DNA from: Haloarcula rubra
Lineage (GTDB): Archaea; Halobacteriota; Halobacteria; Halobacteriales; Haloarculaceae
Length of the DNA: 64,000 nucleotides
Direction: 5' to 3'
NCBI RefSeq assembly: GCF_019599465.1
Contig: NZ_RKLR01000008.1
Span: 1 to 64,000, forward strand
Positions 1 through 64,000 of the stretch are shown here, in pieces. The notes under the pieces are model-generated. The model did not search any database. It saw only the letters and a list, made by a program, of their open reading frames with translations, and was not told the DNA's origin. Each line of letters begins with the position of its first letter. The first letter of the stretch is position 1. The position numbers were made by a program, and so were the translations under genes.

Positions 1-1396
1 CCGTGAATCGGGCTGGAATACCGAGTGTCCGAAGCATGGTCGCCATAGCAGTCGCGTAATAGACGCAATAGCCTCGTTCCATCTCGAAAATGAATCTGTC
101 TGCGATATTGCCGTCGGGGCGTGTGATGTCCAGCGAGTACTGCTTGTTTCGTTCCAGCCACTGCTCGATTGCAGCTGCCTTGTCGAACCACGTGTCAGCA
201 TCGGCCGTGAGTTCGGCGGAGAGGCGGCCGACACGTTCGGGCGTACTGGTCGGCAGTTGGAGGTAGCGATTTCGAATGGGATCAGGGATGTCTTCGTCCG
301 CGTTTCGGAGCTGGGACGTTGTCCACTGCGGACGTTCACTGGTAACCGAATAGGCCTCTCCGTCCGAAAGAGATCGCGTCGGTTGGAGCCCCCCGAGATC
401 GGTCACGCGCGTCCGTTGGGCAATGTCAGTTCCGACGCGGACGGGTTTCCACGCGGCTGGCATCGTGTTGACCGCTGCAGCCGCTTCGAAGGTTTGTTCG
501 AGCGTTTGGGTCTCGCCGGGTGGTGTAGGCAAAGGTCCGGAATACGTCGTCGTCTCGCCAGAGCGTACCCAACTCCCACCGGTGAAGCGATCGTACGCAG
601 CGACGTGCCAGAACGCCGGTCTATCAGCTGTGACGGTGAACCGAACCTCCGGTGATAGAGAGATACCTCCCAGAATGCCCACCCGGTCGGGAGCGTTGAT
701 GAGACTCCCCTCGAGGGTCGGTGTCTGCGACGAACCAGATAATCCTGAAACAGGAGAATCGGATGGAGAGGTCGTCAGTCGAGCAGTCACTGGTAAAGCG
801 AGACGTGACACCACGATCACGGCTGTGAGTACGAGCCCGATCTCCCGTATCTGTGGCCACGACGCTCCCGCGCGATCGAGCGAACCGAACCCGAGGACGC
901 CCATCGCACCCGCCACTCCAACAAGTGTGAGCGCCTCACTCGCATCGCCCGTGAGCACAAAGAACAGCAGTGTGAGACCGCCAACCCAAGCAGCCAGATC
1001 ATATCGATGTCGGACCAATAAATACCACGTCCCGAACACCGGTGCGGGGGCAATTGCAATCGCCCACAGATCCGCTCGGACGATCTGCAACACCGATAGC
1101 TCACCCAGGACGAGTACCACCAAATCCGAGAGGAGTCGAAAGGAGAGAAGCGCGACATACGCGTTGGGAATCGCCCAGAGATAGCCACCCAGTCCGAGGA
1201 CGAACAGGAACACTCCAACTCCGAGACCGATTTTAGCTGGAAGGACACGTGCTGCAATCGTGCCCACGCCGAAGGCACTCGCGACAGCGAGCACGAGCCA
1301 GCCCACACCACCGACGACATCGGTGATATGATACAGGGGACTCAAGAACGACCCTATCAACACGAGTCCGGCGAGGAGCGTGAGTCGACGGGCCAC
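1..1396 (-). CDS. Transglutaminase-like membrane protein (3' part cut by window edge)
   Basis: The minus strand is open from about 1396 through the left edge (about 465 codons visible). The first third is hydrophobic, with several membrane segments (first one LVLIGSFLSPLYHI). A soluble region follows and ends in RGYCVYYATAMATMLRTLGI, the typical active-site cysteine region of the transglutaminase-like (TGc) fold. This matches the haloarchaeal DUF3488/transglutaminase family, probably membrane-anchored with the TGc domain outside or in a loop; the substrate is unknown. The catalytic His and Asp would lie outside the window. I chose a GTG at 1396 because an in-frame stop lies 30 bases upstream. 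However, ATG at 1473 opens a different frame (MSTRFSTDRWAEL) that looks like a natural N-terminus, so a one-base frameshift near 1395 is possible. Confidence 0.75.
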   Translation of the reverse strand, partial: MARRLTLLAGLVLIGSFLSPLYHITDVVGGVGWLVLAVASAFGVGTIAARVLPAKIGLGVGVFLFVLGLGGYLWAIPNAYVALLSFRLLSDLVVLVLGELSVLQIVRADLWAIAIAPAPVFGTWYLLVRHRYDLAAWVGGLTLLFFVLTGDASEALTLVGVAGAMGVLGFGSLDRAGASWPQIREIGLVLTAVIVVSRLALPVTARLTTSPSDSPVSGLSGSSQTPTLEGSLINAPDRVGILGGISLSPEVRFTVTADRPAFWHVAAYDRFTGGSWVRSGETTTYSGPLPTPPGETQTLEQTFEAAAAVNTMPAAWKPVRVGTDIAQRTRVTDLGGLQPTRSLSDGEAYSVTSERPQWTTSQLRNADEDIPDPIRNRYLQLPTSTPERVGRLSAELTADADTWFDKAAAIEQWLERNKQYSLDITRPDGNIADRFIFEMERGYCVYYATAMATMLRTLGIPARFT

Positions 1397-1655
1397 ACAG
1401 ACACCGCTTGCGCTTCTTTCTCAGTGCCAGTGACAAGCTCAGCCCAGCGGTCAGTGGAGAATCTCGTGCTCATGAGCGATTTCGTGTTGGCATCGTGTGT
1501 AGTGGGCAGAACGGCGACAGCCAGTTGAATCTCTGCTACCCTGTACCAAGGAAACCTCGGCGCATTAATGCCGTGATCGAGAGGCACAAAAGCGGACTTC
1601 ACGGGAAACAGAACCCGTGGTCGTAGCAGGTTCGTTCCTCACCGGACGATGGCGG

Positions 1656-2603
1656 CTACCGCTCGGGTTCGATGTAAACTTTCGTGATGCTCGGTTGTCG
1701 TTCCATGATCGCATCCTCCATCTCAGTGATTCGGGTGTCCATCTCGACCGTGTCTAGGTTCGGCGTGAAGCTGACGTCGGCAGTGAGAACCGCCTTCTCT
1801 GGGCCGAAATACACCGTCCGAAAATCGTCAATATGCTCGACGCCAGCAGTCGATCGGATAATTTCTTGGAGTGGTTGCTCGTCCGCTTCGGGGAGACTCT
1901 CGCCCAGCAAGAGCCGCTTGTTCTCCCACGCCAACGCGATCGCAAACCCCATCAGCATGAGCCCGATGAGGAAGGACGCGACAGCATCGAAGATCGGATT
2001 TCCAGTCTGTCGTGAGAGGAAGACCCCAAACAGGGCAAGCCCGGCACCGGCCATTGCAATCGTGTCCTCCGTGAACGCGGTGAGCGTCGTTACGTCGCTG
2101 GTCTTTTGAAACGCTTCCCAGAGACTTTCCCAGTCATTTTCCTGCATCTGTCGGGTGAGACCAGCGTAGGCCTTCCGGAGCGCGAAGAACTCGAAGAGAA
2201 TCGCACCTAGCAGGACGCTGTAGTTGACGAACACGGCGTCAAAGCTGATCGTCGTAAACGGTATCGTCGCTGTTCCGGTGCCCGGTGAGTGTGGGTTGAT
2301 GATCGCCTCGAAGCCCTGTTTGGCCGACTCCCAGCCAGCGATACCGAACAGGAGTACCGATACCAGAAACGAGTAGAAGAACTGCGCTTTCCCGTATCCG
2401 AATGGATGGGCTCGATCCGCCGTCCTCTCGCTATACCGGATTCCGACGAGGAGGAATACCTGGTTGCCCGTATCGGAAATGGAGTGATACGTCTCCGACA
2501 ACATGGCCGGGCTCCCTGTTAGTGTGAACCCGATGAATTTCAAAACCGCAATAGCGGCGTTCGCGACAAGCGCGGCGATGACGACGGATTTACTGCTTGC
2601 CAT
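1656..2603 (-). CDS. CDF-family divalent cation transporter
   Basis: A 315-residue membrane protein of the cation diffusion facilitator family, which exports Zn, Cd, Mn or Fe ions in exchange for protons. The order of parts is typical: TM1-TM2 with H40-S-I-S-D44, the loop motif HPFGYGKAQFF, further membrane segments to about residue 230, then a soluble C-terminal domain of about 80 residues ending in KVYIEPER. Metal specificity cannot be assigned from sequence. Length and order are normal and the gene is intact. It is divergent from the DUF420 gene at 2776, with 172 bases between them that must hold both promoters. Confidence 0.85.
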   Translation of the reverse strand: MASSKSVVIAALVANAAIAVLKFIGFTLTGSPAMLSETYHSISDTGNQVFLLVGIRYSERTADRAHPFGYGKAQFFYSFLVSVLLFGIAGWESAKQGFEAIINPHSPGTGTATIPFTTISFDAVFVNYSVLLGAILFEFFALRKAYAGLTRQMQENDWESLWEAFQKTSDVTTLTAFTEDTIAMAGAGLALFGVFLSRQTGNPIFDAVASFLIGLMLMGFAIALAWENKRLLLGESLPEADEQPLQEIIRSTAGVEHIDDFRTVYFGPEKAVLTADVSFTPNLDTVEMDTRITEMEDAIMERQPSITKVYIEPER

Positions 2604-2775
2604 TATCGGGTGGAACCTCCGGAATCCACAAATGCCTGCCGGCTCAAAAGAGGTCTACCCGAATCCGAGACTGCGAACCGCAGTGATAGCCGTTCCTCAA
2701 TCCTATCTTCTCACCATTCACAAACAGTCAAGAACCCACCGTAAAACCATTCACCCTCCACTGTGATGGACCACC

Positions 2776-3396
2776 ATGGCGATTGCTGAGACCGTTCGGA
2801 AGCGCACACGCACCCATCCGCGCGTGGTGACGGCTGTACTGAGTATAATCGGCTACGTGGTCGTCATCGGATCGTTCGTCGGGCTTGTCCCGTTCCCCGA
2901 ACTGGGGCGTGACACGGTAATCCTGTTCGGTGACCTTATCGCGGTCATCAACACGGCCGCGCTCACCGCGCTCATCACTGGCTGGCTGTTCATCAGGCGC
3001 GGTGACGTCCAGAAACACAAGTGGTCGATGCTCACATCGTTCGCGCTTATCCTGCTCTTCCTCGTCGTTTACATCTGGAAGCAGGCCGGCGGGTTTACGA
3101 AAGAGTTCGTCGTCAGCCAGGGCCAGTTCCTCGCGGAGTTCGCCACACTCATCACGTATGCGTACTGGGGGATGCTAGCGGTGCATATCCTACTCTCGAT
3201 TGTCGCCGTCCCGGTGGTGTTGCACGCCGTCGTCCTCGGACTCAGCTATTCCCCGGCCGAACTCGGTGACACCATCCACCCACGCGTCGGGAAGGCAGCC
3301 GTCGCGGCGTGGTCCGTGAGCCTCGCGCTGGGCATTGGTACCTACCTGATGTTGAACCACATCTACGGATGGGAAGGGCTTCGCCTCGCCGGATAG
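2776..3396 (+). CDS. DUF420-family membrane protein (CtaM-like)
   Basis: A 206-residue protein with about six hydrophobic segments (for example residues 17-40, 48-70, 84-102 and 120-150). It has the pattern of the DUF420 family, whose bacterial member CtaM (YozB) is needed for maturation of haem-copper oxidases. The family link rests on overall shape, the HKWSML segment after TM3 and the C-terminal LMLNHIYGW. A role in respiratory oxidase assembly is inferred from the family; no oxidase gene lies next to it, though a cox-cluster-type small protein lies at 11698. The start is the first ATG. No clear Shine-Dalgarno site is seen, consistent with a leaderless transcript. Confidence 0.75.
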   Translation: MAIAETVRKRTRTHPRVVTAVLSIIGYVVVIGSFVGLVPFPELGRDTVILFGDLIAVINTAALTALITGWLFIRRGDVQKHKWSMLTSFALILLFLVVYIWKQAGGFTKEFVVSQGQFLAEFATLITYAYWGMLAVHILLSIVAVPVVLHAVVLGLSYSPAELGDTIHPRVGKAAVAAWSVSLALGIGTYLMLNHIYGWEGLRLAG

Positions 3397-3485
3397 GTGG
3401 ATTCTACTGGTTCGTGAGACACCCCCGGAGTGAAACACACCCCGCGAGCGAATATCCTTAGTGGGTCCGAACGGACATACCCATT

Positions 3486-3983
3486 ATGACCGAACAGCCA
3501 GGTTCTGGTCACGAGCCAGAACACGGGAGAGCGGAACCTGGGGAGATCCTCGCACCATCTCCGATGTTAGCTCTCATCGCGTTCGTCGTCGGTATCGGTC
3601 TCGATCGAATCGCACATATTGGAACCGTCATCCAGCCATGGAACCTCCCGATCGGTGGGCTGTTGGTCATCGTGGGCGTTGCCCTGTTCGTCGGTGCGAT
3701 CCTTGCGATGCGACGCATCGAGACGACGCCAGCCCACGACGACGAATCACCGGAACTCCTCACCGAAGGCGTGTTCCGATACAGCCGGAACCCGATATAC
3801 CTCGGCCAGAGCCTAGCGTACGTCGGAGCAAGCCTGCTTTTCGACACGCTGTGGCCACTGGTGACGCTCGTGCCTCTTCTCTGGTATCTTGACCGAGTCA
3901 TCGAACGAGAGGAGGCGTATCTCGAAGCAACATTCGGCAATGAGTTCCACCAGTACCACGACAGCGTTCGCCGGTGGCTCTGA
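3486..3983 (+). CDS. ICMT/PEMT-family membrane methyltransferase
   Basis: A 165-residue integral membrane protein. After two N-terminal membrane segments comes the family signature GVFRYSRNPIYLGQSLAYVG (G-x-[FY]-x-x-[ST]-R-N-P-x-Y), then a C-terminal E-R-E-E-A-Y-L-E-x-x-F-G-x-E-(F/Y)-x-x-Y. Together these form the SAM-binding site of isoprenylcysteine carboxyl methyltransferase and phospholipid methyltransferases. The enzyme probably methylates a lipid or a membrane-bound thiol, oxygen or nitrogen group; the substrate cannot be told. It follows the DUF420 gene on the same strand after 89 bases and may be cotranscribed. Confidence 0.8.
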   Translation: MTEQPGSGHEPEHGRAEPGEILAPSPMLALIAFVVGIGLDRIAHIGTVIQPWNLPIGGLLVIVGVALFVGAILAMRRIETTPAHDDESPELLTEGVFRYSRNPIYLGQSLAYVGASLLFDTLWPLVTLVPLLWYLDRVIEREEAYLEATFGNEFHQYHDSVRRWL

Positions 3984-4009
3984 GGCTGGTAGTCGAATGA
4001 TCAGACCTG

Positions 4010-4537
4010 CTAGTCGGCCCAGTCAGTGAGATCCAGCTGCATAAAAATCGCATCGTCGTGATACTGTTCGGGGAGTCGCGTCTCCGGGTATGGCCCCGTG
4101 CGCTCGAAGCCGAGCGAGTCGTACAGCGCGTGCGCTGCATCGCTCCACGGCGGCGTGGTAAGAGCGAGAGTCCCGTAGCCACGTCCGGCGGCCACATCAA
4201 CGACGGTCTCTGTGAGGGCCTGTCCGAGTCCATGACCTCGGTGAGCGGGCCGAACGTACAGCCGCTTGAGTTCGGCCTTGTCGTCGGCCACGCCGTAGAA
4301 GAGGACACACCCGGCCGGGGTATCTCCTCGAAAGGCGAGCCAGCCGAGACAAGCCATCGCGGGATCAAGTACGTCCCGAAGGTCGGAGTCGACGCGCGCG
4401 TCGGCGTCGTAGGACACCCTTGTCTCGCGGCCGACCACCGTCTCCATCCACCTGTGATACTCGGCCAAGAGCCCTTCGAGAAGGGATCGGTGAGCGTCCA
4501 CGTCGACGCGTACAACCGATGTTGCTGGCTCGCTCAT
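4010..4537 (-). CDS. GNAT-family N-acetyltransferase
   Basis: A 175-residue protein. The acetyl-CoA loop is clear in LYVRPAHRGHGLGQALTETV (R/Q-x-x-G-x-G/A pattern), preceded by the beta strand CVLFYGVADDKAELKRLYV and followed by ALYDSLGFERTGPYPE, the usual C-terminal half of the fold. It should transfer an acetyl group from acetyl-CoA to an amine; the substrate is unknown. I use ATG 4537 (MSEPATSV) rather than the upstream ATG at 4588, whose first 17 residues are not typical. It is convergent with the ICMT-like gene, with 26 bases between stops. Confidence 0.85.
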   Translation of the reverse strand: MSEPATSVVRVDVDAHRSLLEGLLAEYHRWMETVVGRETRVSYDADARVDSDLRDVLDPAMACLGWLAFRGDTPAGCVLFYGVADDKAELKRLYVRPAHRGHGLGQALTETVVDVAAGRGYGTLALTTPPWSDAAHALYDSLGFERTGPYPETRLPEQYHDDAIFMQLDLTDWAD

Positions 4538-4697
4538 ATCGATAGGACTCAGGGGACAGACTTGAGAACATGGGGTCTCGAACGTCACTGACCAAGCATC
4601 CGAAAAGAATAGGAGGAGCGAGTCGGTATCAAGAGTACGAGGGTCAGAGTGTCACATCTCACATCTCCCTGCTGCAGGACGTGAAAATTGGAAATCC

Positions 4698-5711
4698 ATG
4701 ACATCATCAGTATCGAATCACATAGAGGCCCGGCTACCACCGACGGGCACGGTTTCGTGGTGGCTCCTGTATCTGCTCGCGCCGGTTAGCCTCGTCGGCC
4801 TCGGTCTCGCACTGGTCCCCGAACTCGTCTACGACCGATACATCTGGCAGTACCTCTGGGGGCCGGTCGTTGCGGACGGCGCCGGCGAACCGGTGACTCA
4901 CGAGGGGATTCGTGCAGTCAAGGGCTACAACCCGGTGAACACGATTACTTACGTGACGATCATGCTGTACGCGCTCCCAGGCGTGCGGGAGTTCTTCACT
5001 GCGTTCGATATCGACCTCGACGTCGGTCTCGCATACGGACTCGCCCCGATACTCGTTGCCGGAGGGGTGATGCGCGCACTTGAAGATGCGGAGCTATTGT
5101 TCCGGCCACTCAACTTGCTGTTCATCACCCCACCGATCTACTTCACCGTCGCTGCGATCACCACCGCCGCACTCCTTATCGGGGTTCTTCTCCGTCAGCA
5201 CTTCGACAGCGAACACGCCGTTCCACTCGCGTGTGGAACCGTCGGGACCGTCTGGTCGATTGCCGGGGTCGTGGTCGCCCTCTCGTTCGGTCTCGGGTCG
5301 GGACGACCCTTCCGCCCACTCGTTCCGGTAGCGACCGTCGGGATCGCCGCGCTCTTCGTCGCCGGGTTCTATCTTACAGGTGACCGCTTGGACCGTCGCT
5401 ACCTCCAGCACCCACTAACGCTACTGCTCGTGTTCGGCTAGATGCTCGACGCCGCCCAGAACCTGCTCGGCGTCACCTTCTTCGGATACACGCCGAAGCT
5501 GTTCATCACCCAAGTCGTCTACGAGGCGACCAACTTCTCCGGATCGACGTTCCTGCTCAAGTTCGCAGCGGTCGCGCTGATCGTTTGGACCATCGGCTCC
5601 GGAGACGAGGACCTCACGTCCCGCTGGAGCTGGATCATCCTCTTCGTTGCGACCGCTGTCGGGCTCCCGCAGGGTGTCCGTGGAATGCTGCGGGTAACTA
5701 TGGGGGTGTGA
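4698..5711 (+). pseudogene. DUF63-family membrane protein interrupted by an in-frame TAG
   Basis: Reading frame 4698-5441 (247 codons) ends with TAG at 5439-5441. The same frame continues at once as MLDAAQNLLGVTFFGYTPKL for another 89 codons to 5711. Joined, the two parts make a complete DUF63-type membrane protein of about 337 residues with about 8-9 hydrophobic segments. A single C-to-T change in a CAG (Gln) codon would create this stop. The function of DUF63 is unknown; it is a common haloarchaeal membrane family. Either the gene is recently inactivated or the stop is a sequencing error. Amber read-through is unlikely without pyrrolysine genes, and none are seen here. Confidence 0.8.
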
Positions 5712-5975
5712 GATTCTGGATACGGTACCGGCCGATGGACCGCCCGAAAATGGTGTGAAGAGAACCGGAGGAATCGATGGTGGACTGGCACTTGTGGGAG
5801 CCTTGGCCGCCTTTGACCGAAACAACTGTTGCGTGACGAAACGAACTTGGACAGTGTTTCACACGCATATAGCTGTGAAAACCTTGACTCAGAGGAAGAT
5901 GGTGCCCGAAACGAAATGGCTTCCATCCCACCATTTAGGAGGGACACTATTCAACTACTGCATAACACAAGAGAG

Positions 5976-6215
5976 ATGATATCAATAGACATTACCAGCA
6001 AGCGGCGCTTAGCATTCGTTCTGTTCGGAGCGTTCATCCTCACGGGGTTGATCGACAATACGTTGACCAAGATGGGTTACGAAATGCTCGCAACCGGTGT
6101 CTGGATACTCGGATATGGACAGATCGTCTTGATCATCTGGTACGTTTGGATACGGCCGTTAGATCTGTCGGGGCCCGAAACAACCGAGGTCGCTGACCCG
6201 GAGGACCCCGAGTAA
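5976..6215 (+). CDS. Small two-TM membrane protein, function unknown
   Basis: A 79-residue protein starting at ATG 5976 (MISIDITSKRRLAFVLFGAF). Two hydrophobic segments (about residues 11-28 and 38-60) are followed by an acidic tail ending in ADPEDPE, which is typical of small haloarchaeal membrane proteins. I chose this start because the upstream 49 codons of the same frame are polar and unlike a protein N-terminus. The 264 bases between this gene and the broken DUF63 gene show no other gene. No family is recognised. Confidence 0.55.
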   Translation: MISIDITSKRRLAFVLFGAFILTGLIDNTLTKMGYEMLATGVWILGYGQIVLIIWYVWIRPLDLSGPETTEVADPEDPE

Positions 6216-6305
6216 TGTCCGCACCGAATCGGTGAGGATGACACTTGGTGAAGAGGGGATCATTCCGGTAAAGGTATTACAGATGCGTGGAAACGATCCT
6301 CGTGT

Positions 6306-7172
6306 ATGAGCGAGAGCGATTATGCTAAGGACGTACTCGTCTCGGCCGACTGGGTCGAGGAGCATCTTGATGAGTTCCAGAGTGACGACCCCGAGTATCG
6401 TCTCGTAGAGGTCGACGTGGACACGGAGGCATACGACGAGGCGCACGCACCCGGCGCAATCGGCTTCAACTGGGAGACCCAACTGCAGGACCAGACCCAG
6501 CGAGACATCCTCACGAAGGACGACTTCGAGGACCTGATGGGCAGCCACGGCATCACCGATGACTCGACGGTCGTGCTCTACGGTGACAACTCCAACTGGT
6601 TCGCCGCCTACACGTACTGGCAGTTCAAATACTACGGCCACGACGACGTGAAGCTCATGGACGGCGGGCGCGACTACTGGCTCGACAACGACTATCCGAC
6701 GACCGACGACGTCCCAGAATCCTCCGCCGTCGAGTACAACGCGTCCGGCCCCCGCGAGTCCATCCGCGCCTACCGTGAGGACGTCGAGAACGCCATCGAC
6801 CGCGGTCTCCCACTCGTCGACGTCCGCTCGCCCGAGGAGTTCTCCGGCGAGATCCTCGCACCCCCGGGACTGCAAGAGACCGCTCAGCGCGGCGGCCACA
6901 TCCCCGGCGCACAGAACATCTCGTGGGCAGCAGTCACCAACGACGACGGCACGTTCAAAAGCCATGGCGAGATCGAGGAACTGTATGCCAAGGAGGGCAT
7001 CGACGGCGAGGGGACGACTATCGCCTACTGCCGCATCGGCGAGCGCTCTTCAGTCGCATGGTTCGCGCTCCACGAACTGCTCGGCTACGAAGACACCATC
7101 AACTACGACGGCTCCTGGACCGAGTGGGGCAACCTCGTCGGGGCGCCTGTCGAGAAAGGCGAAGCGGATTAG
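6306..7172 (+). CDS. Two-domain rhodanese: thiosulfate sulfurtransferase
   Basis: A 288-residue cytosolic enzyme that should move sulfur from thiosulfate to an acceptor such as cyanide or a thiol. It has two rhodanese domains. The N-terminal one (about 1-140, VLYGDNSNWFAAYTYWQFKY) has asparagine in place of the active cysteine. The C-terminal one (about 150-280) has PLVDVRSPEEFSGE and the active-site loop C242-R-I-G-E-R, the form usual in thiosulfate sulfurtransferases. HxPGAxNxxW occurs in both halves. Length and order are normal. It stands alone, and the start ATG fits a leaderless transcript. Confidence 0.9.
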   Translation: MSESDYAKDVLVSADWVEEHLDEFQSDDPEYRLVEVDVDTEAYDEAHAPGAIGFNWETQLQDQTQRDILTKDDFEDLMGSHGITDDSTVVLYGDNSNWFAAYTYWQFKYYGHDDVKLMDGGRDYWLDNDYPTTDDVPESSAVEYNASGPRESIRAYREDVENAIDRGLPLVDVRSPEEFSGEILAPPGLQETAQRGGHIPGAQNISWAAVTNDDGTFKSHGEIEELYAKEGIDGEGTTIAYCRIGERSSVAWFALHELLGYEDTINYDGSWTEWGNLVGAPVEKGEAD

Positions 7173-7245
7173 TCTCCGATATTCGCACGTAGGGCGACCG
7201 TTGAGGCACGTTTGATCTCTTTTCGTGGTTCTATCGATGTGAGAA

Positions 7246-7926
7246 CTACCACTCGACATCGAGCTCACGATCGCGGAACAGCGGGTTTCTGACGACCTCG
7301 AAGGTTCGATCTGTTGCCTCTGGCGTATCGAGAGCTGCGACCATCAACCGTGCCACATCCCGGCAGGAGACGATTCCCCACAAGCCGGTACCCGCGTCGG
7401 CAACTTGCACGTCTCCAGTGGCCCAGTTCCCTACAAGGACACCTGGACGGAAAATCGTATACTCGAGTTCGGATTTCCGAATCGCACGCTCGGCCCCCGT
7501 CTTCGCCTTGATAACGGGACGGATGAACACCCGGAACGCGCGGGCCATGATACTCCCGCGGTCCTCGTCGACTCCCAGGGACGATTCCATGACGAACGTC
7601 TTGACGTCGGCATCAACCGATGCGTCGACGAGGTTGACGTTCCCACGACCGTCGACGAACTCGTCCGCGAAGAGTACCTTGGATGGATGCGTACCGACAG
7701 CAGTCAGCACAGCATCGACGTTTTCAACGGCCTGCGTTATGTCGTCCCGATTCAGGAGATTACCGACGACAACTTCGTCGGCGCCCAAGCGACGTAACCG
7801 TTCGACTTTCTCCCGAGAACGTGTGAGTGCCCGCACAGTGATGTCAGTTTCCGCCAAGATAGTCAGTACTTCTCGACCAGTATCGCCGCTCGCCCCAGCC
7901 AGAAGGACAGCATCGTGTTCGCTCAT
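7246..7926 (-). CDS. NAD(P)-binding, NmrA/atypical SDR-like protein
   Basis: A 226-residue Rossmann-fold protein. The nucleotide-binding loop is LAGASGDTGREVL at about residues 8-20 (G-A-x-G-x-x-G). After it come VRALTRSREKVERL, an acidic strand pair and TVFRPGVLVG-like text (YTIFRPGVL), as in atypical short-chain dehydrogenases of the NAD(P)H-binding group. The YxxxK catalytic pair is not evident, so it may be a redox sensor rather than an enzyme. I use ATG 7926 (MSEHDAVLLAGA) because it begins exactly at the first beta strand; an ATG at 7968 adds 14 basic, atypical residues. Confidence 0.8.
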   Translation of the reverse strand: MSEHDAVLLAGASGDTGREVLTILAETDITVRALTRSREKVERLRRLGADEVVVGNLLNRDDITQAVENVDAVLTAVGTHPSKVLFADEFVDGRGNVNLVDASVDADVKTFVMESSLGVDEDRGSIMARAFRVFIRPVIKAKTGAERAIRKSELEYTIFRPGVLVGNWATGDVQVADAGTGLWGIVSCRDVARLMVAALDTPEATDRTFEVVRNPLFRDRELDVEW

Positions 7927-8171
7927 TGTCCGATCCATACGCGGGGGGAGCCTAAGTCTTTCAACCATCCCAACGAATTTCCCCCTCGAACGTCATTTGT
8001 CCCCTAAGACCGTCTGTATGTGGTGCGAATGGAAATCTAAAGATGGCGAGATCCTAACAAAAATCGCAATCCGATGAATTGTCTGATACCAGTCCGGGAA
8101 GTTCTCTGTAGCGCCTTATTCGGGATATTTATAAATGATCCACAACCAGATTATTGCAGAGGCACTGACTA

Positions 8172-9929
8172 ATGGCACTACCACCGATTCCTCCATTTGT
8201 GCCAATATTATTGGTTGTAATCCTTTTACCAGTCCTCTCCCGCAGGGTAGGTCACGCACTTGGTATAGTGGTGACTGCCGCCGTTGTACCATATGTGTGG
8301 CTACTCCCAGAAGGAGTGCTCATCTCAGGGAATCTATTCGGCTTTTCGACTATTTTTCTCTATATAGACGCATTCTCGCGATTGATGGGCGGTATCTTTG
8401 CATTTATCGGCTCAATCGGTGTCATCTATTCATACGCGAGCGATGCCGACACCGTTCAGACAGCATTCGCCCTCTCTTACGTTGGAACAAGTATCGGGGC
8501 GGTCTTCGCGGGTGACTGGCTGACACTCGTTTTCTTTGTCGAGTTAATGGCTATCGGGAGTACGCTGCTTGTCTGGCATTACGGCGGCCGGGCCGTCCGA
8601 GCAGGGTTCCGGTATGCACTCTGGCATGGAATCGCTGGGTCACTATTACTGGCAGCGATCGTCTGGCAGTACGTCACCGTCAATTCGGTTCTATTTAGTG
8701 CTGCTGATGGGATCGTTGGGACTGTCCCTCAAGTATTGGCCGTGGTGGGTGCCGGCGTTATGGTCGGATTCATTGGCCTACACACATGGCTCCCCGATAC
8801 ATACCCCAGACCCCACGTCGCTGCGAGCGTTTTTCTCTCTGTCTACACGACGAAAACGGGGGTTTATATAATGTTCCGGATTTTGCCGGATGGACAACTC
8901 GCAGTTGCCTATATGGGTGGCGGAATGGCCGTCTTCGGCGCATTCATGGCTCTCATGCAGAGTGATATGCGTCGACTCCTCTCCTATCATATCCAATCGC
9001 AGGTTGGCTACATGATTGCAGGGATCGGGATTGGAACTACACTCGCTACTGCTGGTGCGTTCGGCCACGTATTCAACCATATCCTCTATAAGAGTCTCTT
9101 ATTCATGACCGTTGGCGTCGTGATTTTTCGAACTGGTGAAAAAAGTCTGAAAAACGTCGGCGGGCTCGCTAGGAAAATGCCCGTAACGGCCCTGGCGTTT
9201 TCCATAGCGGCGCTCTCAATCGCAGGATTCCCGGGTTTTAACGGGTTTGTCAGCAAAGGAATGGTCTTAGCAGCTGCCGATTACGAGGAATTAGAGGTGC
9301 TCTGGTGGTTGCTGATCGTTGGCGGAGTGGGAACATTCCTTTCGTTCATCAAATTGGGCTACCATGTCTTTTTTTACGGCGACTACGACGGCGAGATTCG
9401 CGACGCAACCACTGGACAGAAAATTGCAATGGGAGTTGTCGCAGGATTGTGTGTAATATTTGGAATCGTCCCCAGTGCATTGTTTAGTATCATCCCAGCC
9501 GGTTCGGAAATCAAGTACGAAACCTTCACGCTGGGTCACATTGGCGAAGGAGTCGTACTCGCGATAGCCGGCATTATTGGCTTCACTATTTTGCGCCGTC
9601 CACTCCAACGAGTCGGCCGCGTTCCAGATATCGACGACATCTATAATCCTACAGTCTTCTATGGTACTCGAGCAATAGTGAAAGGAGTCACAGAATCCTT
9701 TGATCGCGTCGATCGCCTCGTTATGTATCTCTTCAGAGGGTATATGTGGTTCCTTAATAATCCCGAAAGAGGAGTCCGACGCATAAGAGGTGTTGTAGAA
9801 CGATCAAAAGGAGCCGAAAATCCGGATGAAACCCCAAAAACAGGTACGCTTAGAGCAGGTATCGGCCAATCGATTGCCCTCCTCATAACAGTGCTCGCGC
9901 TGATGTTATTCATATTGCTTTTCAGTTAA
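8172..9929 (+). CDS. Mrp/NuoL-type proton-conducting antiporter subunit
   Basis: A 585-residue membrane protein with about 14 hydrophobic segments, of the family shared by complex I subunits NuoL/M/N and Mrp antiporter subunits A/D. Seen directly: the TM5-region glutamate in FFVELMAIGSTLLVW, the TM7 region with HTWLPDTYPRPH, KTGVY, SDMRRLLSYHIQSQVGYM and HVFNHILYKSLLFM. A soluble tail (about 490-560) precedes one last membrane helix. It stands alone with no other mrp or nuo genes nearby, so it may move protons or sodium by itself or with distant partners. Its base composition is clearly richer in A+T than its left neighbours, suggesting separate acquisition. Confidence 0.85.
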   Translation: MALPPIPPFVPILLVVILLPVLSRRVGHALGIVVTAAVVPYVWLLPEGVLISGNLFGFSTIFLYIDAFSRLMGGIFAFIGSIGVIYSYASDADTVQTAFALSYVGTSIGAVFAGDWLTLVFFVELMAIGSTLLVWHYGGRAVRAGFRYALWHGIAGSLLLAAIVWQYVTVNSVLFSAADGIVGTVPQVLAVVGAGVMVGFIGLHTWLPDTYPRPHVAASVFLSVYTTKTGVYIMFRILPDGQLAVAYMGGGMAVFGAFMALMQSDMRRLLSYHIQSQVGYMIAGIGIGTTLATAGAFGHVFNHILYKSLLFMTVGVVIFRTGEKSLKNVGGLARKMPVTALAFSIAALSIAGFPGFNGFVSKGMVLAAADYEELEVLWWLLIVGGVGTFLSFIKLGYHVFFYGDYDGEIRDATTGQKIAMGVVAGLCVIFGIVPSALFSIIPAGSEIKYETFTLGHIGEGVVLAIAGIIGFTILRRPLQRVGRVPDIDDIYNPTVFYGTRAIVKGVTESFDRVDRLVMYLFRGYMWFLNNPERGVRRIRGVVERSKGAENPDETPKTGTLRAGIGQSIALLITVLALMLFILLFS

Positions 9930-10323
9930 TTGATGATACCCGTCATTTCCACAACTCGGTCGACGAACGTTAGGAACAATATTAGAAGTTTGAGTCACTT
10001 ACAGGATAAGTCCGAACCAAGATCGCCAACGATTCGAAACGAAACCTTGAGTCCGACACTCCATTCTCACCCCCGGCGACATACTCCATGACTGATCAGC
10101 ACCTGCCGATAAAGCAATAGGGAATAACAAAGTAACGCTCTTGCATTATTGATGGCGGACTGTATTGTGATTCGCTGCTCCAAGCCTTCAACCGGGAACT
10201 TTGCTGTAGACCGTTCTACGCACCGCTCAGTCATAACCACGTCTTCGGGTGAACGATATCAACAATCTCTGCTGGAAGAGCGACCGGAGTATAGAATGGA
10301 AACAATACTGTCCCCAAACCGGT
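9930..10323. other. Intergenic stretch without a supported gene
   Basis: About 394 bases between the antiporter subunit and the broken nickel transporter. Reading frames here are short and lack haloarchaeal composition. I see no repeat, RNA or clear palindrome. It may hold old gene remains, but none can be named. Confidence 0.4.
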
Positions 10324-11095
10324 TCAGAGGAACTGAATAACGCCAGCCGCATCCAGCAGGAACACACCACCAATCACCCACAGAATCACTGCACTCGCCA
10401 GCGGCAGGTACTCGTCGACGTTTTCGACGCGTTCCTGTACCTGGTTGTACGCGAGTACCGTCAAAAGTACCATCGTTGTAATCGAGACGGTGACAGCGAC
10501 GCCATAGACGAGCACCAGGGTGAGACAGTTACCAGCACCTGCACAGAAGCTCAGGAGGACGAGTTGTTCCTCGTGAGCGAATCCAACGAGGAAGGCGAAG
10601 CCAGCGAACCCGAGCAAGCCATTGTTCTCGCCGACCTGAAACGCTGACAAAGCGCTCTGGGAGGCATCGGCCGCGTCTGCATCGAATGCGAATCCCTCAT
10701 CATGCTCGTGGCGATGGTCATATGCTCCCTCGGGATCATCCCCGTGGCCGTCGCTGGACTCGTGGTGAGAATGGCCACCATGGTCGTGATCGTGTCCGTG
10801 AGTGTACAGCCGATAGCCGAGATAGAGTAACAATACACCCGCACCAGCACGAATCAACGTGGTGAACGGCGAGAGATCGATCTGCGTGCTCACGAGGATG
10901 GAACACGAGCACGAGCGCGCTCGAGGCGAGGATATGGGCAATCGAGAGGAGCAGCCCACCGGCCAGCCCCGTGAGCCATTTGCGCCGCTGATTGAGCGCG
11001 TAGACGCCGGCGACCGGCCATGCGTGTCCCGGCTCGAGCCCGTGAAAGAGTCCCATCGCAATCACACCGATGAGTACACCCGAACCAATTGCCAT
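10324..11095 (-). pseudogene. NicO-family nickel/cobalt transporter, frameshifted
   Basis: Two overlapping minus frames together give one NicO-type permease. From ATG 11095 the first frame encodes MAIGSGVLIGVIAMGLFHGL, then EPGH, then the segment AHILASSALVLVF up to about 10900. The protein then continues only in the next frame (STQIDLSPFTTLIRAGAGVL) through a His-rich loop (HGHDHDHGGHSHH), FVGFAHEEQLVLLSF and a final membrane helix to 10324. A one-base loss near 10895-10905 explains it. The HxLEPGH and His-rich loop are family marks for Ni/Co uptake or efflux. It is divergent from the NikR-like regulator at 11189, a typical nickel-homeostasis pair. The frameshift may be real decay or a sequencing error. 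Confidence 0.8.
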
Positions 11096-11188
11096 TACCT
11101 GATGGAGGAACGAGCCGCTGAAGACGGTTGTTATGTTTGAATCCGGGGATTCGTAATAACGAGAGCTTTCAACCACGCAGTTCCACAT

Positions 11189-11599
11189 ATGGATATGCGG
11201 ACGAGTTTGAACATTCCGTCAGATGTCCTCGAAACGTTCGACCAGACATGGCAAGCCGAGGGGCTAGAGTCGCGGTCACGGGCCGTCAGAGAAGCCATCC
11301 AGGAATACGTCGAACGGCATAGACAACTGGAGGAAGTATCAGGCGACGCTACAGCGGCCCTCGCGTTCGATTACGAACACACGCTCGTTATCGGCGAACT
11401 CCATACCGTTCAACACGAGTTTCAGGACGTGATCGAGACGACCCACCACACGCACGGTGACTGGTGTCTGGAAACGATTTTCTGTCGCGGTCCGGCAGGA
11501 CGCATCCGAGAATTAGTGTATCGCCTCCGTGATTTCGACGCCGTCGGACGGGTCAATGTCTTGTTCCTCCAACCCACAACAGAAAATAACGACACTTAA
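11189..11599 (+). CDS. NikR-like nickel-responsive regulator
   Basis: A 136-residue protein with an N-terminal ribbon-helix-helix (MRTSLNIPSDVLETFDQTWQ, then SRSRAVREAIQEYVERH) and a C-terminal ACT-like domain. In the latter the metal-site pattern can be seen: HTVQHEF, then H-H-T-H-G-D-W-C and the ETIFCRGPAGRIREL segment. In NikR the corresponding His, His, Cys residues bind Ni and drive DNA binding. It is divergent from the nickel transporter remnant and probably repressed it. The 93 bases between the two starts should contain its operator. The protein itself appears intact, although its target gene is frameshifted. Confidence 0.85.
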   Translation: MDMRTSLNIPSDVLETFDQTWQAEGLESRSRAVREAIQEYVERHRQLEEVSGDATAALAFDYEHTLVIGELHTVQHEFQDVIETTHHTHGDWCLETIFCRGPAGRIRELVYRLRDFDAVGRVNVLFLQPTTENNDT

Positions 11600-11697
11600 C
11601 ATGCAGAGGCTACGTAGTACTCTACAACCCAACGTGAAAGAGATGTCCTCGCCTCATCATCAACAGATAAAATTCGGGGCTGACGGACGAACCACCG

Positions 11698-12102
11698 ATG
11701 AGTGACGACTGCGACTCCGGCGACCAGTTCACCGGGACTAGCCCATGGCCGCTCTTCGTTGCACTCGGCTTAGCACTCTCTGAGGTTGGCGTGGTTCTTG
11801 GACTTCGTCCAGTATCTGTCGCGGGACTGCTGCTGTTCGTCGGATCGGTTGCTGGAATCCTGACGGAAGCAGGGTATGTTTCTCGACCTGCGCGTGCGGC
11901 TGGGGTGCAAGGAGTTGCACTAGTCGGCGTTGGGATTACGTTGGTACTGCAGAATCAGACCGGGACGACGGTTCGCGGACAGTCGATCGCCATCGCCGGC
12001 GTCCTCAGTCTCCTCGGTGCACTCCTCTGGGTGGGGTTCATCCGGACACGTGCCCGAGATTCGAAGGCGACGACCGAATCGACAGAAACAACATCTGATT
12101 GA
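11698..12102 (+). CDS. Small membrane protein of cox-cluster type (DUF7541-like)
   Basis: A 134-residue protein with four hydrophobic segments after a short polar N-terminus (TSPWPLFVALGLALSEVGVV, then three more to about residue 120) and an acidic, Thr-rich tail. It resembles small proteins found beside haloarchaeal haem-copper oxidase genes; this assignment is from recalled family pattern and is tentative. Its function is unknown. The next small gene begins 16 bases after its stop, so the two are likely cotranscribed. Confidence 0.65.
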   Translation: MSDDCDSGDQFTGTSPWPLFVALGLALSEVGVVLGLRPVSVAGLLLFVGSVAGILTEAGYVSRPARAAGVQGVALVGVGITLVLQNQTGTTVRGQSIAIAGVLSLLGALLWVGFIRTRARDSKATTESTETTSD

Positions 12103-12118
12103 GATCACTACAACATAC

Positions 12119-12310
12119 ATGGAATTCAACACGACGACAACCGCAATCGCATTCATCATCCTGCTCGCCGTTCTCGTTGGCGGCACGGCGATGAGTCCGA
12201 TGAGTACGAGTACCGTTGCGATGGTGAGCGTCGGCCTCGTCGTCTTCGGCGTCCTGTCGCTCGCCCTCGGCGTCAAACACGGTGAATATCGGGCAAACCA
12301 TCACCGATGA
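12119..12310 (+). CDS. 63-residue membrane protein (DUF7333-like)
   Basis: The protein starts at ATG 12119 (MEFNTTTTAIAFIILLAVLV) and has two membrane helices (about residues 8-25 and 33-52), ending in the polar tail ALGVKHGEYRANHHR. The tail LGVKHGEYRA is typical of a conserved haloarchaeal small-protein family often found near the preceding type of gene; the family name is recalled and tentative. Its function is unknown. A longer upstream frame exists but overlaps the previous gene and has arginine-rich, unlikely sequence. Confidence 0.65.
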   Translation: MEFNTTTTAIAFIILLAVLVGGTAMSPMSTSTVAMVSVGLVVFGVLSLALGVKHGEYRANHHR

Positions 12311-12587
12311 TGCTCCCCCAAGGAAGCACAGTTCGGGCTCACAGTCGTCGCGACGATTCTCATCCCGGGACTCGCTGATTACGCCTTGGCATCTGCCGCC
12401 ATGCACGGCAGCTGTTCGCCACCCGTCACTCAGGAACCGACCGGCGACAAACCCGCCAACGAATCCCGTACTCAACAGCAGTACTACTCCGCCCACAGAA
12501 CATCTGGGGGAAAGAAATAAACGGTCCTGCTCCGAGCGTCACGAGCCCAACCGCACTCCCAAGAGCAAGCGCTTTCCAGCGGAGCAT
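12311..12587 (-). pseudogene. Possible decayed small membrane protein gene (DUF5518-like)
   Basis: On the minus strand ATG 12587 begins MLRWKALALGSAVGLVTLGA and runs into a poor frame after PQMF. The next frame continues with VGGVVLLLSTGFVGGFVAGR and LSDGWRTAAVHGG before being lost again. Read together they look like a two- or three-helix glycine-rich membrane protein such as DUF5518, with at least two frame changes. No intact gene covers this stretch on either strand. The assignment is weak. Confidence 0.35.
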
Positions 12588-12773
12588 ACATGGGTATCTC
12601 TCAACGCGAGACATGGACCCTCTGGTGCAGTTCCCGAACAAGCACAACGGGATCTTGATGTAGTCGGAGCGAGATTGTTAATAACTCAACTCCAGAAAAT
12701 TGCTAAGGATACTTATTTAGAGGCGGTTTTATAGCAGCCAATTTAATAATTCGCCATTGCCTAGCTTCTGGTA

Positions 12774-15161
12774 ATGACATCGTCCGGCCGGGATTCACAC
12801 GAGTCAGATGATGAATCCCACGACCACGACCACGATGGACACGGAGCCGACGACGTAACCGCGACATCGTCGAGCGAGGGCGAAGTCGCCCAGTTCTCTG
12901 TCCCCGAGATGGACTGTCCATCCTGTGCAGGGAAAATCGAGAATGCCCTAGATAATCTCTCGGGCCTATCGAGCTACGATACCCAGCCAACCACCGGAAA
13001 GGTAGTCGTCACGTACGATGCGGAATCCCTCTCACCACCGGACATCGTCGATGCTATCGAGAGCGCTGGCTACGAGGTAACCGACTCGACGGCGACTGAC
13101 GCGGACGCTGGAGACAGCCCCACCGACGACCGCGAGAGCGTCTGGACCAGCTCGCGGGCGATCAAAACGTGGATCAGCGGTGGATTCGTCACCCTCGGGC
13201 TCCTTTTCGAGTTCCTCCTTACGAGCCAGAACGTGCTTGTGGCTGAGATCGTCGGCCGGGAATTATTCATCGCCGACATCCTCTTCCTCGTCGCCATCGG
13301 GGTCGCTGGCCAGGTCATCTTCCGGAACGGCTACTACTCTGCACGGAACCTGAATCTCGATATCGACCTGTTGATGAGCATCGCCATCAGCGGGGCCGTC
13401 ATCGCCGGGCTCGTCTTCGGGGAGTCACTGTACTTCGAGGCCGCCACGCTCGCCTTCCTGTTCAGCGTCGCCGAACTGCTCGAGCGCTACTCGATGGATC
13501 GCGCCCGGAACTCGCTGCGCGAACTGATGGACCTCTCACCCGACGAGGCGACGGTCAAGCGCGACGGTGAAGAGGTGACGGTTCCTGTCGACGACGTGGC
13601 TGTCGGTGACGTCGTCGTCGTGCGTCCGGGCGAAAAAATCCCGATGGACGGAGACGTGCTCGATGGTGAAAGTGCCGTCAACCAGGCCCCCATTACCGGC
13701 GAGAGCGTGCCCGTCGACAAGACACCGGGGGACGATGTGTACGCCGGCACGATCAACGAACAGGGGTATCTCGAGGTCGAGGTCACCTCTGAAGCGGGCG
13801 ACAACACGCTCTCGCGCATCGTCCAGATGGTTGAGGATGCTCAATCGAACAAGACCGAACGCGAGCAGTTCGTTGAGCGGTTCTCCTCATACTACACGCC
13901 GGTCGTCGTCGGTTTCGCGATCTTGGTGGCGGTTATCCCGCCCCTCCTATTCGGGGTGTCGTGGCCGACGTTCATTGTCTACGGCCTCACGCTGCTCGTG
14001 CTTGCGTGTCCGTGTGCGTTCGTCATCTCGACGCCCGTCTCCGTAGTGTCGGGGATCACCAGTGCCGCGAAAAACGGCGTTCTCATCAAGGGTGGGAACC
14101 ACCTCGAAGCGATGGGCGCGGTCGAAGCGATCGCGATGGACAAGACCGGGACAATCACGAAGGGCGAACTCACGGTAACGGATGTTGTTCCGTTGAACGG
14201 TAACAGTGAGGAGGACGTCCTCCGGTGTGCCCGCGGGCTGGAGTCGCGGTCCGAACACCCCATCGGGGAGGCCATCGTCGGCCGTGCAGAACAGGCAGCC
14301 GTCGCGGAACGCGAGGTCGACGAGTTCGAGAGCATCACCGGAAAAGGAGTCAAGGCTGACCTCGACGGCACGCCACACTACGCCGGCAAGCCGGGGCTGT
14401 TCAACGAGTTGGGCTTCGACCTGTCACACGTCCACGCAACGACCGACGGCGGCGTCGTCACGACGAAGAGTCGCCAGATGTGCGAGCGTAACGACTGTCT
14501 CGACCTCCTCGAGGAGACCGTTCCCGAACTCCAGTCGCAGGGCAAGACCGTCGTGCTCGTCGGAACCAAAGCCGAGATCGAGGGCATCATCGCCGTGGCT
14601 GACGAGATCCGCCCCGAGTCGAAGCAGACGATCCAGCGCCTCCACGATCTTGGCGTCGAGCACATCATCATGCTTACCGGTGATAACGAGCGGACTGCAC
14701 GGGCAATCGCCACCGAAGTGGGCGTCGACGAGTTCCGCGCCGAACTGCTCCCCGACGAGAAGGTCGAAGCGATCAAGGAACTCGACGAGCAGTACGACGG
14801 GGTCGCGATGGTCGGCGACGGCGTCAACGACGCCCCCGCACTCGCAACGGCAACCGTGGGTGTTGCGATGGGGGCAGCCGGAACGGACACGGCGCTCGAA
14901 ACCGCCGATATTGCCCTCATGAGCGACGATCTGTCGAAGCTGCCGTATCTCTACGAACTCGCTCACGACGCGAACAGCGTCATTCGACAGAACATCTGGG
15001 TGAGCCTCGGTGCGAAGGCACTACTCGCTCTGGGAGTTCCGTTCGGCCTCGTCCCCATCTGGGCGGCCGTCCTCGTCGGGGACGCTGGCATGACAACGGC
15101 GGTCACCGGGAATGCGATGCGACTCTCACGGCTCACGCCAGATCAGCTTCACACTGACTGA
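12774..15161 (+). CDS. Heavy-metal P1B-type ATPase (Zn/Cd/Pb type)
   Basis: A 795-residue ATP-driven metal exporter. Order: a His/Asp-rich N-terminus (HDHDHDGH), one HMA domain with C48-P-S-C51, membrane helices 1-4, actuator loop with TGES, the metal-site C412-P-C414, phosphorylation site D456-K-T-G-T, nucleotide-binding domain with an HP dipeptide (SEHPIGEA), hinge GDGVNDAPA, and the last helix pair with GDAGMTTAVTGNAMRL. The Lys in the seventh helix (LGAKALLAL) and Asp in the last helix are marks of the ZntA/CadA subgroup rather than copper pumps. An unusual insert with QMCERNDC (about residues 565-575) could bind metal. The gene is intact and monocistronic. Confidence 0.9.
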   Translation: MTSSGRDSHESDDESHDHDHDGHGADDVTATSSSEGEVAQFSVPEMDCPSCAGKIENALDNLSGLSSYDTQPTTGKVVVTYDAESLSPPDIVDAIESAGYEVTDSTATDADAGDSPTDDRESVWTSSRAIKTWISGGFVTLGLLFEFLLTSQNVLVAEIVGRELFIADILFLVAIGVAGQVIFRNGYYSARNLNLDIDLLMSIAISGAVIAGLVFGESLYFEAATLAFLFSVAELLERYSMDRARNSLRELMDLSPDEATVKRDGEEVTVPVDDVAVGDVVVVRPGEKIPMDGDVLDGESAVNQAPITGESVPVDKTPGDDVYAGTINEQGYLEVEVTSEAGDNTLSRIVQMVEDAQSNKTEREQFVERFSSYYTPVVVGFAILVAVIPPLLFGVSWPTFIVYGLTLLVLACPCAFVISTPVSVVSGITSAAKNGVLIKGGNHLEAMGAVEAIAMDKTGTITKGELTVTDVVPLNGNSEEDVLRCARGLESRSEHPIGEAIVGRAEQAAVAEREVDEFESITGKGVKADLDGTPHYAGKPGLFNELGFDLSHVHATTDGGVVTTKSRQMCERNDCLDLLEETVPELQSQGKTVVLVGTKAEIEGIIAVADEIRPESKQTIQRLHDLGVEHIIMLTGDNERTARAIATEVGVDEFRAELLPDEKVEAIKELDEQYDGVAMVGDGVNDAPALATATVGVAMGAAGTDTALETADIALMSDDLSKLPYLYELAHDANSVIRQNIWVSLGAKALLALGVPFGLVPIWAAVLVGDAGMTTAVTGNAMRLSRLTPDQLHTD

Positions 15162-15563
15162 CATCCTCTGTCGTCTAAAGACGCAGGTATTCCCCTCAGG
15201 TCTCTATAACCGAGTCCGAAGTGAGGTATTGACGATTATCCGGTATCGATTACGGTCGTGAGTGACGATGTACAATCAGTCGGATACAGTCACCCGAGAC
15301 AGACCGACCGAATTCGGGGGTTCTCACAAGCAACCAATATCGCAGGCAGTATTACCCGAATTCCGATAATGCGACTGTGAAGAGAGAAGCCCCGATGACA
15401 GTCGGGAGCGGATAATGGGCCGACTGCAAGGGAGTGGGACAGGGGGTGCTGTCATCGGGATGGCACGCTGTCTCGGAACGTGCCACATGAGCGTTGGCAA
15501 TCGGTCGTAATACCGATTGCGATGTCATAACGACTACGATGCCGTAGTTCAAAGTGAGAACAG
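15162..15563. promoter_or_regulatory. 402-base intergenic region with stacked inverted repeats before the PadR gene
   Basis: No gene is supported here. Several dyads can be read: 15391-15401 and 15449-15459 (perfect 11-bp arms CCCGATGACAG, 47 apart); 15497-15505 and 15512-15520 (9-bp arms GCAATCGGT, 6-base loop); and a short one (ACTACG-ATGC-CGTAGT) just upstream of the PadR start. The second and third lie within about 70 bases of that start and could be its own operator. Confidence 0.45.
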
Positions 15564-15869
15564 ATGAACGACTTGACAGCCTTCCAGCGTGACATCCTGT
15601 ACGTGCTCGCTGGACTTGATGAACCGCATGGGCTCGCAATCAAGGACGAACTGGACACGTACTACGAGTCGGAAATCAACCACGGACGGTTGTATCCGAA
15701 TCTCGATGCGCTCGTCGAGGACGGTTTCATCAAGAAGGGCAAACTCGACGACCGAACGAACAGCTACACGCTGACATCACAGGCACGGCGAGTACTTCGG
15801 GGGCGGCGGACCTGGGAAAACAAGTATCTCTCCGAGGAAACGAGCGGGCTGAACGTACTCATAGAGTAA
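15564..15869 (+). CDS. PadR-family transcriptional regulator
   Basis: A 101-residue winged-helix protein. The PadR pattern is plain: FQRDILYVLAGLDEPHGLAI, then INHGRLYPNLDALVEDGFIK as recognition helix and wing, and DDRTNSYTLTSQARRVL. In place of the long C-terminal dimerisation domain there is only a short tail, as in many haloarchaeal single-domain versions. It probably binds an operator in the dyad-rich region upstream and controls itself and possibly neighbouring genes. The ligand is unknown. Confidence 0.85.
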   Translation: MNDLTAFQRDILYVLAGLDEPHGLAIKDELDTYYESEINHGRLYPNLDALVEDGFIKKGKLDDRTNSYTLTSQARRVLRGRRTWENKYLSEETSGLNVLIE

Positions 15870-16023
15870 TCGATGATTGCTTTGAGGCACATAGATAGAT
15901 CAAGATTGAATGTGATCCCAGACTTGCGAGAACATCGAAAGGGTGTCAAACGGACTACTCGTCGCTTACGCTCGAACAATGGAGCAGCTACAGTCAGCGA
16001 AGCCCTCCGTTTCGCTCGATAGC

Positions 16024-16416
16024 TTATTGTGAGTGATCGAAGCCAGTGATGCTTCGATAGTCCGACTCTATCTCTTGCCGTCCGAGATGCGTGATCGTGT
16101 AGAATGTCTGTCGCCCGTCAGCATCTTCAGGCGCACCCGTCCGAGCAATCAGCCCAGCATCGACGAGTTCTCCGAGGTGATGACTGAGGTCGTACCTGTC
16201 ATCGTCGATAGCGACAGCGAGTTCTTTCCGAGCGACTTCCTCCCGTTCCCAGAGGAGGAACAAAATCGCGTAGCGCCGCTCGTCACCGAGTGCTGCTTTT
16301 CGGGCAGTGTGGTCAGCGAGCGCACCCATACTGTCATCGAACAGCCGCTGGTCAACGTACTGTTCGAGCTCTCCCTCATCAGGGGCTGCCGTCGTGGGCT
16401 CGGTCTCAGCGGCCAT
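16024..16416 (-). CDS. ArsR-like winged-helix regulator
   Basis: A 130-residue protein with an acidic N-terminus and a winged helix at about residues 45-115: LGDERRYAILFLLWEREEVA, then DLSHHLGELVDAGLIARTG and a wing QTFYTITHLGRQEI. The pattern fits haloarchaeal ArsR/DUF7344-type regulators without metal-binding cysteines. I chose ATG 16416 (MAAETEPTTAAPDE) because the upstream 16 codons are basic and atypical. The target is unknown. Confidence 0.8.
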   Translation of the reverse strand: MAAETEPTTAAPDEGELEQYVDQRLFDDSMGALADHTARKAALGDERRYAILFLLWEREEVARKELAVAIDDDRYDLSHHLGELVDAGLIARTGAPEDADGRQTFYTITHLGRQEIESDYRSITGFDHSQ

Positions 16417-16473
16417 TAGTGAGTGTACCTTCGGCGGGCGTCTATATGAACCAAACGAATACAAAGAAAAATT

Positions 16474-16638
16474 TCAGTATTTATCTTCGATAGGTTTCGT
16501 GGATACCTCTTCGCGTTCGATGGACATCCATTTGCGCTCCAAATCCTTCCAGAGCGTAATGTTCGACGGCGAAACGAACTTCCGGTGCAGTAAGTTGACC
16601 TTCTGATGTGGAGAGTCCCCCAATCCTCCGTCAGCCAT
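16474..16638 (-). CDS. 54-residue protein, function unknown
   Basis: A short minus-strand frame from ATG 16638 to TGA 16474: MADGGLGDSPHQKVNLLHRK, then a middle with ITLWKDLERKWMSIEREEV. Codon choice favours G/C in third position and the composition is charged, unlike the other frames here. It lies directly upstream of the ArsR-like gene on the same strand, with 57 bases between. No family is recognised with certainty. It is supported only by coding character and position. Confidence 0.45.
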   Translation of the reverse strand: MADGGLGDSPHQKVNLLHRKFVSPSNITLWKDLERKWMSIEREEVSTKPIEDKY

Positions 16639-16824
16639 CCGAGGAACGGCATTCTGCGAAATGAATTTCTCAGAAATTGAGTTCTAATCTCGAAACGTGA
16701 CTCAAAGCGACAATCCCCTGCATTTGCTGCATGATCCGGAGGCCGTCTTGGACGTTCCTTCTCGCTCCTCTACTCGTCGTGAACGAGCTCTGAGTTCCGA
16801 CAATGGCGATATCGACCGATTTGC

Positions 16825-17628
16825 TTAGAGAGCGCCGTCCGGTTCCCAGTCAGCTGCCCACCGTGGCAGACTGGGACCAGGAACGCGAGCCGCCTGCTCT
16901 CTCAGCTCGCTATCGGTGAACCAGGAATGACACTGCCCGGCGCGTTCGAAATCGCGGAAGAAGCTGAGATGAACCCAACTATACGTCGCTGGAGATTCGT
17001 TTGACTGCCTCCGTTCGTTGATCGTTTCTCTGATCTCCTCAGACGTGATACTGATATCGTTCTCTTTGGCCGTGTGATAGAGCCCCTCCAGTTCGGCTTT
17101 CTTGTCCTCGTCGTCGAGATCGTTGTTGAAGTAGATCTCAAGGGCTGCACGTCGAACGGCGTCGGGAGTGTCCACGTTCCCGTCGGTCATCCATACGTAA
17201 TCTTTCGGCAGGACATGAGTCTTTGTGAAATAGAGAGTATGGATGGCACCGAGTTCGGGGCTCTCGCCGCCAGATTCCTTCTCGTAGACACCCGCGATCC
17301 AGTCGGCGTACGTGGCCAGCAGATGCAGTTTGACCGCGAACGGCGATCGGTCGGCGAAGTCGGGGTCACGGAGATCACCGACGACAGCTGCGAACGTGTC
17401 GGTCCGCTTGTTGAGTTCACTCTGAACGATTCGGAGATTTCGCTCGAACCCGTCGCGGTAGCTCCCGAGGACGAGGTAGGTCGTGCGCCCGGATACCTGG
17501 AAAGCAGGCAACTCTGTGCGGATAAACTCGATCGCTGCCTTCCGTTCGTCGACTTGGAGCGGGTCGGTCAACGCTCTGTTGAGCGCTTGCTTGACCCGTG
17601 CAGCATCAGACGACCCGGAGGGAGCCAT
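16825..17628 (-). CDS. Conserved haloarchaeal-type protein, function unknown
   Basis: A 267-residue soluble acidic protein. The middle begins with TTYLVLGSYRDGFERNLRIV and continues SELNKR...FAAVVGDLRDPDF. This is a beta strand-loop-helix arrangement reminiscent of Rossmann-like sensors (TIR or nucleoside deoxyribosyltransferase type), but I cannot confirm it. A helical C-terminal half follows, ending in RWAADWEPDGAL. The gene is divergent from the wHTH regulator at 17759, which may control it. ATG 17628 is used; GTG 17655 is an alternative adding nine residues. Confidence 0.6.
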   Translation of the reverse strand: MAPSGSSDAARVKQALNRALTDPLQVDERKAAIEFIRTELPAFQVSGRTTYLVLGSYRDGFERNLRIVQSELNKRTDTFAAVVGDLRDPDFADRSPFAVKLHLLATYADWIAGVYEKESGGESPELGAIHTLYFTKTHVLPKDYVWMTDGNVDTPDAVRRAALEIYFNNDLDDEDKKAELEGLYHTAKENDISITSEEIRETINERRQSNESPATYSWVHLSFFRDFERAGQCHSWFTDSELREQAARVPGPSLPRWAADWEPDGAL

Positions 17629-17758
17629 TCGGGCCGACGTGGGTGTGAGCGTCACTTAATGCTGCCGAAATAACTTGGCTATATTGAATTTGACCAACTT
17701 GGATATGCCCACTGGGTTATACCGAACTATTATACTGCTGTGGCGCTGAGGTAAGTGT

Positions 17759-18310
17759 ATGAGCGAGACGCCCCCGGCCGATCCCACTGCTCCCTTCGAG
17801 GCCCAGCGGGCGATGCACGAACTCCTCTCTCAGGAGACTCGCCACCACATCCTCCAGACAATCCTCGGGCATCCCGCCCACCTGACCTCCCTCGCAGAAC
17901 TCGGGTACTACAGCCAGAAAAGCGAGTCTGCGATCCTCGACCAGCTCGGGGAGCTGATCGATCACGGCATCATCGCGGCGTATACCTATGAGGGGAGCGA
18001 GGGAACGCGAGATCAGCCGAGCAAGTTCTACGGACTGACCGAACGGGGCGTCGCGGTGCTGGAGGAGTTCAAGTACCTCCGTGGTGTCCCCGTTCTCCGC
18101 GCTATTCATGAGAACACAGTCAAGCCGAAACGAATCCAGCGCCACGAGGATGCCCCCCGTCCAGCGCTCCCGGACAAGGTAGCTGAGGCGCTCGACGTCG
18201 ATGAGGAAGACGTAGACGTGGGTGAACTGAAGGAGCCCGAACAGCCAGCCATGTTCGCAGGCAGAGCAACCGACGATGAGAAAGGAGCCTTCGACGACCT
18301 GTTTGAGTGA
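17759..18310 (+). CDS. Winged-helix transcriptional regulator
   Basis: A 183-residue protein: winged helix at about residues 15-105 (MHELLSQETRHHILQTILGH, LAELGYYSQKSESAILDQLG, then a wing ending KFYGLTERGVAVLEEF) followed by an acidic tail of about 65 residues. The arrangement is common among haloarchaeal ArsR/MarR-like regulators. It is divergent from the unknown gene at 17628 with a 130-base shared promoter region that contains TATA-like AT stretches. Just downstream begins an IS fragment, so the gene's 3' surroundings have been altered by transposition. Confidence 0.75.
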   Translation: MSETPPADPTAPFEAQRAMHELLSQETRHHILQTILGHPAHLTSLAELGYYSQKSESAILDQLGELIDHGIIAAYTYEGSEGTRDQPSKFYGLTERGVAVLEEFKYLRGVPVLRAIHENTVKPKRIQRHEDAPRPALPDKVAEALDVDEEDVDVGELKEPEQPAMFAGRATDDEKGAFDDLFE

Positions 18311-18374
18311 GGATGATCGTGATTCTTCGGACGGGGACCATTTCTCTCTGAGACTTGAGAGTTCCCCCACCCGT

Positions 18375-18961
18375 CGGTGTTGAATCAGCGTCCGTCCACG
18401 TCGAGGCCGGCTCGCATCCGATGCGGTTTCTGTACGTGCCGTCGACGAGCGGTGAGGGAACTACTGTCTTCGCAACGAACCTCCGAGTCGGACCGGATGA
18501 GGCCAAGACGTTCTGTCGCCGGTATAGTCGGCGCTGGCAGATCGAAAACGAGTACAAGAGCATCAAGGGTGATTTTTTTGGCGAAGACGTCCTCGAAAGA
18601 CTACCGCGTGCGGTTGTTCTACTTCGTGTTCGCGGTGTTGCTCTACAACATCTGGCGGCTCACGGACTTCCTGCTGAAAGCAGGCGTCGATGGAGAGATG
18701 GACTACACGCCCGTGTTGACCGCGGGCGAGTGTGTTGAGATCGTCGTCTCGGCGTTGATCCCGCCTGACTAACAGGCTGATCCCTCGCTGAGTCCACCTC
18801 TCGGGAGTGGCGACGTTGCTCGGCAGCGCCAGAATTCACGCAATTTCTCACGCCCGTCCGATAGTGCACCCGAAAGGGTTCAAATTCGATTCTCTATCGG
18901 GGAGAAGAACTACGAGTTGACGGAGAGTCAGCCTGAAACTAGCCTATCCTCCGAAACTGTG
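18375..18961 (+). mobile_element. Truncated, frameshifted copy of the IS4-type element
   Basis: From about 18379 the DNA matches the 3' third of the transposase gene at 22438-24063 and its downstream end, including the final GCCTATCCTCCGAAACTGTG. The transposase part begins at the equivalent of residue about 412 and has a frame change near 18580 (the F-L-A-K-T-S-S junction reads as FFGEDVLERL), after which the second frame gives KTSSKDYRVRLFYFVF to the stop at 18772. Orientation is the same as the full copy. It is inactive. Confidence 0.8.
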
Positions 18962-19056
18962 GACGGAGCACAATCTCGGAGGATGGATTTGATGCGTACC
19001 TTCTATTCAAAATATCGAGAACTGAATCAAAAATTGGAGGGGTGATTTTCTCCTAT

Positions 19057-19839
19057 TCAGAGGCGGCCTCGGAGGAAGACCGGCTCAGCCTCCTGTTTCG
19101 CGCGTTCATACTGGTCTGTCGCCCAGTCGAGCGCGTCGTCGGTATCGTTCACCAAAATGCCACCCAGCCCTTGCTCAGTGAAGACCACGATTCCAACCTC
19201 GTCCGCATCCGCAATCCAGAGCCCGAACGAAAACGGGATCGATGCTCGATACAGGTGCACGTTCCCGTCGTTCATCAACTCGTTCGTGAGCGTCGGAAAC
19301 GCGGTATGGACCTGTTCGAACACCTGGGTTGGCAGGATCATCTCGAGCGAGTAGCGTTCGCTAATCTTCACGCATTCGTAGAATTCCTCGGCGAAGCCAG
19401 TCACGACGACTGGAGTAGCGACATACACCTCCGTTGCGTGCTCAACCGAATCGAGAAGTGTCTGTATGACTGCGTCCGGCATCGATGGGTCGGCCTCGTA
19501 GACGTCAGCGCCATCGAGGAACGCACAGCCAATCGGCTCGTCGATCGAGAGGTGGTTGAGGATTGGGGCGGCTTCGGCGAGTGTAGAGAGCTGGTCACGA
19601 TACGCTTCCTGCGCTCGGTAGCTACACCACCCGAGAAGCGTAGGCATCCAGACGCCGTCTTCATACCGGGCGAGATCAGCAGCAGCGAGGTCGCGCAGGG
19701 CACGGTCCAGCGTGGAGCGCGAGACATCCACCGCGTCTTCTAAATCGCGTTTCGAGCGTGGGTGTTCGATGAGTACGCGGAGGTAGGAGTGGCGCTCGGT
19801 GAGGACGGCGTCGAGATCGTCGCCGGATGAGAGAGCCAT
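19057..19839 (-). CDS. Winged-helix regulator with FilR1-type sensor domain
   Basis: A 260-residue protein. An N-terminal winged helix (about residues 10-70: ERHSYLRVLIEHPRSKRDLE, DVSRSTLDRALRDLAAADLA) is followed by a middle/C-terminal domain of about 180 residues. That domain has HLSIDEPIGCAFLDGADVYE, EVYVATPVVVTGFAEEFYEC and WIADADEVGIVVFTEQGLGG, the layout of the FilR1/haloarchaeal HTH regulators (PF08350-like). The sensor domain presumably binds an unknown ligand. It is transcribed towards the IS fragment and is divergent from the secreted cluster that starts at 20184. Confidence 0.75.
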   Translation of the reverse strand: MALSSGDDLDAVLTERHSYLRVLIEHPRSKRDLEDAVDVSRSTLDRALRDLAAADLARYEDGVWMPTLLGWCSYRAQEAYRDQLSTLAEAAPILNHLSIDEPIGCAFLDGADVYEADPSMPDAVIQTLLDSVEHATEVYVATPVVVTGFAEEFYECVKISERYSLEMILPTQVFEQVHTAFPTLTNELMNDGNVHLYRASIPFSFGLWIADADEVGIVVFTEQGLGGILVNDTDDALDWATDQYERAKQEAEPVFLRGRL

Positions 19840-20183
19840 GTTAACTATTTACACATAGGCGACGGTTAAATTCTCCCTATAGCTGAGTAGGTTGATTCAT
19901 TAGTAGCAGATGCGGGGGTTTACTCACGGTGTGGGGGTGGGGGTCAACCTGTGGGGGAGGGGGGTATGGATTGGGAGGGGGTACAATCAACTGGGGGCAC
20001 CCCTCATCTCATGAAGAATTCATCAGTCGGTGAGATGAATACAACCGCCGGTTATGTGCCGGGTGTGGTGTGTCCACATGCCAGATGACAACCACGTGCA
20101 CGCACAACCCTCAAACAACGAAACTGAAGTCCGCCCACAGTTGGGTCCGACACCAACTCATAACCGGGAAAGGAGACACAGAC
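19840..20183. promoter_or_regulatory. Intergenic region with a dense G-run cluster
   Basis: Between the FilR1-type regulator and the secreted cluster. Within 19914-19998 the plus strand has at least eight runs of four to six G separated by short loops (for example GTGGGGGTGGGGGT and TGGGAGGGGG). This pattern can form G-quadruplexes on the non-template strand of the downstream genes. No gene is supported in this stretch. Confidence 0.5.
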
Positions 20184-21071
20184 ATGACACAGCAATCTAC
20201 ACCAATGAAAGGCAATAGAGAAAACACACGCCGTGATTTTCTCAAGAAGTCCGGGATGGCCGGCGCGTTCGCTACCTTACCGATGTTCGACCTTCGGGAG
20301 GGTGATCGGAGTAAATCCGATCTTAAGCAAGGCAAGAAAACGGTGGTTGACCTAAAGATCAACCACCCTGCGGCATCAGATCGAATCCCGAGAGTTAGTC
20401 CTGCGAATGCGGTTCCAAACACGTACACGCACAAGAATCGGCTTTTCCTTCTGAGAGTCGATCCAGCGGAGCTTCGAGGCCCCCACAACGCCCTCCTCCG
20501 AAGTCCGTTGAATATCACCCGGTTCTCTGATCAGACTGGGTTCCAACAGACAGAGATGCTCTACCAGCAGAGCGACTACGACGGCAAAAGCGTAACTCAG
20601 CTTCAGCCCGTCGAAGGTTACACTCCATTCACATTCGACGTCAAGATGGAGGGAGGGACCGCAGTCGTGTCCCAGGATGGCAATCCAGTCCTACGTGTTT
20701 CCCCGGAGTCGGAAGCAACTCAGGGACTTTCTGAACAGACTGTGACAGTCAAGAAATACGGGGATCCGGTAGAACGAGAGATCAAACGTCCCGGCCATGA
20801 GGGGACTTACACAGTCCGTCCTGTCGTTGGGACCGAAAAGACCACAGTAACTCCCGAGCTTACCGTTCGAAATAACGGAACTCTTGATCTGTTCGGAGCG
20901 CCGAAGGTAGCCGTCATACCGGACATCCCGGAGTATCCGATACTCGGGATTCTCAAAGGAAACATCGCAGCAGACAATATGAAAGTCGAATCCGTCCCAA
21001 ACAGCGATCTGTTCGTCGTGCATCGTAATTACGACCATGGTCCGCTCTTCGGTCAGAGGAGGTGCCAATAA
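20184..21071 (+). CDS. Tat-secreted protein, function unknown (first gene of secreted cluster)
   Basis: A 295-residue protein. A twin-arginine signal, T-R-R-D-F-L-K-K then SGMAGAFATLPMF, lies about 20 residues in and is followed by an extracytoplasmic beta-rich region (VSPANAVPNTYTHKNRLFLL ... TVRPVVGTEKTTVTPELTVR). ATG 20184 is chosen because GGAGA lies eight bases upstream; ATG 20205 is also possible. The stop overlaps the ATG of the next gene (TAATG at 21069-21073), so translation is coupled. No family is recognised. It may be a partner, chaperone or inhibitor of the next protein. Confidence 0.65.
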   Translation: MTQQSTPMKGNRENTRRDFLKKSGMAGAFATLPMFDLREGDRSKSDLKQGKKTVVDLKINHPAASDRIPRVSPANAVPNTYTHKNRLFLLRVDPAELRGPHNALLRSPLNITRFSDQTGFQQTEMLYQQSDYDGKSVTQLQPVEGYTPFTFDVKMEGGTAVVSQDGNPVLRVSPESEATQGLSEQTVTVKKYGDPVEREIKRPGHEGTYTVRPVVGTEKTTVTPELTVRNNGTLDLFGAPKVAVIPDIPEYPILGILKGNIAADNMKVESVPNSDLFVVHRNYDHGPLFGQRRCQ

Positions 21072-21697
21072 TGACCTGCATCTGGGATTTCTTCGGCACG
21101 GATGACTTCTACAATCACTACGGAAGTAACGCTGAGTCAAAGCTTGATCAAGAAGCTGCGTGGTTCAAGAACAACGTCTGGAACGAGGTCAGTACCGATC
21201 CCGTAGCAAACACGTGGAACCTCGAGGTTCCAGTCAGCGCTACCACTACCTGCGGACAGTCGGGTGACCGGCTCGTGGAGGCTGACGAGTGGCTCAAGAA
21301 CAACTTCGACTACTACGGAAGTAACGATGGGTGTGTCGTCCTAGATCACTACTGGGATGGCGATTACTATGGGTGTGCCTTCGTCGGTGGCATTAATGGA
21401 TGGACCGAGGACAACAAAACGGCTCTCGTTGATTACGAGGCTGCGACCGGCGGTCATCTTCCTTCCTTCGACACCAACGGAATCGGTATCCGACATTACC
21501 TCGGCATGGAACCGGGACATATCTACGGTGCAAAACACCCGGAAGATTCCGTGAACACTGTGGACGGCCTCGTGACCTACATGTTTGACAACGAAGGCCC
21601 TCAGTGTGAGGACTCCGGTTCTCCACAAGAATCCGTGTCTACGTATTCTAATTGTGCGGTGTCAACGATCAACGACTACATGACTAATGAGTGCTAA
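21071..21697 (+). CDS. Cys-rich protein with a metzincin-like zinc motif
   Basis: A 208-residue protein, cysteine-rich for a haloarchaeon (TCIW, TTCGQ, DGCV, YGCAF, QCED, SNCAV, NEC). It contains Y-L-G-M-E-P-G-H-I-Y-G-A-K-H, which matches the metzincin signature HExxHxxGxxH except that the first His is Met. A strong GGAGGTG Shine-Dalgarno site at about 21058-21064 precedes ATG 21071, supporting this start over the GTG at 21062. No signal peptide is visible, yet the first gene of the pair has a Tat signal, so export as a complex is possible. It could be a catalytically changed protease or a protease-fold binding protein. Confidence 0.6.
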   Translation: MTCIWDFFGTDDFYNHYGSNAESKLDQEAAWFKNNVWNEVSTDPVANTWNLEVPVSATTTCGQSGDRLVEADEWLKNNFDYYGSNDGCVVLDHYWDGDYYGCAFVGGINGWTEDNKTALVDYEAATGGHLPSFDTNGIGIRHYLGMEPGHIYGAKHPEDSVNTVDGLVTYMFDNEGPQCEDSGSPQESVSTYSNCAVSTINDYMTNEC

Positions 21698-21786
21698 TTT
21701 ACCAGTAACGCCCCTCATCTTTTCATCACTAAAACCGCTCTTGTGGTTTCCAACATTATTTTGAACAGCGATACGATACTCTAATC

Positions 21787-22287
21787 ATGAAGCGTCGAAA
21801 CGTCCTACGTGTTATCGGAAGTACAGTTGCTGCTAGCCTTGCTGGATGTACTGATGCTTCGAATAGTAATGCCCAAAGCGGTTCAGGTGTGAACATCAAG
21901 ACCACCAAATCTGTTCTGGAGAAGTACCAGTCTTCCCAGAAAGCGTTAGATGATGGTTATCAGAATTTAGATGTGTGTATAGACAAATTAGGAAAACCGT
22001 TTGTCAATCCTGAATTTACGGAGCTCTCCTACGACCAACCTCAAGTTCTCTTTTACCAAAAGACTACCAGCGGAGAACTTGAACTGGCCGGTGCAGAGTG
22101 GTTTGTACCGGCTGAATCGACCGATGAGCCTCCGGAACTGTTCGGTGAGGAAGATCGGATGACCCTCAAGGGGCCAATGGAAGGCCACTACCCAGACCAA
22201 CCACGCCATTACGGACTCCACGGTTGGTTATTCTCCGAGAATCCTAACGGACAGTTTGCCAAGTTCAACCCGAACATCACTTGCTGA
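21787..22287 (+). CDS. Tat lipoprotein, function unknown
   Basis: A 166-residue protein with KRRNVLRVIGSTVAASLAGC at the N-terminus: twin arginines, a short hydrophobic stretch and a lipobox with Cys21. The mature part has QKALDDGYQNLDVCIDKLGK, QPVLFYQ-like text (PQVLFYQKTTSGELELAGAE) and GHYPDQPRHYGLHGWLFSEN, with several His that could bind metal or substrate. The layout fits an externally anchored haloarchaeal lipoprotein family of unknown role. It lies 89 bases after the metzincin-like gene and probably belongs to the same secreted cluster. Confidence 0.65.
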   Translation: MKRRNVLRVIGSTVAASLAGCTDASNSNAQSGSGVNIKTTKSVLEKYQSSQKALDDGYQNLDVCIDKLGKPFVNPEFTELSYDQPQVLFYQKTTSGELELAGAEWFVPAESTDEPPELFGEEDRMTLKGPMEGHYPDQPRHYGLHGWLFSENPNGQFAKFNPNITC

Positions 22288-22437
22288 GGGTACCATCACA
22301 CGAATGATTCTTTTTCATTTCTGCAATCCGTCTCGCCCATAGGTATGTGATGACCTGAAACGCTCAGTTACAGACCACCCGCAAACCCTTACCAAGCTCT
22401 CGAAGCGTTGATTTTGTAATCTTTCTCAGTACCTCGC

Positions 22438-24063
22438 ATGAGTGGTTCTAGCGGTTCGCATTCTCGTGAGAGTCCGCGAATGCGCTATCTGTGTGAAGCG
22501 TACCAGCTCGGGATAGCCATTCGAAACGATCTCCATGAGTCCGACCTCGTCACCGCGTTCGAGAACCTAGACCATTCGATTGATTCAGTTGAAGATGGCT
22601 ATCCGGCGTGGCACCCTGGCCCGCTCTCCTTTCGTGCGATGGTTCTCTCGTTCGTTTTCATGGAGATTACGGGTGAGTCGTACGCCGCATTCACTCGACG
22701 GCTGACGCGGCACCCCGAAGTCGCTTCCAGCTTGGGCTTCAGTCGCGTGCCCGGCGAATCAGCGTTCTCGCGAGCGTGGCGGAATCGATTCGACGACGCT
22801 GTCCAGGAGTTCGTGCAGACTGCAGCTCACTTCGTCGTCAAAGAAGTCCATGATTTCGACATCCCTGCGCACGAAGTGCGCCCTAAGAAGGAGATCGTCG
22901 AAGAAGCTCCAGTAGAGGAAGACTCAGTAAAAGAAGAGTTGTTCTCCCAGGACGAAATTCTTCAGACGACACGGCTCGCGCGCGATCACGCTTTTGGCTA
23001 CTTCGACTCTGGGCGTGGTGCGAACGCGTCCTACGAGGACACACAGTTCTTCGAGTTGCAGACCTTCATGGGGATGGTTCGGTGCGGCACCGCACAAGGA
23101 GCCGCACGCTTTCAGTATCGACGCGGTGAGGAGTATGGGCCGCATGGGGACACTCACCTCCGCGCTGTCAAACAATTCGAACCTGAAGAACTTGTGGATG
23201 GGTTTAATGAAACGACTGATCGCTTACTCTCGGTCATCGCCTCCGAATCCTCGTTCCGCCGGCCAGTGACCGCTGCGATCGACATCACGACTGTTCCCTA
23301 CTACGGGGATGTCGAGGAGATGCCAATGGTGAGCGGCACGAAAGACGGCGAGGGGCGGGCGTTCAAGTTTGCGACCCTCTCGATCATCGGGCGGAACATC
23401 CCACTTGTCCTTGCGGTCGAGCCAGTGCGCGAGAGTTCAGCGTGGGATAAGAACCCGCCGAATCAGATCCATCGTACCGTGCGGCGACTCGTTCAACGGG
23501 CGAAGGAACACGTTCCGATCGAGACGGTCCTCTGTGACCGTGAATTTGATTCGATGCGTGTCTTCCAGACCCTCTCGAACCTCGGTGTGAACTACCTCAT
23601 CCCGAAACGGGTCACCAGCTCCGAACGCGAAGTAATCGAGCGAATGGACGAAGACGACCAAGATGTAGCTGTAGAATCGGCGTCCGTGCACGTCGAAGCA
23701 GGCTCACACCCGATGCGATTCTTGTACGCGCCGTCGACGAGCGGCGAGGGGACGACCGTTTTCGCGACGAATCTCCGAGTCGGGCCGGATGAGGCCGAGA
23801 CGTTCTGTCGCCGGTACAGTCGTCGCTGGCAGATCGAAAACGAGTACAAGAGCATCAAGGGAGACTTCCTCGCGAAGACGTCCTCGAAGGACTACCGCGT
23901 TCGCTTGTTCTACTTCGTGTTCGCGGTACTCTTGTACAATATCTGGCGACTCACGGACTTCCTGCTGAAAGCGGGGGTCGATGGCGAGATGGAGTATGCG
24001 CCCGTGTTGACCGCGGGCGAATGCGTCGAGATCGTCGTCTCGGCGTTGATCCCGCCCGACTAA
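22438..24063 (+). CDS. IS4-type DDE transposase
   Basis: A 541-residue transposase. The catalytic acids can be placed at D282 (AIDITTVPYYGD), D367 (LCDREFDS) and E467. The last lies in YSRRWQIENEYKSIKGD, which fits the IS4-family signature Y(2)R(3)E(6)K exactly. The N-terminal third is helical, with a charged linker (about 150-180) and RDHAFGYFDSGRG. It appears full length and intact, so the element may still be active. A 3' fragment of a second copy lies at 18375. The exact IS name is not recognised. Confidence 0.85.
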   Translation: MSGSSGSHSRESPRMRYLCEAYQLGIAIRNDLHESDLVTAFENLDHSIDSVEDGYPAWHPGPLSFRAMVLSFVFMEITGESYAAFTRRLTRHPEVASSLGFSRVPGESAFSRAWRNRFDDAVQEFVQTAAHFVVKEVHDFDIPAHEVRPKKEIVEEAPVEEDSVKEELFSQDEILQTTRLARDHAFGYFDSGRGANASYEDTQFFELQTFMGMVRCGTAQGAARFQYRRGEEYGPHGDTHLRAVKQFEPEELVDGFNETTDRLLSVIASESSFRRPVTAAIDITTVPYYGDVEEMPMVSGTKDGEGRAFKFATLSIIGRNIPLVLAVEPVRESSAWDKNPPNQIHRTVRRLVQRAKEHVPIETVLCDREFDSMRVFQTLSNLGVNYLIPKRVTSSEREVIERMDEDDQDVAVESASVHVEAGSHPMRFLYAPSTSGEGTTVFATNLRVGPDEAETFCRRYSRRWQIENEYKSIKGDFLAKTSSKDYRVRLFYFVFAVLLYNIWRLTDFLLKAGVDGEMEYAPVLTAGECVEIVVSALIPPD

Positions 24064-24251
24064 CCGGTTGACTCCCGCTGAGTCCGCTGTTCGGGAGTGG
24101 CAACGCTGCTTTGCATCTCCAGAATCCACGCAATTTCTCACGCTTATCCGAGAATTACGCCTATATCGATTCGATATCGGCCGTTGACCGCCGAGAAAAC
24201 CACGAGCCAACGCAGATTTACTCCAAAACTGGCCTATCCTCCGAAACTGTG
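22438..24251 (+). mobile_element. IS4-type insertion sequence (left end not located)
   Basis: The right end is defined by comparison with the fragment at 18375-18961: similarity stops after GCCTATCCTCCGAAACTGTG, at about 24251 here. The left boundary lies upstream of the transposase ATG but no matching inverted terminal repeat is found before 22438. The element may therefore have a diverged or lost left end. No target duplication could be identified. Confidence 0.55.
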
Positions 24252-24370
24252 AACTTCCAACGAGCTAAAAATAGTATAGCGGCATACAGTATATGGTGTG
24301 TCGGCTAGTCCTAAAACCGTGTGTATGAGCCTTTAAACCCCCGAATATGGACAACACAGACTTGAGCTCA

Positions 24371-24404
24371 AGTGCTTACGTTTACTCCAATAAACGTAAG
24401 CACT
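24371..24404. repeat. Perfect 14-bp inverted repeat with 6-base centre
   Basis: Arms AGTGCTTACGTTTA and TAAACGTAAGCACT are exact reverse complements around CTCCAA. The size and layout resemble dif/loxP-type sites of tyrosine recombinases (arms of 11-14 bp, centre of 6-8 bp), and a tyrosine recombinase gene begins 139 bases further on. Six T follow the right arm, so an intrinsic terminator is the other reading. Confidence 0.6.
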
Positions 24405-24542
24405 TTTTTCAATATGGCCGCCCTCCCCCAACGCGAACATGATGTCTCGGCCCAGAACCAGGGGTAAACCCCAACAAACCACCCGAACACTTCTGTTGGG
24501 TCCAGTGCAGCGGTTCACCGTCCTCCATGGAGTGACGTACTG

Positions 24543-25760
24543 ATGCCATCCGAGCCAAAGACGGACTCCGACGATGAGACGGGTGCCATCGCCATCTCCT
24601 CCGTGGTCGAGGACTATCTGCTCGACAAGGGCAAGGGGCGGGATGGCGAGAGTGGGAACTATCGACGACACGCGGAGCGTGAGATCGACCGATTCCTCGA
24701 ATTCCTCTCTGACAGACCTGGTTCTCCTGCGACCTTCGAGGAGCTGTCTGTCGCTGACCTTCGAGAGTACGCTCGATATCTCTCCCGCCAGGGCTGGGCT
24801 GAAGGCACTATCAAGAACTACTACGCGCACGTCTCGGGCTTCCTCGGATGGGCATCTCGGGAAGGGCATCTCTCAGAGAACCCAGCCCAGCGCACTCGGG
24901 CCAAGGAACCGCTGCCAGAAGACACGGGACGAAAATCGGGTGAGCAACAGGCGTGGTCCCGTGAGCACCGGGAGCAGTTGCTTTCATATGTCGACGAGCA
25001 GGCCTACAACGCGATTGACGCTATCAGTGATGACCCGAAAGCCGCGATCAAAGACTGCCGAAACCGAGCATTGGTCAATTTGCTCTGCTTTTCCGGTGTT
25101 CGCGGTGCTGAGATTCTTGCTGACATCGACGATGGCCGCCGTGGTCGAGATGGCCTACGATGGTCCGACCTTTCGCTTGGGGATAACAGTCTCCAGGTGC
25201 TCGCGAAGAAGCAGCGCTGGGATGACCGAGCACTGCCAGCACCCGCTGTACCTTCCCTGGAACGGTTGAAGCAGGTTCTGGACCCACCATCTGATGATTG
25301 GCCTGTCTTCCCTTCGCTCTCGTATTCAACGCTCGTTCAGGACTTCTCTAACAGTCTACTGGAGAGAGGGTACGATAACGAAGAAATAGAAAAAATACGC
25401 CTTGAAAAAGTCTCTGAAGGGGAACTCTCGATGATAGAACTCTGTGCTGAGTACGGGGTAGCACCCTCCGCGATGACAACGCATGGCGGTCGCGACGTCA
25501 TGAAGCGTCTCACTGATCGGGCGGGAATTGAATTAGACGATGACACCCACGGATATCTCGCTCCTCATGGGGCTCGTCGAGCGGCTGGTGAAGTAATGGT
25601 CCGAAAATACGGACATGGTGAAGCTGCCCGACTGCTGGATAACTCTGAGCAGGTTGTTCGAGAGCACTACTCACATATCGAGGCCGGAGAGCTCGCTGAT
25701 CTCGCTGCTGAAGCCTTCGACGAAGCCCCACAATCTGATAATCAAGATTCTACTGAGTAG
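24543..25760 (+). CDS. Tyrosine recombinase/integrase
   Basis: A 405-residue site-specific recombinase. The N-terminal SAM-like core-binding domain spans about 15-125 (FLEFLSDRPGSPATFEELSV, GTIKNYYAHVSGFLGWASRE). In the catalytic domain the first Arg is in CFSGVRGAEI (about 187), the H-x-x-R box is APHGARRAAGE (about 345), and the nucleophile is the Tyr in VREHYSHIEAG (about 379). Candidate jobs are integration, or resolution of replicon multimers at the inverted repeat 24371-24404. An A+T-rich insert (about 275-305) is unlike the rest and reduces similarity to the usual length of 330-380. Confidence 0.9.
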   Translation: MPSEPKTDSDDETGAIAISSVVEDYLLDKGKGRDGESGNYRRHAEREIDRFLEFLSDRPGSPATFEELSVADLREYARYLSRQGWAEGTIKNYYAHVSGFLGWASREGHLSENPAQRTRAKEPLPEDTGRKSGEQQAWSREHREQLLSYVDEQAYNAIDAISDDPKAAIKDCRNRALVNLLCFSGVRGAEILADIDDGRRGRDGLRWSDLSLGDNSLQVLAKKQRWDDRALPAPAVPSLERLKQVLDPPSDDWPVFPSLSYSTLVQDFSNSLLERGYDNEEIEKIRLEKVSEGELSMIELCAEYGVAPSAMTTHGGRDVMKRLTDRAGIELDDDTHGYLAPHGARRAAGEVMVRKYGHGEAARLLDNSEQVVREHYSHIEAGELADLAAEAFDEAPQSDNQDSTE

Positions 25761-25784
25761 ATTCCGTCTTTTTTGTGCCTCAAT

Positions 25785-26110
25785 GGATTATACGGATAAT
25801 CCGCAGCAATCGGGATTACTGATGTTAGCTGGATTAAACAGATTATCCAGGTAATCCAAATTATCCCCGACATGTGGACTGACGGATTATCTTGATTATC
25901 TGGATTATATAGATTATCCGTATTTCACTCTGTTCCAGAGTCCCCTCACATACGTATTATCCGTATAATCCAGTATGGTCAAAGTTCCCTTAGAACGCTA
26001 AACACTCCGTATATACTGTGTCTGACGTAATTTTATAAGATTGGCTGTCACAGAGAGATAATGTAGATAACACGGATGGGTCGGATAAGACGGGTAATCC
26101 GGATAATACG
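25785..26110. repeat. Iteron-like cluster of GGATTAT/ATAATCC motifs before parA
   Basis: This A+T-rich gap carries at least twelve copies of GGATTATC-like words in both directions. Examples are GGATTATACGGATAATCC at 25785, GATTATCCAGGTAATCC at 25841, GGATTATCTTGATTATC at 25884, ATTATCCGTATAATCC at 25956 and GGGTAATCCGGATAAT at 26092. Position directly before parA and the dyad form suggest a centromere (parS) or a ParA/partner operator. TATA-like stretches near 26030 probably serve the par promoter. Confidence 0.65.
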
Positions 26111-26127
26111 ACTAATACAAACAATCC

Positions 26128-26937
26128 ATGACGTTTAGAGTTACAATATCAATGCAGAAGGGCGGCGTTGGAAAGTCGACGACCAGTATCAATACCGCAG
26201 GGGCGCTGAATGCCAGAGGCCACGATGTTCTGGTCGTCGACGCCGACCCACAAGGGGGTGCAACACTCAAAATGGGGCTTCGAGAGGAGTACCGGTCTGG
26301 TGAGTTTGCGTTGTTTGACGTTCTCAGCGATATGGGCGACCTCACGTATGATGATTTAGACCAGTTAATTATCGACTCTGCAGAGTTCGATATCGTCCCA
26401 AGCCACCTGAAGAACTTCAACCTCGAAAAATACCTGTACTCCGAAGCTGGCGGCCACGAATCTTTGCGAAAGGCCGTAGATCGGCTGGACACAGATTACG
26501 ACTTCATCGTCATTGACAGTCCGCCAAACCTTGGCCCACTTTCTGACGGGGCACTAATAGCAGCTGAAAACGTCCTGTTCCCGAGTCATCCCAACACGAT
26601 TGCGCGAGACAGTCTGGAGATACTGTTCGAGGAGATAGATACAATCGAGGCGAAATTCGACCAGTACAGTATCACGACGCTTGGAGCCGTACTCAATGAA
26701 GTTCCGTCTCAAGGTAATGTCGCTCGTGAGGTCGAGGAGTGGTTTTTCGAGACTTTCGGTGAAGACCATGTCTTCGATGTTCCCGAACGCGATGTCGTAG
26801 AACACGCGATAGAATATCGGACATCGATATTCGAGTACGACCCTGAAGATGCCGGATATCCATGGGATGACGGTCCCCAGCAGGATGTGATCGCAGCGTA
26901 CGACCGTATCGCGGATCACCTGGAGCAATACCAATGA
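26128..26937 (+). CDS. parA: ParA-family partition ATPase
   Basis: A 269-residue ATPase that should drive segregation of this replicon. The deviant Walker A is K11-G-G-V-G-K-S-T near the N-terminus, with VVDADPQGGATLKMGL as Walker A' and DYDFIVIDSPPNLGPLSDGA as Walker B. There is no N-terminal DNA-binding extension, so it is the small (type Ib-like) form that relies on a partner for DNA binding. Its stop overlaps the start of the next gene (ATGA at 26934), and the upstream gap carries the iteron-like motifs. Intact. Confidence 0.9.
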   Translation: MTFRVTISMQKGGVGKSTTSINTAGALNARGHDVLVVDADPQGGATLKMGLREEYRSGEFALFDVLSDMGDLTYDDLDQLIIDSAEFDIVPSHLKNFNLEKYLYSEAGGHESLRKAVDRLDTDYDFIVIDSPPNLGPLSDGALIAAENVLFPSHPNTIARDSLEILFEEIDTIEAKFDQYSITTLGAVLNEVPSQGNVAREVEEWFFETFGEDHVFDVPERDVVEHAIEYRTSIFEYDPEDAGYPWDDGPQQDVIAAYDRIADHLEQYQ

Positions 26938-27368
26938 GCGACGATAACCCACTGATGGACCGGTTTGAGGAGCATAAACCTCAGAGCAGTGACGAGGATG
27001 AGGACTCCTCAACGGGCGACGAGACAGCGTCTTCGGATACTACGGATAACCTGGATAATATAGAAGAGGTACAATCAGATGAGACAGCCGAGACCTCGTC
27101 GAAAAACAGCGAATCGGACAGTGAGACCTCCGACGATTCTGACTCATCGGATACTGATACCAGACGATCGAGGCCACATACTGCGATTTACATTTCAGAG
27201 GATCTCGTGGAGAAAGTCGACGAGCGATACCGGAAAATCAATGGCCAGCTGATGATTGACGGCAAAGAAGAAATAGAGAAGCACAAACACTTCTTTGAAG
27301 GTCTGATCAAGGCTGGTCTTGATCATGATGATCTTGAGGAGATTGTTTTGAATCAGCGCGATCAATAG
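26934..27368 (+). CDS. Probable centromere-binding partner of ParA
   Basis: A 144-residue protein. The first 80 residues are acidic and Ser-rich (SDEDEDSSTGDETASS) and likely disordered. The last 60 form a compact domain beginning RPHTAIYISEDLVEKVDERY, a strand followed by helices as in ribbon-helix-helix folds, and ending HHFFEGLIKAGLDHDD-like text (HKHFFEGLIKAGLDHDDLEE). Overlap with parA and the small size fit a ParB-equivalent DNA-binding protein that recognises the GGATTAT motifs; this role is inferred. No ParB (HTH) fold is present. Confidence 0.7.
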   Translation: MSDDNPLMDRFEEHKPQSSDEDEDSSTGDETASSDTTDNLDNIEEVQSDETAETSSKNSESDSETSDDSDSSDTDTRRSRPHTAIYISEDLVEKVDERYRKINGQLMIDGKEEIEKHKHFFEGLIKAGLDHDDLEEIVLNQRDQ

Positions 27369-27763
27369 ATTTGAACATAGTTCGCTTGCTACCGACATCG
27401 CTTCTGGTGAATATCAGTTCCGAGAGGTTGACAGGTACTGATATATACCTCAGCCATCGATATACCACAGCGACAAGCATACTCATCAAGTCTGACCCGC
27501 AGAAAATGAGCAAATCATTTTCGAGCCTTTAGGAGGGTGCTTCGACGATAGCTGCACCATTGGAGGGTGTTTGACTATCGGTGCAGGTAGACGTGAGTGT
27601 GAAGTCGCCTTCTCATCAGAGTTGAGCTACAGCCAGTCTGGCGAGGACTCCCGATAGTGCGTATGTGTGGATATTATGAGGTTCTGGACCTGAACGGTCT
27701 ATTCTGTATTTATCATCGTATCACGTACTAGCTTGCGAAGAGAGACTTTCGTCACCGATTGAA
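27369..27763. other. Intergenic stretch with an imperfect direct repeat
   Basis: No gene is supported. At 27531-27587 two similar units follow each other: GGAGGGTGCTTCGACGATAG-CTGCA and GGAGGGTGTTTGACTATCGG-TGCA. The first repeats, in reverse, text found at 56205-56216 (GCACCCTCCTA). The remainder is A+T-rich with possible promoter sequence for the CoiA-like gene. Confidence 0.4.
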
Positions 27764-28909
27764 ATGCCCTATCTAGCAATGAATCCCGACGGAGATCGTG
27801 TCCTTCCGCTCGACGTCGGGGTAAATGACCACGTCCTGTGCCCACTGTGTGAGTGCAATCTGCGCGTTCGAAGCTCCCATTATAATCGTGGTAACTTTGT
27901 TGCAGAGCATTTCTTTCATCCTGCGGGGTCGATGTGTCCGGGAGAATCTACTGTTCAAGCCAAAATGAAGACCGTTGCGGCAATGAAGCTCAGGGAGATC
28001 TTTCCGTCGGCATCTGTTGCCCACGAAGAACCGATCCCAAAGATAGAGCATACTGCTGATGTCCTTGTTACCTTCGAAAGGCCCGTGTTTCCGTACGGGA
28101 ACGGCATTGCCGTCGAGTTCCGGCCAACGAATGATGATAAACAAGTAGACGCTATATCGAGTGAGGTTCTCCGGGCGGGCTACACAGTCTACTGGGCTTA
28201 TCAGGAAGATTTCGACGGCCATGATATGAGCTTTAGAGAAGACCAACTTCGGACTCCATGGCCTCACGCTATCCCAATTACTGAAGATATCGACGGCTAC
28301 TCTGAAGTTGTCCAACAGCTGCTCAAACCAGACTCCCCCGATGCGGTTGAGATTTCTGTCCCGTTCCCGGATGAATATCTCCGTGCCCATGCCCTCGAAG
28401 TGGTCCCCCCGCTTCGGGGCTACTATGACTCTGGCACATCACCAGACGGCTGGCAGAAAATTTCCTCTATATCGCTCCACGGAAAGGGAACGGAGCGAGC
28501 ATGGGTAAATGTGATTCAAGCTCCGTCTGATCACGTCTTCTTAGAGTTCTGGAAGAAAGACATGGACAAGAGAAATTCATCATATCTCATCTGCCATATC
28601 GGCGAAGAGTTACCAGATCTGTTTGAGCAGTTCATGGACAGCGCTCAAACCTGGTTCAAACGTGGGTATTCGAACGAGAATAGCGATCTGTGGGTATCAG
28701 GACCGTCGATAAGTTTCTGTGGAACATCTCTATGCGAGAGTTGGTTATCTCTCGCAAAGACTCCGAGAGGTCCGGTACGAATCATTATCGGCCGCAAAGA
28801 CCTGAAAGGGAACACTCGCACCTGGTCAGTCCCGTATCGAAAAGGCGATCTGAGCCGGCTAGCAGCGCTTCGTCACCCCGTCAAGCAAGTTTTCAGCGAG
28901 ACGGGCTGA
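27764..28909 (+). CDS. CoiA-like protein with zinc finger and nuclease-type domain
   Basis: A 381-residue protein. The N-terminus has VLCPLCECNLRVRSSHYNRG, then AEHFFHPAGSMCPGEST and QAKMKTVAAMKLRE, the arrangement of CoiA-like proteins: CxxC, HFxH, then C-x-G-E-S-x-x-H/Q-x-x-x-K. Next comes a short restriction-endonuclease-like core with HTADVLVTFE and GIAVEFRPTND (D...E-x-[QR]). CoiA family proteins take part in DNA uptake or processing in bacteria. The remaining 230 residues are not recognised. The role here may be DNA transfer or defence. The family assignment is from motif pattern only. Confidence 0.6.
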   Translation: MPYLAMNPDGDRVLPLDVGVNDHVLCPLCECNLRVRSSHYNRGNFVAEHFFHPAGSMCPGESTVQAKMKTVAAMKLREIFPSASVAHEEPIPKIEHTADVLVTFERPVFPYGNGIAVEFRPTNDDKQVDAISSEVLRAGYTVYWAYQEDFDGHDMSFREDQLRTPWPHAIPITEDIDGYSEVVQQLLKPDSPDAVEISVPFPDEYLRAHALEVVPPLRGYYDSGTSPDGWQKISSISLHGKGTERAWVNVIQAPSDHVFLEFWKKDMDKRNSSYLICHIGEELPDLFEQFMDSAQTWFKRGYSNENSDLWVSGPSISFCGTSLCESWLSLAKTPRGPVRIIIGRKDLKGNTRTWSVPYRKGDLSRLAALRHPVKQVFSETG

Positions 28910-28926
28910 ACTCTTCTCACGACTAT

Positions 28927-29271
28927 CTATAGCTCATTCCAGTCCGGTGCAAACTCTCGTCGTATCAAACGAGGTTCGTATTCCGTGTGGATCATCTCTA
29001 ATGGTTCCGTGTGGGCGGCCTTTGTTGGATACTGTTTCAATTTTCCATCTTGGGGGCTTCCGCCGGATGCCTCACTGAGTTCGTTTTTCCGGTCACGAAG
29101 CATTCTGAGTATCCCCTCCCGTCCTCCACTATTTCTCTCGTGAGAAATATAGTAGTCGAGACTCTCTGCCTCGGTAAACATTCGAATCGCTGCCCTGATG
29201 ACACGTAATCTTGTAGCAGCGAGAAGTTTCTCTGGAGGAAGCGTTTCTAGAACCGCCTTGTCGGTGGCCAT
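28927..29271 (-). CDS. 114-residue protein, function unknown
   Basis: A charged, helical protein (MATDKAVLETLPPEKLLAAT ... RVIRAAIRMFTEAESLDYYI). Its ATG overlaps the stop of the upstream gene (TAATG at 29269-29273), so the two form a translationally coupled pair. No motif or family is recognised. It is the last gene of the minus-strand array. Confidence 0.55.
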   Translation of the reverse strand: MATDKAVLETLPPEKLLAATRLRVIRAAIRMFTEAESLDYYISHERNSGGREGILRMLRDRKNELSEASGGSPQDGKLKQYPTKAAHTEPLEMIHTEYEPRLIRREFAPDWNEL

Positions 29272-29627
29272 TAGTAGTCAAAGGCTGCATTCGGGTCCTC
29301 AGACTGGGTCTGGCCGAGACGACCCCAGCTCTCCAGTAGTATACAAGCTTCGTCCACGATGCCCTTGATAGCAGAGTCTGTCGAACCCTCCGTAGACGGC
29401 TCTTTCAGATGGCACTTCAGTTCCAGTGCATCTTCGAGCCGAATCGACGGATGGTGGTCATACAGTGAACTGGTGACTTTTTGTTCCAGACCGTCACGCT
29501 CAACATCAGGACCGAGATCTTCTCTGACGATAGCGCGAAGGTGCTTTACACGGCGGATGTGCGCGATGCTTTCCTCTGAGAAAACGGGTGGTCGAGAAAC
29601 GGTTTGTGACGCTGTGATGGAGTCCAT
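29271..29627 (-). CDS. 118-residue protein, function unknown
   Basis: I use ATG 29627 (MDSITASQTVSRPPVFSEES) because the shared upstream element with TTTGTTTCCCCC lies at 29651-29663, inside the longer alternative frame that begins at 29735. The protein is acidic and helical (HIRRVKHLRAIVREDLGPDV, RLEDALELKCHLKE). It is coupled to the following 114-residue gene by stop-start overlap. No family is recognised. Confidence 0.55.
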   Translation of the reverse strand: MDSITASQTVSRPPVFSEESIAHIRRVKHLRAIVREDLGPDVERDGLEQKVTSSLYDHHPSIRLEDALELKCHLKEPSTEGSTDSAIKGIVDEACILLESWGRLGQTQSEDPNAAFDY

Positions 29628-29649
29628 TGAATTCAAGCCCTCGCCTCTA

Positions 29650-29670
29650 TTGGGGGAAACAAATTCGCCA
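29650..29670 (-). promoter_or_regulatory. Shared upstream element, copy 1
   Basis: Coding strand GCGAATTTGTTTCCCCCA, about 30 bases before ATG 29627. This is one of 14 copies of the element described in the findings. Confidence 0.5.
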
Positions 29671-29774
29671 GAGTGGAGTTCTTCTTCTACGCTACAATTC
29701 TCCTTGCAGAGTTGATGGCTGACAGGCTCGCCCACAGTCGGTGGTGATTGTGGGTTTTGCTATCTACGGACTGT

Positions 29775-30860
29775 CTACGGCGTAATCAAGCCCTCGTGGT
29801 ATTCGATGTATGCCCGCTCGGTTTCTGAGCGAAATGCCCGGATACTGCCGTCGGTATACTGGTGGACGATTGCATGTTCGAGTGGTGTCGTCTCATCGTC
29901 TTCGGGGTCAAGTCGATCCTCCCAATCATCCGGACCCTCGTAGTCACCCGCTTCAGAGATGTGCATTCCGTTTGCAAACACCTCATCGTCTGGCACCTGG
30001 ACAGCCTCACCTAAACGGTCAACCGGGGCCGTCCCCTCACGAGGCCAGACACCGCGTTCTTTCCAGAACAAGCGCATCTCACGAAGGCTCTTCTTCACTG
30101 TTTCCCTGATGGAGAGATGGTCGCTTCGTTGCCAGCCTTCCCGACTCCAATATTCACCGATATAGGCGACTTTGTGCGCACCGTTCCAATCCAGCCCGAC
30201 GATATCTGCAGGTGGATCGCCGAACAATGTTGGTGAGGTCAACTGTTGAATCACCTCCCACTGTTTGGTGGGGCTTGCTCCTAGCAGGTGTACACGCCGT
30301 CCACGCCAGTCCGAGTAGTCCGAGAAGTCTGAGGCCAGGATATCTGAGTATCCCATTGAGTAGCCTAATACAATCTCTGTGCCCGGTACATCGGCTGAAC
30401 CGATGATATCGATTGCCTCGTGGCATTTTGGGACTATAATGAGCGTTGAGTCTGGGTACTCTGTTTTCAGCTTACGGGCCTCCCCGACGAAGATATGTGC
30501 TTCATCGGCTGAACGTGCGTCTCCGACGACACCAATTTCGGGCTCGATCTCCCGAAATCGCGACAGATATCTCTGCAGGTCTGGATTCTTGAAGTCATTA
30601 TCCAACATCAGTATTGGGACGTCGACGTTACGGAGGGCAGTTGTCTGCAGGCTACAGTCTTCACGAATCCCGGTCACGAAGCCTGCCTCATATGCGTCTG
30701 TCGCGAATGGGTGCCGAGACAGAAATGCAACATAGGTTGCTTGTCGGGCTCGTGAGACTTTCTCGGCGACATCGGTGTGGTCATTGAGTCCCTCAGAGCG
30801 TCTTTCCGGTTGAACAGTCGGCCCTGACGCGACCTTCTTAGAATGAATGGAGTTTCCCAT
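29775..30860 (-). CDS. TIM-barrel protein of TGT/DpdA type (DUF6610-like)
   Basis: A 361-residue protein. The central part reads as strands and helices of a beta/alpha barrel: TYVAFLSRHPFATDAYEAGF, VPILMLDNDFKNPDLQRYLS, PEIGVVGDARSADEAHIFVG, STLIIVPKCHEAIDII, TEIVLGYSMG and GRRVHLLGASPTKQWEVIQQ. The order (Asp pair early, a VPK strand, then LGYS and VHLLGxSPxxQ) resembles tRNA-guanine transglycosylases and their DNA-acting relatives DpdA, which exchange guanine for 7-deazaguanine bases. The match to DUF6610 is from memory. Function is therefore a hypothesis: base exchange in DNA or RNA. No queuosine-precursor genes are nearby. ATG 30860 is used. Confidence 0.5.
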   Translation of the reverse strand: MGNSIHSKKVASGPTVQPERRSEGLNDHTDVAEKVSRARQATYVAFLSRHPFATDAYEAGFVTGIREDCSLQTTALRNVDVPILMLDNDFKNPDLQRYLSRFREIEPEIGVVGDARSADEAHIFVGEARKLKTEYPDSTLIIVPKCHEAIDIIGSADVPGTEIVLGYSMGYSDILASDFSDYSDWRGRRVHLLGASPTKQWEVIQQLTSPTLFGDPPADIVGLDWNGAHKVAYIGEYWSREGWQRSDHLSIRETVKKSLREMRLFWKERGVWPREGTAPVDRLGEAVQVPDDEVFANGMHISEAGDYEGPDDWEDRLDPEDDETTPLEHAIVHQYTDGSIRAFRSETERAYIEYHEGLITP

Positions 30861-31029
30861 GACGAAGGTGTAACCGGGTATTTGGCGGCGCACAGGCTCG
30901 TCGCTGACAAATTCAGCTGTCTCTCACGTTCCGAAGTTCTCCACATCGGGGTGCAGGACTCGCTCCGTTATGCTGAGATAGTCGAAATTGTGTACTCTGG
31001 TCACGCTATAATCCGCCAAAATCCAATTG

Positions 31030-31491
31030 CTACCGCTCTGCACCCGTCTCTAATGCCATCTGCAACTGGGTAATGGTGTTACGGACATCTTCTGTCCAAG
31101 GACCACCCTCGGGTGCACGTGATTCGAGATCCCCCAGCTCATCTCGGGCAATGCTCAGTGCGTCAGCAATAACCGTTCGAGCGACTGGCGCATGTGTCTC
31201 TGTATTATACACGCTCTCTTCGGTGTTCAGGAATCGCTTTTGCTTGTAAATGAGTCCCCCGTCTACCCAGTCGTTCCAAAGCTGTTCTAAGTCGACTGTC
31301 CCAGTTCCTCCTCCGGAATATTCCAACCGGACTGAGCCGCTCTGCTCATCCACGTCGGTAACTCCCAGCGTTTCCGTACCATCGGAAATATACACTGGCG
31401 AAGCCGGGGTAGCTTCGGCGAACGTCAATTCCGCAATCGCCTGTTCGTAATCCGGTTCGCCACTTTCTGTCCTTGGGAAGGATTCACTCAT
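31030..31491 (-). CDS. 153-residue acidic protein, function unknown
   Basis: The protein has a small beta-rich section (SPVYISDGTETLGVTDVDEQ, SGSVRLEYSGGGTGTVDLEQ) and a helical C-terminus (TVIADALSIARDELGDLESR). Composition is typically haloarchaeal, so the frame is believable. It lies 169 bases upstream of the TGT/DpdA-like gene on the same strand. No family is recognised. Confidence 0.6.
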   Translation of the reverse strand: MSESFPRTESGEPDYEQAIAELTFAEATPASPVYISDGTETLGVTDVDEQSGSVRLEYSGGGTGTVDLEQLWNDWVDGGLIYKQKRFLNTEESVYNTETHAPVARTVIADALSIARDELGDLESRAPEGGPWTEDVRNTITQLQMALETGAER

Positions 31492-31609
31492 TAGTATCTA
31501 TTTCCGACATCTATCTTGGTTAAGCCCGTTTCACACATCCTACGGCTTGATAGAAAGCTCTGAAAGCCGTCTTTAGCACTACTGGATCTATCACAGGTAG
31601 AAACTGGCC

Positions 31610-31858
31610 TTATTCTGCCCCGACTGCAGCGTCGTCAGTGGCCCCGTTTGCTGGGACAAGTTCTTCGTGTGCTCGAGCTTCCATGCACCTACAGCAAAAT
31701 ACCCCGTTGTCAGCGATGTCGTCACCCACAATATCCCCGTTTTTCCAAGTCTCTTCGGCGTATCCCCCGTTCTCCAGTTCGTACACTGCACCGAACTGAA
31801 CCTGTTCGACAATCCACGAGAATTTACCCTCCAGACACTCCGGACAGACGAGCATCAT
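31610..31858 (-). CDS. Small zinc-ribbon protein
   Basis: An 82-residue protein starting MMLVCPECLEGKFSWIVEQV, with C-x-x-C at residues 5-8 and a second pair in NGVFCCRCMEARAHEELVPA. Four cysteines in two knuckles make a zinc ribbon, perhaps for nucleic-acid or protein contact. Its ATG overlaps the stop of the upstream gene (ATGATGA at 31853-31859), so translation is coupled. The function is unknown. Confidence 0.65.
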   Translation of the reverse strand: MMLVCPECLEGKFSWIVEQVQFGAVYELENGGYAEETWKNGDIVGDDIADNGVFCCRCMEARAHEELVPANGATDDAAVGAE

Positions 31859-32145
31859 CGTACCTCGATTAGAGAGACGTCTCCGATACGATATGCATCG
31901 ACGAGACCGGCAGCATCCAGTACGGCCCGGGCTAGCGCGTTCCCTCTGGCGTAGGCAGCGCATTGGTTTGGCGCAACCACCGATAGAATCACCTCGATTG
32001 AGGCGAGGTCGAGTTCCCTAATCTGCAGTGCCATCGAGAACTCATCAGCTACCTCTCGGTCGGTATTTTCCAGAGTTATTTCGATTACGACATCGTAGAC
32101 TTGCTGTTCCCGGCCAGGTTTCCTATCTGTACTTCTCGAAGCCAT
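31855..32145 (-). CDS. 96-residue protein, function unknown
   Basis: A one-domain alpha/beta protein (QVYDVVIEITLENTDREVAD, SIEVILSVVAPNQCAAYARG, RAVLDAAGLVDAYRIGDVSL). It is coupled to the small zinc-ribbon gene that follows. No family is recognised. ATG 32145 is used; a GTG lies directly before it. Confidence 0.55.
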   Translation of the reverse strand: MASRSTDRKPGREQQVYDVVIEITLENTDREVADEFSMALQIRELDLASIEVILSVVAPNQCAAYARGNALARAVLDAAGLVDAYRIGDVSLIEVR

Positions 32146-32183
32146 CACCTCGTCGGGTGAGACAAACCTGCAGGAGATACAAG

Positions 32184-32597
32184 CTATTCCTCATCGGCAT
32201 TGAGTCTGGATTTCTGTCGAGGTTCAGTTTCGAACAGGCACCTAGCGTTGGCTTGGCCGCCACCCAACGTCCGCTGGTCAACCTCGGTGTTGACGAAGAG
32301 TGCTTCTTGTCTCCCCTCTGTGCCGTCCCCTCCGTTGCTCGCCCGGATAGCTGACAACGGTCGGTCATCGATGAACTCTTGGCCCCCTCCACTGTCGATT
32401 CGTGGGGTTCTGGCCTGTGTGTCGATATCCAGCCCGTGGTCAGACAGTGTGGTTTCGAAGGGTGTGTCATCGATTTCGAGCAGTTCAGTCTCGTCGATAC
32501 CGTCAGAGCTGGCCGTATCTTCCACAAATACACTCTGATGATGGACCGCAAACGATCGCTCTGTGCAGCTGCTTTTCTTAGTATTCTCTGTAACCAT
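32184..32597 (-). CDS. 137-residue acidic protein, function unknown
   Basis: The protein is mostly acidic and probably disordered (DGIDETELLEIDDTPFETTL) and ends EVDQRTLGGGQANARCLFET-like text followed by a short basic and acidic tail. Two other frames overlap this stretch, but only this one has haloarchaeal composition, and the shared upstream element lies about 70-90 bases before its ATG. No family is recognised. Confidence 0.5.
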   Translation of the reverse strand: MVTENTKKSSCTERSFAVHHQSVFVEDTASSDGIDETELLEIDDTPFETTLSDHGLDIDTQARTPRIDSGGGQEFIDDRPLSAIRASNGGDGTEGRQEALFVNTEVDQRTLGGGQANARCLFETEPRQKSRLNADEE

Positions 32598-32665
32598 GGT
32601 ATCCCCATCGGCGGAAAAGACTCCGTCAACGGCGCAACTGGATAGCCGTCACTGTCCCGCCAGTC

Positions 32666-32686
32666 CGCCCGCGGAAAATAAACCAG
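32666..32686 (-). promoter_or_regulatory. Shared upstream element, copy 2
   Basis: Coding strand TCTGGTTTATTTTCCGCGGG, about 70-85 bases before ATG 32597. This copy has a classic TATA-like TTTATTTT in place of TTTGT. Confidence 0.45.
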
Positions 32687-32746
32687 AGTCGTTTGCGGAG
32701 GGTGGGACCACCTACCGACTCAAACTCTATCTGATACTCCCAATTT

Positions 32747-33040
32747 CTAGAACGCGTCGTCAGGAATACTCAACCGGTCAAGTGCCCAGTCTTCGATTTC
32801 AGGTCGTGTCATCGGGTGGGGTAGCTCGTGATGTCCCACTGGCCGTGCCAGAAACGATCCATCATCGTCGTGTAGATCTTCTCGATAATAACCGAGCCAA
32901 TACCGCTCTAACCCTGTCACTCCTGGACCATCCATTATTGTTAGTATCCTGTAAGAATCGACTTCGACATCGGATTTAGGACTGAGAGTGGGATATCTTT
33001 GGGCGACATTCACGGTTTGCAATACGTCGAGATTCCGCAT
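32747..33040 (-). CDS. 97-residue protein, function unknown
   Basis: It starts at ATG 33040 (MRNLDVLQTVNVAQRYPTLS), and the body includes SYRILTIMDGPGVTGLERYW and RPEIEDWALDRLSIPDDAF. A longer frame reaching 33208 overlaps the end of the methylase-like gene and is arginine- and serine-rich, so the shorter form is preferred. It lies 64 bases after that gene on the same strand and may be cotranscribed. No family is recognised. Confidence 0.5.
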   Translation of the reverse strand: MRNLDVLQTVNVAQRYPTLSPKSDVEVDSYRILTIMDGPGVTGLERYWLGYYREDLHDDDGSFLARPVGHHELPHPMTRPEIEDWALDRLSIPDDAF

Positions 33041-33104
33041 ATAATAGAGGAGTTTACAACCGTTACAACCCGATCTATCGGCGATTTCAGTCTCTCCACA
33101 TCGG

Positions 33105-33899
33105 CTAGCCGAGTTCAAAGTCGACAAGAGATCCCTGTGAGGTTTCTTCAGCAGCGATTCTGTCTTCCTCTCCGAAGAATCGTGACACAACCCAATCCGT
33201 CTCTTCAACAGTCAATACGGATACTGGTCGTTCCCCCTTGAGCATCCGTCCTGTTCCAGCTGACCACACTTTCTGAGGCTTGAGTTTCAGAGCGTCACCG
33301 AGGAGAACATACCCAATGACATCGTTGAGTACGAAATTGATTACTGCCATCTTTGCACACAGCGAATCCTTTTCGTATCCAAGGAAGACAGCCGGAACCT
33401 CGGGGGCAACTACCCGTAACTGCCGAGCAGTGTCTACAATGAGTCGTCCACTCCCACACCCGGATATGTCACCGATGACTAGAGGGTCATCAAGTGTTGC
33501 CTCTCGTAGATCCCCGTCGTCTGGAATAGTCATCGCTGCCATCGCTCGGCTTACCGGTCCTGGTGTGAAGTACTGACCAAAGCGGTCACTAGTAAGGCCG
33601 TAGTGTTCGTACACCCCTCCCAAAATATCCTCTTTTGACTCTTCCAACCCGAGGACTAACCCCCCAAGAGCCTCAGCATGAAGATTGACTAGTCGGTCTA
33701 CAGCATCCTCGTCGAACCCGTTGCTCCTGTATCGGCTGAGTGTCTTCTGATAGCTTTCTTCATCACCGGTGAAGCTAGCGAGCGTTAGGTTGACCCAGTC
33801 GGAAAACACTCGAAACGGGGTGTCTCCGGTTTCTTGGTGAACCGAATCGAGAGGGTTGGTGACCCTCTTTCGGATATCGTCGTCCAGTAATGTAGTCAT
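33105..33899 (-). CDS. N6-DNA-methylase-like SAM-binding protein lacking the catalytic motif
   Basis: A 264-residue protein. GQYFTPGPVSRAMAAMT (109-123) is the helix before the fold in HsdM/N6 methylases. D144-I-S-G-C-G-S-G-R is motif I (usually D-P-A-C-G-S-G), followed by FLGYEKDSLCAKMAVINFVL and GYVLLGDALKL. After this point the (N/D)PP(Y/F) catalytic motif should come, but the sequence turns to QKVWSAGTGRMLKGERPVSV and no such motif occurs. It therefore probably binds SAM or DNA without methylating adenine. It sits between the SWIM protein and small unknowns in the array. ATG 33899 is used because upstream codons are atypical. Confidence 0.7.
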   Translation of the reverse strand: MTTLLDDDIRKRVTNPLDSVHQETGDTPFRVFSDWVNLTLASFTGDEESYQKTLSRYRSNGFDEDAVDRLVNLHAEALGGLVLGLEESKEDILGGVYEHYGLTSDRFGQYFTPGPVSRAMAAMTIPDDGDLREATLDDPLVIGDISGCGSGRLIVDTARQLRVVAPEVPAVFLGYEKDSLCAKMAVINFVLNDVIGYVLLGDALKLKPQKVWSAGTGRMLKGERPVSVLTVEETDWVVSRFFGEEDRIAAEETSQGSLVDFELG

Positions 33900-33917
33900 G
33901 GGAGTACAAACGAAAGG
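33900..33917 (-). promoter_or_regulatory. Shared upstream element, copy 3
   Basis: Coding strand TTTCGTTTGTACTCCC, directly before ATG 33899. It is too close for a TATA box of a leaderless transcript at this ATG, so this copy is either an operator or a sign that the true start lies downstream. Confidence 0.35.
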
Positions 33918-33921
33918 CGGC

Positions 33922-34923
33922 TCAGTTGGTCGTCGATCGGTGCGTCGCAGCAATTTCGGGACTGACGAAGCGCCGTGCCCTATGTGGAATATCGATACCT
34001 CTGGTCTTCGGGATGAAGATCGATGAGGATTCGAACCCACAGATATTGCTCGCGAGCAATTCGTGTTTGCACATGACCCGCCACGGCTGGTCATGCTTAT
34101 ACGGGCAGGAGCAGGTCAATCCATCTCCCCAAGGGATGAAGGGGTACCGACTGCCGTTAGCGAAGCGACCAATCAAGAGGGGTGCAGGCAATTCGATTCC
34201 AAAGTCCACGATAGAGGGGGCAGGATCCGAATCCGCATGGCTGAATTCTGACTCACGATAGACGAACTCTTCCGGGAGGTTCTGCTGTCTGGCGTATTTT
34301 TTCGGGTCCGTGTCCTCACTGACAACGACTGTTCCCTCAAACACATTGTCCTCGGTCAATACAGCAGTGGCCAGTGATGGCCCTTTGCCGCCACTGATGA
34401 GCGTCCCATATGAGGACTTCTTGAGTATCTGGTACAGGTTCTTACCGGGAATCGATTCTCGGTACCAGTTTACGCGTCGTTCTCTCGCTTTTTCGAGTGC
34501 GCTTTCGGTGTCGTCGTGCTCTCTGACCTCCTCTAATTGTGCTTCAAGGTAGACTGGTGCACCCGCTATCACAGCGCTGTCCTCTGGGTATTCAAAGAAG
34601 CGTTCTTCTTCTCTCACCCGGTTATGACAGGATTGCTCGGCGAATTGTAGCCCATTCGGTTTCGCCGGCCCTCGGAGCCAAGGGTCGGTAGACGGATCAT
34701 CAGCATCGTAGGTCCAATGGTTGTAATCGCTCAGTAGGTGGTCGGCCCGAATCCGCTCGCCGCTAATGAAATCGAGACGGATTTGATGCTCTATGGGTTC
34801 GATATCTGGCGGATCGACGCCTACCTCGTACCCATACCGCCGGTCGCTACGGGAGAGAGATCCAGCTGGTAACGAGAGCGGTGGCACACGGTCGTCTGCA
34901 GATTCGATAGTCGGATTACTCAT
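33922..34923 (-). CDS. SWIM zinc-finger protein
   Basis: A 333-residue protein. Near the C-terminus is TCSCPYKHDQPWRVMCKHEL, a SWIM finger (CxC-x(n)-CxH), a zinc module that contacts DNA or proteins. The N-terminal 200 residues are charged and unrecognised (EPIEHQIRLDFISGERIRAD, AVIAGAPVYLEAQLEEV). The gene ends 23 bases before the methylase-like ATG, so the two are surely cotranscribed. In bacteria and archaea SWIM proteins often accompany SNF2 helicases or AAA+/VWA proteins; here a VWA gene lies just upstream. ATG 34923 is chosen from the shared element 28-48 bases before it. Confidence 0.75.
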   Translation of the reverse strand: MSNPTIESADDRVPPLSLPAGSLSRSDRRYGYEVGVDPPDIEPIEHQIRLDFISGERIRADHLLSDYNHWTYDADDPSTDPWLRGPAKPNGLQFAEQSCHNRVREEERFFEYPEDSAVIAGAPVYLEAQLEEVREHDDTESALEKARERRVNWYRESIPGKNLYQILKKSSYGTLISGGKGPSLATAVLTEDNVFEGTVVVSEDTDPKKYARQQNLPEEFVYRESEFSHADSDPAPSIVDFGIELPAPLLIGRFANGSRYPFIPWGDGLTCSCPYKHDQPWRVMCKHELLASNICGFESSSIFIPKTRGIDIPHRARRFVSPEIAATHRSTTN

Positions 34924-34950
34924 GGAGTTCGGACGAAGCGCCCTCACCCC

Positions 34951-34971
34951 ACTGGGGGCCACAAACTAGCG
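34951..34971 (-). promoter_or_regulatory. Shared upstream element, copy 4
   Basis: Coding strand CGCTAGTTTGTGGCCCCCAG, about 38 bases before ATG 34923 of the SWIM gene. Confidence 0.5.
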
Positions 34972-34995
34972 GTGAACTCAGACGTCTAACTGGGG

Positions 34996-37758
34996 CTAAA
35001 AGCCCGCGAGCAAACTCGCGAACTGTTCTAACTGATCATCAAGCCGTTCGGCCGAGTAGATTACTGACTCCCGCTCGAAATACGGGGCTAGTTCTTCAGC
35101 TCTAGCTGGCGGATACCCAGGGGTACAATCCGTTGCGAGCGTCAGCGAACAGACTGGAGCGATTGAGTCCCGAATCTGAACTTTGACATCGTCGCTGTCA
35201 CTGGGGAGTCCATCCGTCATTGTGATGATAAGCGGCTCGTCACGCTGTGTTTCCACTAGTTGGTTCCCAAGTGAGATAGCGTCTGCCAGAGGCGTCCCAC
35301 CGCCACAGGAGGTATCGAGCAACGTTGCCTGGAGGTGCCTGCTGTCGACACTGAACGGCTTGGCAAGACGGGCTTCGTTGTCGATGAAGTCTACGATTGC
35401 AACGTTGATTCCCAGCCCTTCGGTTGCGACAGCGAATCGTGCGACGGCTTTCGTGGCGACATCAATTTTTGCGGGCGTCCCTCTCCGCATCGACCCCGAC
35501 CGATCGAGGATAAGGACCAAGGAGTACTGCTTCTCGTTTCCGAGGGTCCGGCTCTTACACACACGAGGGTCACCGATTGCCAATCGATGTCCTGCTCTGG
35601 TGTCGTACGCGCCGGCTGTGAGTCCTCGACGAACACTCTTTCGCCGATCCAACCTGAGATACATATCGAGCGTGTCTCCGACCCGCTCAGCACCTTTCTC
35701 TACGTCAGCCCACTCGTTTCTCGGAACGGGAGTTCCACCCACTGGCAAGACATTCAATTCCTCAAGGCTGCCGGGGCCGCCTGCCGAGCCTTCATCTTGT
35801 TCTAAGGGAGCGGACGATTTCTCCTGCTCTTCCCCTGTAGCACGAGCAAAGTGGTCCGCTAGCGCCTCGAATTCAATTTCGAGGGCCTCTTCATCGATAC
35901 CATTTCTTGTGGCTTCACCGTGGGCTGCTCGCTTGTCTTGAGAGAGCGCTGTCTCGAAGGTCTCGGTATCTCCTCTCGAGGACTTATCTTCTTGCTGGCC
36001 GTGAGCCGGTCCTGACGGGATTTCAGCAATGCTTGGCAGTTCGGGAGCCATACTCTCATATAAGCCACTCTGGTCCATCTCCGCGTCACCACTGTTGCTC
36101 TCAGCGTCGGGTGATGATGTCGCGCCGGCTAAATTGGGAGTTGGAAGATCGATTGTACCTTCGTCCCCCTTGCCGGTGCTTTCCTTACTTTCGGAGTGTG
36201 GACTATCTCCAGAGGTTTGTTGGCTGTCTCGCTCGAAAGTATCGAGTGTGAGTTGACTGGCTGTTGACTCCAGCTTGTCGTCACCATCGTCTACCGCATC
36301 TTGCCCACGATGACCATCATCGGCCTGCTGTGTCTCCCTTGCACGTTCTGTCGCTTGTGCGATTGCCTGCGCCTTCGTTTGTGGTTCAACAATTTCGTCC
36401 TCAGCCCGGTCATCTACAGTATCTTGATAACTCGGATTATCCATATTATCCGACGATCGTTCTGGACTTCCTTGGGAGAGGGGACTATTCGATGCCGAAG
36501 CAGTTTCTGGCTCAATTCCGCCGCCTCCACCAGACGGATCCAACCTCCCCGCTTTGGTCGAATCAGGCTCAGGTGTAATCAGCGGCTGCTCAAAGATATC
36601 CTGTCCAGACGTCTCCGTGGCTTGACGGTCGAGTGTAACGTCCGTGTCGAAATTCTCGTCCTGTTCACCAGCGGGTTCTTTCGTCTGTGAATCTGACAAC
36701 CTCCCTTCGTTTCGGCTCGAATCTGCATCTCGATCACCATTTTGTGATTCGTGGGTTGCTTCAGCCCCCCTTGCAGCATTGTTGTCTACTTCCGGAGCAG
36801 TAGCACCGTCTTCGCTGGAAGTTTGCTTGGGCTCGTCGTCTACTTCGAGCAACGGCTCGATGGCATTGTTCCAGGTGTCGATTACGACCCGTGCTCTGCG
36901 GAGTGAAGCGGTCTTATCATGTCCGTGGTCGGTATCCTCTCGACTTGCGCTCCGTATTTTGAGGGCGCTGTCGACCATCTCATCCAGCTGTTTCCGGACG
37001 TTGAGAAACGCATCTCTATCGGCCTCGGTCAAGAACTCGAGTCGTGTATCCTTCGGGTTGAGCAAGCAGTCGATTGTGCCAGTCTCGAAGATAGCTCTGT
37101 CGTAGAGATATCCAGTCACTACGTCCCAGAACGAATATTTGAGGCACTTGTCCGCAGGTAAATCCTCTGGCGTCTGTGAGTGGAGACGTCGAGTCAATTC
37201 CAGACGGATGCCAGCGTTGTCACTGAAATTGTCGCCGTGAATAGCTTCTGACTCGATTGCCCCATCCTCGATGAGATTGATGAGGTCGTGAACCTGCTCG
37301 TGGAACTGGGATTCGACGTTAGCTTCGATGAGGTCACCGATGCCACTAATAGCGGTTTTGAGGATGTGGAGCAGTTCGTGAAATGCGAGTCCGAACTGGT
37401 GTGCATGATCGGCAGTGAGCTGGTCGTTGAGTGGGATTCGGTCTAAGTCGGCCTCATTCCCCGTTATCAGCACCAGGTAGTCTGCATCGATATCGGCTAA
37501 GAGGGCCTCCGCTTGATCGCGTTCGATTTCAGTCGCATCTGATGAAACAACTGCGTCGACGTCGGCAGGGAGCACTGCTGCGGTCTGCACACCCAGTGAG
37601 ACTCGGACAGCGACCGATATGTCGGGAGGTAGATGGCCGCAGATAAACTCTCGCAGTCGGTCAGCCCGCTGGGACGACAGGCGAGTAACTTCAGTCACCT
37701 GGGGATTGAGTTCGTCGACGATACTTCTGGCGGTGAGCTTAGTGGCGGATAGTGGCAC
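34996..37758 (-). CDS. Large VWA-domain protein with N-terminal HELLH motif (CobT/ViaA-like partner)
   Basis: A 920-residue protein in three parts. Part 1 (about 1-300) contains H127-E-L-L-H and, further on, INLIEDGAIESEAIHG, as in the zincin-like N-terminus of VWA proteins of CobT type. Part 2 (about 310-680) is a very acidic, Ser/Thr/Gly-rich linker, probably disordered. Part 3 (about 690-920) is a VWA domain with a full MIDAS: D752-R-S-G-S, GGGTPLADAI and TDGLPSD. Such proteins pair with MoxR/CobS AAA+ ATPases in chelatase-like or remodelling machines, and one is encoded at 40266. I choose GTG 37758, which has GGAG eight bases upstream; ATG 37806 would overlap the shared element. Confidence 0.8.
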   Translation of the reverse strand: MPLSATKLTARSIVDELNPQVTEVTRLSSQRADRLREFICGHLPPDISVAVRVSLGVQTAAVLPADVDAVVSSDATEIERDQAEALLADIDADYLVLITGNEADLDRIPLNDQLTADHAHQFGLAFHELLHILKTAISGIGDLIEANVESQFHEQVHDLINLIEDGAIESEAIHGDNFSDNAGIRLELTRRLHSQTPEDLPADKCLKYSFWDVVTGYLYDRAIFETGTIDCLLNPKDTRLEFLTEADRDAFLNVRKQLDEMVDSALKIRSASREDTDHGHDKTASLRRARVVIDTWNNAIEPLLEVDDEPKQTSSEDGATAPEVDNNAARGAEATHESQNGDRDADSSRNEGRLSDSQTKEPAGEQDENFDTDVTLDRQATETSGQDIFEQPLITPEPDSTKAGRLDPSGGGGGIEPETASASNSPLSQGSPERSSDNMDNPSYQDTVDDRAEDEIVEPQTKAQAIAQATERARETQQADDGHRGQDAVDDGDDKLESTASQLTLDTFERDSQQTSGDSPHSESKESTGKGDEGTIDLPTPNLAGATSSPDAESNSGDAEMDQSGLYESMAPELPSIAEIPSGPAHGQQEDKSSRGDTETFETALSQDKRAAHGEATRNGIDEEALEIEFEALADHFARATGEEQEKSSAPLEQDEGSAGGPGSLEELNVLPVGGTPVPRNEWADVEKGAERVGDTLDMYLRLDRRKSVRRGLTAGAYDTRAGHRLAIGDPRVCKSRTLGNEKQYSLVLILDRSGSMRRGTPAKIDVATKAVARFAVATEGLGINVAIVDFIDNEARLAKPFSVDSRHLQATLLDTSCGGGTPLADAISLGNQLVETQRDEPLIITMTDGLPSDSDDVKVQIRDSIAPVCSLTLATDCTPGYPPARAEELAPYFERESVIYSAERLDDQLEQFASLLAGF

Positions 37759-37793
37759 GATTGAAAACTCCTGAATGGAACGCCCTCTGTGAG

Positions 37794-37812
37794 TTGGGGA
37801 ACACAAATCAGG
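37794..37812 (-). promoter_or_regulatory. Shared upstream element, copy 5
   Basis: Coding strand CCTGATTTGTGTTCCCCAA, about 45 bases before GTG 37758 of the VWA gene. Confidence 0.5.
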
Positions 37813-38001
37813 CGGTGGTGAAAGATATTATTTTGCGCTAAATTTGCTTCGGTGCTGAATATAGACCTTGAAGTCGGCACGATGCCTCAGTTTGTTGCGC
37901 TCAAAGAATTCTGAACTATCTGCTCAGTAGGTTTGCGAATAGTACGCGCCCTCGCACACAATGCCGCGCGGCTATCCGTTTGTAGCACGACGTGGTAATC
38001 A

Positions 38002-38172
38002 ATGAATGGAGTCGGACCGACAACGAAAGAAGAACTCCGTCAGTCCCTGGATAGAACCATCCTACAGGCATACGAGAACGGTGTGAACCTCGAAAACGGT
38101 GCATATCAACTTCGTCATGATGACTCCAATATACCAGACTGGGAGCTCATGGTCTTTCTCCTGCAATCGTAG
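38002..38172 (+). CDS. 56-residue protein, function unknown
   Basis: The frame from ATG 38002 begins MNGVGPTTKEELRQSLDRTI and ends with DSNIPDWELMVFLLQS before TAG. Good codon choice and the pattern ENGVNLENGAYQLRHDD fit a small haloarchaeal family I have seen in pattern but cannot name. It lies divergently from the VWA gene with its own short upstream region and precedes the regulator/nucleotidyltransferase pair. Confidence 0.6.
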   Translation: MNGVGPTTKEELRQSLDRTILQAYENGVNLENGAYQLRHDDSNIPDWELMVFLLQS

Positions 38173-38370
38173 CACGTCCGAACAGAGTAGCCGTTATTTG
38201 ACGGTGTGCTATTGATTAACTGTACTGACCGGACTCGCGCTCTCTAAATCAGTACTAGTGGGAACACCTGCTATCAGTTCAGCGATGGCAACAAACCCTC
38301 TGAGAAACAACGGTTGAGTGTCGCAAAATCCCGAAGTGATTTATATATCGATTCGCTAGTATGCAACAGT

Positions 38371-39294
38371 ATGCTCACAGAAGGCGAGGTTCGCGCCCTC
38401 ACTGCCCTCCACGGTGAGCAGACGGTCTCTGAGCTCGCGGCGAATCTCGATCGAAGTCTCAGCTATACCTCAGAACTCGTCGAACAGCTCGAAACGTCTG
38501 GACTCGTCGAGACACGTCGACAAGGAAAAACAAAGCAGATTCGACTATCGGACGCAAAAGCAATCGAATTACTCACCGCTCTCACGCAGCAGTATTCACA
38601 CATTGACTGGCCGGAGCTGTTGTCAGGGGCTGCCCTCCGTGTTTGTTACTTTCTGGATACCCCACGGACTGTAACTGATCTCGCACGTCACACTGATGTC
38701 CACAGGAGTACCGTCCATCGTGCGCTTTCTCCGCTTCAGCATCGGGGAATCGTCTACCAAACCGACAATGGGACGTACGCACTGAATGACGGCTTCGAAC
38801 AGTTGAATGCATTCGCTCGTGAGCTTGCCCATCACGTTCACCGCCAGACTGTCGAACAACAGACAAACACGTACACCATTCTGTGGGAATCCCTCGACGA
38901 GTTCCTTGTCCAGACGACGACTGAGATTACCGAAGAGCACTTCATTCTGACAGGGCCGGAGCAATTCCAGCGATATGACCTGCCGCTGTTGGCCCGTGAC
39001 CGCCGATACTACCTCTATTCGGAGACGACGAGTGAACTCTCACCGGAGATATTGTGCTGCCATATGCTCGTGATTGATTCGGGTGCACGGGCTCAGTCAT
39101 ATTGCATACTCTTGCTCAGTCACGCCAGTATCGACAGGGACGAACTCCGAGCTCAGGCCACCAAGTACGGCGTCGACGACGTCGTCGACGATCTTTGCAC
39201 ATACCTCGACACCAGCGGAGACCAGCGGACCTCCCGACTTCCCGAGTGGAAGGACTTCCAGGAACTAGCTGAAGAGTACGAGGTGACGCCATGA
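38371..39294 (+). CDS. Double winged-helix regulator, probable antitoxin
   Basis: A 307-residue protein with two successive winged helices: MLTEGEVRALTALHGEQTVS ... SLSYTSELVEQLETSGLVET (about 1-65) and SGAALRVCYFLDTPRTVTDL ... HRSTVHRALSPLQHRGIVYQ (about 85-150). An unrecognised C-terminal domain of about 150 residues follows. Its stop overlaps the ATG of the nucleotidyltransferase gene (ATGA at 39291), as in antitoxin-toxin operons of the AbiEi/AbiEii kind. ATG 38371 is preferred to the upstream GTG at 38314, since AT-rich promoter text lies at 38335-38360. Confidence 0.7.
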   Translation: MLTEGEVRALTALHGEQTVSELAANLDRSLSYTSELVEQLETSGLVETRRQGKTKQIRLSDAKAIELLTALTQQYSHIDWPELLSGAALRVCYFLDTPRTVTDLARHTDVHRSTVHRALSPLQHRGIVYQTDNGTYALNDGFEQLNAFARELAHHVHRQTVEQQTNTYTILWESLDEFLVQTTTEITEEHFILTGPEQFQRYDLPLLARDRRYYLYSETTSELSPEILCCHMLVIDSGARAQSYCILLLSHASIDRDELRAQATKYGVDDVVDDLCTYLDTSGDQRTSRLPEWKDFQELAEEYEVTP

Positions 39295-40103
39295 GAGCGC
39301 GATTTGATAGTTCATACATTCGCTCGGAACTCGAGCGCATCGGCCAACAGCTGGACAACCCACTTACCGTCTTCTTGATTGGCGGAGGGTCGATGGCATT
39401 TCGTGGCCTCAAAGAGACGACCAAAGATATCGATCTTATCGTCTCCTCCGGCGACGACCTGAGTCAGTTACAGGTGGTGCTTCTCGAACTTGGATATGAG
39501 ATCGTTCAGGAGCCGGACGAAGAGTACGAAGAACTCGGTGCCCAACACATCCTCGAGAACGATGATGGGTGTCGCATCGACATCTTCAACCAGCAGGTGA
39601 TCGGCAAGCTAATCCTTTCACCAGGCATTCGTGAGCGGAGCGAACGGTATCTCGACCCGGGAAATCTCGTCGTTGAGCTCGTGAGTCCAGAAGATATATT
39701 TCTGTTCAAAGCGGTCGCCGGTCGGGTGGATGACATCGAAGATATGTTCTCGTTGATACAGACCGGCCTCGACTTCGACATCGTCGAAGCGGAGCTAGAG
39801 ACGCAAGTCGAACTACTTGAACAAGAACTGTTCGTGACGTATGTGAACGAGGCATTGGCTGATCTCACCGAAGAACACAACCTCACGACACCATTGCACG
39901 ATACCGTTGCGGAGATCACCGAGCGCGTCTACGAGGAACTCGAAGTGCTGCACGTCCTCGATGAACCGAAGTCGGTGGCCGACTTACAACAGGAACTCGA
40001 CTGGCCTGCAGCGGACATACAGGAGATTGTGAGACGTCTAGAAGGGAAAGACGCCGTCGCGGTAAACGATGGGCGTGTAGAACGTCGCTCAACGACTATC
40101 TGA
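39291..40103 (+). CDS. Nucleotidyltransferase (DUF6036/AbiEii-like), probable toxin
   Basis: A 270-residue protein. The nucleotidyltransferase core is TVFLIGGGSMAFRGLKETTK-DIDLIV: the GG-S loop followed by D-x-D on the next strand. Further on are DGCRIDIFNQQVIGKL with a third acidic residue and SPEDIFLFKAVAGR with a Lys typical of AbiEii. A helical C-terminus ends in a winged-helix-like segment (SVADLQQELDWPAADIQEIV). Members of this family act as toxins that add nucleotides to tRNA. Overlap with the upstream regulator supports a type IV-like toxin-antitoxin or abortive-infection role. Confidence 0.75.
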   Translation: MRARFDSSYIRSELERIGQQLDNPLTVFLIGGGSMAFRGLKETTKDIDLIVSSGDDLSQLQVVLLELGYEIVQEPDEEYEELGAQHILENDDGCRIDIFNQQVIGKLILSPGIRERSERYLDPGNLVVELVSPEDIFLFKAVAGRVDDIEDMFSLIQTGLDFDIVEAELETQVELLEQELFVTYVNEALADLTEEHNLTTPLHDTVAEITERVYEELEVLHVLDEPKSVADLQQELDWPAADIQEIVRRLEGKDAVAVNDGRVERRSTTI

Positions 40104-40265
40104 CCACGAGGGGGTAGAAGCTGAAAGTGGTGAATACACTTTTTGCAAGCCTACACGCCTCAGTCGCCCCTCAAAGATAGACCGGCAGTACGTGACATAG
40201 ACAGAGGATGAGCGAGTAAGTATGACGACAGATAGTGGCTACCTCCCTTCCCGCCGTGGGTAGAC

Positions 40266-41879
40266 TCAGAGAATATCGTTCAATGTCTCGTGAGCATCCT
40301 CTGGGTACTGGTTGGGTTCTGCCACAGCCCAGAGTTCATTCTTTGTGGCGGCTTTCGGTGACGCCCCGTCTTCGATGTGTTCACAGAGGATTGTGAGATT
40401 CCGTGTGCTGAGAGTCGGCCAGTTCTCGTTTTCGCGAGTCTTGTGAGCAAATCGGACGATCCGTTTCAGCGTCGTACGGTCAACAACTTCGGTGTCACCG
40501 TTGACCTGCGGATACAATGTCTCGACTTCCTCGGCGATATCTTGGATGTACGGCTGCTCGAACGACCGAAAGCGCCCTCTGGTCGCCGAGTTCATCGGTT
40601 CCGAGTCTCTGTATTCTCTGGTTGGCGGATTCATCGTAATGATGAGTCGCGCCGAGGGGTGTGGTTCGACGAGTTCGCCGTGGCTCTTGACCAGGAGTGT
40701 CCCCTCGTTCAGAAGTCGGTGCAGCGCAATCGCTGCTCCGGCTTGCATGACAGGGAATTCGTTGATAACGATTGTATCGCCGTTGATCAGCCCCTGTTTC
40801 ACGGCGCCGTTGCGTGGAACGATCACGTCGCCGTCGGGAACAAGTGGCCCAAAGAGGTCCTCGGGCTCCGTCGCCCGGTCGACGTCGATGGACTGATAGC
40901 CACGATTTGTCTTGTGGCAGAGGTACTTGATGAGATAGTTCTTGCCCGACCCTCGCGGTCCTACCACTCGGATAGGAACGAGTCCTCGTGAGAGTTTCTT
41001 CGCAATGAGTTCGTCGAGTGGGAGCTGAAGACGCGGATCGAGGGGGACAGCGGGAGGGATAACCTCCCCATCTTCGTCAACAGGCAGGGCATCGTAGCTG
41101 GCATTGGGGTGAGTCTCTGCTTTGGGAACACCTGGGTAGTCCGGATTATCGAGGATATGCAATCCAGTCAGAACTGGATCAGTCGTGTTGCGACCGACAT
41201 CAGAGACGTACATCCCGCGTTCATCCCCAGCACCCCATCCTTTGGAGAGATAGCGCGGCTCACCGACTGTCTCTGTAATGTTGGTTAGATCAGTAACGCG
41301 GGCCTCACCCACGCCACTTGCTGGATTGCTTCGCTGGGCATAGTACGACGCCGCTCGCTGGGCCAGCGCATGACCAACAGGAATGTGTTGCTTAGCTTCC
41401 GCAACGATAGCCTCAGCACGGCTCTCAGTGAGGGTACTAGTCAAGTGTGCGAGGTCGTCGATGTCGGCCTCCGAGAGTGCCCGAAAGTCAGTGTAGCCGG
41501 CATCCTGAAGTGCATCGTTGATTGAATCGGTTACAACACCGAGGATACGGAAGTCTGTATTGCCGTTTAGTTGACGCTGACCAAATGCGGCGGTAATCAC
41601 CTCAGGTTCCTCTCCCTGAGGAACGACGTTGTCGATAGTTGCGTTACTGCTACTCAATCGTGTGAGTGTGTAGATTCCGCTCTTCTCCCCCTCGTCGATG
41701 AGGTCCGCTGCTTGCTGGTCGCTCAAGTCAGTGAAATCCGAGACTCGGAGCGTGACCCGTTCGACAGGTACGCTCCCTCCTTCGGCTCGCAGGAGTCGAT
41801 TCACCAAATGAGAGAGAATCCGCTGTCCCTCCGGAGATCCATTGCTACTCGTCTGTGTCGTGGTTGAATCAGTAGACAT
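40266..41879 (-). CDS. CobS/MoxR-like AAA+ ATPase with altered Walker motifs
   Basis: A 537-residue protein. The N-terminal 250 residues include a helix-hairpin-helix-like stretch (LQDAGYTDFRALSEADIDDL) and other unrecognised parts. The AAA+ core (about 290-500) has VVGPRGSGKNYLIKYL, with Asn314 where Thr/Ser follows the Walker A Lys313, and TIVINEFPVM with N373-E374 where Walker B has Asp-Glu. Next come RLIITMNPPTREYRDSEPMN and ATRGRFRSFEQPY, as in CobS/MoxR (sensor 1, Arg finger). The altered residues should weaken Mg-ATP use unless the fold compensates. It is the likely partner of the VWA protein at 34996. The shared element lies about 50 bases upstream. Confidence 0.85.
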   Translation of the reverse strand: MSTDSTTTQTSSNGSPEGQRILSHLVNRLLRAEGGSVPVERVTLRVSDFTDLSDQQAADLIDEGEKSGIYTLTRLSSSNATIDNVVPQGEEPEVITAAFGQRQLNGNTDFRILGVVTDSINDALQDAGYTDFRALSEADIDDLAHLTSTLTESRAEAIVAEAKQHIPVGHALAQRAASYYAQRSNPASGVGEARVTDLTNITETVGEPRYLSKGWGAGDERGMYVSDVGRNTTDPVLTGLHILDNPDYPGVPKAETHPNASYDALPVDEDGEVIPPAVPLDPRLQLPLDELIAKKLSRGLVPIRVVGPRGSGKNYLIKYLCHKTNRGYQSIDVDRATEPEDLFGPLVPDGDVIVPRNGAVKQGLINGDTIVINEFPVMQAGAAIALHRLLNEGTLLVKSHGELVEPHPSARLIITMNPPTREYRDSEPMNSATRGRFRSFEQPYIQDIAEEVETLYPQVNGDTEVVDRTTLKRIVRFAHKTRENENWPTLSTRNLTILCEHIEDGASPKAATKNELWAVAEPNQYPEDAHETLNDIL

Positions 41880-41915
41880 GCTTCTATGTGTGAGAAATTG
41901 TGTTGCTCCTCGCCG

Positions 41916-41936
41916 ATTTGGGAGAGAACAAACAGA
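41916..41936 (-). promoter_or_regulatory. Shared upstream element, copy 6
   Basis: Coding strand TCTGTTTGTTCTCTCCCAAA, about 50 bases before ATG 41879 of the AAA+ gene. Confidence 0.45.
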
Positions 41937-42019
41937 GTGTGAATATCTTCCGGATAGCCTCAGCTATACCGTGTCAGAGGCGATATGACCCGACAGAAGG
42001 GTAAAAAGTGTGACGCAGG

Positions 42020-42142
42020 TTAGAAGAAGATGCTGCTGATGAAGCCGCTTCCTTTTCCGCTCCGCAGACCAGTCTCTGAGGGGTCGCTGTAATCGTACTC
42101 CTCATCTTCGTTTTCCGCTTCGCCTCGTGTCTGGTCTGTCAT
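42020..42142 (-). CDS. 40-residue acidic microprotein
   Basis: A short frame beginning MTDQTRGEAENEDEEYDYSD and ending GSGFISSIFF before TAA. An AT-rich CCTATATACA lies directly before the ATG, a good TATA-like site for a leaderless gene only if the start were further downstream, so promoter evidence is partial. An acidic front and hydrophobic end suggest a small regulator or membrane-touching peptide. No family is recognised. Confidence 0.4.
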   Translation of the reverse strand: MTDQTRGEAENEDEEYDYSDPSETGLRSGKGSGFISSIFF

Positions 42143-42183
42143 TGTATATAGGTTGTAGCTCATGACGTATAAAACCCCGATGG

Positions 42184-42759
42184 TCAGTTATCACTTATTC
42201 TGGCACCGATTGCGAGTAGCGTTACGACAGTCGCTACAATGAGAAGTATTAGTATTACCAGAAGCTCACCTGTCTCCAAATTTAGCAACGCGGCAGCTCC
42301 AAGTGCAAGTCCGGTGACGAAGAATATCTCACAAGCCCGGAGTAGATACGCATTCTTTTCTACTATCTCTTGATTATCTTCGATCCACCCTTCAAGCTGG
42401 TGGAAGAAGTCTTTCTCCCACGGTTCATCTACTTCATATCTACTCATCCGTCCGAGGTAGTTTGATGTAGGACCAATCACCTCGTTTGACTCGTCATAGA
42501 CGACCACACCAAAGAATAGAGAAAGGAGAAAAGTACTCAGACTGGCGACTGCTAAGTAGTTATTGATATCTGAGATGCTAATAACTCGCACTCCGGTCGC
42601 ACCAACGCCTAGCAGTAGCGCGGTGACCCGAACAGTTCTAAGCGCCTTGTCGTCAATATCATCGATATCTTCTTTCTGCGCTCTGAGGACCTCCTGACCT
42701 TGTTCGTACGTTATCCCTTCTCGATTCGAGTCCCAGCCCGTTTCAGCATCGTTTGACAT
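42184..42759 (-). CDS. Four-helix membrane protein, function unknown
   Basis: A 191-residue protein: an acidic N-terminus (about 40 residues), two membrane helices (VRVTALLLGVGATGVRVI and YLAVASLSTFLLSLFFGVVV), a polar middle with EPWEKDFFHQLEGWIEDNQE, and two more helices ending in LLAIGARISDN. The layout resembles small membrane effectors (SLATT-like) that act with nucleotide- or DNA-sensing systems, but no signature confirms this. A poly-A/T-rich region of about 100 bases separates it from the next upstream gene. Confidence 0.6.
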   Translation of the reverse strand: MSNDAETGWDSNREGITYEQGQEVLRAQKEDIDDIDDKALRTVRVTALLLGVGATGVRVISISDINNYLAVASLSTFLLSLFFGVVVYDESNEVIGPTSNYLGRMSRYEVDEPWEKDFFHQLEGWIEDNQEIVEKNAYLLRACEIFFVTGLALGAAALLNLETGELLVILILLIVATVVTLLAIGARISDN

Positions 42760-42874
42760 TGGTGCACTCTCTTGGAATAGAAGGGTCGTTACAGGACTCT
42801 CAACTGGCTACGTTTTGAAACCTCTCTTTTCCCGCATCCATTTCAGGTACTATTGCACAGGGAGGGTATTTCGT

Positions 42875-44377
42875 TCAAACTGACTCGTCGAGACGCTGTT
42901 GTACACCATCTTGGACACGCTGCGCTTGTTCGTTCGAGAGATCTAATTCCGTTTCCACGGTGATACCAGGAACGTCAAAGAGATCTTCTAACGAGTCAGA
43001 GAGTGTCTGCTGGTCCTCAGGTAGCACTCGGTCAGTTGAATCGGTAGTTTGTTTGTCGTGCTCCTGCATCGCCAGTTGAATCATCATCGACGGTGTTCGG
43101 TAGAGCTCGCCGGCGACTTCGATGTACTCTTGATAGGAATTCGAGGCCATCGACCCATTGTACTCTTCAAGGAGCGCAATGAGCAACGACAACTGGATAT
43201 TGAACACGGTTGGGCGAGTTGTCGGACGGGCAATTGTCTTTGCTCGATTCGCCGCCCGTTCGGCGTACTTCTTCGCGATCCCCCAGTACGTGTAACACTC
43301 CTTCAGACTGAACGGGAGTTCTTCGAAGTCATACGCGATTGCCCGCGACCGCTGAATTGCCGTTTCGACTGTGACCATCCGGGTATCGATGTCGTCGTAG
43401 ATCGACCGCCACCACTCGTTGATAGGAGTCCGATTGTTTGCCCGTTCGTGAGCCGCATCAGTGGCCTTTCCGTAGTGACGGCGAGTGTATCGCTTTCCCG
43501 TGTCGGGAAGGACAGTTCCAGAAGCAGGGAAGAATAGAATAGGCCGTGCCCAGAGTGTCTGTGTCCCCCGGAAATCGTAGCCAGTTTGAAAGCCCCCATA
43601 CACCACTGTTTCCGGAGCTTCGTCTTCGGGGGTGGCAGCTGTGAGACCATCGCCATCCAGTTCTTCCAGATCTTCCTCACCGGCAGAGACGACACGGCGA
43701 AGGCTCGGACAGATGACGACCATCTTCAATAGCCCACCCCAATCCCGGTAAGAAGCCCATCCGAATACGTCATCTTCTCCACGTTGCTGGAGGGCACTGA
43801 TGATTGGGAGATACGCCTCTTGCGGATTGATGATGGTGTATGAGTCGCTGGCGATTTGCCACCGGAATTTGACATCGTAGCCGAGTGCGTGCAACGCTTT
43901 TCGTCGCTCGTCGACGATGTCCTGGTGGTCCTGTACTTCCACTACAGGTTCAGCAGCCGACCGTTGTGCTATCGTCTCCAGAGCTGAGCCAGTGCCTCGT
44001 TCCAGACCCTCGATATCCAGCCCCTCGACGGAGCGTATAGCGTCGATATCAACGTCTCCGGAAGTCCCGATAAACTCATTTGTCGCCCATAGTTCACCAG
44101 AAGACGCTGCTGGGAGTGCCTTTACGACATCTTTGAACGTCCGTGGAGTACTCGACCGACACCACATGTTACTCTCGAGTTCGTTTGGATAGTCCTGAGA
44201 ATCGTGTTCAGTGAGACCAGCGAATCGAAGGACAGATTCCTGTTTCAGAAGGTCGGCTATCGGTACAGTTGGCGAGTCGTTCTTCTGTGAAGTTGGTTCA
44301 GCCGATCCATCGGCGCTCTGTTCACTGGGTGTCGCTGCGCTCTGCTGGTCAGAACGCGTGGGTGAGTTTGCTGACAT
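42875..44377 (-). CDS. 500-residue protein, function unknown (possibly DUF932-like)
   Basis: After a Ser/Gln-rich N-terminus comes a globular part with KALHALGYDVKFRWQIASDS, YTIINPQEAYLPIISALQQR, WASYRDWGGLLKMVVICPSL and later FSLKECYTYWGIAKKYAERA. The segment with the RWQIASDSYTIINPQEAY strand pair recalls DUF932-type plasmid/phage proteins of unknown role; this is tentative. The last 200 residues are helical. ATG 44377 is chosen (MSANSPTRSDQQS) since upstream codons overlap the untranslated leader. It is the first gene left of the replication origin on the minus strand. Confidence 0.6.
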   Translation of the reverse strand: MSANSPTRSDQQSAATPSEQSADGSAEPTSQKNDSPTVPIADLLKQESVLRFAGLTEHDSQDYPNELESNMWCRSSTPRTFKDVVKALPAASSGELWATNEFIGTSGDVDIDAIRSVEGLDIEGLERGTGSALETIAQRSAAEPVVEVQDHQDIVDERRKALHALGYDVKFRWQIASDSYTIINPQEAYLPIISALQQRGEDDVFGWASYRDWGGLLKMVVICPSLRRVVSAGEEDLEELDGDGLTAATPEDEAPETVVYGGFQTGYDFRGTQTLWARPILFFPASGTVLPDTGKRYTRRHYGKATDAAHERANNRTPINEWWRSIYDDIDTRMVTVETAIQRSRAIAYDFEELPFSLKECYTYWGIAKKYAERAANRAKTIARPTTRPTVFNIQLSLLIALLEEYNGSMASNSYQEYIEVAGELYRTPSMMIQLAMQEHDKQTTDSTDRVLPEDQQTLSDSLEDLFDVPGITVETELDLSNEQAQRVQDGVQQRLDESV

Positions 44378-44538
44378 TGTACTGTGGAATTGTATAAAAG
44401 AGAAAGGGAGAGCCGCAAATGGAGCAGACAGCGGAGTGGGAGTGTGACAAGCCTGACCGAGACTTCCCCGGTGTTGACTTAGAGAGAGCGCCACTGGACT
44501 CAGGAGAGATTCCAGTCAGGCATCAACCCCACACCGCC

Positions 44539-44559
44539 TCGGGGGAAACAAAACTACAG
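44539..44559 (-). promoter_or_regulatory. Shared upstream element, copy 7
   Basis: Coding strand TGTAGTTTTGTTTCCCCCGA, about 170 bases before ATG 44377. Confidence 0.45.
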
Positions 44560-44617
44560 GTAATGGGAGCGTCCATCGGGCCAATTGAAATATCAGTATT
44601 TGGAAGGTCAGCAGACG

Positions 44618-44885
44618 ACACACACACCTGATTTTGAGTAAGGAATGTAGAGTCAGTGGGGTAGGGGGTCGGATACTGGTGTCTAGGGTGGTTTTCTTAC
44701 TCCAAACTAGGTGTGTCTCTCTAGTCTAGCTATTCTAGTAAGTAGTAGTGTAGTAGTTGTAGAAGTTATGAACCAACAAGCACAGCTCTAACTGCGGTTC
44801 TTTCCGACCTCACCCCTCTTCTATTTCTTACTCCAAATTTGGTGTGTGTCTCTGTAGTCCCTTACTCAAAACCAGGTGTGTCTCG
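44618..44885. other. Probable replication origin with four origin-box-like repeats
   Basis: Four copies of CTTACTC(C/A)AAAnnnGGTGTGT lie beside the Orc1/Cdc6 gene: 44620-44642 in reverse, and 44696-44720, 44827-44853 and 44861-44885 forward. Between the inverted first pair is G-rich text, and between copies 2 and 3 an A+T-rich stretch (TCTAGTAAGTAGTAGTGTAG) that could unwind. Inverted origin-recognition boxes around an A+T-rich element directly before an orc gene is the standard archaeal origin layout. The box sequence differs from the usual haloarchaeal one. Confidence 0.75.
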
Positions 44886-45004
44886 ACTGAGTTTTGCGTA
44901 AGACGGAAATCTATATATCAGGATTCTCACGGCCTATATTCACACTATTACTCCTAACCCGGTCCCCCAATCTTTATTGCGGTTACAACTGTTTGACTCT
45001 GACA

Positions 45005-46213
45005 ATGGATAGCGAAGATGGGTCAGACACTATCCACAGTGTCTTTGAGAATGTCGACGAGGGTGGTGGGGGAATCTTTGAACAACGAGAGATACTCCAA
45101 ATCGACTATGTCCCCAGTGAGAAGCGCATCGTCGGTCGCGATGAGCAAATTGAGAAGGTGGCAGAAGAGATTGGGCCAATAGTCGTTGGTCAGCCGCCGA
45201 ATTCGATCATCATCTACGGGAAAACGGGCTGTGGAAAATCCCTCGTCGCAAAGCACGTCTCAAAAATCGCTAAAGAAGAAGCTGAGAATCGTGGTGTGAG
45301 GCTTGCGACGGGATACGTCAATTGCCAGCAGGCAAAGGGCAACTCCGACGCACTGAGCAAGTACGGTCGGGCAATCAACCCACCAGAGAGCAGTATGACG
45401 TTCCCGGCTAGGGGAATTTCCGAGAATGAGTATTTCGAGCGAGTCTGGTCAGTCCTGAATGATTTTTACGACGCTGCGATCATCATCCTCGATGAAGTTG
45501 ACAAACTCAATAACGACGACCTATTGATGGCGCTTTCCCGGGCAGGAGAGGACGGGAGTGTGGATGTTCCGATTGGCGTGATTGCAGTGTCGAACAAAAT
45601 TAACTACCGGGAGAAGATGAGCGAGCGAACAAAGAGCTCGTTCGGGCACAACGAATTCATCTTTGAGCCCTACGACGCCAGTCAAATCCGGGAGATTCTC
45701 CAGAATCGGACTGATGCCTTTGCCGATGGAGTTCTCGACGACGGGGTGATTCCTCGTGCGGCCGCTCTGAGCGCGAAAGAACACGGAGATGCTCGAAAGG
45801 CCATGCGACTCCTTCGGTATGCCGGTGACCAGGCAAATAAGGAAAACGCCGACCGGGTGAAGGAATCTCACCTCTCCGATGCACGGGCTTCGGCAGAAGT
45901 TGACCGTCTACTCGAACTCATATCGGGATTGCCTCCTCACAGCAAGCATGTCTTGATCGCGCTGGCAAATCTCACGAAAAACCAGCCTGAGCGGGAGTGG
46001 TTCCGGACGATGAAGATACGCGAGATGTATCTCGACGTCTGTGAGCAGAGTGGTGCCGATCCGCTATCAGCCGAACGAACACGGCAATTGCTCAACGAAC
46101 TCTGTTTCCTGGAGATCGCGGGCAGCCGACGGGGGACTGGTGAAGGAAAAGGACACTACAGCCAGTACACCCTTCTGTGGGATGCGGATATCGTTCTCTC
46201 TCTGGATGCCTGA
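45005..46213 (+). CDS. orc1/cdc6: Orc1/Cdc6 origin-recognition ATPase
   Basis: A 402-residue AAA+ initiator. Walker A G72-K-T-G-C-G-K-S79, Walker B IIILD163-EVD, sensor 1 VIAVSNKINYREKM, initiator-specific segment around ERTKSSFGHNEFIFEPYDAS, sensor 2 GDARKAMRLLRYAG, and a C-terminal winged helix (about 310-400). ATG 45005 follows TATA-like sequence and gives a protein of the usual 380-420 residues; the upstream 37 codons are hydrophobic and atypical. Its place next to the repeat boxes means it probably starts replication of this replicon. It is convergent with the HD-domain gene. Confidence 0.9.
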   Translation: MDSEDGSDTIHSVFENVDEGGGGIFEQREILQIDYVPSEKRIVGRDEQIEKVAEEIGPIVVGQPPNSIIIYGKTGCGKSLVAKHVSKIAKEEAENRGVRLATGYVNCQQAKGNSDALSKYGRAINPPESSMTFPARGISENEYFERVWSVLNDFYDAAIIILDEVDKLNNDDLLMALSRAGEDGSVDVPIGVIAVSNKINYREKMSERTKSSFGHNEFIFEPYDASQIREILQNRTDAFADGVLDDGVIPRAAALSAKEHGDARKAMRLLRYAGDQANKENADRVKESHLSDARASAEVDRLLELISGLPPHSKHVLIALANLTKNQPEREWFRTMKIREMYLDVCEQSGADPLSAERTRQLLNELCFLEIAGSRRGTGEGKGHYSQYTLLWDADIVLSLDA

Positions 46214-46373
46214 TTTCTCCTCCTTCAGTCCGCTTTTCTCTTCTCTGATCTCCACACTTTGAAATACAGTATCGGCGGTGAGCTGTGCTTGATGACTGGG
46301 TGTATTACGACACAGAGGCTTTATTGAAACCCTCAGTAGGTGATAGATTCTGGCTCTGCGCGGTCAATACAGG

Positions 46374-47039
46374 TCAATCACGTATTGTTGTACGTAATTC
46401 GGTGTTGAATTGCGAGATGAACGATTCAAAAAACTCCCAGCGGGCACTGGCGAGGTGACGTCCGGGCTCGGTATACAACGAGTCCAGCCGTCGCTCCGCT
46501 CTCGCCCGCATACTGGCGATGTCCAGACCAGCCGCTGGATTTCTCTCGTCAATCTCCGGGTTGTCGATAACTCCGATATTTTCACCCGATTGGGCTGATC
46601 GTTCACCGAGGATGCAGGCCATCCGAAGAATGCCAACTGCGCCTATTGCATCAAGCTTGTCCGCATCATAGAGAAGCTTGGCCTCGGGCGTATCGGGTTC
46701 CGGTGAACTTGACCGGATGCCGTGGGCCTCGATACAGTGCTGTATCGCGTCAAGTTTCTCATTGGAAACACTTTCGTTGGCCAAGAGGTCTCTTGCTTCG
46801 TCTGCTGCCCACTGTACGTGATCCGAGATTTCCCCTGCAGTTTCGTATGGGCGACCGATATCGTGTAACCACGCTGCGGCAGACAGTATCCCCCTATCAA
46901 TCCGCTCGTCGATATCGTCCGCCAGATACTGCGCCAAGCCATAGACGCGGTTTGCATGAAATTCGTCGTGAGACGGGAGGGCTTCGTTATAATACGTCGC
47001 GGACTTTCTTCGGGCGATTAATCCCAAATCAGTCGTCAT
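46374..47039 (-). CDS. HD-domain phosphohydrolase
   Basis: A 221-residue protein. Metal ligands of the HD superfamily are visible: HDEFHANRVYGLAQYLADDI, AAAWLHDIGRPYE (the HD pair), AIQHCIEAHGIRS and YDADKLDAIGAVGILRM. It should hydrolyse a phosphate ester, perhaps a nucleotide or nucleotide signal. Length is typical for the small HDc/YedJ type. Between its start and the zinc-finger gene upstream lies the 42-base dyad at 47227, which may be part of its control region. Confidence 0.85.
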   Translation of the reverse strand: MTTDLGLIARRKSATYYNEALPSHDEFHANRVYGLAQYLADDIDERIDRGILSAAAWLHDIGRPYETAGEISDHVQWAADEARDLLANESVSNEKLDAIQHCIEAHGIRSSSPEPDTPEAKLLYDADKLDAIGAVGILRMACILGERSAQSGENIGVIDNPEIDERNPAAGLDIASMRARAERRLDSLYTEPGRHLASARWEFFESFISQFNTELRTTIRD

Positions 47040-47226
47040 TACTATGCACTTTTTGAGAACGGTTTATATCAGTTCTGGATGTTGTTAATTCAGAAGATAT
47101 CAGAAGGATACGCCTGCAGATTGGGCAAATCTACTGACCGACTGTTTCACACGAGAACCTATCTGAAGAATAGGATCTCAACAAAGCCGACATGAATTAC
47201 CTCCAGATCTCGAAAACAGAAACAGT

Positions 47227-47268
47227 TTAACCAACAATAATATAGACTGGCGACCTTGTGTTGGTTAA
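47227..47268. promoter_or_regulatory. 42-base dyad: TTAACCAACA-22-TGTTGGTTAA, copy 1
   Basis: Exact 10-bp inverted arms TTAACCAACA and TGTTGGTTAA separated by 22 bases. A second site with the same arms and the same spacing lies at 54950-54991. The two share no clear similarity in the centre beyond the bases next to the arms. It lies in the 281-base gap between the HD gene and the PCNA operon; nothing else is seen there. Confidence 0.65.
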
Positions 47269-47320
47269 TCTGCGAGAGAGCTGTACTCACCGGTCTCCGC
47301 GTGAACCACTGAATATGCGG

Positions 47321-47527
47321 CTACCCATCGCATCCGTTGCAACAGTCATGGGAAAGCAACCGTTCTGGTAGACCACAGCAACCACAGATCGGACACTCAG
47401 TCAACGATGTCGGCGGCAGAGAATCGCATTCTCGAATTGCCGCCTGGAGATGCGCGATTACATCTGGAGATTCCGCCCGCGTCAATGCCTGTACGAGATG
47501 CATCCGGAGCCGCTCTTTGGCCGTCAT
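47321..47527 (-). CDS. 68-residue zinc-finger protein in the PCNA operon
   Basis: The protein has a helical first half (MTAKERLRMHLVQALTRAES, DVIAHLQAAIRECDSLPP) and a cysteine-rich end, ECPICGCCGLPERLLSHDCC-NGCDG, with CxxC and further Cys and His ligands. Its ATG overlaps the PCNA stop (47525-47529), so it is translated with the clamp. It may bind the clamp or DNA. No family is recognised. Confidence 0.65.
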   Translation of the reverse strand: MTAKERLRMHLVQALTRAESPDVIAHLQAAIRECDSLPPTSLTECPICGCCGLPERLLSHDCCNGCDG

Positions 47528-48543
47528 CAGGTCTCGATACGTGGTGCCACCATCGCTGCGACACTACACTCGCCGTCGGCAATTTCGTAGTCTACCAGCA
47601 TCGGGAATTGGTCTCCGAATGTGAGAGTGACATCGTCAGACTTGGGGAGCTTTTTGGAGATGTTCTTGATATAGTCAAGACTGAATAGTGCTCGTCCGTC
47701 AACGGCGTCTAGACTCTCGTATTCGTCAGCAGTGAGTCTGAGCGAGACGTCATCGGTATCGCCTTCAGCCTCAATGAACACTGTCTCGTCAGCTTCTACG
47801 CAGCGGAATCCGATGTGATCGGATACCATGTCAGCAGCCTTCACCGCTCGCGATATCTGGCTCCCCCCGACGGTAAGGCTGATTGGGAGTTCCATCTCCG
47901 GAATCTCGGGCTCCTGTCGTATACTATCGGGGTCGATACACGCCATCGTGAACTCGACACCGTCGATGACGATGAGAAGCTTGTACGTGGAAGTGTCGAA
48001 CGAAACCTGGACGAGATCATCTTTCTTTGCGAGTTTGAGAACGGACTCGAATCGCTCTAGATTGACTCCCAGCAGGCCGTCACCGGACTCGTAGGATTCG
48101 AATGCAGCAGCCGACAGCTCTAGATCGTACATCGCGACGTTCGCTGGGTCAACCGCTCTGCTAGTAATGCCGTCCGATCCAACAGTCAGTTTCGCCTCGT
48201 CGACGATGACTCGCAGCGTTGAGATGAAATTCTTGAGTTCGCCACCCAAGATCGCAGCCTGAAAGCGCTCTGGAGGGCCCGTGAGTACGCTTTCCTCCTC
48301 AGTCTCGTCTTCGGCATCAGCTTCGTCGGAAGCCTCTGCTATCGACTCCTCACTGGTGTCTTGCTCGTCGGTCAGGTCGGCTGCTGGCTCACTGTCGATA
48401 TTAGCCTCACCATCGACCTCTTCGTTTGTTGTTGCGTCAGTAGCGTCTTCCTCAACCGTACCTTCCGGGTCGGCTTCGATTTCCAGATTGTCGATATCGT
48501 CTTCAGGCTGTGCGTCTGCTGTGGATTCAGTGTTCGTGCTCAT
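47527..48543 (-). CDS. pcn: PCNA sliding clamp with a 90-residue acidic extension
   Basis: A 338-residue protein. From about residue 92 (PERFQAAILGGELKNFISTL) it is an ordinary archaeal PCNA of about 247 residues. It has TVGSDGITSRAVDPANVAMY, LLGVNLERFESVLKLAKKDD, the interdomain loop EPEIPEMELP and an FSLDYIKNISKKLPKSDDVT-like second domain ending AAMVAPRIE. The first 90 residues are almost wholly Asp, Glu, Ala, Ser and Thr and probably unfolded; the family normally lacks any such part. The shared element lies about 113 bases upstream. This is a second clamp beside the host's, presumably serving replication of this replicon. Confidence 0.9.
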   Translation of the reverse strand: MSTNTESTADAQPEDDIDNLEIEADPEGTVEEDATDATTNEEVDGEANIDSEPAADLTDEQDTSEESIAEASDEADAEDETEEESVLTGPPERFQAAILGGELKNFISTLRVIVDEAKLTVGSDGITSRAVDPANVAMYDLELSAAAFESYESGDGLLGVNLERFESVLKLAKKDDLVQVSFDTSTYKLLIVIDGVEFTMACIDPDSIRQEPEIPEMELPISLTVGGSQISRAVKAADMVSDHIGFRCVEADETVFIEAEGDTDDVSLRLTADEYESLDAVDGRALFSLDYIKNISKKLPKSDDVTLTFGDQFPMLVDYEIADGECSVAAMVAPRIET

Positions 48544-48645
48544 AATCGATTAGTTGCTCTGCGATAGATTCGCAGTGGCGGGAAAGTCCAAGGAATGCAG
48601 TGGCTCTTTTATAGCACACTTGCAGGCTTATCTCCCCTCACCGCA

Positions 48646-48665
48646 TCGGGGGTGACAAATCAGCA
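48646..48665 (-). promoter_or_regulatory. Shared upstream element, copy 8
   Basis: Coding strand GCTGATTTGTCACCCCCGAT, about 113 bases before the PCNA ATG. Confidence 0.5.
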
Positions 48666-48695
48666 TTGGAGATGTTCATTTCCAATCGTCCTACG

Positions 48696-49742
48696 CTACT
48701 GCTTGACTGGATTACTGTCGGTGTGTAACGTAGGGATCGTGTCGGCGTTCTCGCACAATTTGCCTTCCTCTTCGAGCTCCTGAAGCTTCCGCCAGATTGT
48801 TCGGATAGTGAGTGTGGAGGTGAAGCCAGCTTCAGCAATGGCCTTTTGAGATGCACGTTTTTCCCCGGTCTCAGCCTGTTGAGCGTGATATAATGCGGCG
48901 GCTGCAACGCCAGACGGCGGTCGTCCATTCGAAAGTCTGCCGACCGCAGGACAAAGAAGCAGCTCTCGGGCACGTTGTTCAATGTAATTGCCCGCCCCGA
49001 TTGCTGACGCAATACGTGGGAGGAAATCTTGCGGAAGGGGTGGTGGGATTGCCAACTCTAATTCCCGATTCATCTGCGTATAGGCGTTATTGATCGCATC
49101 ACTGTCGACACGGGCGACGTCGGCGACCTCACTTCTATGCCGGGGTAGCTGTTCCAACCGGCAGGCAGCGAAGACACTACCACTGGCAATCGCCTCGATA
49201 GAGCGACCCTTGAGCAAGTTCGCATCCCACGCATTCCGATAGATATCCACTGCTTCGTCGAATACCGAGTCAGAGAGGTCCAGAACGCTAATCAACCGAG
49301 CAATCTCGCTAAGCCCATCCCGCAGCGATTTATCCCGCTTTGAGGGGACTTTCGACTGAGCATCCCAGCGACGGAGGCGCGAAAACAGCCGTTGAGTATT
49401 CGAATCGAGCGGGTTTCCGGCGCCGTCCTGGTAGTAGCCGATATCGGTCGAGAGGCCTCGGTCGTGAAGCCGATGGGTGGTTGGAGAGCCAGTCCGTTCG
49501 GGCTCACGTCCACTCTCTGTGTAGTTCCACCTCCGGCGACGATCGAGGTCGTCACGGTGGACAACGAGGCCACATCCCTCACAGTACGTTTCGTTTTGTT
49601 GAACGACCAAGTCGTCGCTCTCACACTCAGGACAGCAGCGCTCCGATGCTAGCCGGGACGTTGGCGTTTCTTCCGTAGAGAGGTTTGAGCGTCCTTGTTT
49701 CTGATGTCGACGACCAGTTGCGGGTGAAGATTCTGTGGACAT
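48696..49742 (-). CDS. tfb: Transcription factor B (TFB)
   Basis: A 348-residue general transcription factor. Zinc ribbon with C37-P-E-C40 and C54-E-G-C57 (after a 30-residue Ser/Thr-rich start), B-finger/linker RRWNYTESGREPERTGSPTT, and two cyclin repeats (about 130-225 and 235-325: SIEAIASGSVFAACRLEQLP, GRPPSGVAAAALYHAQQAET), with a helix-turn-helix in the second that normally reads the BRE. All parts are present. Replicon-borne TFB copies in haloarchaea can give promoter selectivity; here the gene carries the shared element in its own upstream region. Confidence 0.9.
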   Translation of the reverse strand: MSTESSPATGRRHQKQGRSNLSTEETPTSRLASERCCPECESDDLVVQQNETYCEGCGLVVHRDDLDRRRRWNYTESGREPERTGSPTTHRLHDRGLSTDIGYYQDGAGNPLDSNTQRLFSRLRRWDAQSKVPSKRDKSLRDGLSEIARLISVLDLSDSVFDEAVDIYRNAWDANLLKGRSIEAIASGSVFAACRLEQLPRHRSEVADVARVDSDAINNAYTQMNRELELAIPPPLPQDFLPRIASAIGAGNYIEQRARELLLCPAVGRLSNGRPPSGVAAAALYHAQQAETGEKRASQKAIAEAGFTSTLTIRTIWRKLQELEEEGKLCENADTIPTLHTDSNPVKQ

Positions 49743-49778
49743 TGATTATGGGACAACAGTTCGTCGGCCCCTATCCAA

Positions 49779-49799
49779 CGGGGGGCGCACAAATCAGCG
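49779..49799 (-). promoter_or_regulatory. Shared upstream element, copy 9
   Basis: Coding strand CGCTGATTTGTGCGCCCCCC, about 47 bases before the TFB ATG. Confidence 0.5.
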
Positions 49800-49927
49800 T
49801 GAAGAGTTGTTTCGCTACGAATCCGTACAGTTCCTTATCCGGGATCGGTGCCTTCTGATTAGTCCCAATAGAACATAGCATCTGGAACGAGAGTTCATTC
49901 AATACTCTCTATCGAGCACCGACTGGT

Positions 49928-50446
49928 CTAAGAAACTGACCGCGTCAGATACTCAGGGAGGTCGGGATCGTACTCATCGTGGAACGCACCGACTACAGAC
50001 TGCTGCCACTCAATATATCCAGGTTCGCTGGGAGTTATCGTTCCCAACCCTCGGAGCCGTGCGTAGTCAGAGAGATCGATGCATTCGACCGAAGAGACAG
50101 CTCCGCCTGCCCCCGGAGAAACACCAGAAGCACTTTCGAGCGGTGTCTCACGCCAGGCATCGAAGCAACCATCGGTAGATGCGCTGACGACGCACCCATC
50201 AGTCGCTCCTGCAAAAAGTTCCGTCGTCACTCGGGCCAAATTGCGATAGTGTCCAAATGGGATGAGGAGAGAATTGCTGTGGTGATTGACAGCGGGCTGG
50301 CCGCGGGTATAACTTGAATCGCCGTAGACGAGCCACTGTTCGCTGTCATTCATCCAGTCTCCTTCTTTGAGATAGTCAAGGACAGCTTCGAGATGTTCGT
50401 TCGAACGGTACGTGATGTAGCCGGCAATAGAAGCGTAAAAGCTCAT
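49928..50446 (-). CDS. 172-residue protein, function unknown
   Basis: The protein begins MSFYASIAGYITYRSNEHLE and has an alpha/beta layout (HLEAVLDYLKEGDWMNDSEQ, NLARVTTELFAGATDGCVVS, DLSDYARLRGLGTITPSEPG). The first 60 residues, with GYITY and a helix rich in Leu, recall small plasmid-borne proteins of haloarchaea, but I cannot name a family. The shared element lies about 110 bases upstream. Confidence 0.6.
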   Translation of the reverse strand: MSFYASIAGYITYRSNEHLEAVLDYLKEGDWMNDSEQWLVYGDSSYTRGQPAVNHHSNSLLIPFGHYRNLARVTTELFAGATDGCVVSASTDGCFDAWRETPLESASGVSPGAGGAVSSVECIDLSDYARLRGLGTITPSEPGYIEWQQSVVGAFHDEYDPDLPEYLTRSVS

Positions 50447-50550
50447 GATAGTGCTTGGAAGTGCTGATGAGTGAGTTCACGATACGTGGTGCTGAAAGCG
50501 GGAAGAACAATCCCCGAGTGAGAGACTCACCGGCTCTTCTCTTCCTTCAC

Positions 50551-50570
50551 CGGGAGAAAATAAACGGGCA
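50551..50570 (-). promoter_or_regulatory. Shared upstream element, copy 10
   Basis: Coding strand TGCCCGTTTATTTTCTCCCG, about 110 bases before ATG 50446. Like copy 2 it carries TTTATTTT. Confidence 0.45.
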
Positions 50571-50655
50571 GTATTGAACGGTTTGAGTAGGATCTCGTTA
50601 ACTTAGAGTGCAAATAGTATTTATATGATTCTGGAACTTTGTTTACGATTCTGAA

Positions 50656-52461
50656 TCAGTTGTCCTCACGCCATCGATTAGCACACTCACAGCAGGTCAA
50701 CATCCGCGTCGGTGGTTCGTCGATAGAACGCAGCTGGACGAGGCGATAGTGTGCCCGGTCGTGAGTACACTTCGGACACGTCGCACTTGTCGATGGGAGG
50801 ATGATATCCGGCTCTGAGGTAGCCGTCGTTGCGACATCTTCCTGCCGCTCTGCGACACCCACGAGTTCGCTGGCTGCTGTCGACGCTGGCGCGGATTCAC
50901 TCGGTGACTGCAATGCAGTTCCGAACAACGCATCATCACGAATGAGCGCCCAGAATCGGCGTTTCCCTGGAGGAATCGGAGTCGTGTGTATGGCCTGCCC
51001 GCCATCGGGAACGACCAACTGTTCGTCACCGGCCTCAGGAGTATCAGTGACCTCTAATCCAGCCGGTTCAGGGTCAGAATCCGGTGCTGACGTATTCGCG
51101 ACCACTTCTTGGATAGTAACATTGACCGCTTGACTGGAGGCATCCTCGTCGACGTCGACGGTGACGACGTTATCCTGAGTCCGCCACCACTCGGGGAGTG
51201 GAATCGCGCCACCTTCTTCGTAGATTTCCGTCGCCTTCAGCCACTCACCGGCATCGACGCCGTTGCCCTCCGACTCATCAAGCCGGTCGGGTGGCGTATG
51301 GACCGGACGAGAAACCTTCTCGACACCAGGCGCACCCATAGCCGGGATCGTCTTCGCCGAATGCACTTGATGGGGTTGTTCGATTCCACGCTTGACGTTG
51401 CGCTCTTTGACCGCTTCCCAGTCGACATCAGCGATGTCGCCGCGCGGCGCCGGCCCATCTCCCCGGTCTATGACGGTAATGAGCGTCTCAGAATCCGCCG
51501 CAAGCGTGGCTTGGTCGTTGTACTTTCCGACCTTTCCGCCGACGATTCGGACGAGGTCGCCTTCGTGGAGGATGACATCCTGCCCTGAGCGGGTCCAGAT
51601 AGTGAACTTGATTGTCCCCGTGTCGTCTTTGATGATGCCGACCTGCTGTTGAGACGACGATTTTGGCTGCCAGAGTGTCGTGACCTCGCCCTGAATGTCG
51701 GCCTCAACGTTGTACTTCGATGGGATTACAGGGACCGTCGCGATTGGCTGAATAACGCCTGCCTCCTGGAAGCACTCATCCTGAAGGTTCGACATAGCTG
51801 TGTAGAGTGATTGCCCACCGAGAACCTTGCCCGCAAGGCGATGTTCGAGCGCCTCAAGTGTTGGGCCAGTGAGCAACCGATCAGACAGTTTCGCGGCCGT
51901 CTCGCGAACGGTAGCTGCCGTCTCACCGTCGAGTCGGGCAAAGGGGTCGTAGCGAGTGAGTCCGGCGCCGAGCACGCGGTCCAAGTAGTCCTCCCGACGA
52001 TTGCGCTGCTCATCGAGGATTTCATCGCGTCGACGAGCCTCTCGGTCGATACCGATTACAGCTGCAGCCAAGGCTTTCTCACGCTGGCGTTTGCGCTCGG
52101 ATCGAAGCCCATGCAGGCGCTCTTGCGCTTCCAGTGGGAGGCCAGTGAGATCCTCGTCAGCCAGATCTATCGGGTCGATATCCGTGGCAACGCTCGTTCG
52201 GAGGCTAGCGTTCACCCAGTGGGCGTCGAGTTCTACCTGACCGGTACCTTCGATTGGCTCCCCGAATTCATCGTATTTGGGCTCGGAGCGAGCGGCGAGC
52301 AACAGTTCGCCGGCGTTCTCCAAGCGAGTCCCCAAGCAGTCACTCTGCAGATGCGGACTCGCGTAGAGGCCGCGCATATCTAATTCGTCGAAGCGGCTAC
52401 CTTGCTCGATTTCTGTGTTCGTCAGTCGGTTCTGTCCACGCTGTCTGTAGTTGGCTCTCAT
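50656..52461 (-). CDS. OB-fold protein fused to a TFIIS-like zinc ribbon
   Basis: A 601-residue protein. Residues about 1-230 are helical and charged (RLHGLRSERKRQREKALAAA, a probable coiled coil). About 240-335 forms an OB fold of RPA type: NVEADIQGEVTTLWQPKSSS, VGIIKDDTGTIKFTIWTRSG, LHEGDLVRIVGGKVGKYNDQ. An acidic linker follows. The last 40 residues are a TFIIS/TFS ribbon with C562-P-K-C565 and C590-x-x-C593, and the hallmark RSIDEPPTRML including the acidic pair D581-E582 that activates RNA cleavage in RNA polymerase. I know no standard family with this combination. ATG 52461 is chosen (MRANYRQRGQ). Confidence 0.8.
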   Translation of the reverse strand: MRANYRQRGQNRLTNTEIEQGSRFDELDMRGLYASPHLQSDCLGTRLENAGELLLAARSEPKYDEFGEPIEGTGQVELDAHWVNASLRTSVATDIDPIDLADEDLTGLPLEAQERLHGLRSERKRQREKALAAAVIGIDREARRRDEILDEQRNRREDYLDRVLGAGLTRYDPFARLDGETAATVRETAAKLSDRLLTGPTLEALEHRLAGKVLGGQSLYTAMSNLQDECFQEAGVIQPIATVPVIPSKYNVEADIQGEVTTLWQPKSSSQQQVGIIKDDTGTIKFTIWTRSGQDVILHEGDLVRIVGGKVGKYNDQATLAADSETLITVIDRGDGPAPRGDIADVDWEAVKERNVKRGIEQPHQVHSAKTIPAMGAPGVEKVSRPVHTPPDRLDESEGNGVDAGEWLKATEIYEEGGAIPLPEWWRTQDNVVTVDVDEDASSQAVNVTIQEVVANTSAPDSDPEPAGLEVTDTPEAGDEQLVVPDGGQAIHTTPIPPGKRRFWALIRDDALFGTALQSPSESAPASTAASELVGVAERQEDVATTATSEPDIILPSTSATCPKCTHDRAHYRLVQLRSIDEPPTRMLTCCECANRWREDN

Positions 52462-52890
52462 TGCTTGAAACACCAGGTGAGGCGCGAAGGCCACGATGTC
52501 ACCATCGCCACCTCTCGAACTCCCTCAGCCCCCTTTGGGGGCAAATACTGGCGTGAGTGACTGGCCGAGACGCAAATCTCTCTCACCGCTATGGTTATAT
52601 CCAAGTCAAGCGTATCCGAAAATGGACCTTGAACGGTCCTACATAAGGTAGGAAGGCAAACCTCGCCTTTCCTTTCGATACTTCTGAGCCGATGCTGGGG
52701 TCGAGATTCGAGTTCAAACACGGTTCCCAATAATCCGTCCGACAAGCCGAAGCCAGTCTTCACGGTAGATGTGTGGATTTTGTGTGGCTATCCATCTATA
52801 ATCGCCAGACTGCGACGCATCCAGCAGCTACAGTTATACTCAGTTCGAGCGTTGTAGAGACCGGAAAGCATCGGCTTGCTTTCTTACCTT
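52462..52890. other. Divergent promoter region between two OB-fold genes
   Basis: A 429-base gap. It holds a shared element copy for the minus gene (52524-52552) and small dyads at 52625-52640 (GGACC/GGTCC) and 52651-52673 (GGAAGGC/GCCTTTCC). Sequence near 52590-52610 (TATGGTTATATCC) is TATA-like. No gene is seen. Confidence 0.4.
52524..52552 (-). promoter_or_regulatory. Shared upstream element, copy 11, with C/G dyad
   Basis: Coding strand CCAGTATTTGCCCCCAAAGG-GGGC, about 80 bases before ATG 52461. The CCCCC run pairs with GGGGG to form a hairpin-capable dyad. Confidence 0.5.
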
Positions 52891-54780
52891 ATGTACAGCG
52901 ACAGCAACAGCGATCGCTCCAACGAGGACGATCACAAGAAGAGCGGTAGTACCGACACCCACCATGTCGACGTTCCCCGGTCCCCGTATGTCCGACGCTA
53001 CATGGGCCTCGATGCGGTCGAGGCTCGCAGTGACGACATTCCTTCAGACTGGGACGTGGCTGGGCAAGAAAGCGCAACGCTCTCCGAGAGCGACTGCTAC
53101 GGATGGTTCGATGGGCAACCCATGGTTCCCTCCCGTAGCGACGAACGGAGGGCAGAGATCAACGTGATTGGCAGCGCACCCGATGCACTGTCCGAACCTG
53201 ACTCTGTTCCGCCGAGCAGCGCGCTCATCCTGAAAGGCGCAGACAAACTCACCGATCCGACTGGCGACCAGTTAGTTGGTGTGTCCTCTGGCCTAGATGA
53301 ATCTCACCCCAGTGGTTCCGCTGATACCACGACGCCAACGGACCAGAAGCTCGTCCCGTGGAATCAACTCGATTTCCGGACGCTTCGACTCCGTTCGCGT
53401 GACTACATCCCGAAAGCAGAGCAGACGCCTGCGTCTGCTTTGGGGATAGAACCGACCGACCTCGAAGTATCACTCCCGGATGGTTCGACGCTCCCACTCG
53501 GAGCAATCGTTCCAAACCCGGAGCAGTACTCGCGGTCCTCGATTCCAGGCATCGAACGCCGACTTGCACTCGATTACGAGCTCAAGAAGGTGACCAACGG
53601 AATCGACCAACACGGTCAGACGTCTGGCGTTGCTGCTGTACTCGATGCACACACTGATGCCTTAGCGATCTATCGCGAGGAGCAGAACAGCATCTTCCCA
53701 CAGCGACGTAGCGAGCGATTCGAACAATCGATTCAGGAACAGTCAGACCCGCTTCGAGAACTCGAAGCAAGCTATCCTGAGAGTGTGCCTAAAGTCCTAG
53801 CTGAAGCCAAGCGCTTCTACACGGACTTCCGGCATGCCCACGAAATTCGAACGAAGACGCCTGTCCAGATGGCATCCGTCTTAGCACGCTGCGTGTTAGA
53901 TGGACGCGATCTCTCATCTGCAGTCCTGACCCAGTCAGAACTGGAGAAACACGATCCTCGGAACGTACTGAAGATCGGCAACATCCAGTACACCAATACC
54001 TACTCTACGAGAGGGTATGTCTCCACTCAGGGACGAGTGAAGCGAGTGTATTATCCGGATAATCCGAAGATCAAGTTCGGATTTATTCTGGAGGATGATT
54101 CCGGCTTCGCGTACGTTGCAGTCTGGAAACCCAGCGAACGAGTCATCACCCGTTCGACTTCGGATCCAGACGATGCCGACGGCGAGGTGATTGTGTCTGA
54201 GAGCATCTTTGTGGAGCCGAATGAAGGCGATTTGGTTCGTCTCACGGACTTCCGCAAAGACGAATTCAACGACCAGCCCTCGCTAAATTCTCGATGGGAT
54301 AGCGACATTCGCATCCTCGAGAAAGCCACGCGAACGTCGACGAGGCGACCGCCAACGCAACACCGCCCCACTCCTCCGACCCACAAGCGCAGCAACGCTG
54401 CCAGTGAAGACGAGTCTACGGGCGAATCTGCGAACGCAATGGCGAGATACACTGGCGATACCTCGACTGAATGGCCCGATTCGGACTGGCTGAATTGGAT
54501 TATGTCTGCCGAGATAGCTACCGTCACCCGTCAATCGACGATAGCGCAACCCACCGCCGGTGAGACTGTCTCCAACGGAGCGGATGAGCAGACTGATACC
54601 CACCTATCTTCGGATAGTGCATGGGATTCCTCAGCCTGCTGGGTGTGCCAACAGCAATCCGGCTCGATGTCCTACGACAGCGATGTCCGGGCGTTCTATC
54701 ACCTAATCTGCCTCGACCGTGCTGGTGTCGACAGCTGCTCTGAGTACGAAGAACTCCGGTCCCAGGAGGTTCACCACTGA
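52891..54780 (+). CDS. OB-fold (RPA-like) protein with C-terminal zinc finger
   Basis: A 629-residue protein. The first 270 residues are polar with little predicted structure. A helical region (about 270-370: VPKVLAEAKRFYTDFRHAHE, VQMASVLARCVLDGRDLSSA) leads into an OB fold (about 375-475: YVSTQGRVKRVYYPDNPKIK, FGFILEDDSGFAYVAVWKPS, EGDLVRLTDFRKDEFNDQPS). Near the C-terminus is CWVCQQQSGSM with a later HLICLDRAG, a possible zinc finger. The plan parallels the OB-TFIIS protein encoded divergently from it, but the end module differs. It probably binds single-stranded DNA. ATG 52891 is used. Confidence 0.7.
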   Translation: MYSDSNSDRSNEDDHKKSGSTDTHHVDVPRSPYVRRYMGLDAVEARSDDIPSDWDVAGQESATLSESDCYGWFDGQPMVPSRSDERRAEINVIGSAPDALSEPDSVPPSSALILKGADKLTDPTGDQLVGVSSGLDESHPSGSADTTTPTDQKLVPWNQLDFRTLRLRSRDYIPKAEQTPASALGIEPTDLEVSLPDGSTLPLGAIVPNPEQYSRSSIPGIERRLALDYELKKVTNGIDQHGQTSGVAAVLDAHTDALAIYREEQNSIFPQRRSERFEQSIQEQSDPLRELEASYPESVPKVLAEAKRFYTDFRHAHEIRTKTPVQMASVLARCVLDGRDLSSAVLTQSELEKHDPRNVLKIGNIQYTNTYSTRGYVSTQGRVKRVYYPDNPKIKFGFILEDDSGFAYVAVWKPSERVITRSTSDPDDADGEVIVSESIFVEPNEGDLVRLTDFRKDEFNDQPSLNSRWDSDIRILEKATRTSTRRPPTQHRPTPPTHKRSNAASEDESTGESANAMARYTGDTSTEWPDSDWLNWIMSAEIATVTRQSTIAQPTAGETVSNGADEQTDTHLSSDSAWDSSACWVCQQQSGSMSYDSDVRAFYHLICLDRAGVDSCSEYEELRSQEVHH

Positions 54781-54949
54781 ACACCACTGGAACCGTCGTT
54801 TGGATCTCAAGGTACGTCTCTCTCACCAACGAGAGTGCTGCAACTGTCCAACAGAACTGTAACGACCACTAACACCCCCCGAGTTCAGCGACGAACTCAG
54901 ATCTCTATTCTTCCCTTCGATGGCTCATGAACGGGAGTATGCTCTTGTC

Positions 54950-54991
54950 TTAACCAACAATTCGGTTCTTTACCCACCCAGTGTTGGTTAA
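54950..54991. promoter_or_regulatory. 42-base dyad: TTAACCAACA-22-TGTTGGTTAA, copy 2
   Basis: Same arms and spacing as 47227-47268. It lies in the large gap after the second OB-fold gene, so the two copies bracket the PCNA-TFB-OB module (47.3-54.8 kb). Confidence 0.65.
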
Positions 54992-55050
54992 TGCGTTGTA
55001 AGAAATGCGCCCATTGAGTTCTTGAGTCAGTCGAATTGCGAGATTGATAT

Positions 55051-55085
55051 CTCCCGCGCGCTAAAGCGCGAGGATTCCTCCATCA
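55051..55085 (-). mobile_element. Possible right-end remnant of an IS200/IS605-type element
   Basis: A hairpin with 6-bp arms CGCGCT-AA-AGCGCG (55057-55070) within CTCCCGCGCGCTAAAGCGCG, followed by AGGATTCCTC. On the minus strand this is the text found after tnpB genes in haloarchaeal IS1341-type elements, where it forms part of the guide (omega) RNA. No tnpB protein can be read upstream, so only the end would remain. Confidence 0.35.
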
Positions 55086-55603
55086 GGGGTTCTGCTACCG
55101 ACCCACAGAGGCAATTTGCGGGCTCGTACGCACTTCTTTGGGACTCCACACAGGCCATCGACGGTATGAATCGCTCGGTAGCAAGGAGTTCTCAAGATGG
55201 GAGCGGATTCACCGCTGCGGCAACAATTGAAGATCGCTATCGATTGGATAGACCCAACCATATCGATAAGAATCAGGCACCGTTGCAACTGTTGTAACTC
55301 TGGAGTCATTATATCAATCCCCGCTAAAGAGTGCATTGCGGAGAAAGCCTGAATCGAAGCCCTGCAATGCACCGCTTGCTGGTGAGATAGCCCTCCATAG
55401 TCAGCCCACCAAATTACCCCTCGTCGATAACGGGACAGGGGTCATGGCCCTCCAATGTGTCAGCCCTCCTGCTGGCGCTCGTTAGATACCCTCCCAATCA
55501 TGATCCATAGCCAGATTTTGAAGAGTAGCACAGTTTCAACAGCCAACGAAGCACCCGATGTGCCTAGCTGTGGGAAGACGAATACTCCAGATAACAGTTC
55601 ACC

Positions 55604-56077
55604 ATGAGCACGGATGTAGCGCAGTCAGAAGACTGGTATCAAGTACGACTCACGCTGCCGTGGGTCGTGCCAGGGGCACCAGGCGTCCAAGACGCAATCA
55701 ATATCGCCGTGGCGGAGGTTGGCCGTCGTGCAGACGCCTCAGCGGTTCGTTCTGCCGATATTTCGGTCCAAGACGTTGCCTGCCCAAGCTGTAGCTGGGA
55801 GATGGAAGCAGTGCTTTGCACACACGGCTACGCCATGGTCGTACTGGACATTACAGTGGAGATAGAGGCCAGCTCAGTAGATGAAAGCACGACCCTGGTC
55901 AAACGCGAACTCGGCTCTCGGATGAAAGATATCCCATTAACAGTCGTCGACTCGATCCCCGTCGACGACATCGAGGACTCGTCGGTCTCGTTCGCGGAGC
56001 TCGGTCTTCCAGCAGAGAATCGTCAGGAGACTACAGAGCCTTCCACTTCCAGCAACATACACAAATCCGGTTCGTAA
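55604..56077 (+). CDS. DUF555-like protein
   Basis: A 157-residue protein. The pattern VQDAINIAVAEVGRRADASA, V-A-C-P-S-C-x-W-E-M-E, then VVLDITVEIEASSVDESTTL and KRELGSRMKDIPLTVVDSI follows the DUF555 (UPF0212) family of archaea position by position. It keeps the CPxC pair that would be half of a zinc site. The family's function is unknown. The copy is diverged and carries an extra acidic tail of about 40 residues. It stands alone in an A+T-rich region. Confidence 0.65.
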   Translation: MSTDVAQSEDWYQVRLTLPWVVPGAPGVQDAINIAVAEVGRRADASAVRSADISVQDVACPSCSWEMEAVLCTHGYAMVVLDITVEIEASSVDESTTLVKRELGSRMKDIPLTVVDSIPVDDIEDSSVSFAELGLPAENRQETTEPSTSSNIHKSGS

Positions 56078-56411
56078 CAGGACATTGTCTTGAAATTGTA
56101 TCAAAATTATTGAAGATAGTGAATATCAAGCTCTGAGTTTTTCTTACTGCGTCCCCTACTAATGTTCGTGTCCTCATAACCCTCCTAATCAGATGAGGGC
56201 ACTATGCACCCTCCTACTTGGGCCTGATACTCGCTGTCAGAAGTTTCGGAAAAGAGTATACCAGCAGCACTTTTGACGACACGCCAGTCGAGAGTCTATG
56301 TATCGTATACTCGCTTAAATATGACCTACACACAGAGTCGAAGTCAGCGTCCGTACGTATACAATCCACTTGTAAATCTCTACTAAGCAAGGACAACCAG
56401 AACTGGGGCTC
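56078..56411. other. A+T-rich intergenic stretch with CCCTCC repeats
   Basis: No gene is supported. At 56180-56216 ACCCTCCTA occurs twice around GATGAGGGCA; the second copy is the reverse of the word TAGGAGGGTGC at 27530. Confidence 0.35.
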
Positions 56412-58007
56412 CTACTGAGCTGGCGTCTCGGGAACGTCCATGTCGGCTACCAGTTCGTCTACAGCGTCCTCAACCGCCGACTCGACGTCTTCCGTATTCC
56501 CCTCGTAGACAGCCAACACAGCGTCTGCTTCCTCCGTCTCACCGCTTTCCAGTGCGCCCAGTCGGTCCTGCGTAGCGTCCAGCGTCTCTGCTACCCACGA
56601 ATCCCGAACCGCTTCGTCCACCACCGAAATGTGTTCAGGCTGGAGCGAGACGTTGATTCCGTAATCCGTTTCGTAGCTGTGTATCTTCCCGATTACAGCC
56701 ACATAGCAGGGTGTCTCGGTCGAAGAGAGGACCTGCATTGCCTCCGGCTGGTACTCACCAGCGTAGACACTGACCGATTCAGAAGCCGCCATGACCGTCC
56801 CGCGCCAGTACTCTGAGTCCGTCCCGACATCCTTCGTCTCCATGAGCGTTCCTACGACGAAGACCCGGTTGGCTGCTTCACCGGAGGGGAGCAGTGAGAA
56901 GTTCGGCGCTCGGTCCTCCTCACCGTCTTCGGGACGGGTGAAGGAGTGCGTCGCCTGATTCAGGTCCTGTGCAAAGACACGCTTGGCCGGTTGGCGCTGC
57001 GTTCGTGCCGGATCGAGGGCACCGTCTTCCAGACCAGGCTGTTCACTGGAGTAGACTGTCTGGGCCACATCGTCGACGAGGAAGTAGTCGCCGATGACCG
57101 GACCACTGACCTCGAAGGTTCGGCCGATGAGCTGGTCTCGGAAGGCGTTGAGTACGACAGTGGGATCCACTGTTTCCATCGCCATCTCGATAGCTTCCTC
57201 CAGGCTCATGCCAGTGACCGCTTCGGTCATTTCGTCGTTGAACAGCGCCCGGACTGCCGACTGACCATCGTCGAGAATCGCCTTGATACGAAGGTCGAAC
57301 TCACCATCGACCTCACCGTGTTCAGCACAGCGGCCGTTCGTCACCAGTCGACTGCAGTTCTCCTCCGGGCAGCGCTTGATGAGCCCAGAGCCATCCTCGA
57401 TGGCGACGAGCGTCCCGGTGGCACTCACAGAGCCGTCGACCGGGATGACTTCCTGTTCGGCCTCTACGACGCTACTGGCTTTGTTGAGCGAGATACTGAA
57501 TTTGCCCTCGTACTCGTTGGTGATGACCGACGAGAAGTCGTAGGTCACACCTTCTTCGAGAGTCGGGAGCTCGTCGGTGTTCTTCGCCCACTTGACGAAC
57601 TTCATCTGGGAACTCTCGTCTGCCACGAGGCCGACCTGAGCCATGGAGTCATGCGTTACATCCCAGAGGTCGATGACCTGTGCTCGAACGTCCACCCACT
57701 CTTCGTCGCCGAGGTCCGCTATCTCACGGAGGAGCGTTCGGTCGAAGTCTTCTGACCGACCGCCACTGGAACTGTAGCCCGCCAGAGCCGCGAGGTCCTC
57801 GGAGACGTCGTCGTCCGAAAGGTCGAACTCATCGATGAGCTTGCGAACGACCGCCACCTGTGCGTCGTCGACAGGCACCTTGAACGCGGTCATCGACTCC
57901 ATCTGCTCTTCGACCGATGCCGGCGACATGTCGACACCGATTGTCTCGAATTCGCCGCTGATGTTTGCCGCACGGGACGCTACGTCGGAATTGGTGTTGA
58001 CACTCAT
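56412..58007 (-). CDS. rpa: RPA-RPAP fusion protein (single-stranded DNA binding)
   Basis: A 531-residue protein that should coat single-stranded DNA during replication and repair. It starts MSVNTNSDVASRAANISGEF. OB fold 1 is at about 125-200 (WVDVRAQVIDLWDVTHDSMA). A second region has a zinc finger (RCPEENCSRLVTNGRCAEHG), typical of haloarchaeal Rpa, followed by OB text to about 340. From about 390 (NRVFVVGTLMETKDVGTDSE, CYVAVIGKIHSYETDYGINV, DSWVAETLDATQDRLGALES) it matches the RPA-associated protein (RPAP, COG3390). In haloarchaea these are usually separate neighbouring genes; here they form one chain. Two copies of the shared element lie upstream. Confidence 0.85.
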   Translation of the reverse strand: MSVNTNSDVASRAANISGEFETIGVDMSPASVEEQMESMTAFKVPVDDAQVAVVRKLIDEFDLSDDDVSEDLAALAGYSSSGGRSEDFDRTLLREIADLGDEEWVDVRAQVIDLWDVTHDSMAQVGLVADESSQMKFVKWAKNTDELPTLEEGVTYDFSSVITNEYEGKFSISLNKASSVVEAEQEVIPVDGSVSATGTLVAIEDGSGLIKRCPEENCSRLVTNGRCAEHGEVDGEFDLRIKAILDDGQSAVRALFNDEMTEAVTGMSLEEAIEMAMETVDPTVVLNAFRDQLIGRTFEVSGPVIGDYFLVDDVAQTVYSSEQPGLEDGALDPARTQRQPAKRVFAQDLNQATHSFTRPEDGEEDRAPNFSLLPSGEAANRVFVVGTLMETKDVGTDSEYWRGTVMAASESVSVYAGEYQPEAMQVLSSTETPCYVAVIGKIHSYETDYGINVSLQPEHISVVDEAVRDSWVAETLDATQDRLGALESGETEEADAVLAVYEGNTEDVESAVEDAVDELVADMDVPETPAQ

Positions 58008-58112
58008 GGTCGTCTCTCTGAAGGGATTCACGAGGTGAACCGGTACGAGATGCGAGACCTCGATAGTCGTGACATCACAACTATCTCTCGGACCTGCTCC
58101 GCCCCACATCCC

Positions 58113-58142
58113 CTCAGCCCCCTTTGGGGGCTAATACGCGGG
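58113..58142 (-). promoter_or_regulatory. Shared upstream element, copy 12
   Basis: Coding strand CGCGTATTAGCCCCCAAAGG-GGGCTG, about 125 bases before ATG 58007; perfect 7-bp dyad AGCCCCC/GGGGGCT. Confidence 0.5.
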
Positions 58143-58283
58143 AAATGCGAAGCGGGTTTCTGAGAAGTGTCTCACTGACCCTACGGCCGAGGTCGGGAGA
58201 AAAACGCTGATTCGCCCCGGTTGTAAGCGAGCAACGTTGGAACCAATCGGCGGACGAGTGTAATTCGAACCACCCCTGATTCC

Positions 58284-58312
58284 CTCAGTCTCCTTTGGGG
58301 TCAAATACGCGG
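58284..58312 (-). promoter_or_regulatory. Shared upstream element, copy 13
   Basis: Coding strand CGCGTATTTGACCCCAAAGG-AGAC, about 295 bases before ATG 58007; the dyad is imperfect here. Confidence 0.45.
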
Positions 58313-58371
58313 GAAGAGCGAAGTGGGTAGCTGAGAAAATTTCTCATCGGTCGTATCAGAGGGTTCTACGG

Positions 58372-58800
58372 TCACTCCCAGAACGCCTGAATACGCTCAT
58401 CCAACTCCGACAGAATATCCGAAATCACTGTACGCCAATCACTTTCGAACTCCATGTCTTGGTCGGGCGTCATTGCGTCGGGCGGTGGGTGAAAATGCAC
58501 CCGGTCGTTGTGGCTGTTCGGATGACAATCCCATCTGCACTCCCACGAGTTCCCGTCCCGATACTGTTCCGAGTAGTGAACGTTGAAATCATCCGTTTTG
58601 AACCACCGAATGCGAAGATATGCACGCTCTATGGCAGCCGGAAAATATCCGAGAGCGTACTCGGCGACGACCACGTTTGGGGCATACTCAGGGCGGTACT
58701 CTACAGCCTCGAAACGAGTACTCCCGCGGAGACGTCGTCCGATCCGTTCTAAGACATCGCTATCGATGCCACCAACGCCGTCTGTGTCCCCCTCAGGCAT
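58372..58800 (-). CDS. Probable toxin-like protein (DUF6516-type pattern)
   Basis: A 142-residue protein. After an acidic start it has GYFPAAIERAYLRIRWFKTD, DFNVHYSEQYRDGNSWECRW and a His-rich stretch DCHPNSHNDRVHFHPPPDAM, then DWRTVISDILSELDERIQAF. Pattern and partner fit the DUF6516 group of small proteins encoded after HTH proteins in archaea and thought to be toxins; the name is recalled, not checked. Its ATG 58800 lies inside the end of the upstream regulator gene (overlap of 8 bases), so the two are coupled. Confidence 0.6.
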   Translation of the reverse strand: MPEGDTDGVGGIDSDVLERIGRRLRGSTRFEAVEYRPEYAPNVVVAEYALGYFPAAIERAYLRIRWFKTDDFNVHYSEQYRDGNSWECRWDCHPNSHNDRVHFHPPPDAMTPDQDMEFESDWRTVISDILSELDERIQAFWE

Positions 58801-59371
58801 CGATTGTCTCAGTATGCCCGCCAGACGTATCCTCGCGGCGAGCAGCATCCAACAGCGCTGCTCTCTCTTCGAGAGTCTTCCAGTTTGATACCGCTTCCCA
58901 GATGTCCTCTACTGACTCATCGTAGCTCTCATCGACAAGAGAGACATCGTCGGGAGAGTCGACTTCGAAGCGTTCTCGATACTCCGTGGCCGCATCGAGC
59001 GTCTCTTTGAGACGTGCCACAATCTCTGTCTCTGAGTACCGTTGGCGAATCTGCTCGATTCTGCGCCACTTCAGATAGGAGTTGTTTCGCTCATATCGTA
59101 CAGGCCGTCCGGACAGCTCACGCACCATCCCCATCTCAGCAAACCACTGGAGATAGTCGCGAGCAGTCTCTGTATCACAGTCTGCTCGCGTCGCGATGGT
59201 CGACACCTTCGTTGGCTCTCGCAGCTGCATGATGACGTCCAGCATCCGCTCTCTGGTCGGTCCTTCCTTCAGTACATCGTCGGGAGACTCCCACGCATCG
59301 AAGTCAGGGGCTTCTTCATCGTCTCCCGGTATATCCTGAGGGGTATCGGTCAAATCCATATTCGAGATCAC
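58793..59371 (-). CDS. Winged-helix protein, probable antitoxin (DUF7342-like)
   Basis: A 192-residue protein. A helix-turn-helix spans about 40-95 (ERMLDVIMQLREPTKVSTIA, DTETARDYLQWFAEMGMVRE, wing SGRPVRYERNNSYL), followed by a long helical part (RRIEQIRQRYSETEIVARLK, ERFEVDSPDDVSLVDESYDE). The overlap with the next gene fits an antitoxin-toxin operon whose product represses its own promoter. The start could also be ATG 59359 (MDLTDTPQDI). Confidence 0.65.
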   Translation of the reverse strand: MISNMDLTDTPQDIPGDDEEAPDFDAWESPDDVLKEGPTRERMLDVIMQLREPTKVSTIATRADCDTETARDYLQWFAEMGMVRELSGRPVRYERNNSYLKWRRIEQIRQRYSETEIVARLKETLDAATEYRERFEVDSPDDVSLVDESYDESVEDIWEAVSNWKTLEERAALLDAARREDTSGGHTETIDA

Positions 59372-59592
59372 TTACAAGGACTAACGCATTTTTCTGTGAA
59401 ATAACTACTGTTAACTGGATTATTTCAGTTTAGGTCTCAAGGTTCTGTCCACACGCGACGAGACAAATCGCACGTTGCTGAATTCCTGACAATGACCTAT
59501 TCGCGGTTTTCAATCTGTCAGTACAGTCCTTCTACTGTCTGATGGCGAGAAAATAGGGGAACTGCTATATTATATTATAGCTTAAGACTCGT

Positions 59593-59691
59593 ATGAGCAA
59601 CAATCCCATCAAAGAATGCGTTGCTTGCGGCCGAATTTATAATTCGAAAGTCACAGAGCAGCACTGCCCGTATTGCCGAACATCAAATTAA
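59593..59691 (+). CDS. 32-residue zinc-finger microprotein
   Basis: The frame MSNNPIKECVACGRIYNSKV-TEQHCPYCRTSN carries two CxxC knuckles, which is unlikely by chance in so short a frame. TATATTATATTATAG at 59568-59582 ends only about 10 bases before the ATG; a leaderless start would expect it about 25 bases away, so the transcript may begin within the gene or use an upstream TATA. It is the only plus-strand gene in this part. Its function is unknown, perhaps a nucleic-acid or protein-binding peptide. Confidence 0.6.
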   Translation: MSNNPIKECVACGRIYNSKVTEQHCPYCRTSN

Positions 59692-59803
59692 GATATTGAG
59701 CCTTTGAGGGATTTCTTGAAAGGCGCCTTCCTACGACTGACTCAACGACAATAAAGCGAGAACAGATTCTCGAGACATTGGTCACACGGCTGCTCAAGAA
59801 ACG

Positions 59804-61903
59804 CTACCCGAACAGCCGAGACAACCGGTCACGGACACCTGTACTGGTCTTTCGGTCCGCCCCTCTGATTTGTTCGTTGGCCTCGGTGTATTGCTGAAGG
59901 ACCGCGTCGATTCCGGTGAGCGTTTCCTTGGCCGTCGGCGTGTCTTCGCGTCGGATCATCGGCCGGATGATAGCCTTGAGATGCTTCGTTGGATGATCTG
60001 GAAGACGAGCATCCTCCTCTGACAGGAGGCCTTCCGTCCGAAGCAGTTCCCGGTAGCGATGGCGTTCGCTCATCAGCTCGTCGATGGCTTGGAGGTATAC
60101 CCGGTTACTGAGCTTGACACGCTCGTTTTCCTCCTCGAGTGCGTGATAGTCAGCATACTGCTGGCTTTCCCGACGAAGTTTTCGGGCCAATATCCGGTTG
60201 TCCTCACGAGCCATGTCCAAGGCCTGCTGTGTCGGCGTCCGGCCTTCACGAGGCACACTCCAGTCGTTCGCGTGCTTTTCGGCGTCAGTCAAATGTGGGT
60301 CTGTACGCTCCCAGTCCTTTCCGGCTGCCGCCGCCGTGAGTTCCATAGCCTCCTGTGTACTCTCACGGAGCGTATCGTCGGTGTCGAGACCACGGGGAGA
60401 AGCAGGAGTGCGTCCGTGTTCGTCCTGTTCTGCTACGTACCCATTTTCGACGGAGTCCCCGGACACTGCATCGGGATTTCGGACAGGTGGGTCAGTGTGG
60501 GCTGTGGGCGAGGGAGGCTCTGGTGCCGGCGTCGCATCGCCACCAGAGGCGCTGGATGGCCCCGTGTCGGCTTTACTGTCGGCGGATGGTGAATAAGGCG
60601 CCACGCCATCTGAAGTGTCGCCAGTGCCGCCAGCGTTGCTCAGACCAGTTCCCGTGTCAGCCGTAGTGGCGTGGCCCGAAGATTTCGATGAATCGTCGAA
60701 AGGAGTCGATGCATCAGTTGTCTCGCTTTTCCCATTTGAAGATGACTCGCCGAATTTCTTCCCATCGGCGGAGGGCAATTCGTAGTAGTCGTCGACACGG
60801 AGTAGGGCCCGGGCAATAGTGACATCCCCGTATGTTGACCCCGAGCTGTAGTGACGCCGGTCCCATTTCTCTCGATACAGACCGGAATCGCGAAAGAGGG
60901 CGTCCATCTGAGCAGGGTCTTTACCCGTCCAGAAAGCCAGGTAGTGAGCCATCGCCATGTCGGCTTCAGATTGAGAGGGGTACTCGGCTTGTGGTGACCC
61001 CCACATCGAGCTATCGCCATCGTAGAGGCGCCGTCGACGACTGCCCCCCTTCGCGTCGAACATCTTGATGAGTATCTCCTCGTCCGATAGCTCAACGCCC
61101 GGCCCGGCAAGGTCGTCGAACGTTTTCGGCATGACTTCCGGAAGATACCGAGCATCGACTCGCGCCAGTGCGTCTCTCACAGCCGATGCTTCGATGGTGT
61201 CGAGGTCATCACCGTATCTGTCTCGAAGCGATTCTGACTCGTGCTGTCCGCCAGAGGCGGAAGATGAATCAGCTTCGTTTCCACCGTTTTTTGATATATT
61301 CGACGCGGCTGCAGTATCTAGACTCGTCTGTCCGTCAGAGTCGATACCACCTCGGATGAAATCTCGGTGAACGGCTTCTATGTCATCTTGACAGGTGCGT
61401 ATTTCCCGGGGTGTTCCATCGACGTGCTCACCGGTCACAGTGAAGTAGCGGTCGGAGTCATACATTTCGACCCTGCCTTTCCGATTCCCACCATCGGGAA
61501 GCTCACCACCGACGAGGATATGCACACCAGTTCCGGAGGGAGAGACTTCGGTGTAGGAGTCCAATCGATCGATGATATCTTCAGCCCATTCTTCGAGTTC
61601 ACCGGTGTCGGCATCACGGCACTTGTCGAGATCGACGCCGGTGATGGAGACATTCTCGGTAAACACAAATCCGAGGCCGTCGGAGTTGACGCGACTGTCG
61701 CCGTGGGCTGCAACTGCTTGCTCGAAATCCCGACGCTGATTCGAGTCGGTGACATCCAGATTCGGGCTGCCACTGGTCCGATACGGTTTCGTCGGGATTT
61801 TGGTAGGTTTCCCGTCTCGCTCCCCCTCTCGCCAGCAGATCCAGTTCTCGATGGGGCGGATTTCTTCGGGTATTTCCTCGTCTCTAACGTCGATTATCGG
61901 CAT
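59804..61903 (-). CDS. Prim-pol type primase (archaeo-eukaryotic primase superfamily)
   Basis: A 699-residue protein. The N-terminal prim-pol domain (about 1-190) shows IENWICWREGERDGKPTKIP, SITGVDLDKC (the catalytic D-x-D), VSPSGTGVHILVGG and SDRYFTVTGEHVDG. A second region (about 225-345) has FDAKGGSRRRRLYDGDSSMW and DALFRDSGLYREKWDRRHYS, ending GDVTIARAL, as in primase accessory domains of plasmid and virus primases. The rest is a low-complexity linker and a coiled coil with no helicase motif, so a separate helicase must act with it. ATG 61903 (MPIIDVRDEE) is chosen; the shared element lies about 50 bases before it. Confidence 0.85.
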   Translation of the reverse strand: MPIIDVRDEEIPEEIRPIENWICWREGERDGKPTKIPTKPYRTSGSPNLDVTDSNQRRDFEQAVAAHGDSRVNSDGLGFVFTENVSITGVDLDKCRDADTGELEEWAEDIIDRLDSYTEVSPSGTGVHILVGGELPDGGNRKGRVEMYDSDRYFTVTGEHVDGTPREIRTCQDDIEAVHRDFIRGGIDSDGQTSLDTAAASNISKNGGNEADSSSASGGQHESESLRDRYGDDLDTIEASAVRDALARVDARYLPEVMPKTFDDLAGPGVELSDEEILIKMFDAKGGSRRRRLYDGDSSMWGSPQAEYPSQSEADMAMAHYLAFWTGKDPAQMDALFRDSGLYREKWDRRHYSSGSTYGDVTIARALLRVDDYYELPSADGKKFGESSSNGKSETTDASTPFDDSSKSSGHATTADTGTGLSNAGGTGDTSDGVAPYSPSADSKADTGPSSASGGDATPAPEPPSPTAHTDPPVRNPDAVSGDSVENGYVAEQDEHGRTPASPRGLDTDDTLRESTQEAMELTAAAAGKDWERTDPHLTDAEKHANDWSVPREGRTPTQQALDMAREDNRILARKLRRESQQYADYHALEEENERVKLSNRVYLQAIDELMSERHRYRELLRTEGLLSEEDARLPDHPTKHLKAIIRPMIRREDTPTAKETLTGIDAVLQQYTEANEQIRGADRKTSTGVRDRLSRLFG

Positions 61904-62434
61904 GGTTTGAGTTGGTATTGTTCCGGCGCATACGCCTCCGTCACCGAGGCGTGACAAACCGGTTTCAGGGTGGATGGAACACTACGAGATGAAACCGATA
62001 GACTGCACGCGATTTCACTGCTGTATCGACTCCGTCCCCACCCAACACTATGATAAATCAATTCGGGAATGGCTAATGGAGACAGGAGAGCGCTCGATAG
62101 ACCCTCTAGGTATGCTCTCGTCGACGGGCACCACCCTAACGCCCCCTCATTTACAATATTGGTATTAGAGTGGTTCAGACCCTGTATTTCTGCATCTGCC
62201 CACTTTTCAACCACCCTTACGCCTTGCGCGGATTTTGTCGCAAACCGATTTCCAGACGCAATCGAGTTTGGAATCTGAGTGTCGAGAGACCCCCAATTAG
62301 TCTCTAAGCCATTTTGCACACTTTGTGTGTCCGTCAACAGCAGCCGGGTGTTCTCAGAGGTGGATTCGCGGTTTAGGAGCTCTCTACCTGCCGTGCGCGG
62401 AATGCGCACTTTCCGCGCGAATGGATTCACGCGG
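61904..62434. other. 531-base gap before the primase gene
   Basis: No gene is supported. It holds the primase upstream element and, at 62395-62418, a hairpin GCGCGGAA-TGCGCACT-TTCCGCGC just after the stop of the conjugation ATPase gene, which could end or process its transcript, though no T-run follows. Confidence 0.45.
61944..61963 (-). promoter_or_regulatory. Shared upstream element, copy 14
   Basis: Coding strand AACCGGTTTGTCACGCCTCG, about 51 bases before ATG 61903 of the primase gene. Confidence 0.4.
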
Positions 62435-64000
62435 TTACTCGAGTTCACGGATCAATTCCCGTCCGCCGGCGAACTCCCAGTCACTGTTTTCGCCCCAGAT
62501 TTCAGCGTTCAGATCATCGTAGGTCAGCCCCTCTCGCTTGGCAGGGAGGTCACCAATCCGCCCTGCATTCGATAGGGCTCGAACAATCTCCCAGGCGACC
62601 GAGATATTCGGCACTATCCAGACTTTGCGCTCGGCCGCAACCGCGTTGTAATCGTCGAAGTGTTTGACGATGAGATAGGGGGGACTGTTCGATATGGCCT
62701 CACCAATGAGAGCCAACCGTTCACCGTCATAAGCCGCGAGATCAGGCTTGGCAGCCCCATCGTCGATCAGCGAATATTTGCTGATGAAGTACTGATTGGT
62801 TCGGTCGTTCGCGAGCGACCGTGCTAAGGCCTCCACCAGTACCTTGTGGACGGTCTTCTCATTCACATCTCCCTGATTCTCTCCAGTAGTTACGGATGCG
62901 CCACAGGCCACCTGCCCGTCGCCGGTAACAGTGTAGTAAATCCGGCTCAGGTCTTCGTGCACCTCAAGATAGCCGAGGCCCTCCAGCTTCTCTAAATCTA
63001 TATCAGAGAACTGATTTTTGATAGCTGCCATCGAATCGAGGATGTCGAACGTGGGATGCCGACCGTTGACCGTGGTAACGACCTCGGTGAGGAACCTCCG
63101 TTCGTCAACTGACAGGGTTGTATCTATTTCTGAATCGGCATTGGGACCACCATCGGGAGATTCAGGTTTGCCCCCTGAATCGCCCTTCTGCTGATTCGGA
63201 ACGGGCTCTGAGTCTGGTTTGGTTCCGGAGGAATCAGCAGGTTTGGGGGTGGCCCTACTGCCGTTCGATTTGGTCGCGTCCAGGTCGTCGACGAGATCGT
63301 CCGTTGGTACCGGTCGAGGATGGGTGCCCCCATCGTCTTCGTCTCCGTCTGCCCGGGATTTGGAGGCCGGCCCCTTCTCGTCGCGTTTCGCAGTAGGTGA
63401 GCGCCCACCGCCAAGTGAGGTGCCGAGATTGTTCGTCGCGCCACTGTCGCCACCAGAATCTAATTTGCCGGTAGAGTGCGGAAGACCATCTGGCGTTACA
63501 GACGGACCGGATGGTTCTGCCTGCGCGTTCGAGACTTGCTGTGCCGATGGTTTCGTGTTGCTGCCCGGCAACAGACAGTAGTCATCACGAGTTCGCCGTG
63601 ACATTTCATCGGCTGCATCGCTGTACAGAATCCCATACGGCGAGACTGTCTCTTCCGTCACAGGGTCGCCCGAAGCGGTGTGGCCGGCTGGAATGTCTAC
63701 AGGGAGGAGCGTCACCAGCTCAGGAATATCGGTCATGAAGCCTGTATCGGGTAGTTGTGCGACCCACTCCCCACGCGGAAGCGACGTGATTCGGTCCACG
63801 AGCTCTTCAGACTCAATCCCTTCGTGGAAGAGGGTCATGACAAGTTCGTCGTCGACAGCCAGTTTGCCGATGAGTTTGGTGTTGATATTGCGAAGAATCT
63901 CTTTGTAGCTCGCAACGTCCAGCGCGTCGGCTTTCACCTGTTCAGCGAAGTGGACGATAACCTCCATCGCGAGTCCGAACTCTCGTCCATCTGGAATCAT
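62435..64000 (-). CDS. VirD4/HerA-like conjugation ATPase, C-terminal part (cut by right edge)
   Basis: 522 codons are visible to the right edge; the protein very probably begins beyond it. The first 100 residues seen (FGLAMEVIVHFAEQVKADAL, INTKLIGKLAVDDELVMTLF, LPRGEWVAQLPDTGFMTDIP) match the last part of the ATPase domain and the PELVTLLPVDIPAGH tail of haloarchaeal VirD4/HerA-type ATPases of conjugation. A long Ser/Gly/Asp linker (about 145-300) follows. The C-terminal domain has a helical start (VDERRFLTEVVTTVNGRHPT) and KTVHKVLVEALARSLAND...KPDLAAYDGERLALIGEAIS, shaped like a restriction-endonuclease-like core. It probably moves DNA between cells. Confidence 0.7.
   Translation of the reverse strand: MIPDGREFGLAMEVIVHFAEQVKADALDVASYKEILRNINTKLIGKLAVDDELVMTLFHEGIESEELVDRITSLPRGEWVAQLPDTGFMTDIPELVTLLPVDIPAGHTASGDPVTEETVSPYGILYSDAADEMSRRTRDDYCLLPGSNTKPSAQQVSNAQAEPSGPSVTPDGLPHSTGKLDSGGDSGATNNLGTSLGGGRSPTAKRDEKGPASKSRADGDEDDGGTHPRPVPTDDLVDDLDATKSNGSRATPKPADSSGTKPDSEPVPNQQKGDSGGKPESPDGGPNADSEIDTTLSVDERRFLTEVVTTVNGRHPTFDILDSMAAIKNQFSDIDLEKLEGLGYLEVHEDLSRIYYTVTGDGQVACGASVTTGENQGDVNEKTVHKVLVEALARSLANDRTNQYFISKYSLIDDGAAKPDLAAYDGERLALIGEAISNSPPYLIVKHFDDYNAVAAERKVWIVPNISVAWEIVRALSNAGRIGDLPAKREGLTYDDLNAEIWGENSDWEFAGGRELIRELE

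Follow-up and report, generated by a model that had tools for sequence, protein, structure and literature searches.

What does an RNA-cleavage ribbon do at the end of a protein that also carries a predicted DNA-binding fold? The question is posed by a gene in a 64,000-nucleotide stretch of Haloarcula rubra DNA (NZ_RKLR01000008.1, positions 1 to 64,000), referred to here as the window. The minus-strand open reading frame (50656-52494) encodes 612 amino acids from a GTG codon at 52494, or 601 from an ATG at 52461; the RefSeq orthologue begins at the position equivalent to this ATG. Residue numbers follow the 612-residue form throughout. A sequence-only reading of the locus had proposed an OB fold joined to a TFIIS-type ribbon, in an unfamiliar order of domains. 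Profile, sequence, and fold searches recovered both domains, and profile searches of Pfam and NCBIfam found no model in either that covers the whole domain order. Orthologues in 11 plasmid records are annotated as "hypothetical protein". A full-text literature search, most subscription journals lying outside its reach, found no paper describing the fusion protein. Both halves belong to known kinds, and to us the novelty lies in their conserved combination.

The protein is more than an OB fold and a ribbon, since it also contains conserved N-terminal, helical, and conserved middle regions (Table 1). The full-length AlphaFold model was poor (pLDDT 49.5) and was used for the OB and helical parts only.

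Table 1. Domains of the fusion protein and features of its neighbourhood in the window
Feature	Position	Strand	Remarks
OB-TFIIS fusion protein gene	50656..52461	(-)	601 aa; alternative GTG 52494 gives 612 aa
Conserved N-terminal region, residues 12-110	52165..52461	(-)	without known domain; 52/99 positions invariant (14 orthologues)
Helical region, residues 111-260	51715..52164	(-)	common to plasmid-borne single-OB "DNA-binding proteins" (Rfa5/6-type)
RPA-type OB fold, residues 265-343 (approx.)	51466..51702	(-)	sequence profiles and fold search
Conserved middle region, residues 346-450	51145..51459	(-)	dN/dS 0.10
Fast-evolving linker, residues 451-505	50980..51144	(-)	dN/dS 0.73
Short conserved motif PxPxGKRRxWALxR...FGTAL, residues 506-530	50905..50979	(-)	orthologue alignment
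TFIIS/TFS C-terminal zinc ribbon, residues 572-609, four Cys	50668..50781	(-)	PF01096
Catalytic Asp592-Glu593, ribbon tip (RSIDEPPTR loop)	50716..50721	(-)	sequence and orthologue alignment
Divergently transcribed paralogue, related helical and OB region, without TFIIS ribbon	52876..54780	(+)	
Conserved 172-aa neighbour, without known domain	49928..50446	(-)	49-56% in nearly all other plasmids
TFB (transcription initiation factor IIB) paralogue	48696..49742	(-)	
PCNA sliding clamp paralogue	47527..48543	(-)	
Orc1/Cdc6 initiator	44894..46213	(+)	
DUF555 protein, conserved neighbour	55604..56077	(+)	
RPA3-like replication factor A with C-terminal extension	56412..58109	(-)	317.9 bits to PRK07217
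NrS-1 primase-polymerase-like protein	59804..61957	(-)	PF22763, E 4e-28

The TFIIS zinc ribbon (PF01096) was the sole Pfam domain above its cut-off (residues 572-609, 52.6 bits, E = 4e-14, cut-off 21). It scored 57.7 bits in a genome scan, and scores of this size mean that the ribbon is not a chance match. Mimicry of TFIIS through chance cysteines was ruled out by the profile score and by conservation among orthologues. The four cysteines and the D-E pair that had been claimed for the C-terminal ~40 residues are all present, as C573, C576, C601, and C604 and as D592-E593 within the tip RSIDEPPTR. When the C-terminal 109 residues were modelled separately, the ribbon reached a pLDDT of about 80. 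The top PDB fold matches of this model were the Thermococcus celer Rpb9/TFS ribbon, TFIIS in RNA polymerase II complexes, and RPA12, with weak E-values (0.03-0.08) owing to the small size of 40 residues; by sequence, the best match in the PDB was an RNA polymerase III subunit (E = 1.6e-8). The ribbon could have proved to belong to another class, and profile, sequence, and fold searches all placed it with TFIIS. In a phylogeny of 46 columns, too weak to name a donor, the fusion ribbons formed one clade (support 92/93) on the TFS1 side.

Archaeal TFS (TIGR01384, PF01096) shares with the fusion the C-terminal Cys4 ribbon, the LPTT-like lead-in, and the RSxDEP tip with its Asp-Glu pair. It differs in having an N-terminal zinc ribbon and a length of about 110 residues, against 601 residues with OB, helical, and N-terminal regions in the fusion, which scored 33 bits against the full-length TFS equivalog TIGR01384, below the cut-off of 64.75. 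Models place the N-terminal ribbon of canonical TFS on the polymerase funnel (PMC5715097). An RNA polymerase (RNAP)-docking module of this kind, either an N-terminal ribbon or TFIIS domain II, is absent from the fusion: the only other cysteines are single ones (C53 and C241), and no Pfam match to such a module was obtained. No other known RNAP-docking domain was recognised in the protein. Docking on the polymerase would therefore need another contact, which might be provided by the middle region, the OB part, or the motif at residues 506-530, a possible second contact. RPA12 and RPC11, of RNA polymerases I and III, have a C-terminal ribbon of the same class; unlike the fusion, they are polymerase subunits with an N-terminal ribbon and not DNA-binding proteins.

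The OB region gave a local match to NCBIfam PRK07217 (replication factor A) of 44.2 bits (E = 1.6e-11), below the 353-bit full-length cut-off, and other OB and RPA families of Pfam and NCBIfam matched below threshold. A sequence match to an OB domain from Methanosarcina (PDB 2kbn) had an E-value of 6e-8. In fold searches, the OB model matched 2ken (TM 0.71 on target, E = 9e-8) and also human SSB1, POT1, and RPA. These comparisons assign the predicted OB fold to the RPA/SSB class. Many haloarchaeal proteins, about 290-430 residues long, match the fusion over residues ~110-354. By tblastn, residues 58-345 align with a "DNA-binding protein" of pNRC100 (30.5% identity, E = 2e-18), which, from its size and replicon, is probably the Rfa5/Rfa6-type single-OB mini-chromosome protein. 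The relatives of ~290 residues that we examined stop directly after the OB fold, compared with 601 residues for the fusion, and related plasmid OB proteins carry C2H2-like fingers at their ends. By these matches, the domains of the fusion are related by descent to the OB folds of RPA and to TFS; the OB module is predicted to bind single-stranded DNA (ssDNA).

Two groups of replication proteins resemble this part of the fusion. The haloarchaeal plasmid single-OB RPA/SSB proteins (Halobacterium Rfa5/Rfa6 and the Haloferax HVO_A0019 class, about 300 residues) are homologous over the helical and OB regions but lack the N-terminal region, the middle region, the linkers, and the TFIIS ribbon. The Rfa5/Rfa6 type has been described, and deletion of either rfa gene makes Halobacterium sensitive to mitomycin (PMC5924565). 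Euryarchaeal RPA41 and haloarchaeal RPA3 (PRK07217) have, like the fusion, one OB fold and a C-terminal zinc module, but that module belongs to another class than the TFIIS ribbon. A genuine RPA3 gene and its partner gene are likewise present on plasmids bearing the fusion. Judged from its domains, the fusion is neither a TFS, whose N-terminal RNAP-docking ribbon it lacks, nor a standard RPA.

The sequence-only reading allowed that the fusion might be absent from all homologues; it was found instead at 19 loci, the window among them, that span at least 13 genera of haloarchaea. A tblastn search of plasmids returned 11 records in which at least 96% of the protein was covered at 58-93% identity, from Haloarcula, Salinirubellus, Salinigranum, Halorientalis, Halobellus, Haloplanus (three), Halarchaeum, Halorarius, and Haloglomus. 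Genome contigs yielded eight loci with an alignment as query, adding Halosimplex, Halonotius, Haloglomus irregulare, Halorubrum, and Haloquadratum (five further), and two more close relatives were found in other genomes (G008 and G010). A single-sequence query of genome contigs and viral contigs gave no match. The fusion was not found in viral contigs with the alignment query or in the phage collection, which leaves a viral origin without support. The ribbon is intact at 17 of the 19 loci; in Haloquadratum it is cut off by a run of N (an assembly gap), and in the Haloglomus halophilum orthologue (L044:19998-21785, L051:9995-11782) a frameshift lies just after the DEPPT of the ribbon. This frameshift is either a sequencing error or ribbon decay. 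In Halosimplex aquaticum (L050 2205-12867), the fusion and the divergent paralogue lie on the chromosome, between IS elements and next to two near-identical transposase genes. This chromosomal copy probably remains from a plasmid that had integrated.

Two TFIIS-ribbon matches are present in nearly all of the 293 Halobacteriales genomes sampled. These genomes contain at least three fusions, a count that comes from one-by-one inspection of the genomes with three or more ribbons; long stop-to-stop "open frames" around other TFIIS ribbons were not counted as fusions. Other ribbon genes were seen along the way. A plasmid of Natribaculum luteum (L086:4755-5141) encodes a stand-alone TFS/RPB9-like ribbon protein, 61% identical to the fusion in the ribbon and flanked by genes for a ThiF-family adenylyltransferase and for vWA and MoxR proteins. 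Three genomes (L082, L083, and L084) have a second, partial ribbon match (profile 2-33) in a small open reading frame that lies tail to tail with the TFS2 gene.

Among four close orthologues, dN/dS reached 0.73 in the linker (residues 451-505) but was 0.11 in the ribbon and 0.04 in the OB fold. All 13 aligned orthologues share the 15-residue stretch YRLVQLRSIDEPPTR without a single change, while the synonymous codons in it vary. D592-E593 is likewise invariant in the 13, and every intact copy keeps the canonical Asp-Glu at its tip. These patterns indicate almost free evolution of the interdomain linker and strong constraint on the catalytic tip. The Asp-Glu pair is not a zinc ligand, so zinc binding alone would not demand an invariant tip. 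Most simply read, the alignment points to a tip that is still chemically active inside an RNA polymerase.

The plasmids that bear the fusion measure 100-560 kb and share a module around it: the RPA3-like protein, the divergent OB paralogue, DUF555, the 172-residue protein, TFB, PCNA, and the NrS-1-polymerase-like protein. RPA, PCNA, TFB, and the NrS-1-polymerase-like neighbour are present in most or all of the plasmids, and Orc1/Cdc6 lies nearby in the window and in several of them. On most plasmids outside Haloarcula, the fusion gene is followed by a gene for a ~94-residue protein and then by a complete RPA3 gene with a "DNA-binding protein" that we take to be the RPA-associated partner. The fusion gene is thus set in a replicon that encodes replication and initiation factors of its own. 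The NrS-1-like protein is annotated as "hypothetical protein" on the megaplasmids, most of which have it, and it counts among the replication genes private to them. The divergently transcribed neighbour is a remote paralogue of the fusion, which it matches along the helical and OB parts (hhalign probability 94%, E = 9e-8); in some plasmids this paralogue has a zinc-finger-like tail (CWVC...HxxC), and in others it stops after the OB fold.

We propose, with a probability of about one half, that the fusion serves a family of haloarchaeal megaplasmids as an accessory ssDNA-binding protein and that its flexible C-terminal tether holds a catalytically intact TFS cleavage ribbon. The OB module would keep the protein on plasmid ssDNA, for example on the non-template strand in a bubble or R-loop or on the lagging strand of a fork. 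With the flexible linkers supplying reach, the ribbon would enter the secondary channel of an RNA polymerase that has paused or backtracked, where Asp592-Glu593 would activate the polymerase's own RNA hydrolysis. The polymerase would then resume or be cleared, and plasmid replication and transcription could go on. Binding to RNAP, transcript cleavage, and the setting of the action are predictions of this proposal. Three published observations make an ssDNA-tethered cleavage mechanism sensible: of 27 archaeal genomes, 12 have the PCNA gene beside the TFS gene (PMC2643942); the RNAP subunits A1 and A2 co-purify with Pyrococcus RPA41, and RPA increases transcription in vitro (PMC3820547); and backtracked complexes block replication forks (PMC7289017). 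That the fusion serves replication-transcription conflicts in particular is a narrower claim, plausible but less likely than not. More speculative still, and quite improbable, is a handover from R-loop to replication fork: bound to the displaced strand, the protein would make a backtracked polymerase cut its transcript and would clear the polymerase, and the trimmed RNA 3' end would be extended by the plasmid's clamp and polymerase. If true, this would be a dedicated R-loop-to-fork system on an archaeal replicon. The missing N-terminal zinc ribbon counts against the proposal of an ssDNA-tethered cleavage factor, as does the poor quality of the whole-protein model. The Haloarcula rubra genome already has two canonical TFS genes, both with the N-terminal ribbon, so cleavage as such is not missing, and the one plasmid orthologue frameshifted after the DE loop suggests that the ribbon may be dispensable.

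The same domains could make the protein mainly a plasmid transcription factor that, with the plasmid TFB, aids elongation or processivity while its OB fold touches the non-template strand, replication not being involved. A TFB paralogue is encoded close by on most plasmids, the ribbon tip is intact, and archaeal SSB/RPA has been reported to bind RNAP and raise transcription (PMC3820547). However, the neighbours are mostly replication proteins (further OB/RPA proteins, PCNA, the NrS-1-polymerase-like protein, and Orc1/Cdc6), and the plasmids differ in whether TFB is the closest partner, none being found near the fusion gene in Halarchaeum or Haloplanus rubicundus; we consider this account unlikely. 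Somewhat less likely again is that the ribbon is a spare zinc module, replacing an RPA41-type zinc finger in ssDNA binding or assembly and no longer touching RNA polymerase, because the RSxDEP residues, which have no structural zinc role, are fully invariant though synonymous sites vary. The absence of the TFS N-terminal ribbon and the C2H2-like terminal fingers of related plasmid OB proteins would fit such a module, as would the C-terminal zinc finger of another type in haloarchaeal RPA3-type proteins (PMC5924565), which the adjacent plasmid RPA also has.

Inhibition of RNA polymerase, by which the plasmid would dampen host transcription, is suggested by Sulfolobus TFS4, a case of a TFS-type ribbon diversifying in archaea: TFS paralogues can become inhibitors (PMC5715097), and the fusion gene sits on a mobile element. 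TFS4, however, is a two-ribbon protein that inhibits RNAP and needs the three lysines of its shortened KKK tip and the loss of Asp-Glu to do so (PMC5715097), whereas the fusion has a tip of the cleavage type, with canonical Asp-Glu in all intact copies. Because of this tip we rank the inhibitor reading low, as very improbable. An accident of recent gene joining, with a functionless ribbon, could point to the frameshifted ribbon of Haloglomus halophilum and to the one lost in an assembly gap, but is scarcely credible given purifying selection on a ribbon that is intact at 17 loci and in at least 13 genera.

A physical link between replication proteins and transcript cleavage factors in archaea had been suspected from PCNA-TFS gene neighbours (PMC2643942) and from the co-purification of RPA with RNAP (PMC3820547), without a protein that joins the two. 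The fusion joins domains of both kinds in one polypeptide, its catalytic tip kept intact across many genera. Archaeal replication-transcription coordination becomes directly testable in this way, with one plasmid gene and one two-residue mutation in genetically tractable organisms. The replication and transcription factors that the haloarchaeal megaplasmids bring with them are largely their own, and stalled RNA polymerase may be a direct target of the plasmid replication proteins.
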